This document shows, piece by piece, positions 1 through 38,404 of a DNA stretch of 38,404 bases. Source of the stretch: Rhodocyclales bacterium (lineage in GTDB: Bacteria; Pseudomonadota; Gammaproteobacteria; Burkholderiales; Rhodocyclaceae). Below the pieces are notes generated by a model. The model did not search any database. It was not told the DNA's origin and saw only the letters and a list, made by a program, of their open reading frames with translations. The DNA lies in NCBI GenBank assembly GCA_016235765.1, contig JACRIZ010000111.1, positions 1 through 38,404 on the forward strand, in the 5' to 3' direction. Each line of letters begins with the position of its first letter. The first letter of the stretch is position 1. The translations under genes were made by a program, and so were the position numbers.

Positions 1-957
1 GCCTCGTTCTACAAGGGCTGGCTCTACGGCGGTGGCCTGTCGTCGCAGGCGATCATGTCCTACGGCGATTTCCCGGACAAGGCCAACGACCATTCGACGC
101 CCAACCTGCTGCTGCCGCGCGGCGCCATCGTCGGCGGCGACCTCAAGAAGGTGCATGAAGTCGACCTCAAGGATCCGGAGCAGATCCAGGAATTCGTCAA
201 TCACTCCTGGTACAAGTACGCCGACGAGAGCAAGGGCCTGCACCCGTTCGACGGCGTTACCGAACCCCACTACAAGCCGGAAGGCCCCAACTTCAAGGGC
301 ACGCGGACGAAGATCGAGAACCTCGACGAATCGGCCAAGTATTCGTGGATCAAGGCGCCGCGCTGGCGCGGCCATGCGGTCGAAGTCGGCCCGCTGTCGC
401 GCATGGTGCTGGGTTACGTGCAGGGCAAGCAGTACCCGTTCATCAAGGACACCATCGATGCGGTGCTGAAGAAGCTCGACGTGCCGGTGACGGCGCTGTT
501 CTCGACGCTGGGCCGCACGGCGGCGCGCGGCATCGAGTGCCTGTACTGCGCCGACCTGCAGGTCAGCCAGTTCGACAAACTGATGGCCAACATCAAGGCG
601 GGCGATTCGTCCACCGCCAACGTCGAGAAGTGGGACCCCTCGACCTGGCCGAAGGAAGCCAAAGGTGCGGGCTTCACCGAAGCGCCGCGCGGCGCGCTGG
701 GCCACTGGATCAAGATCAAGGACGGCAAGATCGACAACTACCAGTGCATCGTGCCGACCACCTGGAACGGCAGCCCGCGCGACGGCAAGGGGCAGATCGG
801 CGCCTTCGAGGCATCGCTCATGAACACGCCGCTGGCCAAGGCCGACGAACCGCTCGAGATCCTGCGCACCCTGCATTCCTTCGATCCCTGCCTGGCCTGC
901 TCGACGCACGTCATGAGCCCGGACGGCCAGGAAATGAGCTCGGTGAAGGTGCGCTAA
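1..957 (+). CDS. hupL: Uptake [NiFe]-hydrogenase large subunit, C-terminal part (5' end outside window)
   Basis: Catalytic large subunit of a membrane-bound H2-uptake hydrogenase; 318 codons are visible and the reading frame is open from base 1. The C-terminus carries DPCLACSTH, the second Cys pair that ligates the NiFe centre. Family knowledge says the endopeptidase cleaves just after this His, so the last 15 residues ([15 protein letters not shown]) should be the removable tail. The GRTAARGIE and CLYCADL stretches are also typical of group 1 large subunits. The N-terminal CxxC lies upstream of the window. It is followed 19 bases later by the cytochrome b gene and the whole maturation operon, which fits a HupSL/HoxKG-type enzyme; the small subunit must lie upstream. 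Confidence 0.96.
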
Positions 958-976
958 CCGTTCCAAGGAGACTGCC

Positions 977-1684
977 ATGCTCGCGCAACAAGACGCATTC
1001 GAGGCGGAACGGCAGGCCCGGCTGGTCAAGGCCATCTATGTGTATGAGGCGCCGCTGCGCCTCTGGCACTGGGTGAATGCCTTGGCCATCACCGTGCTCG
1101 CCATCACCGGCTACCTGATCGCCAGCCCTTTCCCGAGCCAACCGGGCGAGGCAAGCGAGAACTTCCTGATGGGCTACATCCGCTTCGCGCACTTCTCGGC
1201 CGCCTACGTGTTCGCCATCGGCTTCCTCGGCCGCATCTACTGGGGCTTCGTCGGCAACCACCATGCGCGGCAGATTTTCATCCTGCCCGTGTGGAGCGGC
1301 AAGTGGTGGACCGAAGTGTTCTATGAACTGAGGTGGTACCTGTTCATGGTCAAGGAGCCGAAGAAGTACGTCGGCCACAACCCGCTGGCGCAACTGATGA
1401 TGTTCCTGTTCTTCACCATCGGCGCGGTGTACATGATCTGCACCGGCTTCGCGCTCTATGGCGAAGGACTGGGCCTCGGCAGTTGGGCATCGAACATGTT
1501 CGGCTGGGTGATCTCGGCGGTCGGCGGCAACAGCCAGCAGGTGCATAGCTGGCACCACATGGGCCTGTGGGTGACGCTGATCTTCGTCATCGTGCATGTG
1601 TACGCCGCCATCCGCGAGGACATCATGAGCCGCCAGAGCCTCATCTCGACGATGATCTCCGGCTGGCGGATGTTCAAGGACTAG
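977..1684 (+). CDS. hupC: Ni/Fe-hydrogenase b-type cytochrome subunit
   Basis: A 235-residue membrane cytochrome b that anchors the hydrogenase and passes electrons from H2 to quinone. Four hydrophobic segments can be followed: around residues 28-48, 65-85, 130-155 and 190-210. Histidines in LRLWHWVNALAI near the first segment and in the HSWHHMGLW region near the last are the likely heme ligands known in this family (HyaC/HupC/HoxZ). An AAGGAGAC Shine-Dalgarno precedes the ATG. The gene lies directly between hupL and hupD, as in standard hup operons. No anomalies were seen. Confidence 0.95.
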   Translation: MLAQQDAFEAERQARLVKAIYVYEAPLRLWHWVNALAITVLAITGYLIASPFPSQPGEASENFLMGYIRFAHFSAAYVFAIGFLGRIYWGFVGNHHARQIFILPVWSGKWWTEVFYELRWYLFMVKEPKKYVGHNPLAQLMMFLFFTIGAVYMICTGFALYGEGLGLGSWASNMFGWVISAVGGNSQQVHSWHHMGLWVTLIFVIVHVYAAIREDIMSRQSLISTMISGWRMFKD

Positions 1685-1688
1685 CGCG

Positions 1689-2297
1689 ATGGATGACTAC
1701 GCCAGCGACGTGCTCGTGCTCGGCATCGGCAATCTTCTCTGGGCCGACGAGGGCTTCGGCGTGCGTTGCGCCGAAGTGCTCGCGCAGGCCTATGAGCTGC
1801 CGGCGACGGTGCGGGTGATGGACGGCGGCACGCAGGGCCTGTATCTGCTGCCTTACGTGCAGCAGGCGAATCGGCTGATCGTCTTCGACGCCGTCGATTA
1901 CGGACTGGAACCGGGGACCGTGAAGCTGGTCGAGGACGACGAGGTGCCGCGCTTCATGGGCGCCAAGAAGATGAGCCTGCACCAGACCGGCTTCCAGGAA
2001 GTGATCGCCGCCGCCATGCTCACTGATCAGTGTCCCGAGCGCATGCTGCTGATCGGCGTGCAGCCCGAGGAACTCGACGATTACGGCGGCAGCTTGCGCG
2101 ATGTGGTCAAGGCGCGGGTGCCGGAGTGCGTCGAGGCGGCGGTGGCGCGGCTTGCGGAGTGGGGATATTCCGCCACGAGGCGTGTTACCACGGCTGACTT
2201 TTCAAACGACGCCCTGGCGATGGGCGCCTACGAAGCCGGCCGGCCTTCGCACGAGTCCGCCTGTCGCATGGGCGACGACCGCTTTCTGACGGCCTGA
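1689..2297 (+). CDS. hupD: Hydrogenase maturation endopeptidase HupD
   Basis: A 202-residue nickel-checking protease that trims the large-subunit C-terminus after metal insertion. The family's metal-sensing residues are visible: Glu in WADEGFGV (about residue 21), Asp in FDAVDYG (67-70) and His in SLHQTGF (about 98). It starts 4 bases after hupC and ends 2 bases before hupF. The tail AYEAGRPSHESACRMGDDRFL resembles the family's natural C-terminal extension. Just before it, the stretch RRVTTADFS is encoded by a copy of the dispersed hairpin repeat (2179-2203). This suggests the repeat entered or replaced a surface loop; catalytic residues are not affected. Confidence 0.94.
   Translation: MDDYASDVLVLGIGNLLWADEGFGVRCAEVLAQAYELPATVRVMDGGTQGLYLLPYVQQANRLIVFDAVDYGLEPGTVKLVEDDEVPRFMGAKKMSLHQTGFQEVIAAAMLTDQCPERMLLIGVQPEELDDYGGSLRDVVKARVPECVEAAVARLAEWGYSATRRVTTADFSNDALAMGAYEAGRPSHESACRMGDDRFLTA
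2179..2203 (+). repeat. Dispersed hairpin repeat, copy in hupD
   Basis: GGCGTGTTACCACGG followed by CTGACTTTTC; hairpin CGTG (2181-2184), loop TTAC, CACG (2189-2192). Read in frame as RVTTADFS of HupD. Confidence 0.8.
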
Positions 2298-2299
2298 CC

Positions 2300-2626
2300 A
2301 TGTGCCTCGGCATCCCCATGCAGGTCGTCAGCGCCGAAGGCCACACAGCGGTCTGCCGCGGTCGCAACGGCCTGGAGCGCATCGACACGCTGCGCACCGG
2401 TCCGCTGGCAGCGGGGCAGTGGGTGCTGAGCTCGCTCGGCGCGGCGCGCGAGATCATCGACGCCGAACGCGCGGCGCAGGTCGAGTCGGCGCTCGATGCG
2501 CTGACCGTCGTCCTCTCGGGCGAGGGCGACGTGAATGCTCTGATTGCGCACCACTTCGCCGACCTGGTGAACCGCGAACCGCAACTGCCGGAATTCCTCC
2601 GGCCCAAGATGGAGATGGAAACATGA
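2300..2626 (+). CDS. hupF: HypC/HupF family hydrogenase chaperone
   Basis: A 108-residue HypC paralogue of the HupF type. It begins MCLGIPMQV, with the conserved Cys directly after the initiator Met that binds the Fe(CN)2CO precursor in HypC. It is longer than the 76-residue HypC encoded at 8088 because of a C-terminal extension ending LPEFLRPKMEMET, which is typical of HupF. In Rhizobium-type systems HupF protects the large subunit during maturation under oxygen; that role is inferred here from family and context. It overlaps hupG by ATGA, implying translational coupling. Confidence 0.92.
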   Translation: MCLGIPMQVVSAEGHTAVCRGRNGLERIDTLRTGPLAAGQWVLSSLGAAREIIDAERAAQVESALDALTVVLSGEGDVNALIAHHFADLVNREPQLPEFLRPKMEMET

Positions 2627-3084
2627 GCCTCTACAGCAATCCCACGCTCGCCCGTCTGGGCGAACATTTCCAGCGCCTGAGCAGCCAGCACGGTTGCGTC
2701 GTCCTCGATGCCGACAGTTTCGACGAGTTCATCAACGAACCGGGCGAGAGCCTGATCCTGTTCAGCGAAGACCCGCAGCGCGTGCCCGAGACCTGGGATA
2801 TCGCGGTGATCCTGCCCGAACTGGTCAAAGGGCTGCCGAAGAAGCCGCGCGTCGGATTGCTGGCGCCGCTGGATGCGCACGCTGTCTCTTCGCGCTACGG
2901 CATCCGCCTCTGGCCGGCATTGCTGGCACTGCGCGGCGGTGCCTACCTCGGCGTGATCGAAGGACTCAAGGACTGGGGCGTCTATGCCGGGCATTTGCCG
3001 CAACTGCTGGCCGCGCCCGAGAGTCGCCCGCCCACCATCGGCATCCCCGTCCAGACCGTCGGCGCCAGCGCGTCGTGCCATTGA
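2623..3084 (+). CDS. hupG: Hydrogenase accessory protein HupG (HyaE-like, thioredoxin fold)
   Basis: A 153-residue HupG/HyaE/HoxO family protein. Family members have a thioredoxin-like fold without the redox CxxC and act as chaperones for the hydrogenase small subunit and its Tat export. Consistent with this, only one internal Cys (in QHGCVV) is seen apart from the penultimate Cys, and there is no CxxC. The start is the ATG that overlaps the hupF stop; the frame extends further upstream but only as a shadow of hupF. It is followed 11 bases later by hupH with a GAGGAG site. Confidence 0.88.
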   Translation: MSLYSNPTLARLGEHFQRLSSQHGCVVLDADSFDEFINEPGESLILFSEDPQRVPETWDIAVILPELVKGLPKKPRVGLLAPLDAHAVSSRYGIRLWPALLALRGGAYLGVIEGLKDWGVYAGHLPQLLAAPESRPPTIGIPVQTVGASASCH

Positions 3085-3095
3085 GGAGTTCGACC

Positions 3096-3935
3096 ATGTT
3101 CTCGTTTCCCATTCCCGTCGTCGCCGGTCGCATCGGTCCTGGTACGCAGCCCGAGGAAGAGTTGCCGCTCAACATGCTGGGCGTGCCGTCGGACATGCAT
3201 ACCTTCCGGCCGCCAGTGATCGACTCCGAGGCCGACCCGGAGACCTATCGCGCTGCGCTCGACGTGCTGCGCCACGTGCTGGCCGGCCTGGAGACGCTGA
3301 CCGGCGAGACGGCGCAGCGCTTCCGCCTGTCCGCGCTCGACCTCGATCCGGCGGTGTTGAAGGAGGTGAACGAAATGCTCGGCCAGGGGGAGGTGAGCAT
3401 CCTCACCGAGGGGCTGACGGCGCAGGAGACCACCTTCACCGGCCTATGGCGCGTACGCGGCGCGGGCATCGACGACATCGAGGCGGGTGCGTTTCCGGTT
3501 GCCTTGCGCAACTTCGCCGCGGCCCGGCAGATGCCCGCCGATCCGCTTGAGCCACCACCGGCCAACCTGATGAACGCGCCCGCGCTGCTGGCCGAGATCC
3601 GCGATGTTTCGGCGCGCTGCCGGCCCGGCGATGCCGCACACGTGATCAACCTCTCGCTGCTGCCGGTGACGCCCGAGGACACGGATTACCTCGACACCAT
3701 GCTCGGTCGCGGCGGCCTCTCGGTGCTGTCGCGCGGCTTCGGCAACTGTCGCATCACCGCGACCGCCTACCCCAACGTCTGGTGGGTGCAGTACTTCAAC
3801 TCGATGGAAAAGCTGATCCTCAATTCGGTCGAGGTGGTCGACGTGCCGGCCGTCGCGCTGGCCGCCGCCGAGGATTTCGCCGACAGCCGCGTGCGGTTGG
3901 CCGAGTGGATCGAATCGCTGGCGACTGCGCTATGA
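3096..3935 (+). CDS. hupH: Hydrogenase expression/formation protein HupH (HyaF-like)
   Basis: A 279-residue HupH/HyaF/HoxQ family protein, normally next to HupG and needed for maturation of the small subunit. The conserved N-terminal region GVPSDMHTFRPP and the C-terminal block VWWVQYFNSMEKLILNSVEV match the family as I know it. The ATG at 3096 has a GAGGAG Shine-Dalgarno and directly follows hupG. Its stop overlaps the hupI start (ATGA). No metal-binding Cys clusters are present and none are expected. The biochemical role is known only in outline for the family. Confidence 0.9.
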   Translation: MFSFPIPVVAGRIGPGTQPEEELPLNMLGVPSDMHTFRPPVIDSEADPETYRAALDVLRHVLAGLETLTGETAQRFRLSALDLDPAVLKEVNEMLGQGEVSILTEGLTAQETTFTGLWRVRGAGIDDIEAGAFPVALRNFAAARQMPADPLEPPPANLMNAPALLAEIRDVSARCRPGDAAHVINLSLLPVTPEDTDYLDTMLGRGGLSVLSRGFGNCRITATAYPNVWWVQYFNSMEKLILNSVEVVDVPAVALAAAEDFADSRVRLAEWIESLATAL

Positions 3936-4156
3936 GGTTCCCGGACAACGCTTTCGAGCGTACCGGCACGGCGGTTGCCGCCTCGGCAGGCGCGCGCTTC
4001 GAGTGCGGCGTCTGCTGGCACGTCTACGACCCGGCCGAGGGCGACCCGGTCTGGCAGGTGGCACCCGGCACCCCCTTCGCGGCGCTGCCCGAGCACTGGA
4101 CCTGCCCGAACTGCGAGGCGGCGCGCGAACGCTTCCTGGTACTGCCGAATGTCTAG
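3932..4156 (+). CDS. hupI: Rubredoxin-like protein HupI/HoxR
   Basis: A 74-residue rubredoxin with two Cys pairs, CGVC (near residue 26) and CPNC (near residue 61), separated by the usual aromatic/Asp-Pro core (WHVYDPAEGDP). In hup/hox operons of aerobic H2 oxidisers this rubredoxin supports correct Fe-S cluster assembly in the small subunit under O2; that role is family knowledge. It overlaps hupH by 4 bases and hupJ by 8, so the three are probably translationally coupled. Confidence 0.93.
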   Translation: MRFPDNAFERTGTAVAASAGARFECGVCWHVYDPAEGDPVWQVAPGTPFAALPEHWTCPNCEAARERFLVLPNV

Positions 4157-4649
4157 TGTTGCCGGACTCGAGGCGGCGTTTCGGCGCATCGCCGCCACGC
4201 GCATGGCCGGGCTGCCGATCAACCATCCGCGCCTGGCCGTCGAGGGCGTCGGCTTTCGGCTCTGGGAGGGCAAGTGGCTGGGCGTGCTGGTCACGCCCTG
4301 GGCGGTGAACCTGATACTGCTGCCAGAATCAGATGCCGAGTTCGCGAAGCTGGCCACGGATCGCCGCCAGACCTGGCGCTTTCCCTCCGGTGAGTACGAC
4401 TTCATGGGCAGCGCAGAGGAAGAGTGCGGCGCCTTCCAATTCTGTTCGCTGATTTCGCCGATTCCCGAGGAGGGAGTTCCGGACCAGGCAGCCGCGCATT
4501 CACTGGCGGCGGAAGTCCTGGCCCGGCTTTTCACCGACCCGGCTGACGAAGTGGTCATGGCGCCGGCGAAGCCTGAAACCGCGCCCCGTTCGCTGTTTTC
4601 CGGGCAATTGAGTCGCCGCGGTTTCCTCAGCGGCGGTCTGGCCGGGTAA
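4149..4649 (+). CDS. hupJ: Hydrogenase assembly chaperone HupJ (HybE family)
   Basis: A 166-residue HybE/HupJ/HoxT family protein. The conserved segment WLGVLVTPWAVNLILLP followed by FPSGEYDFMG is diagnostic. Family members help assemble or quality-check the hydrogenase before export. The ATG overlaps the end of hupI in another frame. The C-terminus (SLFSGQLSRRGFLSGGLAG) contains SRRGFLSGG, which looks like a twin-arginine motif placed at the wrong end. This tail motif is known in HupJ/HoxT-type proteins, and I read it as a family feature rather than a signal. Confidence 0.88.
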   Translation: MSSVAGLEAAFRRIAATRMAGLPINHPRLAVEGVGFRLWEGKWLGVLVTPWAVNLILLPESDAEFAKLATDRRQTWRFPSGEYDFMGSAEEECGAFQFCSLISPIPEEGVPDQAAAHSLAAEVLARLFTDPADEVVMAPAKPETAPRSLFSGQLSRRGFLSGGLAG

Positions 4650-4681
4650 ACTAACGGCTTACGGTTTCCCGCCTCGCTGCC

Positions 4682-5023
4682 ATGCATGAAATGTCCCTCG
4701 CCGAGGGCATCCTCCAGTTGATCGAAGACGCCGCCCGCGCCGAGAACGTCCAGCGGGTCAGCGCGGTCTACGTCGAAGTGGGGCAACTCGCCAGTGTCGA
4801 AGTGGAGTCGCTGCGCTTCTGCTTCGACGTGGTGATCAAGGACAGCGTTGCCGACGGGGCGCGGCTGGAAATCATCGACATGCCGGGTACGGGCTGGTGC
4901 ATCGATTGCAGCCAGTCGGTACCGATGAGCGACAAGCTGGCCGGTTGTCCGCGCTGCGGCGGCTATCGCGTGCAGGTGACGGGCGGCACGGAAATGCGCG
5001 TCAGGGAACTCGAAATCGAGTAA
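4682..5023 (+). CDS. hypA: Hydrogenase nickel incorporation protein HypA
   Basis: A 113-residue nickel metallochaperone that works with HypB to load Ni into the large subunit. The N-terminus is MHEMSL; His2 is the nickel ligand in the family. The structural zinc site is visible as C73-x2-C76 and C89-x2-C92 (CIDC and CPRC). A 32-base gap separates it from hupJ, the largest break in this part of the operon, and hypB follows 13 bases later with an AAGGAG site. Confidence 0.96.
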
Positions 5024-5036
5024 GGAGCATCACGAT

Positions 5037-5846
5037 ATGTGCACCACTTGCGGCTGCGGCGCCGGCGAAACGAAGATCGAGGGTCATGCCCACGACCATG
5101 ATGATGAGCACGGCCATGATCACCATCACGGCCACGCGCACAACCCCTACGCGCCTCATCAGCGTGCCAATCACAGCCACGCGCCGGGCATGACCCAGTC
5201 GCGCATGCTCAAGATCGAGCAGGACATCCTGTCGAAGAACGACGCCTACGCCCGCGAGAACCGCGCCTTCCTGGCCGGCCGGCGCGTCTTCGCGCTCAAC
5301 CTCGTTTCCAGCCCCGGCTCGGGCAAGACCACGCTCTTGTGCAAGACCATCGAGATGCTGAAGGGCAAGACGACGGTGGCGGTGATCGAAGGCGACCAGC
5401 AGACCAGCAACGACGCCGAGCGCATCCGCGCCACCGGGGCGCCGGCGATCCAGATCAACACCGGCAAAGGCTGCCACCTCGATGCCCATATGGTCGGCCA
5501 CGCCATGCACCAGATCGACCTGCCCGAGCGTTCCTACCTGATGATCGAGAACGTCGGCAACCTCGTCTGCCCGGCCGCCTTCGACCTCGGCGAGGCGCAC
5601 AAGGTGGTGATCCTGTCGGTCACCGAGGGCGAGGACAAGCCGCTCAAGTACCCCGACATGTTCCGCGCCGCCGATCTGATGCTGCTGAACAAATGCGATC
5701 TGCTGCCGCATCTGAGCTTCGACGTGGACCAGGCCGTCGAGGCGGCGCGGCGCGTCAATCCGGCCATCCAGGTGATCCGCGTTTCCGCGACCACGGGCGA
5801 AGGCATGGACGACTGGCTCGGCTGGCTGGAGCGCTCGCGCGGGTGA
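5037..5846 (+). CDS. hypB: Hydrogenase nickel incorporation GTPase HypB
   Basis: A 269-residue GTPase that delivers nickel. It starts MCTTCGCG, the high-affinity Ni-binding CxxCGCG motif, followed by a His/Asp-rich segment (about residues 18-52, with [17 protein letters not shown]) that can store nickel. The G domain shows the P-loop SSPGSGKTT (about 91-99) and the NKCD guanine-specificity motif (218-221). The His-rich tract suggests extra nickel storage capacity, in keeping with the nearby nikR and nicT. It ends 1 base before the hypF start. Confidence 0.97.
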
Positions 5847-5847
5847 C

Positions 5848-8085
5848 ATGACCGCTGCCTGCCGCATCCGCGTCACCGGCCTCGTGCAGGGCGTCGGCTT
5901 CCGGCCGCACGTCTGGCGGCTGGCGACGGAGACGGGGGTGCGCGGCTGGGTGCGCAACGATTCCCAGGGCGTCGAGATTGCCGCCGAGGGTGAGCAGCTT
6001 GCCGATTTCCTCGAACGCCTGCAGCGCGAGGCGCCGCCGCTGGCGCGGGTCGACCGCATCGAGACCCGCGAAGCCTCTCCCGAACATTTCGCCGATTTCG
6101 CAATCGCCGAAAGTCAGTCCTCGCAGCACGCCACTACGGCCATCGGCCACGACACTGCCGTCTGTGCCGACTGCCTGGCCGAGATGTTCGACCCGAAAAA
6201 CCGGCGTTTCCGCCACGCCTTCATCACCTGCACGCACTGCGGACCGCGCTACACGGTGACGCGCGCGCTGCCCTACGACCGGCCGCAGACCAGCCTGGCG
6301 CCTTTCCCGCTCTGTCCCGAGTGCGAGCGCGAGTACCGCGATCCTCGTGACCGCCGCTTTCACGCCGAAACCACCTGCTGTCCCGTGTGCGGTCCGCAAC
6401 TGCGCCTGCGCGACATGGCGGGCAAGGCCATCGCGGGCGACCCGGTTGCCGAAGCGCTGCGCCTGCTGAAGTCGGGCGCCATCGTCGCCATCAAGGGCCT
6501 GGGCGGCTTCCATCTCGCCTGCGACGCGACCAATGCCGCGGCCGTCGCCACGCTGCGCGAGCGCAAGGCGCGCGAGGAGAAGCCCTTCGCGGTGATGGTC
6601 GCCGACGCGGCGAGCCTGAGCCGCTACGCCGATCCGAACCAGGACGATGTTGCGCTGCTGGAATCGCGCGAACGGCCGGTGGTGCTGGTGACCAAGCGGC
6701 CGGGCGCCGACGACCTCCTGGGTGGCGTGTCGCCACGGCTGACTTTTCTCGGCGCCATGCTGCCCTACACACCGCTGCAGCACCTCTTCTTTCACGAGGC
6801 GCCCGAGCTGGCGCTGGTGATGACCAGCGCCAATCCGGGCGGCGAACCGCTGGTGATAGCCAACGACGAGGCACTGCAACGGCTGGCCGGCATTGCCGAT
6901 GCCATCCTCGACCACGATCGCGAGATCCTGATCCGCTGCGACGACAGCGTGCGCACGGCGACGCAACTGATCCGCCGAGCCCGCGGCTACACGCCGCGGC
7001 CGATCAAACTGTCGAAGTCCGGCCGGTCGGTCCTGGCGCTGGGCGGCTGGTACAAGAACACGATCTGCATCACGCGCGGGGACGAAGCCTTCGTCTCGCA
7101 GCACGTCGGCGATCTCGACAACGCGGCGACGGTCGGCTTCCTCGAAGAGACCGTGGCGCACCTGCTGGGCATTCTCGAAGTCCAGCCCGCCATGATCGTG
7201 CACGACCTGCATCCCGATTTCGCCTCGACACGGCTGGCGGTGCAAACGGCCGCCGAGCGCGGCATCCCGGCGCTGGCCGTGCAGCACCACCACGCCCACA
7301 TCGCCGCGGTGCTGGCCGAGCACGGCCATGACGGTCCGGCGCTGGGACTGGCGCTCGACGGCGTCGGCTTGGGCAGCGACGGAAGTGCCTGGGGTGGCGA
7401 ACTGCTGCGCGTCGATGGCGCCGCCGTCAAGCGCCTCGGCCATCTCGCCGAGATTCCGCTGCCCGGCGGCGACCGCGCGGCGCGCGAACCCTGGCGCATG
7501 GGCGCGGCGGCGCTGCACCTGCTCGGGCGCGACGGCGAGATCGAAACACGCTACTCCGATCAGCCGGGCGCGGCGACGATACGGCAGATGCTGGCACGCG
7601 GTACGAGCTGTCCGGCCACGTCGAGTTGCGGCCGCTGGTTCGACGCGGCGGCGGGACTGCTGGGCATCAAGCCGGTGATGGCCTTCGAAGGTCAGGCAGC
7701 CATGCTGCTTGAAGGGTTGGCCGCGGCGCACGGCCCGGTCGCACCGATGGCCGGCGCGTGGTCGATCGGCGCCGACGGTACGCTATCCTTGATGCCGCTC
7801 ATGGCGCTTCTGGCCGATATCGACGATGCTGGCTGGGGCGCTGTGCTATTTCAGGACACTTTGGCGGCCGCATTGGCGGAATGGGTTTCGGCAGCCGCCG
7901 AACGTGAGAAGATGGACACCGTGGCGCTCGGCGGCGGCTGCTTCCTGAACCGCCTGCTCGCCGCGGATGTGCGGCGTCGCCTCGCGGCGGCGGGATTGGA
8001 AGTCCTCGAAGCGCGGCAAGTGCCGCCCAACGATGGTGGATTGAGCCTGGGCCAAGCCTGGGTTGCATTGCATACGGAGTACTGA
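5848..8085 (+). CDS. hypF: Carbamoyltransferase HypF
   Basis: A 745-residue enzyme that makes the cyanide ligand precursor by carbamoylating HypE. Domains in order: acylphosphatase (about 1-90, with VQGVGFRPH), two zinc-finger Cys sets (about 105-185, e.g. CADC, CTHC, CPEC, CPVC), a YrdC domain (about 200-390) and a Kae1/TobZ-like carbamoyltransferase domain to the end, with the metal-binding HHHAH. The stretch [14 protein letters not shown] in the YrdC part is encoded across a perfect copy of the dispersed hairpin repeat (6721-6750). Length there looks normal, so the repeat sequence substitutes for rather than disrupts the motif. Confidence 0.96.
6721..6750 (+). repeat. Dispersed hairpin repeat, copy in hypF
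   Basis: The best-matching copy: GTGGCG (6722-6727), loop TGT, CGCCAC (6731-6736), then GGCTGACTTTTC. Read in frame as GVSPRLTF. Confidence 0.85.
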
Positions 8086-8087
8086 AC

Positions 8088-8318
8088 ATGTGTCTGGCAA
8101 TACCGGCCCGCGTGGCGGAAATACTTGACGGCGACCAGGCCGTGGTCGATCTCGGCGGCGTGCGCAAGGACGTCTCGCTGGCGCTGGTCGACGGCGTCCA
8201 GGTCGGCGACTACGTGATCGTGCATGTCGGCTATGCCTTGAGCAAGCTCGACCCCGAAGAGGCGCTGCGGACCTTGGCGTTGTTCGCGGAGATGGGCGAG
8301 CAGGCGAGCCCGGCGTGA
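8088..8318 (+). CDS. hypC: Hydrogenase assembly chaperone HypC
   Basis: A canonical-length HypC of 76 residues beginning MCLAIPARV. The exposed Cys2 carries the Fe(CN)2CO unit together with HypD. It lies in the conserved hypC-D-E order and overlaps hypD by 4 bases (GTGA). It is a second HypC-family gene in the operon besides hupF at 2300; the shorter length and position next to hypD identify it as the general HypC. Confidence 0.95.
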
Positions 8319-9442
8319 AGTTTGTCGACGAGTTCCGCGACGGCGGCCTGGCCAAGGGGCTGGCCGCGACCATCGCCGCCGAGGCGAGTCCAACACGGCG
8401 CTACAGCTTCATGGAGTTCTGCGGCGGCCACACCCATGCGATCTCGCGCTACGGCGTCACCGACCTGCTGCCGGCCAACGTGCGCATGGTGCACGGCCCC
8501 GGCTGCCCCGTCTGCGTGCTGCCGATCGGCCGCGTGGACATGGCCATCGAACTGGCACTGCGCCACGGCGTGATCCTGTGCACCTACGGCGACTGCCTGC
8601 GGGTGCCGGCTTCCGACGGCCTGTCGCTGATGAAGGCGAAAGCGCGCGGTGGCGACGTGCGCATGGTCTATTCGAGCGCCGATGCGCTGAAGGTTGCGCA
8701 GGACAATCCGGGCCGCCAGGTGGTTTTCTTCGCCATCGGCTTCGAGACGACGACGCCGCCGACGGCGGTGGTGATCAAGCAGGCGGCGACGCTCGGCCTC
8801 GACAACTTTTCCGTGCTCTGCTGCCACGTGCTGACGCCTTCGGCGATCAGCAACATCCTCGAGTCCCCCGAGGTGCGCGAGCTGGGCACCGTGCCCCTCG
8901 ACGGCTTCATCGGCCCGGCCCACGTGTCCACCGTGATCGGCAGCCGGCCCTACGAGTTCTTCGCCGAGGAGTTCAGGAAGCCGGTGGTGATTGCCGGCTT
9001 CGAGCCGCTCGATGTCATGCAGGCGATCCTGATGCTGGTGCGGCAGGTGAACGGAGGCCGCGCCGAGGTCGAAAACGAGTTTTCGCGCGCGGTGTCGCGC
9101 GACGGCAACCTCAAGGCGCAGAACCTGGTGTCGGAGATTTTCGAACTGCGGCGCGAATTCGAATGGCGCGGGCTGGGTCTGGTGCCGTATTCGGCGCTGA
9201 AGATCCGCCACGAATACGAACGCTTCGACGCCGAGACCCGCTTCCCGCTCGGCTACCGCAGCGTCGCCGACCACAAGGCCTGCGAATGCGGGGCGATCCT
9301 GCGCGGCGTCAAGCGGCCGCAGGACTGCAAGCTGTTCGGCACCGTGTGCACGCCCGAGAATCCGATCGGCTCGTGCATGGTTTCTTCCGAGGGCGCCTGT
9401 GCGGCCCACTATACCTACGGCCGCTACAAGGACGCCGCATGA
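8315..9442 (+). CDS. hypD: Fe-S scaffold protein HypD
   Basis: A 375-residue scaffold on which the Fe(CN)2CO group is assembled with HypC and HypE. Conserved motifs: FCGGHTH (about residue 31), [11 protein letters not shown] (about 60) and the C-terminal cluster region with [22 protein letters not shown], which ligates the [4Fe-4S] cluster. The start is a GTG overlapping the hypC stop. It overlaps hypE by ATGA. Confidence 0.96.
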
Positions 9443-10491
9443 GCAAGGTAAGAGAGAACTACGTCCGTCCCCTCGATCTCAAGCATGGCCGCGTCGACAT
9501 GACGCACGGCTCCGGCGGCCGGGCGATGGCCCAATTGATCGAGGAGCTGTTCGGCCGCCATTTCGACAACGAATTCCTGCGCCAGGGCAACGACGGCGCC
9601 AGCCTGCCGCTGCCGGCGGGCGGCCGGCTGGTGATGTCCTGCGACGGTCACGTTGTGTCGCCGCTGTTCTTCCCCGGCGGCGACATCGGCTGCCTGTCGG
9701 TACACGGCACCATCAACGACGTCGCGGTGATGGGGGCGCAGCCGCTCTATCTGGCGGCGAGCTTCATCCTCGAAGAGGGCTTCCCGTTGGCCGACCTGGC
9801 GAAGATCGTCGAGTCGATGGCGCTGGCGGCGAAGCATGCGGGCGTGCCCGTCGTCACCGGCGACACCAAGGTGGTCGAGGCGGGCAAGGCCGATGGCGTG
9901 TTCATCACCACCACCGGCGTCGGCGTGGTGCCCGCAGGCGTGGCGCTGTCCGGCGACCGCGCGCGGCCGGGCGACGTCATCCTGCTTTCCGGCACCATCG
10001 GCGACCACGGCATGGCGATCATGGCGCTGCGGGAAAGCCTCGGCTTTTCGGCGCCCATCGTCTCCGACACCGCGGCGCTGCATGGCCTGATCGCGGCGAT
10101 GCTGGCCTGCGGCGCCGACATCCGCTGCCTGCGCGATCCGACGCGCGGCGGCCTGGCCACCACGCTCAACGAGATCGCGCGCCAGTCGGGCGTCGGCATG
10201 ATGCTCGACGAGGCCGCCATTCCGGTGAATCCGGAAGTGGCCGCCGCCTGCGAGTTCCTCGGCCTTGATCCGCTCTATGTCGCCAACGAGGGCAAGCTGA
10301 TCGCCATCGTCGCCGATGGCGACGCGGACAAGCTGCTGGCCGCGATGCGCGCGCATCCGCAGGGCGCCCGCGCGGCGAGGATCGGCACCGTGCTGTCCGA
10401 CGACCACCATTTCGTGCAGATGACCACCGGCTTCGGCGGCCGGCGTATCGTCGATTGGCTGACCGGGGAACAACTGCCGCGGATTTGTTGA
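9439..10491 (+). CDS. hypE: Carbamoyl-dehydrating protein HypE
   Basis: A 350-residue ATP-dependent enzyme that turns the thiocarbamate on its C-terminal Cys into thiocyanate, the CN source for the active-site iron. The C-terminus is PRIC, exactly the conserved ending with the reactive Cys. The N-terminal glycine-rich MTHGSGGRAM and the DPTRGGLATTLNE block are typical of the PurM/SelD-like fold. The start is the ATG that overlaps the hypD stop; its own stop overlaps hypX by one base (TGATG). Confidence 0.96.
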   Translation: MSKVRENYVRPLDLKHGRVDMTHGSGGRAMAQLIEELFGRHFDNEFLRQGNDGASLPLPAGGRLVMSCDGHVVSPLFFPGGDIGCLSVHGTINDVAVMGAQPLYLAASFILEEGFPLADLAKIVESMALAAKHAGVPVVTGDTKVVEAGKADGVFITTTGVGVVPAGVALSGDRARPGDVILLSGTIGDHGMAIMALRESLGFSAPIVSDTAALHGLIAAMLACGADIRCLRDPTRGGLATTLNEIARQSGVGMMLDEAAIPVNPEVAAACEFLGLDPLYVANEGKLIAIVADGDADKLLAAMRAHPQGARAARIGTVLSDDHHFVQMTTGFGGRRIVDWLTGEQLPRIC

Positions 10492-12197
10492 TGCGCATCC
10501 TGTTCCTGACCCACAGCTTCAACAGCCTGACCCAGCGGCTCTACGCCGAACTGTCGGCGCGGGACCACGAGGTCTCGATCGAGTTCGACATCAACGACGC
10601 CGTCGCCGAACAGGCGGTCGATCTGTTCCGGCCGCAGCTCATCGTCGCCCCATACCTGCGCCGCGCGATTCCGGAGAGCATCTGGGCTAAACACGTCTGC
10701 CTCATCGTGCATCCGGGCATCGTCGGCGACCGCGGTCCGTCGGCGCTCGATTGGGCAATCCAGGACGGCGAGGCGGAGTGGGGCGTGACGGTGCTGCAGG
10801 CCGAGGCGGAGATGGACGCGGGGCCGGTCTGGGCCACGGCGAGCTTCCCGATGCGGCGGGGCCGTAAGGCCAGCCTTTATCGCAGCGAGGTGACCGAGGC
10901 CGCGGCGCAGGCGCTGATCGAGGCAGTGACGAAATTCGCGGCCGGCGGCAAGCCGGTGCCGCTCGTTCAAACCAATGGGTGTGGCAAACTGCGGCCGCTG
11001 ATGCGCCAGACCGACCGCGCCATCGACTGGCAGCGCGACGACAGCGCCACCGTGCTGCGCAAGATCGATTCGGCGGATGGTTTCCCGGGTGTTGCCGACC
11101 AACTGTCCGGCGAACCCTGCCATCTGTTCGACGCCTGGCCCGAGGCAAAAGTCAGTCGTGGCGATGCGCCACCCGGAGCAATCATCGGCCGGCGCGAGAC
11201 GGCATTGCTGCGCGCCACTGCCGACGGCGCGGTCTGGATCGGCCACGTCAAGCGCAAGGACGGCATCAAGCTGCCGGCGACGGTCGCCTTCGCCGAGCAG
11301 GCTTCGAAGCTGCCGGAACTGCCGCTCGACAGTTGGTGGTCGGCATCGCACACCACCTGGCAGGACATCCGCTACGAGGAGGCCGACGAGGTCGGCTTCC
11401 TGCACTTCGAGTTCTACAACGGCGCCATGGGCACGGCGCACTGCGACCGCCTGCGCGCCGCCTTCGAATGGGCACGCGGCCGGCCGACCCGCGTGCTGGT
11501 GCTGATGGGCGGTGCCGACTTCTGGTCGAACGGCATCCACCTCAACCTGATCGAGCAGTCGGCGAGCCCCGCCGACGAGTCCTGGGCCAACATCAACGCC
11601 ATCGACGACCTGGCCGAAGCCATTCTGCGCTGCGACGACAAGCTCACGGTGGCGGCGCTGCGCGGCAATGCCGGCGCCGGCGGGTCCTTCCTGGCGCGCG
11701 CGGCCGACCAGGTCTGGGTGCGCGACGGCGTCATGCTCAATCCGCACTACAAGAACATGGGCAACCTCTACGGCTCGGAATTCTGGAGCTACCTGCTGCC
11801 GCCGCGGGTCGGCAGCGAGGGCGCCAGCGCGATCATGCAGCAGCGCCTGCCCATGACGGCGCGCGGGGCCGTGGCCGCCGGGTTCTACGACGCCTGCCTG
11901 GCCGGCGACCAGGCCGCCTTCCTGGCCGACGTGGCGCGGCGTGCTGCAGAGTTGGCGTCAGTTCCGGACTTTGTCGACCGCGTGCGCGACAAGCAGCGCC
12001 GCCGCGCGGCGGACGAGGCGGCCAAGCCACTGGCCGTGTGGCGCAGCGAGGAACTGGAACACATGCGGCGCAACTTCTTCGGCTTCGATCCCAGCTACCA
12101 CGTGGCGCGCTGGCATTTCGTGCGCAAGTCGCCGCAGTCGTGGACGCCGCGCCACCTGGCGCGACATCGCGAGCTCGGCTGGAACATTCCCGCCTGA
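10491..12197 (+). CDS. hypX: Hydrogenase maturation protein HypX/HoxX (CO ligand synthesis)
   Basis: A 568-residue two-domain protein. The N-terminal half resembles the formyl-tetrahydrofolate-dependent formyltransferase fold (HPGIVGDRGPSALDWAI). The C-terminal half, from about residue 295, resembles enoyl-CoA hydratase (FWSNGIHLNLIE; LRGNAGAGGSFLARAADQ). Established work on the family shows HypX supplies the CO ligand from a formyl group under aerobic conditions. Its presence therefore implies hydrogenase maturation in air. A dispersed repeat copy (11147-11173) encodes AKVSRGDAPPG in the second part of the formyltransferase half, probably in a loop. The gene directly follows hypE. Confidence 0.93.
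   Translation: MRILFLTHSFNSLTQRLYAELSARDHEVSIEFDINDAVAEQAVDLFRPQLIVAPYLRRAIPESIWAKHVCLIVHPGIVGDRGPSALDWAIQDGEAEWGVTVLQAEAEMDAGPVWATASFPMRRGRKASLYRSEVTEAAAQALIEAVTKFAAGGKPVPLVQTNGCGKLRPLMRQTDRAIDWQRDDSATVLRKIDSADGFPGVADQLSGEPCHLFDAWPEAKVSRGDAPPGAIIGRRETALLRATADGAVWIGHVKRKDGIKLPATVAFAEQASKLPELPLDSWWSASHTTWQDIRYEEADEVGFLHFEFYNGAMGTAHCDRLRAAFEWARGRPTRVLVLMGGADFWSNGIHLNLIEQSASPADESWANINAIDDLAEAILRCDDKLTVAALRGNAGAGGSFLARAADQVWVRDGVMLNPHYKNMGNLYGSEFWSYLLPPRVGSEGASAIMQQRLPMTARGAVAAGFYDACLAGDQAAFLADVARRAAELASVPDFVDRVRDKQRRRAADEAAKPLAVWRSEELEHMRRNFFGFDPSYHVARWHFVRKSPQSWTPRHLARHRELGWNIPA
11147..11173 (-). repeat. Dispersed hairpin repeat, copy in hypX
   Basis: AAAAGTCAGTC followed by GTGGCG (11158-11163), ATG, CGCCAC (11167-11172). 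Read in frame as KVSRGDAP. Confidence 0.85.
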
Positions 12198-12237
12198 CGG
12201 GATACCATCCGCGCAGAACCCTACTGCGGAGAGAGAC

Positions 12238-12558
12238 ATGTCCTGCCGGATCACCCTGTTGTTCAGCGATGGCCAGGAACTGGAAACCCTGGTGACCGAC
12301 GCCGAAATTGCCCGTTTCGATCACGACTCGGCGCACCAGTGGCTGGGGCATGAGTTCGAGGAGGCCGGCTGCGTGCCGAGCAACCCGATGGGCAAGCTGC
12401 TGGCGGCCGACAAGATCATCACGCTCGCCAAGAGCCGGACGCGCGCCGTCTTCGAGAGCGATTCGCCCTGGGTGCGCAATTACCTGGCGGCCACTGCGGC
12501 GGCACTCGGCCGCCCGGTGGTCAGTATCAACCTGGTCGACCACACGCTCGGGTTCTGA
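12238..12558 (+). CDS. Unrecognised 106-residue protein between hypX and nikR
   Basis: I do not recognise this family. It is a soluble-looking protein starting MSCRITLLFSDGQELETLV, with a predicted beta-rich N-terminus and a helical middle (SAHQWLGHEFEEAG). It has only two Cys (Cys3, and Cys in EAGCVPSN) and several His in the first 40 residues. There is no signal peptide or membrane segment. An AGAGAGAC Shine-Dalgarno precedes the ATG, and nikR starts 4 bases after its stop, so it is almost certainly expressed. The position between hypX and nikR suggests a hydrogenase- or nickel-linked role, but nothing in the sequence proves it. Confidence 0.82.
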   Translation: MSCRITLLFSDGQELETLVTDAEIARFDHDSAHQWLGHEFEEAGCVPSNPMGKLLAADKIITLAKSRTRAVFESDSPWVRNYLAATAAALGRPVVSINLVDHTLGF

Positions 12559-12562
12559 TCTC

Positions 12563-13042
12563 GTGGAACGCTTCACCATCTCGCTGGACGAGGACCTGGC
12601 GCGCGAGTTCGATGAACTGATCGCCAGGCGCGGCTACCAGAACCGCTCCGAGGCGATCCGCGACCTGCTGCGCAGCCAGTTGGAGTCGGCGCGCCAGTCG
12701 GGTTCGGCCGGCGACTACTGCGTCGCCAACCTGTCCTACGTCTATAACCACCACGAGCGCGACCTTGCCGAGCGGCTCACCGAGCTTCAGCACGGCCACC
12801 ACGACTTGACGGTGGCCACCTTGCACGCGCACCTGGACCACGACAACTGCCTGGAAAGCGTGATCCTCAAGGGCTCGGTCGGTTCGGTGCGCGCCTTCGC
12901 CGACACCCTGATCGCCGAGCGCGGCGTGCGCCACGGCAGCCTCAATGTGGTGTCGGTCGAAGTGGACCAGGGCCGCCACAGCCACGGCTACGCGCCGCGC
13001 GGCAAGCTCGCCGCCCATCTCCATTTACGCCCCAAGACCTGA
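12563..13042 (+). CDS. nikR: Nickel-responsive repressor NikR
   Basis: A 159-residue ribbon-helix-helix regulator (DNA-binding part about residues 1-45, RFTISLDEDLAREFDELI) fused to an ACT-like nickel-binding domain. All four high-affinity Ni ligands known in E. coli NikR have counterparts: H77, H88, H90 and C96. The start is a GTG 4 bases after the previous stop. The C-terminal tail is His-rich (HSHGY, AAHLHLRP), longer than in the E. coli protein. It is the last gene of the hup-hyp operon, so NikR is probably made together with the Ni-loading machinery. A matching operator is found on the nicT promoter. Confidence 0.95.
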   Translation: MERFTISLDEDLAREFDELIARRGYQNRSEAIRDLLRSQLESARQSGSAGDYCVANLSYVYNHHERDLAERLTELQHGHHDLTVATLHAHLDHDNCLESVILKGSVGSVRAFADTLIAERGVRHGSLNVVSVEVDQGRHSHGYAPRGKLAAHLHLRPKT

Positions 13043-13187
13043 TTGCCGTCAGGGCTGTCTCCCATCGGCGACATCTGAGAAAAGGCGGGCTTCAGGCGCT
13101 CTAATCCCAAGGGTCGGCAGCAGACGAAAGCGTAGCATCAACGAAAATTTTGCCACGCTGCCGCGTCGATCCGATTTGGGATACGGG
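13043..13187 (+). promoter_or_regulatory. Leader region with long inverted repeat before the GGDEF-EAL gene
   Basis: This 145-base gap after nikR contains two nested inverted-repeat arms. ATCCCAA (13104-13110) pairs with TTGGGAT (13176-13182), and CGGCAGC (13115-13121) pairs with GCTGCCG (13157-13163). The outer arm ends 5 bases before the ATG of the next gene, so the folded form would sit over its weak ribosome site (GGGATGGGAG). There is no run of T after it, so a simple terminator is unlikely. Its function is not known. Confidence 0.45.
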
Positions 13188-15590
13188 ATGGGAGATGAAA
13201 GCCTGAAGGTTCACTTGTGGTCGCGCTTGACTTTCGCGGCCCGCTTGACCGTGGGAGCCGCGATCGTCCTGGCGGCTTCGGCGGCGATCCTGCTGGTAAC
13301 CGTCACCGTTCGCGACGCGCTCTCCCTCAGCGGCGAACTCGAGCGCCAACTCCAGATCGACATCTCGTCCTCCCTGCCGGCCATCGCGGGCGCCGTGGCG
13401 GCAAGCAACGCCAACGCCGTGCGCGAGATACTTTCCACCCGGCGCGGCCAAGCCAATGTTCGCCACATGGTCTGGCGCGGTACCGACGGCGTAGTCGTCG
13501 ACGTGGCGGGCGATGTGACACCCTACTTTGCGCCGGCGTGGTTCGTCTCGGGCGTCGGCGTCACCGAACCAGTCGCTTCGCGGGTGCTGATCAACGGCGG
13601 CCGCAACTACGGCACGCTGATGGTCTCGATGTCCACCGCTGCGGGCGTCAATCGCCTCTGGACCGGTTTCCTGAGCCATCTGAACCTTCTCGCGCTGGCG
13701 GTCGGCCTTGAATTCCTCGGCATCGTCCTGATCCTGCGCTCTGGCCTGCGGCCGCTCGAAGGCCTGATCGCCGGCGCCCAGCGCCTTGGCGGTGGCGATC
13801 TGTCGGCGCGCATTGCGCCCAGCGGTGGCCCGGAGATGCGCCAGACCATCGCCGCTTTCAACGGCATGGCCGAGAACCTCGGCAGGACGCTGCAGGAATT
13901 GCGCCGCAGCCACGAGGAGTTGCGCATCGCCGCCACCGCCTTCGAATCCGAGGAGGGCATGATCGTCACCGACACGCAGCAGGTGATCCTGCGCGTGAAT
14001 CGCGCCTTCGTCTCCATTACCGGCTACGAGCCCGAAGAGGCGCTCGGCCAGACGCCGCGCATGCTGCAGGCCAGCGATCTCGACGACGCCTACTACCAGC
14101 AGACCTGGCGTACGGTCGAGCGCGATCGTTTCTGGCAGGGCGAGCTCTGGAACCGGCACAAGCAGGGGCGTTTGTATCCGGTCTGGCAGAGCATTTCCGC
14201 GGTGGTGACGCCCGAAGGCCGGATTACGCATTTTGTCGTGGCGTTCAGCGACATCTCGCAGCGCAAGGAGGCCGAGGAGCAGATCAGAAACCTGGCCTTC
14301 TTCGATTCCCTGACCCAACTGCCGAACCGGCGCCTGCTGATCGACCGCCTCGGCCAGGCCGTGGCGTCGGCGACCCGCCAACACCAGTACGGCGCGCTGT
14401 TGTTCCTGGATCTCGACTACTTCAAGCTGCTCAACGACACCGAGGGCCACGAGGCGGGCGACGAACTGCTGATCGAAACGGCGCGGCGCCTGCGCAATTG
14501 CGCCCGCGACGGCGATACCGTGGCGCGCCTGGGCGGCGACGAGTTCGTGGTCATGCTCGAGGATCTCGGCAGCGACGAAGCGATTGCCGCCGCCGATGCC
14601 GAGGCCACCGGGCGGCGCATCCTGGAAGCGGCGGCGCTGCCTTTCGCGCTGCGCGGCCGCGAGTACCACGGCACGGTAAGCATCGGCATCAGCCTGTTCG
14701 ACGACAAGCAGCACAACGTCGACGAACTGCTCAAGCGCGCCGACGTGGCCATGTACCAGGCCAAATCGAGCGGCCGCAATCGTGTCTGCTTCTTCGATCC
14801 GGCCATGCAGCAGTCGCTGGTCGAGCGGGCGGCCATGGAAAGCGAACTGCGCCGCGTCGTCGCGCAGGGGCAACTGGTCCTGCACTACCAGCCGCAGTTG
14901 GACGACCACAACCGCATCCTCGGGGCCGAAGCGCTGCTGCGCTGGGAGCATCCGTTGCGCGGACTGGTGCCGCCTGCCGAGTTCATTCCGCTCGCCGAAG
15001 AGACCGGCCTCATCATCCCGATCGGCAACTGGGTTCTGGAGACCGCCTGCCGGCAACTCAAGGAATGGTCGCAGAACGACCGGACGAGCGACCTGGTGCT
15101 GGCGGTCAATGTCAGCGTCAAGCAGTTCCATCAGTCGGACTTCGTCGAGAATGTCCAGCGGATCGTCGAGCAAAGCGGTGCCAACCCGCACCGACTCAAG
15201 CTGGAACTGACCGAAAGCGTGATCGTCGACGACATTGCCGATACCATCGAGAAGATGAAGGCCCTCAAGGCCTACGGCATCGGTTTCTCGATGGACGACT
15301 TCGGCACCGGCTACTCCTCGCTGTCCTACCTGCGACGCCTGCCGCTCGACCAGTTGAAGATCGACCGCTCCTTCATCCACGAGATCGAGACCAACACGGG
15401 CGATGCCGTGATCGTCAAGACCATCATCGCCATGGCGCACGCGCTCGGCTTGGATGTGATCGCCGAGGGCGTCGAGAAGGAGGCGCAGCACCACTTCCTC
15501 AATCTGAACGACTGCCCGGCCTACCAGGGCTTCCTGTTCGGCCAGCCGGTGCCGGTCAGCATCTTCGAGAAACTGCTCGAAGAACGGTAG
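13188..15590 (+). CDS. Membrane-bound PAS-GGDEF-EAL cyclic-di-GMP protein
   Basis: An 800-residue bifunctional-type c-di-GMP enzyme. Order: transmembrane helix (about 13-37), extracytoplasmic sensor region, second helix (about 165-185), HAMP-like linker, PAS domain (about 247-365), GGDEF and EAL. The cyclase signature GGDEF is intact at 449-453, with the inhibitory-site RDGD five residues upstream. The phosphodiesterase motif EALLRW starts at 581 and DDFGTGYSSLSYL, KIDRSF and EGVEKEAQ are present. Both activities are therefore plausible. The start was chosen as the ATG after the leader inverted repeat; the frame is open upstream but overlaps nikR. The sensed signal is unknown. Confidence 0.93.
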   Translation: MGDESLKVHLWSRLTFAARLTVGAAIVLAASAAILLVTVTVRDALSLSGELERQLQIDISSSLPAIAGAVAASNANAVREILSTRRGQANVRHMVWRGTDGVVVDVAGDVTPYFAPAWFVSGVGVTEPVASRVLINGGRNYGTLMVSMSTAAGVNRLWTGFLSHLNLLALAVGLEFLGIVLILRSGLRPLEGLIAGAQRLGGGDLSARIAPSGGPEMRQTIAAFNGMAENLGRTLQELRRSHEELRIAATAFESEEGMIVTDTQQVILRVNRAFVSITGYEPEEALGQTPRMLQASDLDDAYYQQTWRTVERDRFWQGELWNRHKQGRLYPVWQSISAVVTPEGRITHFVVAFSDISQRKEAEEQIRNLAFFDSLTQLPNRRLLIDRLGQAVASATRQHQYGALLFLDLDYFKLLNDTEGHEAGDELLIETARRLRNCARDGDTVARLGGDEFVVMLEDLGSDEAIAAADAEATGRRILEAAALPFALRGREYHGTVSIGISLFDDKQHNVDELLKRADVAMYQAKSSGRNRVCFFDPAMQQSLVERAAMESELRRVVAQGQLVLHYQPQLDDHNRILGAEALLRWEHPLRGLVPPAEFIPLAEETGLIIPIGNWVLETACRQLKEWSQNDRTSDLVLAVNVSVKQFHQSDFVENVQRIVEQSGANPHRLKLELTESVIVDDIADTIEKMKALKAYGIGFSMDDFGTGYSSLSYLRRLPLDQLKIDRSFIHEIETNTGDAVIVKTIIAMAHALGLDVIAEGVEKEAQHHFLNLNDCPAYQGFLFGQPVPVSIFEKLLEER

Positions 15591-15603
15591 GCGACGAACG
15601 ACG

Positions 15604-16095
15604 ATGACAGGATCGTCCGTCCTGCCGGATCGCTCGGCCGCCGAGCAGGCGCGGGTCGAAGGCCTGTTGCGCGAGATTTTCGACCAGCGGATACGCTTCA
15701 ATCACTGGCTCGGACTGAGGGTGCATTCGCTGGCGCCGGCCGCGCCGCAGTTGGCCTTCGACATGCGCGACGAACTGATCGGCAACTTCGTCCAGGGCCG
15801 CCTGCACGGCGGCATGATCGCCGCCACGCTCGACACCGTCGGCGGCCTGGCCGTCGCGGTGGCCGTCGCCGAGAAGCACAAGAGCGAAACGGCCGAACAG
15901 ATCGGCCATCGCTTCAACCGGGTCGGCACCATCGACATGCGGGTCGATTACCTGCGACCCGGCATCGGCCGCGGCTTCGTCGCCACCGGCCGGGTGATCC
16001 GCCTCGGTGGGCGCATCGCCTCGGTGCAGATGATGCTGGAGAACGAGGGTGGCGAAACCATCGCCACCGGCACTGCGGCCTACGTGATCACCTGA
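15604..16095 (+). CDS. Hot-dog fold thioesterase (PaaI/YigI-like)
   Basis: A 163-residue single hot-dog domain. The segment GNFVQGRLHGGMIAATLDTVG matches the active-site helix region of PaaI-type acyl-CoA thioesterases, where an H-G-G followed by an acidic residue on the helix is typical. MRVDYLRPGIG is the usual central strand. It lies 13 bases after the c-di-GMP gene and may be cotranscribed with it. The substrate cannot be inferred. Confidence 0.85.
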   Translation: MTGSSVLPDRSAAEQARVEGLLREIFDQRIRFNHWLGLRVHSLAPAAPQLAFDMRDELIGNFVQGRLHGGMIAATLDTVGGLAVAVAVAEKHKSETAEQIGHRFNRVGTIDMRVDYLRPGIGRGFVATGRVIRLGGRIASVQMMLENEGGETIATGTAAYVIT

Positions 16096-16104
16096 TCCGG
16101 CCGG

Positions 16105-16467
16105 CTACCTGGACGACGTACCGTCGGTGACGGGAGCGGGTTCCCGGCTGCCGCCCTTGACGGAACTTCCCACGTCCTTGGCGGCGTCGCGCACGGCGTG
16201 ACCGGCCTTGATCGCCGTGTCCTTGGCGGCGCGGCCGACAGTCACTGCCGTATCCTTGACGGCATGGCCGACGCCGACGCCGGCATCCTTGGCGGCATGG
16301 CCGATTTCAACCGCCGTATCCTTCACGGCACGGCCGGCGCCCGCGGCGGCCTGACCGATGCTTTCGTCGGACTTGGCCGGTGCCTGGCTGTCCTCCGCCC
16401 GTCCGTAACTGACATTGCTGAGCAGAATCATCAACATGACGCTGAGGCTGGTGGCGATTTTTCTCAT
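16105..16467 (-). CDS. Exported LEA-like protein with 11-residue tandem repeats
   Basis: A 120-residue protein with an N-terminal signal peptide (MRKIATSLSVMLMILLSNVSYGRA, cleavage near residue 24). About five consecutive 11-residue units follow: AVKDTAVEIGH, AAKDAGVGVGH, AVKDTAVTVGR, AAKDTAIKAGH, AVRDAAKDVGS. An 11-residue period rich in Ala, Lys, Asp and Thr resembles group-3 LEA/apolipoprotein-like amphipathic helices. The DNA carries a matching 33-base tandem repeat. GGAGAG lies 4 bases before the ATG. It is likely an envelope stress or membrane-associated helix protein, but the function is inferred only from repeat type. It is convergent with the thioesterase and divergent from nicT. Confidence 0.8.
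   Translation of the reverse strand: MRKIATSLSVMLMILLSNVSYGRAEDSQAPAKSDESIGQAAAGAGRAVKDTAVEIGHAAKDAGVGVGHAVKDTAVTVGRAAKDTAIKAGHAVRDAAKDVGSSVKGGSREPAPVTDGTSSR
16168..16345 (-). repeat. 33-bp tandem repeats encoding 11-residue units
   Basis: Five to six imperfect 33-base units inside the LEA-like gene, recognisable on the plus strand by recurring TCCTTGGCGGC / TCCTTGACGGC blocks separated by 33 bases. The period matches the 11-residue protein repeat, so the array is coding. Unit number could vary between strains by slippage or recombination. Confidence 0.8.
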
Positions 16468-16558
16468 GGGTCTCTCCGTGTCCACTACTTGATCGATTCT
16501 ATAGGACTCGCGCCCGGGATCGAGGTTCTGTCGCCAGGGGGCGACTCGATAAAAAATG

Positions 16559-16596
16559 CTGGCACCAGTAAGAACAATGGGTATAGACTTCTTACC
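16559..16596 (+). promoter_or_regulatory. nicT promoter with overlapping NikR-type operator
   Basis: A sigma70-like promoter reads CTGGCA (16559-16564), 17 bases, TATAGA (16582-16587), predicting a start site at about 16594-16597, on or beside the ATG at 16597. Overlapping it is the inverted repeat GTAAGA (16568-16573) N16 TCTTAC (16590-16595). E. coli NikR binds GTATGA-N16-TCATAC, so arm length, spacing and sequence agree apart from one base in each arm. No Shine-Dalgarno is seen before the ATG, so the transcript may be leaderless. NikR with nickel would cover the -10 element and repress transcription. Confidence 0.72.
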
Positions 16597-17415
16597 ATGG
16601 ATATCGATCTTCCCGCCGAATGGTCCGCCCTGTGTCTGCTGGTGTTCGCGTTGGGCGCTCGGCACGGCCTCGACGCAGACCACCTGGCCGCCATCGACGG
16701 CATGACGCGCTTCAATGCGCGCGTCCGGCCGGGCTTGGCGCGCGTCTGCGGCACGCTGTTCTCGGTGGGCCACGGCGCGGTGGTCGTCACCATTGCCCTG
16801 ACCGTCAGTGCGATCGCCGGGCATTGGCAGGCGCCGGCTTGGCTCGAGGTCTCGGGTTCGCTGGTTTCCATCGTGATCCTCACCGGCCTGGGTTTCGTCA
16901 ATCTGTATGCAGTGTTGAACACGGCACCCGATGAGGTGGTCCAGCCGATCGGCCTGCGGGGGCGCTTCCTGGGGCGTTTGCTGCGCGTCGATCACCCCGC
17001 GGCAGTCATGGCAGTCGGCGCGATGTTCGCACTTTCCTTCGATACCGTCAGCCAGGCGTTGCTGTTCGCGCTGACGGCCGAGCAGTTTGGCGGGTGGCGG
17101 TCCGCCCTGCTTCTGGGGCTGCTGTTCATGTCCGGCATGTTGCTTACCGACGGCATCAACGGCTTCTGGATTTCGCGCCTGATCCGGCGCGCGGACCAGA
17201 CGGCCAGGATCGCGTCGCGCGCGATGGGACTGGTGGTTGCCATACTCAGCCTCGCGGTCGCCGGCTTCAGCTTGGCGAAGTGGTCGCTGCCCGCGATCGA
17301 CGCCTGGGGTGAGGGCAAGGACCTCGCCCTCGGCATGGGGGTTATTTCCGTCATTGCGGCGAGCTTCCTGTTCGCCATGTGGCTGGCGCGGCGACCGATC
17401 TCGACCGCGCGCTAG
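16597..17415 (+). CDS. nicT: NiCoT-family nickel transporter
   Basis: A 272-residue membrane permease for nickel (possibly cobalt). The signature H-x4-D-H of helix II is present as RHGLDADHLAAID near residue 23, and TLFSVGHGAVV and ALSFDTVSQALLF are the next conserved NiCoT blocks. About eight hydrophobic segments are seen. The ATG follows directly after the NikR-like operator; starts further downstream would remove the metal-selectivity motif. hupK follows after 3 bases. Together with nikR it forms a supply loop for the hydrogenase. Confidence 0.93.
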   Translation: MDIDLPAEWSALCLLVFALGARHGLDADHLAAIDGMTRFNARVRPGLARVCGTLFSVGHGAVVVTIALTVSAIAGHWQAPAWLEVSGSLVSIVILTGLGFVNLYAVLNTAPDEVVQPIGLRGRFLGRLLRVDHPAAVMAVGAMFALSFDTVSQALLFALTAEQFGGWRSALLLGLLFMSGMLLTDGINGFWISRLIRRADQTARIASRAMGLVVAILSLAVAGFSLAKWSLPAIDAWGEGKDLALGMGVISVIAASFLFAMWLARRPISTAR

Positions 17416-17418
17416 GCA

Positions 17419-18216
17419 ATGAGCGGTTTCGATCCAGGGCGTGTCCGCCTGCGCCTGACCATGGTTGCCGGCACGGTCGAGGCCGCCGCAGTGGCCTGCG
17501 AGCGTCCGGACGTGGCGCGGCTGCTGCGCGGCCAGCAGGCCGACCAGGCCGTGGCGCTGGTGCCGCTGATCTATTCGCTGTGCGGCAAGGCGCAAGGCAT
17601 CGCGGCGCAGGCGGCACTGGCCGCAGCACGCGGCAAAGCCACCGAAGCGCATGTCGATGCCGAGGCGCTGGCGGAGGCCGCGCGCGAGCACGCCTGGAAG
17701 CTGCTCGTCGATTGGCCGCGACAACTCGGTGTCGCCCCTGACGAAGCGCTCTTCGTTCGTTTGATGCGCGCGGCGCCGGAGCAGCGCGCCGAACTGGCGG
17801 CCGAAGTGACCGAACATCCTTTGCCCGCGGCCATGCGGGCCAAGCTGGCAGCCACCGATATCGATCGGTTGTTCGCAGACCGTATCGCCGCGCGCCTTGG
17901 CGAACTGCGCGATTGGCTGCTGGGCCGACCCGGCACGCTGGGCTCGCTACGGGCGGCCGGCATCGGGCCCGGCGTCGGCGAGGCGGATATCGAAACCGCG
18001 CGCGGCGCGTTGACCCATCGGCTGGTGCTGGAAGGCGACCGGATAGCGGATTACGCGATCACCGCACCGACCGACGTGCACTTCGCGGTGGGCGGCGATG
18101 CGGCTCGCTGGCTGGAAAGGCTGAAGGGGCTGCCGCGGGTGGAAGCCGAGCGCCAGGCTTTGCTGCTGGTGCTGGCCTTCGATCCCTGCGTACCCTGGGA
18201 CTGCGCTACAACCTAG
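17419..18216 (+). CDS. hupK: Hydrogenase cofactor-assembly protein HupK/HoxV
   Basis: A 265-residue protein related to the hydrogenase large subunit but shortened. LIYSLCGKAQGIAAQAAL corresponds to the N-terminal Cys region with only one Cys left. The end FDPCVPWD recalls the DPCxxC of large subunits. This is the HupK/HoxV pattern; HoxV is reported to act as a scaffold for the Fe(CN)2CO group en route to the large subunit. It is cotranscribed with nicT (3-base gap) instead of lying in the hup operon. Its TAG stop overlaps the stop of the convergent ydcH-like gene in the palindrome CTAG. Confidence 0.83.
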   Translation: MSGFDPGRVRLRLTMVAGTVEAAAVACERPDVARLLRGQQADQAVALVPLIYSLCGKAQGIAAQAALAAARGKATEAHVDAEALAEAAREHAWKLLVDWPRQLGVAPDEALFVRLMRAAPEQRAELAAEVTEHPLPAAMRAKLAATDIDRLFADRIAARLGELRDWLLGRPGTLGSLRAAGIGPGVGEADIETARGALTHRLVLEGDRIADYAITAPTDVHFAVGGDAARWLERLKGLPRVEAERQALLLVLAFDPCVPWDCATT

Positions 18217-18431
18217 GCCAGTTCGTCGGGTTCGAGCAGGCGCTCGATGATGGCGATCCGGTCCTTCAACTGCAGCTTGCGCTTCTTCATCCGGCGCAGC
18301 AGCAATTCGTCGTGCGGCGCCTGCGTCTCTTCGAGGCGTTCGAGGGCCTCGTCGAGATCGCGGTGCTCGACACGCAATTCCAGCAGTTGTGCGAGCAGGT
18401 TCTGGGGTTCGTCGTTGGCGGAATTCGGCAT
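18213..18431 (-). CDS. YdcH/DUF465-family small coiled-coil protein
   Basis: A 72-residue, highly charged helical protein (DLDEALERLEETQ; LLRRMKKRKLQLKDRIAIIERLL). The basic MKKRKLQLKDRI block is the hallmark of the DUF465/YdcH family, whose role is unknown. The start is the ATG at 18431. It lies 20 bases downstream of the WYL regulator on the same strand and is probably the last gene of that operon. It converges on hupK with overlapping stop codons. Confidence 0.88.
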   Translation of the reverse strand: MPNSANDEPQNLLAQLLELRVEHRDLDEALERLEETQAPHDELLLRRMKKRKLQLKDRIAIIERLLEPDELA

Positions 18432-18451
18432 GGCAGGGCTATGGTAGCCGG

Positions 18452-19423
18452 TCAGGCGTAGGCCTTCAAGGCTGTCGCCATTTCGTCGCGCACGGCGTCG
18501 CGTAGTGCCTGCGGCGCCAGCACCTCGACGTCGGCCCCGTGGCGCAGCACGTCCATCACCAGTTCGGTTGGGTTCGAGTAGGGCAGTTCGAGGATGTAGC
18601 GGCCCTGCGCGTCGGTGGACGCCTTCTGGCGCGGGTGCCACTGCTCGGTGGCCACCCAGCGTGCCGCCTCGGGCGAGAAACGCAGCCGCGCCCATTGCAG
18701 CTCGTTGCCGGAGAAGATGCCGTAGCCGGCGCCGAGCACCTCATCCAGACGCGTCGCGGGCACTTCGCGCGCCTTCGTCTCCAGCAGCGCGGCATGGCGG
18801 ACGGCGTCGATGCCGAAGCTGCGGATTTCCTCGCGCAGGTGGCACCAGGCGTCGAGGTACCAGTTGTCGCGATAGAAGACCATGCGCTGCGGCGATACCT
18901 CGCGTTCGGTTTCATCGTCGCGGCCGCGGTTCCAGTGGCGGAGGGTCAGGCGGCGCCGCTTCAGCAGCGCCGAGGCGATCACCTCGAAGTAGCGCAGGTC
19001 GGCATGGCGCTTGGCGGCGTGCACGATGCGAATGCGCCGCGTGACCTCCTCGGGTGCGTCGTCCTGGCTGCCGAGCAGGCTCTTCAGGCGCGTCTGCAGC
19101 GGCGCAATCTGCGGTCCGAGCAGTCCGGGCTGCACCTCCTCGAGCAGGTTCTGCATCATCAGCAGCGCGTGGATCTCCGAGGCGTTGAACCAGAGGCCGG
19201 GCAGGGCGAAACTGCGGGCGTTGCCCGGTGGCGCGTCGAAGCGGTAGCCGCCTGCCTCGCGGTCGTAGACGATGGGCGCGTTGAGCCGGTCGCGCAGATA
19301 CTGGAAGTCGCGCTTCAGCGTCGCGCGCGAGACTTCCAGTTCGACCCGGATGTCGTCGAAGCTGGCGACGCGGCGGTCGTGCAGCAGTTGCTCAATTTTG
19401 TAGAAGCGCTCGGTGCGATCCAT
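18452..19423 (-). CDS. WYL-domain transcriptional regulator
   Basis: A 323-residue regulator with an N-terminal winged helix-turn-helix (about 1-60; SFDDIRVELEVSRATLKRDF), a WYL domain (about 140-225, with DNWYLDAWCHLR) and a C-terminal WCX-type extension. WYL proteins sense small ligands or nucleic acids, often in stress or defence settings. The ligand here is unknown. It starts 3 bases after the nitroreductase stop, so the two genes are cotranscribed and the regulator may control that operon. Confidence 0.92.
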   Translation of the reverse strand: MDRTERFYKIEQLLHDRRVASFDDIRVELEVSRATLKRDFQYLRDRLNAPIVYDREAGGYRFDAPPGNARSFALPGLWFNASEIHALLMMQNLLEEVQPGLLGPQIAPLQTRLKSLLGSQDDAPEEVTRRIRIVHAAKRHADLRYFEVIASALLKRRRLTLRHWNRGRDDETEREVSPQRMVFYRDNWYLDAWCHLREEIRSFGIDAVRHAALLETKAREVPATRLDEVLGAGYGIFSGNELQWARLRFSPEAARWVATEQWHPRQKASTDAQGRYILELPYSNPTELVMDVLRHGADVEVLAPQALRDAVRDEMATALKAYA

Positions 19424-19426
19424 GCG

Positions 19427-20017
19427 CTATTCGATGCGGCAGACTTCGGCGAAATCGAAGCGCGGGCCACGCGGGTAGACCCTGGCCGGATCGCCGTAGC
19501 CGATATTGATCAGGACGATCGACTTGACGCGCGTGCCCGTGAAGAAGGCTGCGTCGACCACGCTCGAATTGAAGCCGCCCATCGGTCCGCAGTCGAGGCC
19601 CAGCGAACGGGCGGCGAGGATCAGGTAGGCCGCCTGGAGCGTGCCGTTTACCAGCGCGGTGTGCTCGATCAACGCCTCGTTGCCCACGTACCAACTGCGC
19701 GCATCGGTCGCGGGATAAAGCCGCGGCAGGTGTTCGAAGAAATCCAGGTCGCGGCCGACGATGGCGGTGACCGGTGCCTTCATGGTCTTGTCGAGATTGC
19801 CGGCCGAGAGCGCCGGGCGCAGTTTTTCCTTCGCCGCGGGCGAACGGGCGAACACGACGCGCATCGGGCAGCCGTTGGCGCTGGTCGGTCCCCATTTCAT
19901 GAGCTCGTAAAGCGCATGCAGCTTGTCGTCGCCGACCGGCTCGTCGCGGAAGCCGTTGAAGGTGCGGGCAGTGCGGAACAACTGGTCGAGCGCGGCATCG
20001 GGAAGCTTCTGGTTCAT
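19427..20017 (-). CDS. Nitroreductase family protein (RutE/HadB-like malonic semialdehyde reductase)
   Basis: A 196-residue FMN-dependent nitroreductase-fold oxidoreductase. Conserved blocks are [29 protein letters not shown] and [11 protein letters not shown], matching the RutE-like subgroup. The start is taken as the ATG at 20017 with a GAGGA Shine-Dalgarno; a GTG one codon earlier is possible. It is the first gene of the minus-strand operon with the WYL regulator, and is divergent from norC. No pyrimidine-degradation genes are nearby, so the in vivo substrate is open. Confidence 0.9.
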
Positions 20018-20096
20018 CACATGATCCTCAGTGGCGAGTCGCGATTGTAAGTGCGACTGGCATGGATAACCGCTCGTGCGTCATGGGTGGGCAAAC

Positions 20097-20144
20097 TTGA
20101 TGGCAGTCAAGGAAGAAGCCGACTACAAGACTATACATTCACGC
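20097..20144 (+). promoter_or_regulatory. FNR/Dnr-type box and promoter for the nor operon
   Basis: TTGAT-GGCA-GTCAA (20097-20110) matches the FNR/Dnr/NnrR consensus TTGAT-N4-ATCAA in nine of ten arm bases. A -10-like TATACA lies at 20132-20137, giving a start site near 20144. The box centre is then at about -41, the normal position for class II activation by this regulator family. The norC ATG is 46 bases further on with GGAGGT at 20181-20186. This predicts induction by low oxygen or nitric oxide. The regulator gene itself is not in the window. Confidence 0.75.
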
Positions 20145-20189
20145 CCACGCTGCGAACCGCAGTCCATTACTTATTCCCATGGAGGTGTC

Positions 20190-20621
20190 ATGGCCGGAAC
20201 CTTTACCACTTCGATGGCGCGGAACATGTTTTTCGGCGGGACGGTCTTCTTCCTGCTGGTGTTTCTAGCGCTGACATTCCAGAACGAGCAAATCATTCCC
20301 CAGCGCGACCAGCGTGCGCAGTTGGACGCGAACCCCGCCATCGCCGCGGGCAAGAAGTTGTGGGAGACCAACCAGTGCATCGGTTGCCACACCCTGCTTG
20401 GCGAAGGGGCTTACTTCGCGCCGGAACTCGGCAACGTCTACAAGCGTCGCGGCCCCGAGTTCATCAAGGCTTGGATCAAGACGCAGCCCACGAATACGCC
20501 GGGCCGCCGGCAGATGCCGCAATTCAACTTCACCGAGCAGCAACTGGATGAACTCGTCGCGTTCCTCAAGTACGTGTCCGAGATCAACACATCCAACTGG
20601 CCGCCCAACATCGAAGGCTGA
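20190..20621 (+). CDS. norC: Nitric oxide reductase cytochrome c subunit NorC
   Basis: A 143-residue membrane-anchored cytochrome c that feeds electrons to NorB. One N-terminal transmembrane helix (about 12-30) is followed by a periplasmic domain with the heme-binding CIGCH (about residues 63-67) and QMPQFNF, whose Met is the likely axial ligand. The start was chosen at the ATG with a strong GGAGGT site; an upstream in-frame extension carries no recognisable sequence. norB follows after 12 bases. Confidence 0.95.
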   Translation: MAGTFTTSMARNMFFGGTVFFLLVFLALTFQNEQIIPQRDQRAQLDANPAIAAGKKLWETNQCIGCHTLLGEGAYFAPELGNVYKRRGPEFIKAWIKTQPTNTPGRRQMPQFNFTEQQLDELVAFLKYVSEINTSNWPPNIEG

Positions 20622-22632
<2,011 letters not shown>

Positions 22633-22636
<4 letters not shown>

Positions 22637-22890
22637 ACGCGCGGCAACTCGACCTGATATTCGCGGCCCTGGTGATCGGCACCGGCATCACCTGGTGGCT
22701 GGGTGAAACCGGCCATGCCGGACCGGCCGCGGTGGTCGCCATCCTGGCCATCGCCGCCGTCAAGGGTATGCTTATCATCCGCGACTTCATGGCCTTGCGC
22801 GGCATCGGCTTCTTCTGGCCGGCCATGGTGATGGGCTGGCTGTTGCTGGTGCAGGGCATCATCCTGGCGACCTACTGGAAGGGACACTGA
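22633..22890 (+). CDS. norF: NorF-like small membrane protein (COX4 family)
   Basis: An 85-residue protein with three hydrophobic segments (about 7-22, 30-48, 60-80), including VKGMLIIRDFMALRG, typical of the cytochrome c oxidase subunit IV-like NorF family. NorF accompanies NorE in nor operons and influences NOR activity; the mechanism is unresolved in the family. The ATG overlaps the norE stop and its own stop overlaps norQ (TGATG). Confidence 0.85.
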
Positions 22891-23690
22891 TGGACATGCG
22901 CGCAACGACTGTGGAACTGCCGTACTACGAGGCCGCCGGCAACGAGGTCGACCTGTTCGAGCACGCCTGGCGCAACCGGCTGCCGGTGCTGATCAAGGGA
23001 CCGACGGGCGTCGGCAAGACCCGCTTCGTCGCCTACATGGCGGCCAAACTGGGCCTGCCGTTGTTCACCGTTGCCTGCCACGACGACCTGACCGCGGCCG
23101 ACCTGGTCGGCCGGCACCTGATCGGCGACGGCGGCACCTACTGGTCCGACGGCCCGCTGACGCGCGCTGTGCGCGAAGGCGGCATCTGCTATCTCGACGA
23201 GGTGGTGGAGGCGCGCAAGGACACCACGGTAGTGATCCATCCGCTCGCCGACCATCGCCGCGTGCTGCCCATCGACCGTACCGGCGAGCTGCTGCATGCG
23301 CCGGACAACTTCATGCTGATCGTCTCTTACAACCCCGGCTACCAGAATTTCCTGAAGGGCATGAAGCCCTCGACGCGCCAGCGCTTCGTGTCGCTGCGTT
23401 TCGACTTTCCGGCGGCCGCGCGCGAGGAGGCCATCCTGCTCGGCGAGACTGGCTGCGAACCGATGGTGGCGAAGCAACTGGTGTCGATCGGCCGCAGCCT
23501 GCGCGCGCTCAAGGACGTCGATCTCGAGGAAGTCGCCAGCACCCGCCTGCTGGTCTATGCCGCGCTGCTGATCCGCGACGGCCTCGATCCCGTCGAGGCC
23601 TGTCGCGCCGCCATGGTGGAAAGCCTGACCGACGACGTCGAGGTGGCCGAGGCGCTGATGGAGGTGGTTCTTGCCACCTTCGGCCGCTAA
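22890..23690 (+). CDS. norQ: NorQ, AAA+ ATPase of the CbbQ/NirQ/NorQ family
   Basis: A 266-residue MoxR-type AAA+ protein needed to activate NorBC, probably for inserting the non-heme FeB. Walker A is GPTGVGKTR (37-45) and Walker B is ICYLDEV (about 99-105). VSYNPGYQNFLKG is a family-specific sensor region. It works with the von Willebrand-type partner NorD, encoded three genes downstream. Its 3' end overlaps the next gene by 20 bases. Confidence 0.95.
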   Translation: MDMRATTVELPYYEAAGNEVDLFEHAWRNRLPVLIKGPTGVGKTRFVAYMAAKLGLPLFTVACHDDLTAADLVGRHLIGDGGTYWSDGPLTRAVREGGICYLDEVVEARKDTTVVIHPLADHRRVLPIDRTGELLHAPDNFMLIVSYNPGYQNFLKGMKPSTRQRFVSLRFDFPAAAREEAILLGETGCEPMVAKQLVSIGRSLRALKDVDLEEVASTRLLVYAALLIRDGLDPVEACRAAMVESLTDDVEVAEALMEVVLATFGR

Positions 23691-24057
23691 GCCGGCGGGC
23701 CAGGGACTGGCTGTCATCGCCGAAACGCTGTTCCTGGCCAACCTGCTGCTGGCGCCCGGACTGGCGTTCGTCGCCATCGTCTGGCTGTGGCGTAAGCACC
23801 GCGATGCGGCACCGCTGGCGCGCTGCCATCTCGAGCAGACCTTCTTCGTCAGCCTCTGGGGCGGCGTCCTGCTCGTCGTCGCGTGCGCGGCGATCCTGCT
23901 GCTCGGCGGCCTCGACTGGGAATGGACCTGGGTCGTGGTGATCATCTACTTCACCTGCGTCCATTCGACGCTGGTCCTGCTCGGCGTGGTCGGACTGTCG
24001 AAGGCCCTGGCGGGCAAAGCCTATGTCTATCCCCTCATCGGCCGCCGCTGTGCGTAG
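23671..24057 (+). CDS. Small four-helix membrane protein in the nor cluster, unknown function
   Basis: A 128-residue membrane protein with about four hydrophobic segments (18-38, 58-84, 88-110 and a weak fourth). The likely start is a TTG at 23671 giving MPPSAAKPAGQG, overlapping norQ by 20 bases; no ATG is available before the first helix. LEQTFFVSLWGG and VHSTLVLLGVVGLSKALAGK recall small DUF4870-like membrane proteins, but I cannot assign it to a family. Its location between norQ and the polyferredoxin argues for a role in NOR assembly or electron supply. Confidence 0.75.
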   Translation: MPPSAAKPAGQGLAVIAETLFLANLLLAPGLAFVAIVWLWRKHRDAAPLARCHLEQTFFVSLWGGVLLVVACAAILLLGGLDWEWTWVVVIIYFTCVHSTLVLLGVVGLSKALAGKAYVYPLIGRRCA

Positions 24058-25051
24058 GTACATACCGATCAAGCCGTGGTCGGCGCAGTCGGCCCCGGGC
24101 GCCGCCGGGTCCCTGCAGCGTCGCCGGCTTTGGTGGCAGGTCGGCTTCTTCGTCCTGTTCGTCGTCGCGCCGGTGTTCGACATCCTGCGCTACGACCTCC
24201 AGGCCGGCCACGCCATCGTGCTCGGCATGGACTGGCGGCTGGGCCTCGACGACTTCTTTGCCGGTCGCATCGGTGCCACCGAGGCGGGACTCAACATCCT
24301 GCTGCGCCTGTTCCTGCCGATCTTCGGCGGCGCCATCCTGCTCATCGCCGTCGCCTGGCGCTGGGGAAGGCTCTATTGCGGATGGCTGTGCCCCCACTTT
24401 TCGGTGGTCGAGACCGTCAATGGCCTGATGCGCCATGCCTCCGGCCGACCCAGCCTGTGGGAGAAGAAGCCGCTGCCCGACCGCAATCCAGACGGCAGTG
24501 CCTTCGCCGTGCATGCCCGCTGGTGGTTCGTCACCGTGCCCCTGGCGGTTGCCTTCGCCTTCGTCTGGGCCGTGGTGCTGATCACCTACCTGCTGCCGCC
24601 GATGGACGTGTACGCCAATCTGCTGTCCCTGCAGCCGACCCGCAACCAGTTCATCTTCATTACCGCCGGCACCGTCGTGCTGTCGATCGAGTTCCTGTTT
24701 GCCCGGCATCTCTTCTGCCGCTACGGCTGCGCCGTCGGCCTGTTCCAGAGCCTGGCCTGGATGAGCAATCGCGGCGCGATGGTGATCGGCTTCGAACGCG
24801 CGCGCGCCGCGGATTGCGCCGCCTGTTACCGCCGGGACGGTCTGGGCGCCGCGGCGTGCGAAGTGGTCTGTCCGATGCGCCTCAAGCCGCGCACGACCAA
24901 GAACGCCATGTTCACCTGCACGCAGTGCGCGCAGTGCCTCGCCGCCTGCGCCACCGTGCAGGGCGAAGGCGAGACGCTGCTCGCCTGGATCGACCGCGAG
25001 GCGGCGCGGCAGAGCGAGGCGCAGATCAGCCTCATCGGGCACCGGGACTGA
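24023..25051 (+). CDS. Membrane polyferredoxin (NapH/CcoG/NosR-like 4Fe-4S protein) in the nor cluster
   Basis: A 342-residue membrane protein with about five hydrophobic segments and several Cys motifs. YCGWLCPHFS and HLFCRYGC face the membrane, and a C-terminal ferredoxin part carries CAACYRRDG, CEVVCP and CTQCAQCLAAC. This is the layout of NapH/NosR/CcoG-type proteins. CcoG reduces copper for cbb3 oxidase and NosR/NapH move electrons; which job applies here is unknown. The ATG at 24023 overlaps the previous gene by 35 bases; a GTG at 24050 is an alternative. norD begins 1 base after its stop. Confidence 0.88.
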   Translation: MSIPSSAAAVRRYIPIKPWSAQSAPGAAGSLQRRRLWWQVGFFVLFVVAPVFDILRYDLQAGHAIVLGMDWRLGLDDFFAGRIGATEAGLNILLRLFLPIFGGAILLIAVAWRWGRLYCGWLCPHFSVVETVNGLMRHASGRPSLWEKKPLPDRNPDGSAFAVHARWWFVTVPLAVAFAFVWAVVLITYLLPPMDVYANLLSLQPTRNQFIFITAGTVVLSIEFLFARHLFCRYGCAVGLFQSLAWMSNRGAMVIGFERARAADCAACYRRDGLGAAACEVVCPMRLKPRTTKNAMFTCTQCAQCLAACATVQGEGETLLAWIDREAARQSEAQISLIGHRD

Positions 25052-25052
25052 C

Positions 25053-26915
25053 ATGGAAGAATACGTCGGCGGCCTCTGGGATCGTTTCATCACCCGCAGC
25101 GCGCGGCGCGACCATCCGGAGGCGGCGGTGAAGCTGGCCGATCTGGAACGCACGCTCGGCGTCCTTTTTCGCGCGCTGGGCGGCGATGCCGGTCTGCGCG
25201 TCGCACCGGCGGCCAGCCAGCGTCACGGCGCCAGGCGGCGCTGGTTGTCGCGCCTCGCCGCCACCGATGAGCGTACCGCGCCGGCTTCGCTCGATCTCGA
25301 AACCCTGCGCCTGCCGCCCGAGATCGCCTGCTTTCCCGAGCGCGCGCTGAATCGCGACCTCTTCGTCTGGCTCATCGCGGTTGCCGCCCATGAGCCCGCG
25401 CCTTCGGCCGATGCGTGGATCGTGCGCAATCAAATCGCAACGCTGCGCGCGCTGAAGGCGTTGCCGGGCCTGCGCTCGCGGTATGACCGACTGGTGGCCG
25501 CGACATTGGCGGAGCGTATCGCGCCCGCCGCCCTGCCGGCCGATGAAGCCGCGCAGGAGAGAGCGGTGCGCCAGGCGCTCGCCGAGCCGGGCACGGTCGG
25601 CGCGTTGCCGCCACTGACTTTGCGCAAGGCGAAGCCGCTGCAGCCCGTGCCCTTGTGGCTCTACCCGTCGCCGCTGGACGAGGCTGCGAAAGTCAGCCGT
25701 GGCGACACGCCAGAGGAGAAGGAGGAGGCGGAAGAGGAAACGCGACCGGAGGAGGTCGGCGTCGGCGACAAGCGCTACCGGGCCGAGCGCGCCGACATGC
25801 CCGACAACGAGGCGCCGATGATGTTGGCCTTCCGCGCCGAGAGCCTGCTTTCCTGGGCCGAATACCTCAAGGTCAACCGCGCCCTCGACGACGATCCCGA
25901 CCCGGGTGCCAAGGCGATCGCCGACGACATGGACAAGCTGGCCGTGGCGCAGGACAACGAACGTGTTGCCTCGAAAGTGCGCTTCGACCTGGACCTGCCT
26001 TCCGCCGCCGCGGACGACCTGCCGCTGGGCGCCGGTATTCCGCTGCCGGAGTGGGACTGGAAGCGCCACGAACTGCGCGCCGACTACTGCCGTCTGCAGG
26101 TCATGCAGGCGCGGCAGGTCGAACCGATCCCGCTGCCCGAACATCTGCGCCGGCCGGCCCGCAAGCTGCGCAACCAGTTCGCGGCGCTGGCGCCGGCGCG
26201 CCGCTGGCTGAAGGCGCAGCCGGACGGCACCGAACTGGACGTCGATGCCTGCGTGCGCCTGCAAGCCGACCGCCTGGCCGGCCAGCACTTCTCCAGCGCC
26301 GGCGCCTACCTGAGTATGAACCGGTGCGAACGCGACCTGGCCTGCCTGGTGCTGGCGGATCTGTCGCTGTCCACCGATGCCTGGGTCTCCGACAGCCACC
26401 GCGTCATCGACGTCATTCGCGACAGCCTGATGCTGTTCGGCGAGGCGCTGGCGGCCACCGGCGACCGCTACGCCTTCCACGGCTTCTCGTCGCTGCGCCG
26501 CGACCAGGTCCGCTTCCACTACATCAAGGATTTCGCCGCGCCCTTCGATGCGGCCGCGCGCGGCCGCATCGCCGCGCTCAAGCCCGGCTACTACACGCGC
26601 ATGGGCGCCGGCATCCGCCATGCGACGACGCTGCTGGAGCGGCAGCCTTGCGCGCTGCGCCTGCTGCTGATCCTCTCGGACGGCAAGCCGCACGACATGG
26701 ACCACTACGAAGGCCGCTACGGCGTCGAGGACACGCGCATGGCGCTGATCGAGGCACGCCGGGCCGGGTTGAAGCCCTTCTGTGTCACCATCGATCGCGA
26801 GGGCGCTTCCTACCTGCCGCACATGTTCGGCCCGGGCAGCTTCACGGTGCTGCGCAACCCCGAGGAATTGCCGATGCGCCTGCCGATGCTCTACGGCCAG
26901 TTGACCGGTCATTGA
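25053..26915 (+). CDS. norD: NorD, von Willebrand factor A-domain NOR activation protein
   Basis: A 620-residue partner of NorQ. The C-terminal third is a VWA domain with the MIDAS motif DLSLS (436-440) and later LLLILSDGKPHD. Together NorQ and NorD remodel NorB for metal insertion (family knowledge). The middle contains an acidic linker (EEKEEAEEETRPEE). Two dispersed-repeat copies in opposite orientation border this linker (25600-25625 and 25688-25712), encoding ALPPLTLRKAK and [11 protein letters not shown]. It is the last recognised nor gene in the cluster. Confidence 0.94.
   Translation: MEEYVGGLWDRFITRSARRDHPEAAVKLADLERTLGVLFRALGGDAGLRVAPAASQRHGARRRWLSRLAATDERTAPASLDLETLRLPPEIACFPERALNRDLFVWLIAVAAHEPAPSADAWIVRNQIATLRALKALPGLRSRYDRLVAATLAERIAPAALPADEAAQERAVRQALAEPGTVGALPPLTLRKAKPLQPVPLWLYPSPLDEAAKVSRGDTPEEKEEAEEETRPEEVGVGDKRYRAERADMPDNEAPMMLAFRAESLLSWAEYLKVNRALDDDPDPGAKAIADDMDKLAVAQDNERVASKVRFDLDLPSAAADDLPLGAGIPLPEWDWKRHELRADYCRLQVMQARQVEPIPLPEHLRRPARKLRNQFAALAPARRWLKAQPDGTELDVDACVRLQADRLAGQHFSSAGAYLSMNRCERDLACLVLADLSLSTDAWVSDSHRVIDVIRDSLMLFGEALAATGDRYAFHGFSSLRRDQVRFHYIKDFAAPFDAAARGRIAALKPGYYTRMGAGIRHATTLLERQPCALRLLLILSDGKPHDMDHYEGRYGVEDTRMALIEARRAGLKPFCVTIDREGASYLPHMFGPGSFTVLRNPEELPMRLPMLYGQLTGH
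25600..25625 (+). repeat. Dispersed hairpin repeat, first copy in norD
   Basis: GGCGCGTTGCCGCCACTGACTT-type copy with the hairpin weakened but GCCACTGACTTTG retained. Read in frame as ALPPLTLR. It faces the next copy. Confidence 0.6.
25688..25712 (-). repeat. Dispersed hairpin repeat, second copy in norD
   Basis: GAAAGTCAGCCG followed by TGGCG (25700-25704), ACA, CGCCA (25708-25712). Read in frame as KVSRGDTP. Confidence 0.85.
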
Positions 26916-26945
26916 GCGGGGAACGGGCAGTAGAATCTCCGCGCC

Positions 26946-27587
26946 ATGAAGCCGCGTCTCGCCACCCTCATCGACTTGTTGCATCGTTGCCCGGATGGTG
27001 CGCTGGCGACCCATTCGGTGGCCATGCCCGGCTATCCGTTCGCAACCGCCTTGCCGTTCGCGACCGACCAGCAGCATCGGCCGCTGTTCCTGATCTCGCG
27101 CCTGGCCGAGCACACCCAGAACCTCGCGGCCAACCCGCGCGCCAGCCTGCTGGTGCGCATGCCGTTGGCAGACGGCGAGGTCGCGCGCGCCACGCTGGTG
27201 GGCGTGGTGCAGCCGGTCGAGATCGAGCCGCTGCTCGTCGATCGCTACCTGCGCTACCAGCCGGAGGCGGAACGCTTCCTGCAACTGGGCGACTTTCGCT
27301 TTTTCCGCATGGACACGGCGCAGGCGCGCATCATCGGCGGTTTCGCCCAGGCCGCCTGGCTCGATGGCGAGCGGATAGGCGTAACGCCACGGCTGACTTT
27401 GGCCGACGAGCAGGCCGCACTCGATGCCTTGCAGGCGCCGGACGACGTGACGCTGCTCGGCATGGACAGCCTGGGCCTCGACATCCTCGCAGGCGACGAA
27501 CGGCGCCGGCTGGGCTTCGGCGACCAGCCGCTGAGCGCGCCGGACGCTGTCCGCACGGCGCAGAGCCTGCTCGATAGCATGGACTGA
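26946..27587 (+). CDS. Pyridoxamine 5'-phosphate oxidase-like / HugZ-type FMN-binding protein
   Basis: A 213-residue split-barrel flavin-binding protein. ALATHSVAMPGYPFATALPF and the segment LAEHTQNLAANPRASLLV are typical of the PPOX/HugZ family; the C-terminal DUF2470-like part (LLGMDSLGLDILAGDERRRLGF) supports the HugZ-like branch, linked to heme handling. A dispersed-repeat copy (27378-27402) encodes GVTPRLTLAD between the barrel and C-terminal part. It starts 30 bases after norD and may share its transcript; a heme-related role near the heme-rich NOR is plausible but unproven. Confidence 0.85.
   Translation: MKPRLATLIDLLHRCPDGALATHSVAMPGYPFATALPFATDQQHRPLFLISRLAEHTQNLAANPRASLLVRMPLADGEVARATLVGVVQPVEIEPLLVDRYLRYQPEAERFLQLGDFRFFRMDTAQARIIGGFAQAAWLDGERIGVTPRLTLADEQAALDALQAPDDVTLLGMDSLGLDILAGDERRRLGFGDQPLSAPDAVRTAQSLLDSMD
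27378..27402 (+). repeat. Dispersed hairpin repeat, copy in the PPOX/HugZ-like gene
   Basis: GGCG, TAA, CGCC (27378-27388), then ACGGCTGACTTTGG. Read in frame as GVTPRLTL. Confidence 0.8.
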
Positions 27588-27718
27588 TCCTGTTGCTGGC
27601 GTCGCCTGCACCAGACATGGTGCACTGCGGCTTGCAATCCATTGAAAATGGTAGCCAAATTGACGGAAAACGATAGCCGAAAAGGCAGTTGTCATATCTC
27701 GAGGATGAGGAGAGACTC

Positions 27719-28213
27719 ATGGATACGACGGTCAAGGGTGCCGATGGCATCCGGGAAAATCATCGCCACAACGAGTTGCTGGCCTGGGCAACGAGCAGGA
27801 TCGACCAACTCACCAGCGGCGAGTGCGCGCGGCAGCAGATTTGCGAACTCGTTGACTGGATGGCCTATTTCACACGCGAGCATTTCGGCTTCCAGGAACG
27901 CCTGCTGGCCGAGACCGCCAAACAGCGCGAGTACCTTGCCAACCGGGCTGCGGTGCATGGCGAGTTCCGCCGCCGACTGGCGCAGCTTTGCATCGACGGC
28001 ACGCGCGGCGATCGCACCGTGCCCGAGCGCCTGCGTGAGCTTTGCCACGACATTCTTGAAGATGCGCGCATCCAGCAGGAAGCCTTTTCCGAACTGGTGA
28101 GCGCCGGCGGCAAGCGCACGCGGCTGCGCGCGGATCCGCGTCGCGAGCGGCTCGCGATCGAGGCGCTGCAGATGTTCGATACCTACCCGCCGCCAGCGCG
28201 CGCGCCACATTAG
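27719..28213 (+). CDS. Degenerate hemerythrin-like protein
   Basis: A 164-residue all-helical protein. NHRHNELLAWATSRID, the YFTREHFGFQERLL helix and YLANRAAVHGEF align by eye with the di-iron helices of bacteriohemerythrins (IDxQHxxL, THFxxEExLM, YPxxxxHxxxHxxF). However, the Glu ligand position is Gln here and one of the paired His is missing. The C-terminal HDILED resembles the last His/Asp helix with one residue of shift. It may bind a single metal or none. GAGGATGAGGAG lies just before the ATG. A strong terminator follows. The family assignment is moderate and the function unknown. Confidence 0.55.
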   Translation: MDTTVKGADGIRENHRHNELLAWATSRIDQLTSGECARQQICELVDWMAYFTREHFGFQERLLAETAKQREYLANRAAVHGEFRRRLAQLCIDGTRGDRTVPERLRELCHDILEDARIQQEAFSELVSAGGKRTRLRADPRRERLAIEALQMFDTYPPPARAPH

Positions 28214-28229
28214 TCCAGGCCAAATGAGA

Positions 28230-28266
28230 AGCCCGTTCCTATGCTGACATGGGAACGGGCTTTTTC
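28230..28266 (+). terminator. Rho-independent terminator
   Basis: A perfect 10-base stem: AGCCCGTTCC (28230-28239) pairs with GGAACGGGCT (28252-28261), with a 12-base loop, followed by TTTTCC. It lies 17 bases after the hemerythrin-like stop and is the clearest intrinsic terminator in the window. Confidence 0.9.
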
Positions 28267-28577
28267 CTTTTAGCGGCATTTATCGCGCGCCCGCAATCGG
28301 ATTCAACTCGGCGCTGGCCTTTGCGGCCGAAGCCTGAACGGCTTCATCTAACTGATACTACGCGGCACTACGTTCGAATTGCCTCAGCGCTATGTTCCTC
28401 CTCGGAATCACGTCAAAGCGAACGCAATTCCAATCTAGCCCTCACTGCGATTGTTGTCAATGCGCGCGCGTGGTGCACCGCGTCGTCGGACGGCGACTGC
28501 TTTTCGCGCATGCGTGCGATGTTCTATCCTGCGCCTGTCGGGCGCTGGGCCCTCGTTGGCAAAAGGAAGCGGGAACG
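28267..28577. other. 311-base intergenic region without a recognisable gene
   Basis: No convincing coding sequence, tRNA or dispersed repeat was seen here. The only structure noted is a small hairpin, GAAGCC (28329-28334) with GGCTTC (28340-28345), not followed by a T run. It presumably holds the promoter for the DUF3617 gene, but no clear -35/-10 pair was identified. Base composition is somewhat more AT-rich in the first half than in neighbouring genes. Confidence 0.6.
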
Positions 28578-29147
28578 ATGAAGAAGACGATACTGGCCGC
28601 GGCCCTTGCGGTTAGCGCGGCGGGCGCATTGGCCGCCGCCGATCCGGCTATACGGCCAGGTCTCTGGGAGGTCAAGCTGGTGCGGCAAACCATGGACGGC
28701 CGCGACGTGACCGTGCTGGTACCTGCGGCGCTGGCCGGCTTCCAGCAACTGATGGGCAACTTGACGCCGCAGCAGCGCAAGCAGATGGAGGCGACCTTCG
28801 GCCGGCCGCCGACGACCACCACGCAGCGCATCTGCATCAGCGCCGAAATGGCGGCGGGCGACAGGCCGCTACTGCCGCCCGACGTGAAATGCGAACCGAC
28901 GGCCTTCAGCCGCGAGGCAGGCCGCGTCACCTTCGAGTTCAGTTGCGCCGAACAGGGACGCACGACGACCGGCAAGGGCGAAAGCATACTCGCCAGCGAA
29001 AGCGTATCGACGCGCATCGACATGGTCACCAATGATGCCAATGGCAAGCATACGTGGCAGAATCATTCCCAGGCAACCTATGTCGGCGCCGATTGCGGCA
29101 ACCTCAAGCCGGCCGACCAGGTCGTGCGCGAGGCGCCGAAGCAATAA
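28578..29147 (+). CDS. DUF3617 secreted protein
   Basis: A 189-residue exported protein. A signal peptide (MKKTILAAALAVSAAGALAAA, cleavage near residue 20) is followed by IRPGLWEVKL, the typical opening of DUF3617 proteins, two internal Cys (RICIS, VKCEP) and a final pair (FSCAE, ADCGN), probably disulfides. The function of the family is unknown. GGGAAC precedes the ATG weakly. It may be cotranscribed with the CZB gene 27 bases downstream. Confidence 0.88.
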   Translation: MKKTILAAALAVSAAGALAAADPAIRPGLWEVKLVRQTMDGRDVTVLVPAALAGFQQLMGNLTPQQRKQMEATFGRPPTTTTQRICISAEMAAGDRPLLPPDVKCEPTAFSREAGRVTFEFSCAEQGRTTTGKGESILASESVSTRIDMVTNDANGKHTWQNHSQATYVGADCGNLKPADQVVREAPKQ

Positions 29148-29174
29148 CGGATGTCGTATCGATAGGGGGAGCAC

Positions 29175-29612
29175 ATGGCACTGTTCGACTTCATGCGGGG
29201 TATCAGCTTTTTCCGGGGGAAGAGTACCGAGGGACTCACGCAAGACGACATCGACTTCGCCAAGTGGGTCGCCGCCCATCGCAACTGGCGGCGCCGACTC
29301 TCCGACTACATCCAGGGCAGCAGCCGGGAGGAATTGGACGAGAACCTCGTCTGCAAGGCGGATCGCTGCGACCTCGGCAAGTGGATAGCCGGCAACGGCA
29401 GCCGCTTCTACGGCAAGCTGCCGGTGTTCGGCAAGCTGCGCGACCACCACGTGCAGTTCCACCGCTGCGCCGGCCAAGTCGTGCGGGTATTCAAGAGCGA
29501 AGGCCAGCACGCGGCGACCAAGGCCCTGCATACGGAGTTCGACCTGGTGTCGCTGAAGGTCATCGAACACCTGGAATCCCTCGAAAACGAGGTCAAGGGC
29601 CGGGCTTCCTGA
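29175..29612 (+). CDS. Standalone CZB (zinc-binding chemoreceptor) domain protein
   Basis: A 145-residue soluble protein consisting almost entirely of a CZB domain. VAAHRNWRRRLSDYI gives the first His, CDLGKWIAG the Cys, and LRDHHVQFHRCAG the remaining His ligands of the known 3His/Cys zinc site. CZB domains usually regulate chemoreceptors or diguanylate cyclases by zinc (or hypochlorite) sensing; here no effector is fused. The PAS-GGDEF-EAL protein at 13188 is one conceivable partner, but this is speculation. A GGGGGAG site precedes the ATG. A degenerate repeat copy starts directly after the stop. Confidence 0.85.
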   Translation: MALFDFMRGISFFRGKSTEGLTQDDIDFAKWVAAHRNWRRRLSDYIQGSSREELDENLVCKADRCDLGKWIAGNGSRFYGKLPVFGKLRDHHVQFHRCAGQVVRVFKSEGQHAATKALHTEFDLVSLKVIEHLESLENEVKGRAS

Positions 29613-29637
29613 GGCGTATCACCGCGGCCGAAATTCG
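29613..29637 (+). repeat. Degenerate dispersed repeat after the CZB gene
   Basis: GGCGTATCACCGCGGC followed by CGAAATTCG; about 18 of 25 bases agree with the hypF copy. It begins directly after the CZB stop codon. Confidence 0.45.
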
Positions 29638-29688
29638 CCATCGCAGCGTGCCGTCGATGGGAGTTCGGCTTGCCGGTTCGCGTTGGCG

Positions 29689-29708
29689 GGTGTTACCATG
29701 GTGTCACC
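29689..29708. promoter_or_regulatory. Imperfect palindrome upstream of the parD-like gene
   Basis: The 20-base dyad reads GGTGTTACCATGGTGTCACC; 16 of its 20 positions are symmetric around CCATGG. It lies 20 bases before the antitoxin ATG. Ribbon-helix-helix antitoxins normally bind such operators to repress their own operon, so this is a candidate site. Confidence 0.4.
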
Positions 29709-29727
29709 ATTCTACCGAGCGACCGGC

Positions 29728-30012
29728 ATGTCCACCACGTCACTGAAGCTCCCCGAGGAAACGAAACAGCGAGCCGTTGCGGCTGCCCAGAAGCAGGGTG
29801 TGTCGCCGCATGCGTTCATGGTCAATGCAATCGAGCAAGCCGCCGAGGCGGCGGAGCGGCGCGCCAAGTTTGTCGGCGAGGCACTGGCGGCGCGGGACGC
29901 GATACTGGCGACCGGCAAGGGCTACGATGCCGATGAGGTGCACGCCTATCTCAAGGCTCGTGTTGCCGGCAAGAAGGTCGCCAAGCCGAAGGCCAGGTCT
30001 TGGCGCGGCTGA
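29728..30012 (+). CDS. Ribbon-helix-helix antitoxin (ParD/CopG-like)
   Basis: A 94-residue protein. TTSLKLPEETKQRAVAAAQKQGVSPHAFMVNAIEQ is an RHH DNA-binding fold, followed by a charged helical toxin-binding tail ending VAGKKVAKPKARSWRG. An upstream in-frame ATG at 29698 is possible but lies inside the palindrome; ATG 29728 gives the normal RHH N-terminus. It overlaps the toxin start, as in ParDE operons. Confidence 0.85.
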   Translation: MSTTSLKLPEETKQRAVAAAQKQGVSPHAFMVNAIEQAAEAAERRAKFVGEALAARDAILATGKGYDADEVHAYLKARVAGKKVAKPKARSWRG

Positions 30013-30293
30013 CCTACTCGGCTCGTGCGCTTGCCGACCTTGAGCGACTCACCGACTTCCTGATCGAAACGGATCCTGCGGCTGCAGCGGCGACGGTTGG
30101 CCTGATCGAAGAGGCCATCACCCTGCTCAAGCGCCATCCGCTGGTCGGCCGCCCAGTCGAACATGGCTTGCGGGAACTCGTGATTTCGCGAGGCCGCACT
30201 GGCTACCTGGCTCTCTACAGCTTCGAGGAGGAGCACGATGCCGTGCTCATCCTCGCCATCCGCCATCAGCGCGAAGCCGGGTACCGGCCGTGA
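30000..30293 (+). CDS. RelE/ParE-family toxin
   Basis: A 97-residue toxin. RLTYSARALADLERLTDFLIE and HPLVGRPVEHGLRELVI, then VLILAIRHQREAGY, are standard for the ParE branch, which typically poisons gyrase; the RelE branch cleaves mRNA. The start is a TTG inside the antitoxin gene (13-base overlap); no ATG or GTG fits. Paired with the RHH antitoxin it forms a complete type II module. Confidence 0.86.
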   Translation: MARLTYSARALADLERLTDFLIETDPAAAAATVGLIEEAITLLKRHPLVGRPVEHGLRELVISRGRTGYLALYSFEEEHDAVLILAIRHQREAGYRP

Positions 30294-30300
30294 ACGTATA

Positions 30301-30325
30301 GGCGCATCGCTACGGCTGACCTTGG
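30301..30325 (+). repeat. Dispersed hairpin repeat abutting the yjdM stop
   Basis: GCG, CAT, CGC (30302-30310) followed by TACGGCTGACCTTGG. It ends one base before the yjdM stop codon (minus strand) and lies between yjdM and the ParE-like toxin. Confidence 0.75.
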
Positions 30326-30667
30326 TTACGCCTTCTTGACGAACTCCGACTTCAGGCCCATGGCGCCGATGCCGTCAATCTTGCAGTCGATGTCGTGGTC
30401 GCCGTCGACGAGGCGGATGTTCTTCACCTTGGTGCCGACCTTGACCACCGACGAGGAGCCCTTGACCTTGAGATCCTTGATGACGGTGACGGTGTCGCCG
30501 TCGGCGAGGAGGTTGCCGACGGCATCGCGCACTTCGCGCTTCTGCTCGGCGTCCGCCGCCGGTGCGTCCTTGCTCCATTCGTGGGCGCACTCGGGGCAGA
30601 CGTAGAGGCCACCGTCCTCATAGGTAAACTCCGACCCGCACTTCGGGCAAATCGGCAGGCCGCTCAT
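30326..30667 (-). CDS. yjdM: Zinc-ribbon protein YjdM (PhnA-like)
   Basis: A 113-residue protein with an N-terminal zinc ribbon ([13 protein letters not shown] and CPECAHEW) and the conserved body [25 protein letters not shown]; the end KSEFVKKA matches the YjdM/PhnA family. Although once named alkylphosphonate-uptake protein, its role is not settled. The ATG overlaps the leuD stop (ATGA), so it is the third gene of the leuC-leuD-yjdM operon. A dispersed repeat copy abuts its stop codon. Confidence 0.92.
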
Positions 30668-31302
30668 GCGAACAACCAGGGCTGGGCAGCCTTGTGCTTC
30701 GCCTCGAAGGCCTTGATCTCGTCGGCGTGCTGCAGCGTGAGACCAATCTCGTCGAGGCCGTTCAGCAGGCAGTGCTTGCGGTGCGGTGTGATGTCGAAGC
30801 TGAACCACTCGCCGGCGGGATTGCGCACAGTCTGCGTTTCGAGGTCCACGCGCAGCTTATAGTCTTTCTGCGCGGCGCATTCGCGGAACAGCTGGTCGAC
30901 GATTTCGGCGGAGGCGACGATCGGCAGGATGCCGTTCTTGTAGCAGTTGCCGAAGAAGATGTCGGCGAACGACGGCGCGATGATGACGCGAAAGCCGTAG
31001 TCCTCGATGGCCCAGGGCGCGTGTTCGCGGCTGGAACCGCAGCCGAAGTTGTCGCGGGCGAGCAGCACTTGTGCGCCCTGGTAGCGCTTCTGGTTGAGGA
31101 CGAAGTCCTTCTTCAGCGGCCGGTTCGTGCAGTCCATGCCCGGCTCGCCGACGTCGGCATAGCGCCACTCGTCGAAGAGATACGGCCCGAAGCCCGAGCG
31201 CTTGATCGACTTGAGGAACTGCTTGGGGATGATGGCGTCGGTGTCGACGTTGGCACGGTCGAGCGGGCAGACGAGGCCGTCGAGGGAGGTAAAGGGTTTC
31301 AT
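30664..31302 (-). CDS. leuD: 3-isopropylmalate dehydratase small subunit LeuD
   Basis: A 212-residue small subunit of isopropylmalate isomerase in leucine synthesis. [12 protein letters not shown] near residue 20, the loop [12 protein letters not shown] and [10 protein letters not shown] are the conserved swivel-domain motifs. It starts 2 bases after leuC. Upstream in-frame sequence on the same strand is only leuC shadow. Confidence 0.97.
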
Positions 31303-31304
31303 GT

Positions 31305-32711
31305 TCAGAAGCTCCGGATGTCGACGAAGTGGCCGGCGATGGCGGCGGCGGCGGCCATCTCCGGGCTGACGAGATGCGTGCGGCCGCCGGCGCCCTGGCG
31401 GCCTTCGAAGTTGCGGTTCGAGGTCGAGGCGCAACGCTCGCCCGCGGCGAGGCGGTCGGCGTTCATGGCCAGGCACATCGAGCAGCCCGGCTCGCGCCAT
31501 TCGAAGCCGGCGTCGATGAACACCTGGTCGAGGCCTTCGGCCTCGGCCTGGCGCTTGACGATGCCGGAACCCGGCACCACCAGCACCTGGCGCACAGAGG
31601 CGGCCTTCTTCCGGCCCTTGGCCACTTTGGCGGCGGCGCGCAAGTCCTCGATGCGCGAGTTGGTGCAGGAGCCGATGAACACCTTATCCACGTTGATCTC
31701 GGTGATCGGCGTGTCGGCCTTGAGGCCCATGTACTGCAGGGCGCGTTCGATGCCGGCGCGCTTCTGCGCATCGGCTTCCTTCGCCGGATTCGGCACCCGG
31801 CCGCCCACGGCCAGCACCTGCTCGGGCGAGGTGCCCCAGGTGACCTGCGGCTCGATCTGCGCGGCGTCGAGTTCGACCACGGCGTCGAACTTCGCGTCGG
31901 CGTCCGATTGCAGCGTCTTCCAGTAGGCGACCGCCTTGTCCCAGTCGGCGCCCTTGGGGGCAAACTGCTTGCCCTTGAGGTATTCGAAGGTCTTCTCGTC
32001 CGGCGCGACGATGCCGGCGCGGGCGCCTGCCTCGATGGCCATGTTGCAGAGGGTCATCCGGCCTTCGATGGAGAGGCCGCGGATAGCCGAGCCGCCGAAC
32101 TCGATGGCGAAGCCCGTGCCGCCGGCGGTGCCGATCTTGCCGATGATGGCGAGCGCCACGTCCTTGGCGGTGACGCCGGCGCTCAAGCTGCCTTCGACCT
32201 TGACCAGCATGCGCCTGGAGCGCTTGGCGACCAGCGTCTGCGTGGCGAGCACGTGCTCGACTTCCGAAGTGCCGATGCCATGCGCGAGTGCGCCGAAGGC
32301 GCCGTGCGTCGAGGTGTGGCTGTCGCCGCAGACGACGGTCATGCCCGGCAGCGTGGTGCCGTTCTCCGGCCCGATGACGTGGATGATGCCCTGGTTGGCG
32401 TGCTTGAACGGAAAGTAGACGAGGGCGCCGAAATCCTTGATGTTGGCGTCGAGCGTCTCGACCTGCAGGCGCGAGATCGGGTCCTCGATGCCGCGGTCCC
32501 AATGATTGGTCGGCGTGTTGTGGTCGGGGTTGGCGACGATGCTGTCCTTGCGCCAGGCCTTGCGGCCCGCGAGACGCAGTCCTTCGAAGGCCTGCGGGCT
32601 GGTCACTTCGTGCATCAGGTGGCGGTCGATGTAGAGGAGGCAGGTGCCGTCCGCTTCCTCGCGGACCACGTGCGATTCCCAGAGTTTGTCGTAGAGCGTC
32701 TTGCCGGCCAT
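31305..32711 (-). CDS. leuC: 3-isopropylmalate dehydratase large subunit LeuC
   Basis: A 468-residue aconitase-family large subunit. Cys ligands of the [4Fe-4S] cluster are seen in IGSCTNSR and [21 protein letters not shown] is the usual substrate-binding block. AAGGAGAG precedes the ATG. It forms an operon with leuD and yjdM. The cimA gene for citramalate synthase lies about 2.3 kb beyond the operon end. LeuCD can also isomerise citramalate in the citramalate route to isoleucine, a plausible functional link. Confidence 0.97.
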
Positions 32712-32755
32712 GTCGGTCTCTCCTTGTTCGGGCGATGGCGCATCCTAGCGAAAGC

Positions 32756-32801
32756 TTGGTACCCTAACAAGGCTGGTAGTTATACTGGTACTGGAACTAA
32801 C
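32756..32801 (+). promoter_or_regulatory. Candidate promoter/operator of the XRE regulator
   Basis: In the 103-base gap between leuC and the divergent regulator, TTGGTA (32756-32761) and TATACT (32781-32786) form a possible promoter, although the 19-base spacing is long. Two related blocks, GGTACCCTAACAA (32758-32770) and GGTACTGGAACTAACA (32787-32802), repeat in the same direction. TAGTT (32777-32781) and AACTA (32795-32799) form a dyad around the -10. These are candidate autoregulatory sites. Confidence 0.4.
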
Positions 32802-32814
32802 ACCCAAACCCGAC

Positions 32815-33603
32815 ATGAGCACACAGAAAGAGCTCGGCGAATTCCTCCAGGCGGCGCGCAGCCGCCTCGCGCCCGAAGCCTTCGGCTTCGCCGCCGGCAG
32901 CCGCCGGCGCACGCAGGGCCTGCGCCGCGAGGAAGTGGCGCAACTCGCCGGCATCAGTCCCACCTGGTACACCTGGATCGAGCAGGGCCGGCCGGTCAAT
33001 GTCTCAACCGACGCGCTGGAGCGCCTCGCGCAGTCGCTGCGCCTGACGCGCTCCGAGCGCGCCTACCTGTTCGAACTGGCCGGCCGGCGCGACCCGGCGG
33101 GCGCGGCGCCGGAAAGCGATGCCTCTTCCGAACTGCTCGCCGCCATCGTCGGTGACATCGCCATTCCCGCCTACATCCTTGGCCGCACCTGGGACATGCT
33201 GGCCTGGAACAAGCCCGCTGCCGCGTTATTCACCGGCTGGCTCGACAAGCGCGCGAACCCGCACGAGCCGCCGCGCAACCTGCTGCGCTTCGTCTTCCTC
33301 GCGCCCGCCGCGCGCAAGTTCATCGTCGACTGGGAAACCCGCGCCAGCCGCATCGTCGCCGAGTTCCGCGCCGACTGCCGCACGCGCCTCGACGAACCCG
33401 CGCTGGCGCGCCTGATCGACGAACTCACGCAGGGCAGCCCCGAGTTCGCCCGCTACTGGAAGCAGCACCACGTCATGGAACGCCAGGGCGGCCGCCGCGA
33501 CTTCAACCACCCCAAGCGTGGCCTCGTCGCCTACCAGCAGGTGACGCTGTACCCCATGGACCAGGAACACATCAAGCTGGTGTTGCTGAAGCCGGAGGGG
33601 TGA
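32815..33603 (+). CDS. XRE-family regulator with MmyB-like ligand-binding domain
   Basis: A 262-residue regulator. The N-terminal helix-turn-helix (about 8-75; RRTQGLRREEVAQLAGISPTWYTWIEQG) is followed by an MmyB/MLTR-type PAS-like domain (about 105-260; AYILGRTWDMLAWNKPAAALF, FNHPKRGLVAYQQVTLYP). Members of this group in Streptomyces sense small lipophilic ligands and usually regulate a divergent oxidoreductase. Here the divergent gene is leuC, which is unusual. A dispersed repeat copy begins 1 base after the stop. Confidence 0.92.
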   Translation: MSTQKELGEFLQAARSRLAPEAFGFAAGSRRRTQGLRREEVAQLAGISPTWYTWIEQGRPVNVSTDALERLAQSLRLTRSERAYLFELAGRRDPAGAAPESDASSELLAAIVGDIAIPAYILGRTWDMLAWNKPAAALFTGWLDKRANPHEPPRNLLRFVFLAPAARKFIVDWETRASRIVAEFRADCRTRLDEPALARLIDELTQGSPEFARYWKQHHVMERQGGRRDFNHPKRGLVAYQQVTLYPMDQEHIKLVLLKPEG

Positions 33604-33604
33604 G

Positions 33605-33631
33605 AAAAGTCAGGCGTGGTAGGACGCCACC
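33605..33631 (-). repeat. Dispersed hairpin repeat after the XRE regulator
   Basis: AAAAGTCA then GGCGT (33612-33616), GGTAGG, ACGCC (33624-33628), ACC. It starts 1 base after the regulator's stop. Confidence 0.75.
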
Positions 33632-33719
33632 AATGGGTCAGGCCAGGACAACTGGTCGTCGCGCGGGTATGCTGTCGGCGTTTTGTAAGCCGTCAATCTA
33701 CGCGACGTTCGGTGAAAGA

Positions 33720-33866
33720 ATGGAATGGATAACTAAGCTGCTCGGTCTGGCCATTGGCTATTACGTCTTTCGCGGCATGCTTGGAAAGTCGCGGGAGGGC
33801 GACATGAAGATATTTCTGACGCTACTTGGGGTATTCGTGGCAGTCTTGGTCTTTCGCATCGCGTGA
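33720..33866 (+). CDS. Small membrane protein, hypothetical
   Basis: A 48-residue predicted protein: MEWITKLLGLAIGYYVFRG, a short basic loop and IFLTLLGVFVAVLVFRIA, giving two hydrophobic helices. The region before it is noncoding-like and contains a repeat copy, so the ATG at 33720 is the reasonable start. The next gene's GTG overlaps its stop (GTGA). I do not recognise the family. Confidence 0.5.
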   Translation: MEWITKLLGLAIGYYVFRGMLGKSREGDMKIFLTLLGVFVAVLVFRIA

Positions 33867-34207
33867 GTGATTTGATGCATAGATCGACCGCCATTGTCTT
33901 GCTTGTGCTTTTCCCCTCACTCGCACAAGCCTCCGAGGTGCTTCTGCTACATGTGTTCAATTCCCAAGGAAGCCACACGTACGCAATTCCCGTGACAAGG
34001 GCTGACCGTCTGCCCAAGTGGTTACCGCTGAACGAAAAGCCGCCGCTTGAAGTCGGTGCCGCGATCAAGGTGGCCATGCAGGCGCGCATCAAGCCGTCGC
34101 CAAAAGGGACCGAGTGGACGTTGGGAGAAGTGCGCTTGTCCAGAACAGCTTCGGGAGGGACTAAAGGTGCCAGGCTCGGCTTTTCGGGAAAAAGTCAGTC
34201 GTCGTGA
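33863..34207 (+). CDS. Small exported hypothetical protein
   Basis: A 114-residue protein from a GTG start, or 110 from ATG 33875. A signal-like segment (IVLLVLFPSLAQA) precedes a short domain of unknown kind (VLLLHVFNSQGSHTYAIPV). The C-terminal GFSGKSQSS and its stop codon are read from a dispersed repeat copy (34190-34215), so the original end may have been altered. Codon use is less GC-biased than that of the neighbours. Confidence 0.5.
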   Translation: MSDLMHRSTAIVLLVLFPSLAQASEVLLLHVFNSQGSHTYAIPVTRADRLPKWLPLNEKPPLEVGAAIKVAMQARIKPSPKGTEWTLGEVRLSRTASGGTKGARLGFSGKSQSS

Positions 34208-34215
34208 GACGTCGG
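34190..34215 (-). repeat. Dispersed hairpin repeat, left end of mini-cassette
   Basis: AAAAGTCAGTC followed by a hairpin CGTC, GTGA, GACG. It supplies stop codons to the exported hypothetical gene (+) and to the antitoxin relic (-). Confidence 0.75.
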
Positions 34216-34389
34216 CCGCTTGACCGCTTTGCCGGCAAGGCATGCTTCGAGATACCAGCGCATTTCCTTCCAAGAAATCGTATTACCGGAGGCGACGACT
34301 CGGGCGTAGCGTTCGCCGGCCTGAGCGTTGAACTCGGCGCTGTGTTCCCGATTCTGTCTATCCGGCGATGGTGTCGAAGTGTGTCGCAT
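34195..34389 (-). pseudogene. Truncated antitoxin relic
   Basis: A 64-codon open frame. Its C-terminal half (ARVVASGNTISWKEMRWYLEACLAGKAVKRP) resembles the tail of RHH antitoxins, e.g. ILATGKGYDADEVHAYLKARVAGKKVAKP in the gene at 29728. No DNA-binding N-terminus is present and no toxin gene follows. Its start lies next to one repeat copy and its final residues (SHDD) and stop codon are read from another. It is best read as a remnant enclosed by the inverted repeat pair. Confidence 0.5.
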
Positions 34390-34417
34390 GTGGCGTCCCA
34401 CCACGACTGACTTTTCG
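34390..34417 (+). repeat. Dispersed hairpin repeat, right end of mini-cassette
   Basis: GTGG, CGTC, CCAC (34390-34401), then CACGACTGACTTTTC. It is inverted relative to the copy at 34190, with 14 bases (AAAAGTCAGTCGTG / CACGACTGACTTTT) nearly fully complementary. It lies 8 bases beyond the brnA stop. Confidence 0.8.
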
Positions 34418-34425
34418 CGGCAGGG

Positions 34426-34689
34426 CTACCCGTGCAGCTTTTCCTGTAACCAGACCTTGATTAGCGACTGGTAGGGCACGTCGCGCGCATTGGCTGCCGC
34501 CTTGATGGAGTCGAGCAGATGCTGCGGCAGGCGCAGGGAAATCGTCTTGGTGGTCGGCTTCAGGTTCGGCAACACCGCACGCTTTGCCTTCGACCAATCG
34601 ACGTAGGCAGTCGAGTCCTGGCTTTCCCAGAATGCGCGTTCCTCGGCTTCGTTCTTGAACTTCGGAATCGTCTTAGTCAGCTTGCTCAT
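34426..34689 (-). CDS. brnA: BrnA-type antitoxin
   Basis: An 87-residue antitoxin: an N-terminal toxin-binding arm (FKNEAEERAFWESQDSTAYVDW) followed by a ribbon-helix-helix (TKTISLRLPQHLLDSIKAAANARDVPYQSLIKVWL). The ERAFWE...D pattern is typical of BrnA/CopG antitoxins. It overlaps the brnT end by 17 bases. A repeat copy lies 8 bases beyond its stop. Confidence 0.86.
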   Translation of the reverse strand: MSKLTKTIPKFKNEAEERAFWESQDSTAYVDWSKAKRAVLPNLKPTTKTISLRLPQHLLDSIKAAANARDVPYQSLIKVWLQEKLHG

Positions 34690-34972
34690 AAATCGTTCGC
34701 TCCTTCCGATGCATGTCCCGGGCCGAGATCACGCGAATCAGGCCGCCGGCCTTGCGCAGCGTGAAGGTCAGGTGCAACGGGCGCCCCGTATCCGTTTGGC
34801 CTAGAGCGTGGTGCCTGGCTTCCTGCTGGCTGTGCTTCTCGTCGTCCAGAAGCAGCAAGGGTACGTTGAAGAAGACCTGTTCGGCCTCCGCCATCGACAC
34901 GCCATGCTTCTCGTTTTTCCGTGCATTGCCGGCATCCCATTCGAAGCCGGTGATCCGGGAAAGATCAATCAT
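34673..34972 (-). CDS. brnT: BrnT-type ribonuclease toxin
   Basis: A 99-residue toxin of the BrnT family (RelE-like RNase fold). FEWDAGNARKNEKHGVSMAEAEQVFF is the signature N-terminus and RVISARDMHRKERTIYE the conserved C-terminal part with the catalytic-type Arg and Lys. As is normal for brnTA, toxin precedes antitoxin. No Shine-Dalgarno is seen and the predicted transcription start is close to the ATG, so translation may be leaderless. Confidence 0.88.
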   Translation of the reverse strand: MIDLSRITGFEWDAGNARKNEKHGVSMAEAEQVFFNVPLLLLDDEKHSQQEARHHALGQTDTGRPLHLTFTLRKAGGLIRVISARDMHRKERTIYEQAD

Positions 34973-34974
34973 GG

Positions 34975-35007
34975 ACGTATACTACGATCGTATACGTGGG
35001 GGCGCAA
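34975..35007 (-). promoter_or_regulatory. brnTA promoter with perfect inverted repeat
   Basis: ACGTATAC (34975-34982) and GTATACGT (34990-34997) form a perfect 8-base inverted repeat with a 7-base spacer, 2 bases before the brnT ATG. On the minus strand, TTGCGC (35007-35002) and TAGTAT (34985-34980), 16-18 bases apart depending on alignment, form a candidate promoter over it. It is the likely BrnA or BrnTA autoregulatory operator. Confidence 0.65.
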
Positions 35008-35008
35008 G

Positions 35009-36589
35009 CTAACCCCGCTTCGCTTCCTGATCCCGCAACAACTTGTACTCCATGGCATCGACCAGCGCTTGCCAGGAGGCGTTGATGATGTCGGTGGAGA
35101 CGCCGATGGTGGTCCAGCTTTCATGGCCGTCGGTGGATTCGACCAGCACGCGCACCTTGGCGGCGGAGGCCTTGTCGGAGTCGAGCACGCGCACCTTGTA
35201 GTCGGTGAGGCGGATTTCGCCGAGCGCGGGGTAGAGCCGTTCCAGCGCCTTGCGCGCGGCGCGGTCGAGGGCGTTCACCGGGCCGTCGCCTTCCGCGACG
35301 GTCAGCACTTCCTGGTCGCCGACGCGCACCTTGATGATCACCGACGAGTTCATTTCGTTGATGCTGGGTTCGCCGACGATGACCTTGAACTCGACCAGTT
35401 CGAAGAAGGGCGTGTAGCGGCCGAGCATCTTGCGCACCACCAGCTCGAAGGAGCTTTCTGCAGCCTCGAACTGGTAGCCCTCGTGTTCGAGTTCCTTCAG
35501 CTTGTCGATGATGCGGCGCGTCTCGGGCGAATCCTTGGCCAGCGTCGGATCGACGGCGTTGATGCGCGCCAGGATGGTGCTGCGGCCGGCGACTTCCGAC
35601 ATCAGCACGCGGCGGCTGTTGCCGACCGCTTCCGGATTGACGTGCTCGTAGGAGACCGGGTTCTTGACCACCGCGTCGATGTGCATGCCGCCCTTGTGCG
35701 CGAAGGCATGGCTGCCGACGTAGGGTGCCTTGTCGTTGAGCAGCACATTGGCGATCTCGCTCACCGAGCGGGCGACCGAGGTCAGGTGGCGCATGGCGTC
35801 GGCGGGGATGCACTCGTGGCCGAGCTTCAGTTGCAGGTTGGGGATGATCGAGCAGAGGTTGGCGTTGCCGCAGCGCTCGCCCAAGCCGTTGATGGTGCCC
35901 TGTACCTGCGTGGCGCCGGCCTGCACGGCGCGGATCGAATTGGCCACCGCCATTTCGCTGTCGTTGTGGCAGTGGATGCCGATGGCCGCCTTCGGGAAGC
36001 GCGCGCAGACCGCGCGGGTGATCTCGAAGATCTCGTCGGGGAAGCTGCCGCCGTTGGTGTCGCACAGCACCAGGCTGTCGGCGCCGGCGTCAAAGGCGGC
36101 GGCCAGCGTCTGCATGGCGTAGTCGGGGTTGGCCTTGTAGCCGTCGTAGAAGTGTTCGGCGTCGTACACCACTTCCTTGCCGTGCTGCTTCAGGTAGCGG
36201 ATCGTGTCGCCGATCATGGCGACGTTCTCGGCCAGTGTCGTGCGCAGGATCTCGGTGACCTGGTAGTCCCAGCTCTTGCCGAAGATGGCGACGGCGGCGG
36301 TGCCGGCCTGGAGCAGCGATTGCAGGTTGGTGTCGTCGGCAACCGGGATGCCGACCTTGCGCGTGGCGCCGAAGGCAATGATGCGGGAGTGTGCGAGCTT
36401 CAGGTCCGCGGCGCGGGCGAAGAACTCGAGGTCCTTGGGGTTGGAGCCGGGATTGCCCGCTTCTATATAGGTGACGCCGAGCGCGTCGAGGCGCTCGACG
36501 ATCTTCAACTTGTCGTCGACCGAATACGAAATGCCTTGCGCCTGGGCGCCGTCGCGGAGCGTGGAGTCGTAAATGGAAATGCGGGCCAT
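35009..36589 (-). CDS. cimA: (R)-citramalate synthase CimA
   Basis: A 526-residue enzyme that condenses pyruvate and acetyl-CoA to citramalate, the threonine-independent entry to isoleucine. The TIM barrel carries YDSTLRDGAQAQG at the start, HCHNDSEMAVAN and the metal-binding HAFAHKGGMHIDAV region. The C-terminal LeuA-type regulatory domain (about 395-526) indicates feedback control, usually by isoleucine. Length and the AQ(A)xG variant after DGAQ favour CimA over 2-isopropylmalate synthase. The prenyltransferase gene lies 32 bases upstream on the same strand. Confidence 0.94.
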   Translation of the reverse strand: MARISIYDSTLRDGAQAQGISYSVDDKLKIVERLDALGVTYIEAGNPGSNPKDLEFFARAADLKLAHSRIIAFGATRKVGIPVADDTNLQSLLQAGTAAVAIFGKSWDYQVTEILRTTLAENVAMIGDTIRYLKQHGKEVVYDAEHFYDGYKANPDYAMQTLAAAFDAGADSLVLCDTNGGSFPDEIFEITRAVCARFPKAAIGIHCHNDSEMAVANSIRAVQAGATQVQGTINGLGERCGNANLCSIIPNLQLKLGHECIPADAMRHLTSVARSVSEIANVLLNDKAPYVGSHAFAHKGGMHIDAVVKNPVSYEHVNPEAVGNSRRVLMSEVAGRSTILARINAVDPTLAKDSPETRRIIDKLKELEHEGYQFEAAESSFELVVRKMLGRYTPFFELVEFKVIVGEPSINEMNSSVIIKVRVGDQEVLTVAEGDGPVNALDRAARKALERLYPALGEIRLTDYKVRVLDSDKASAAKVRVLVESTDGHESWTTIGVSTDIINASWQALVDAMEYKLLRDQEAKRG

Positions 36590-36621
36590 GGGAGATTCGT
36601 GCTGATGCGGTGCAGCAGATT

Positions 36622-37557
36622 TTACAGGCTGAGCGCACCGGCCAGCAGCAGACCATGCACGACGGCGGCCAGGATCGTCAGTTTGATGGCGGGCACCAGT
36701 TCGGCAGGAGTCTCGGCGTGGCGCCACAGCACGCGCAACGCCGCGAAGCTCGGGATTGCGCCGAGCAGGGACACCAGGGCGAAGGCCGGCAGTTGGGCAG
36801 TCGCGACCATGGCCACCACCCAGCCGTAGCAGAGCAGGGCGATCAGGGCATAGCCGGCGCGGGCGCCGCGGGCGCCCAATCGCACCACCACGGTGCGCTT
36901 GCCGGTGACGGCATCGGCGGCGATGTCGGGGAACTGGTTGATATAGAGCACGTTGGCGACCAGCAGCGCGAAGCCGAGGCCGGCGGCGATCGGCGCGAAG
37001 GCGAAGCCATGGCGCTGCACGAAGTCGGCGCCGACCACCACCAGCAGCCAACCGGCCGTGATGCCGAATTCGCCGAGGCCGCGGCTTTGCAGCTTCAAGG
37101 GCGGCGCAGAATAGGCCCAGCCGACCAGCAGGCCCATGAGTCCGACCAGGATCAGGCCGGGCGCGCTGACCAAGGTCAGCCAGAGCCCGGCGGGGATCAC
37201 CGCCGCCAGCAGCCCGTAGCCATACAGGCCGATGGCCCGCTGCGAGATCACGCCATTCTGGATGAAGCGGCTGCCGCCGGTGAACGGAAACACCCGGCCG
37301 TCATTGGCGGCGTCGCAACCGGACAGTGAATCGTAATAGTCGTTGATGACGTTGGCGCCGGCATGGGCGACCAGTGCGAAGAACATGGTCAGCGTGGCCG
37401 TGGTCGGGTCGAGTTGCGCACCGGCAGCGGCCGCGCTGGCAAGGCCGAGCAGGACGCCGACGAAGGTGACGGACAGGAAGGCCGGCCGCGTCGCCGCGAA
37501 GTAGCGCAGGAAGGGATTGGGCAGTGCGGCGAGGCTGGGTTCCAGCGGCTGGGGCAT
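36622..37557 (-). CDS. UbiA-family prenyltransferase (MenA-like)
   Basis: A 311-residue membrane enzyme with about eight or nine helices. The two Asp-rich Mg-diphosphate motifs are visible: NDYYDSLSGCD (about residue 71) and FPDIAADAVTGKRT (about 188). Its form resembles MenA-like 1,4-dihydroxy-2-naphthoate prenyltransferases, but the window holds no menaquinone genes, so the aromatic acceptor is uncertain. The gene begins 12 bases after the stop of the TlpA-like gene. Confidence 0.88.
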   Translation of the reverse strand: MPQPLEPSLAALPNPFLRYFAATRPAFLSVTFVGVLLGLASAAAAGAQLDPTTATLTMFFALVAHAGANVINDYYDSLSGCDAANDGRVFPFTGGSRFIQNGVISQRAIGLYGYGLLAAVIPAGLWLTLVSAPGLILVGLMGLLVGWAYSAPPLKLQSRGLGEFGITAGWLLVVVGADFVQRHGFAFAPIAAGLGFALLVANVLYINQFPDIAADAVTGKRTVVVRLGARGARAGYALIALLCYGWVVAMVATAQLPAFALVSLLGAIPSFAALRVLWRHAETPAELVPAIKLTILAAVVHGLLLAGALSL

Positions 37558-37569
37558 ATCGTTCTCCGT

Positions 37570-38115
37570 TTACCTGAGGGCTGCCGCGAACGCGGCGTCC
37601 ATCTCGGACTTGCTCATCCGGCCGACCTTGCGGGCGACCACGTAGCCCTGCCGGTCGATGACGATCGTGAAGGGCAGTGCTCCCTGACGGTTGCCAAGGG
37701 CCTCCATCAACGGCAGGCCCTGGTCCTTGGAGAGCAGTACCGGATAGGTGATGCCGTATTGCCTGACGAACTCACGGACCGGCGCGGCCTGATCCTCGAC
37801 GCCGATGCCGACCAACTGGACGCCCTGCGCCTTGAATTGCCGTTGCGTCAGGATGAAGTCGGGTATTTCGTCGCGGCAGGGCGGACACCAGCGCGCCCAG
37901 AAGTTCACCACCAGCGGCTGGTTGCGGTAGTTGATCAGCGGTACCGGTTGATCGTCGAGACCGAAGGCGGTGGCGGCCCATAGTGCCTCCGAACCCTTGC
38001 CGTCGCCGGCATTGCGGCTGCAAGCCGCGATTATTACGGTCAGGGCGATCAGCAGGAGGCGCAGCGCCGGGACCGGATATGCTGAGTCGGCGGGCTTCCG
38101 GAGGGACGTCTTCAT
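37570..38115 (-). CDS. TlpA-like thioredoxin-family lipoprotein
   Basis: A 181-residue envelope thiol-disulfide protein. The N-terminal hydrophobic segment ends in LTVIIAACS, a lipobox with Cys about residue 32. The thioredoxin domain contains NFWARWCPPCRDEIP with active-site WCPPC, and GALPFTIVIDRQGYV with the cis-Pro. It fits reductases that keep apo-cytochromes or other exported Cys proteins reduced, useful for heme-c proteins such as NorC. The start is ATG 38115; it is divergent from the HU gene. Confidence 0.92.
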   Translation of the reverse strand: MKTSLRKPADSAYPVPALRLLLIALTVIIAACSRNAGDGKGSEALWAATAFGLDDQPVPLINYRNQPLVVNFWARWCPPCRDEIPDFILTQRQFKAQGVQLVGIGVEDQAAPVREFVRQYGITYPVLLSKDQGLPLMEALGNRQGALPFTIVIDRQGYVVARKVGRMSKSEMDAAFAAALR

Positions 38116-38270
38116 GGCGGCGATTGTAGCGGTTGTCGTCGCCGCACGACGCCGACGCAGTGCACCGTCGACCCGCAACATGCGTACGCTAGCAAGTCCC
38201 GATCCCGTTAGATCCGCACCACAAAAGGGAGCGCGCAGAGAAAATTTTGCGCATCCGCTTGCAAAAAGGC

Positions 38271-38351
38271 TTGAAGGCAAAATAAAGCGAAGTACAATCG
38301 CCTCGGCTGTATGCCCATATCTCTACCGATCAACTACTAGGAGGTACCCGC
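38271..38351 (+). promoter_or_regulatory. Promoter and ribosome site of the HU gene
   Basis: TTGAAG (38271-38276), 16 bases, then TACAAT (38293-38298) form a good sigma70 promoter. AGGAGGT (38339-38345) lies 6 bases before the GTG start. The strong elements fit a highly expressed nucleoid protein. Confidence 0.75.
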
Positions 38352-38404
38352 GTGAACAAGTCCGAACTGATCGAAGTTGCCGCCAAGGAAGCCGCTATCA
38401 GCAA
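38352..38404 (+). CDS. HU-family DNA-binding protein, first 17 codons (3' end outside window)
   Basis: Starts GTG with an optimal AGGAGGT site; the visible residues MNKSELIEVAAKEAAIS match the N-terminus of HU-beta type proteins (MNKSELIDAIA...). The rest lies beyond the window, so alpha/beta assignment and integrity cannot be checked. Confidence 0.85.
   Translation, partial: MNKSELIEVAAKEAAIS

Follow-up and report, generated by a model that had tools for sequence, protein, structure and literature searches.

A probable NikR operator over a predicted sigma-70 type nickel permease promoter in a Rhodocyclaceae bacterium, and its overlap with sigma-54-like elements in relatives

Introduction

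The closest described counterpart of the site considered here is the NikR operator of the Escherichia coli nickel importer operon nikABCDE, which reads GTATGA-N16-TCATAC and lies within the importer promoter (PMC7055735). As far as the accessible text of that account goes, half-site, spacing, a four-ligand repressor and an operator placed in an importer promoter are features that E. coli has in common with the locus examined here. This locus lies in a window of 38,404 nucleotides (the whole stretch of DNA that was analysed) from a Rhodocyclales bacterium of the family Rhodocyclaceae. Unlike in E. coli, where the importer is an ABC system, that of the window is a NicO permease, half-sites differ in their fourth base (T, A or G), the operator abuts the start codon, and nikR follows the hyp genes. 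NikR regulons of delta-proteobacteria likewise have a 27–28 bp inverted repeat upstream of nickel transporters, whereas their half-site sequence is different (GTGTTAC-N13/14-GTAACAC) and the transporters, in the accessible part of the description, are of the nikMNQO type (PMC545781). NikR control of Ni-specific NiCoT permeases has already been predicted in general, although the accessible part of that report gives no sites for the family of the window and no overlap with sigma-54 (PMC2667541). A parallel for the promoter comes from Cupriavidus, in which hydrogenase genes are controlled by HoxA/RpoN, with RpoD promoters in C. metallidurans; the activator type and the inferred change from sigma-54 to sigma-70 are, on the accessible text, the same as in the present case (PMC9045368). 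Here, in contrast to those hydrogenase genes, the regulated gene is a nickel permease, a NikR operator lies over both promoter classes, and a HoxA-like gene is retained in the window genome.

Regulation of a nickel permease by NikR is familiar as a type of circuit. The present comparison adds a set of loci from across the family in which a single operator persists while the class of promoter beneath it apparently changes several times, and in which the presence or absence of two cognate proteins provides natural tests. Such a set makes it directly testable how a gene can exchange a dedicated sigma-54 activator for the housekeeping polymerase and still keep its repressor. No description of a NikR/sigma-54 composite was found in a literature search that covered titles and the openings of abstracts, outside most subscription journals. 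Our main reading, to which we assign a probability of about 0.8, is that nickel-loaded NikR bound at 16568–16595 blocks a sigma-70 promoter of nicT, and that the corresponding operator of many relatives lies on a sigma-54-like promoter that is absent in the genus of the window.

The permease gene and the dyad upstream of it

The permease gene, its neighbours and the operator are as follows; the congener is genome G004, whose nicT is 79% identical to that of the window.

16597–17415, forward strand: nicT (working name), NicO-family permease of 272 amino acids (PF03824, E 2.6e-14)
17419–18216, forward strand: open reading frame 3 nt past nicT, with no Pfam or NCBIfam match; adjoins nicT in the congener at 61% identity
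16105–16467, reverse strand: divergent open reading frame with no family match and a start 100 bp to the left of the operator; present in the congener at 66%
16568–16595, forward strand: very probable NikR operator GTAAGAA-N14-TTCTTAC, a perfect 7+7 dyad, assigned from the sequence and from such sites upstream of nicT in relatives

The NicO domain of nicT scores 53.7 bits against a cut-off of 27.7, and the start codon agrees with those of its homologues. The profile for the HoxN/HupN/NixA subfamily (TIGR00802) gives 62.5 bits (E 4.4e-17) and does not reach its cut-off of 333. Because this score is so far under the HoxN/HupN cut-off, nicT is used as a working name only, and the product appears to be a divergent NicO permease that is not filed as HoxN. 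The open reading frame at 17419–18216 is probably part of the same operon. In two relatives (loci L028 and L029 of genomes G194 and G075), one TGA is counted within the nicT match of each.

The preliminary description of this DNA had placed a NikR-type operator, GTAAGA-N16-TCTTAC, on the nicT promoter. The motif is present exactly, at 16568–16595, and its arms extend to the perfect 7+7 dyad listed above; each arm of the motif is one base away from the E. coli operator as printed in PMC7055735. The halves of the dyad resemble GTATGAA and form an inverted repeat that falls in the 27–28 bp length class and lies at the promoter of a nickel gene. A scan of the 3.16 Mb assembly (87% complete), which had been suggested along with the motif, returns it as the sole exact copy. 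With up to two mismatches allowed, the window contains one match to the site, compared to a mean of 0.16 in shuffled sequences. The dyad by itself is suggestive evidence for a NikR operator, and the case for such an operator is made by conservation, beyond dyad symmetry. That the dyad is a site of another regulator, or a product of chance, could be argued because perfect 7+7 dyads with a span of 27 or 28 occur 14 times in the window (76,808 places tried). Yet the dyad at 16568–16595 is the only one of the 14 with at least five A/T per arm, and its conservation upstream of nicT together with its co-occurrence with nikR make this explanation extremely improbable. On the evidence of related sequences, the dyad is very probably a NikR operator.

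In the rest of the genome, matches with two or three mismatches are no commoner than in a backward control (9 vs 15 in one scan and 51 vs 73 in another). One candidate second target, at 7043–7070 of contig C45 (1501–1528 of locus L024), reads GTAAGAA-N14-CTCATAC and precedes a tonB gene; it is probably no operator. This dyad recurs in two congeners (L123 and L124), where it matches the coding start of a divergent HNH open reading frame seen in L024, and regions upstream of tonB in the other loci scanned score 7–11 of 14, which also speaks against a NikR site. In this genome, at 87% completeness, nicT is the only NikR target supported.

NikR and the hyp genes

Two genes are relevant to the repressor.

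12563–13042, forward strand: nikR, GTG start, 159 amino acids, with RHH and NikR_C domains, identified by domain profiles and alignment
12238–12558, forward strand: open reading frame of 106 amino acids between hypX and nikR, with no Pfam match; precedes nikR in the congener at 80%

Both NikR domains exceed their cut-offs (PF01402, 47.1 bits; PF08753, 106.3 bits). Among the NikR family profiles, NF002815 gives 208.1 bits (cut-off 83) and TIGR02793 gives 168.1 bits, just below its threshold of 175.45. The view that this NikR carries all four nickel ligands holds: H77, H88, H90 and C96 align with positions of E. coli NikR (chain of 1q5v/2hza) whose residue numbers we take to be those of the nickel ligands. 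The HHHC ligand set is found in 30/30 nikR loci among the matches listed, with 51 genomes having a nikR match. The recognition motif R-x-T-x-S is identical in the 30 nikR loci listed (one of them without a start), and there is therefore no covariation of the recognition residues with the half-site variants GTAAGAA, GTATGAA and GTAGGAA.

As nikR begins 4 nt past the stop of the preceding open reading frame, which is itself downstream of hypX, it is plausibly the last, or nearly the last, gene of the hyp transcript; the open reading frame downstream of nikR is also on the forward strand. HypF, HypD and HupD score above their NCBIfam cut-offs, and the remaining hyp gene names are based on the look of the sequence. 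In the window, hypX (10455–12197) lies between hypE and the open reading frame that precedes nikR. No hypX was detected in the 16.8-kb locus L048 of the congener (tblastn, E 1e-5), in which hypE is followed by that open reading frame and nikR.

Conservation of the operator and co-occurrence with nikR

Homologues of nicT were found in 60/199 genomes of the family and in 20/61 relatives. The comparison set comprises 68 nicT upstream regions from 64 genomes, with 64 of the regions from the family of the window; partial or weak nicT matches (L020–L023 of G005 and G052, and two weak matches in G179) were left out of the counts. An operator was called where two GTATGAA/GTAAGAA-like halves with a span of 27–28 scored at least 11 of 14. 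Such an operator occurs upstream of nicT in 50 of the 68 regions, with 41 scoring at least 12, and the same scan inside the gene, used as a control, gives 0/68. The commonest arms in relatives are GTATGAA/TTCATAC. For 200 permuted half-site pairs the mean is 3.05 regions, with top values of 39, 36, 26, 25 and 12, where the pairs scoring 39 and 36 retain GTAAGAA as one half. The dyad of the congener falls short of this threshold with 10 of 14; its inclusion by hand brings the number of operators to 51.

The operator is largely present where nikR is present and decayed where nikR is absent. Among the 64 genomes, 48 have both, 11 have neither, two have the operator only and three have nikR only (Fisher p 3e-8, with the weaker site of the congener counted as an operator by hand). 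By region and at the bare threshold, the corresponding counts are 48, 13, 2 and 5 (Fisher p 2e-8); the Fisher tests reported here ignore relatedness. The two genomes with an operator and no detected nikR (G179 and G189) are represented by assemblies that are 80% and 89% complete, respectively. Of the three genomes with nikR and no operator, G030 has a nikR disrupted by frame changes, and G080 and G084 have nikR and no standard site. The second nicT of G208 (L085) has no operator although the genome has nikR. In G080 (L071), where nikR reads open, half-sites in direct order, GTAGGAA-N13-GTATGAA, lie between about 92 and 66 nt upstream of the nicT match. Conservation in relatives and co-occurrence with nikR lend good support to the proposal of a NikR operator on the nicT promoter.

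Sigma-54-like elements in relatives

Of the 51 operators (the 50 called and that of the congener), 28 have a left half-site that overlaps a sigma-54-like promoter of the form TGGCAYG-N4-TTGTA or close to it. The first bases of that half-site double as the -12, such that TTG|TATGAA serves both. These 28 score at least 11 of 15 at one offset against the consensus TGGCAC-N5-TTGC, a score whose -12 contribution comes at least partly from bases of the operator itself. TGGCAC with at most one mismatch, which uses no operator bases, occurs at a single offset in 20/51 operators, whereas offsets away from that one average 0.25. Across 69 other offsets tried, a sigma-54 score of at least 11 is reached in 4/51 regions (L005, L009, L046 and L078). 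The element also occurs apart from the operator: four regions, of which L041, L066 and L074 are without detected nikR and L010 has a disrupted one, have no operator and an element that scores 13–14 of 15, which is equalled in none of 200 shuffles. Region L063, with no operator, nikR or HoxA, scores 12 of 15 (0/200 shuffles as good); it was kept out of the sigma-54 group for lack of the TGGCAC..TTG form.

HoxA was sought with a query from L049, where it lies downstream of a hypX-like reading, and was scored as present above 500 bits, which falls in a gap between 509 and 392. The search covered 61 of the 64 genomes (not G046, G038 and G048). Within the best 25 candidates per genome, a HoxA ortholog was found in 31/32 genomes with the element and in 16/29 without (Fisher p 1.2e-4), or in 31/33 and 16/28 if L063 is added to the element group. 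The sole element genome without HoxA is a 79%-complete assembly, and HoxA absences are weak for G021, G189 and G194, whose assemblies are 79–89% complete.

The TGGCAC of relatives could instead be an extension of the NikR site or a site of another factor. The -12 of the element reads TTGTA or TTGTT with T in place of the C of TTGCA, which favours such an explanation. Against it, both elements are at sigma-54 spacing, the element persists in the four regions named above that have lost the operator and in which nikR is missing or disrupted, and it is absent in 13 of the 14 genomes without a HoxA ortholog (12 if L063 is counted). We consider a role unrelated to sigma-54 unlikely, and the element is treated below as sigma-54-like.

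The promoter beneath the window operator

Four further features lie in or near the operator of the window.

16551–16556, forward strand: A6 tract around -43 to -38 relative to the predicted start, a possible UP-element subsite, also found in the congener
16559–16565, forward strand: CTGGCAC, the -35 of the preliminary description; it equals the -24 word of relatives, at a distance from the operator that is 5 bp too short and without a -12; relic or chance
16582–16587, forward strand: -10-like hexamer TATAGA inside the operator, with TATAAA at the same place in the congener
16594, forward strand: A as the predicted start of transcription, 7 nt beyond the -10, which gives a 3-nt leader; based on the -10 spacing and the equivalent A of the congener

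No sigma-54 element is present in the window or in the congener: the best score at the nicT gene of the window is 8.5 of 15, which 195/200 shuffles match. Transcription of the window gene from a sigma-54 promoter, with CTGGCAC as its -24, would find encouragement in the identity of that word with the -24 of relatives and in the presence of both rpoN and a HoxA-like gene in the genome. It is nevertheless highly unlikely, given that AGAAC stands at the spacing required for a -12, that the score is one commonly reached by shuffled sequence and that the congener has no TGGCAC before its operator. Two matches to the sigma-54 DNA-binding domain lie on contigs C72 and C26, and the HoxA-like activator is encoded on contig C23 (63% identity). 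Since the genome has rpoN and this HoxA-like gene, activator loss does not explain the missing sigma-54 element. The sister genus in the tree (L027–L029) has neither a sigma-54 element nor a HoxA ortholog. The domain match on C26 is partial (an open frame of 129 amino acids).

The promoter was originally described as CTGGCA-N17-TATAGA, and this layout is exact, with CTGGCA at 16559–16564, the 17-nt spacer at 16565–16581, TATAGA at 16582–16587 and the ATG at 16597–16599. Its two hexamers fare differently. A -10-like hexamer (at least 4 of 6) recurs at the same offset in 14/23 operators without a sigma-54 element, the congener included, vs 4/28 with one, which supports TATAGA as the -10. The -35 is not upheld: the ten-nucleotide bin that contains CTGGCA is identical to the congener at 3/10 positions, and the CTGGCA/TATAGA pair, with 8/12 matches by hand count, falls below the limit of 9 of the sigma-70 scan and is absent from its list. 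Agreement with the congener is concentrated near the gene, where 21 of the 30 nt preceding the ATG are identical (7, 7 and 7 per ten). Further upstream, the two bins beyond that of CTGGCAC have 5/10 each, with the A6 tract in the first, and those beyond have 2–6/10. In both genomes the operator ends 1 nt before the ATG, and an A lies 7 nt after the -10. The conserved offset of the -10 and the match in the congener lead us to adopt TATAGA as the -10 and A16594 as the predicted start, and not CTGGCA as an established -35.

A weak and unconserved -35, together with an A/T-rich stretch at 16549–16557, leaves some room for a start at a promoter further upstream, in which case the operator would be real, NikR would act as a roadblock in the leader and the message would not be leaderless. 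Beyond the last 30 nt there is little likeness to the congener apart from the A6 tract, the scan found no sigma-70-like promoter on the forward strand in 16095–16700, and neither the window nor the congener has a clear Shine-Dalgarno sequence; we regard an upstream start as rather unlikely, and retain the promoter under the operator as the preferred reading.

The nicT leader

The absence of a clear Shine-Dalgarno sequence at nicT, which had been cited for a leaderless message, is borne out by a duplex energy of -3.7, compared to a mean of -2.8 for random 17-mers of the window. A leaderless nicT message is plausible, with a predicted leader of 3 nt and the same geometry in the congener. Shine-Dalgarno sequences are weaker where the operator is close to the gene: an energy of -5 or better is found in 1/12 regions with the operator at most 8 nt from the start vs 13/34 at 18 nt or more (Mann-Whitney p 0.013; the group of 12 includes the congener by hand). 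Nine of these 12 regions are of the sigma-54 class, with a start predicted midway along the operator and thus a leader of about 20 nt, and they mostly have no Shine-Dalgarno either. Because the operator fills that place, a missing Shine-Dalgarno is weak evidence of leaderlessness, and its strength was rejected as a proof, as operator occupancy explains the weakness equally. RNA folding at the start of the message shows nothing (z 0.17). Among betaproteobacteria, Burkholderia cenocepacia has a minority of leaderless transcripts, with 72 plus 42 of 2089 primary starts at or at most 10 nt before the annotated start (24 of them tRNAs), where starts were mapped, whereas that of nicT in the window is predicted; these figures are from the accessible text of PMC4603805.

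Proposed regulation

In the proposed mechanism, nickel-loaded NikR would bind across 16568–16595 and cover both a housekeeping, sigma-70 type -10 and the predicted start, so that transcription of nicT would be blocked. When nickel is scarce, NikR would leave and the permease would be made, probably from a transcript that begins at A16594 with a 3-nt leader (ACC-AUG), and that would thus be leaderless or nearly so. The closed nickel loop envisaged in the preliminary description, with NikR shutting off uptake, gains support as a scheme of this conditional kind. In many relatives the operator sits on a sigma-54-like promoter, from which we infer that a HoxA-type activator turns nicT on there and nickel turns it off. 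In the genus of the window, where the sigma-54 element is absent and a sigma-70 type promoter appears to lie under the operator, the nickel off-switch would remain. The promoter presumably changed in the direction from sigma-54 to sigma-70.

We lean somewhat towards a broader view, in which bases common to a NikR operator and a sigma-54 promoter join them into a composite, with hydrogenase activator and nickel as the inputs of an AND-NOT gate. Either part would tend to decay with the loss of its own protein, and lineages of the window type would have swapped sigma-54 for sigma-70 inside a kept operator, possibly with a leaderless message. When the sigma-54 element is mapped on the tree, at least 14 changes are needed, nine of which well-supported branches make unavoidable. 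In one clade with strong support, G065 and G190 have neither HoxA nor the element, and G122, G160 and G215 have HoxA and keep the element; the same pattern is repeated between G013 and its neighbours. A strict composite scan over 300 genomes of the order found one case, and the exact strict composite is therefore rare.
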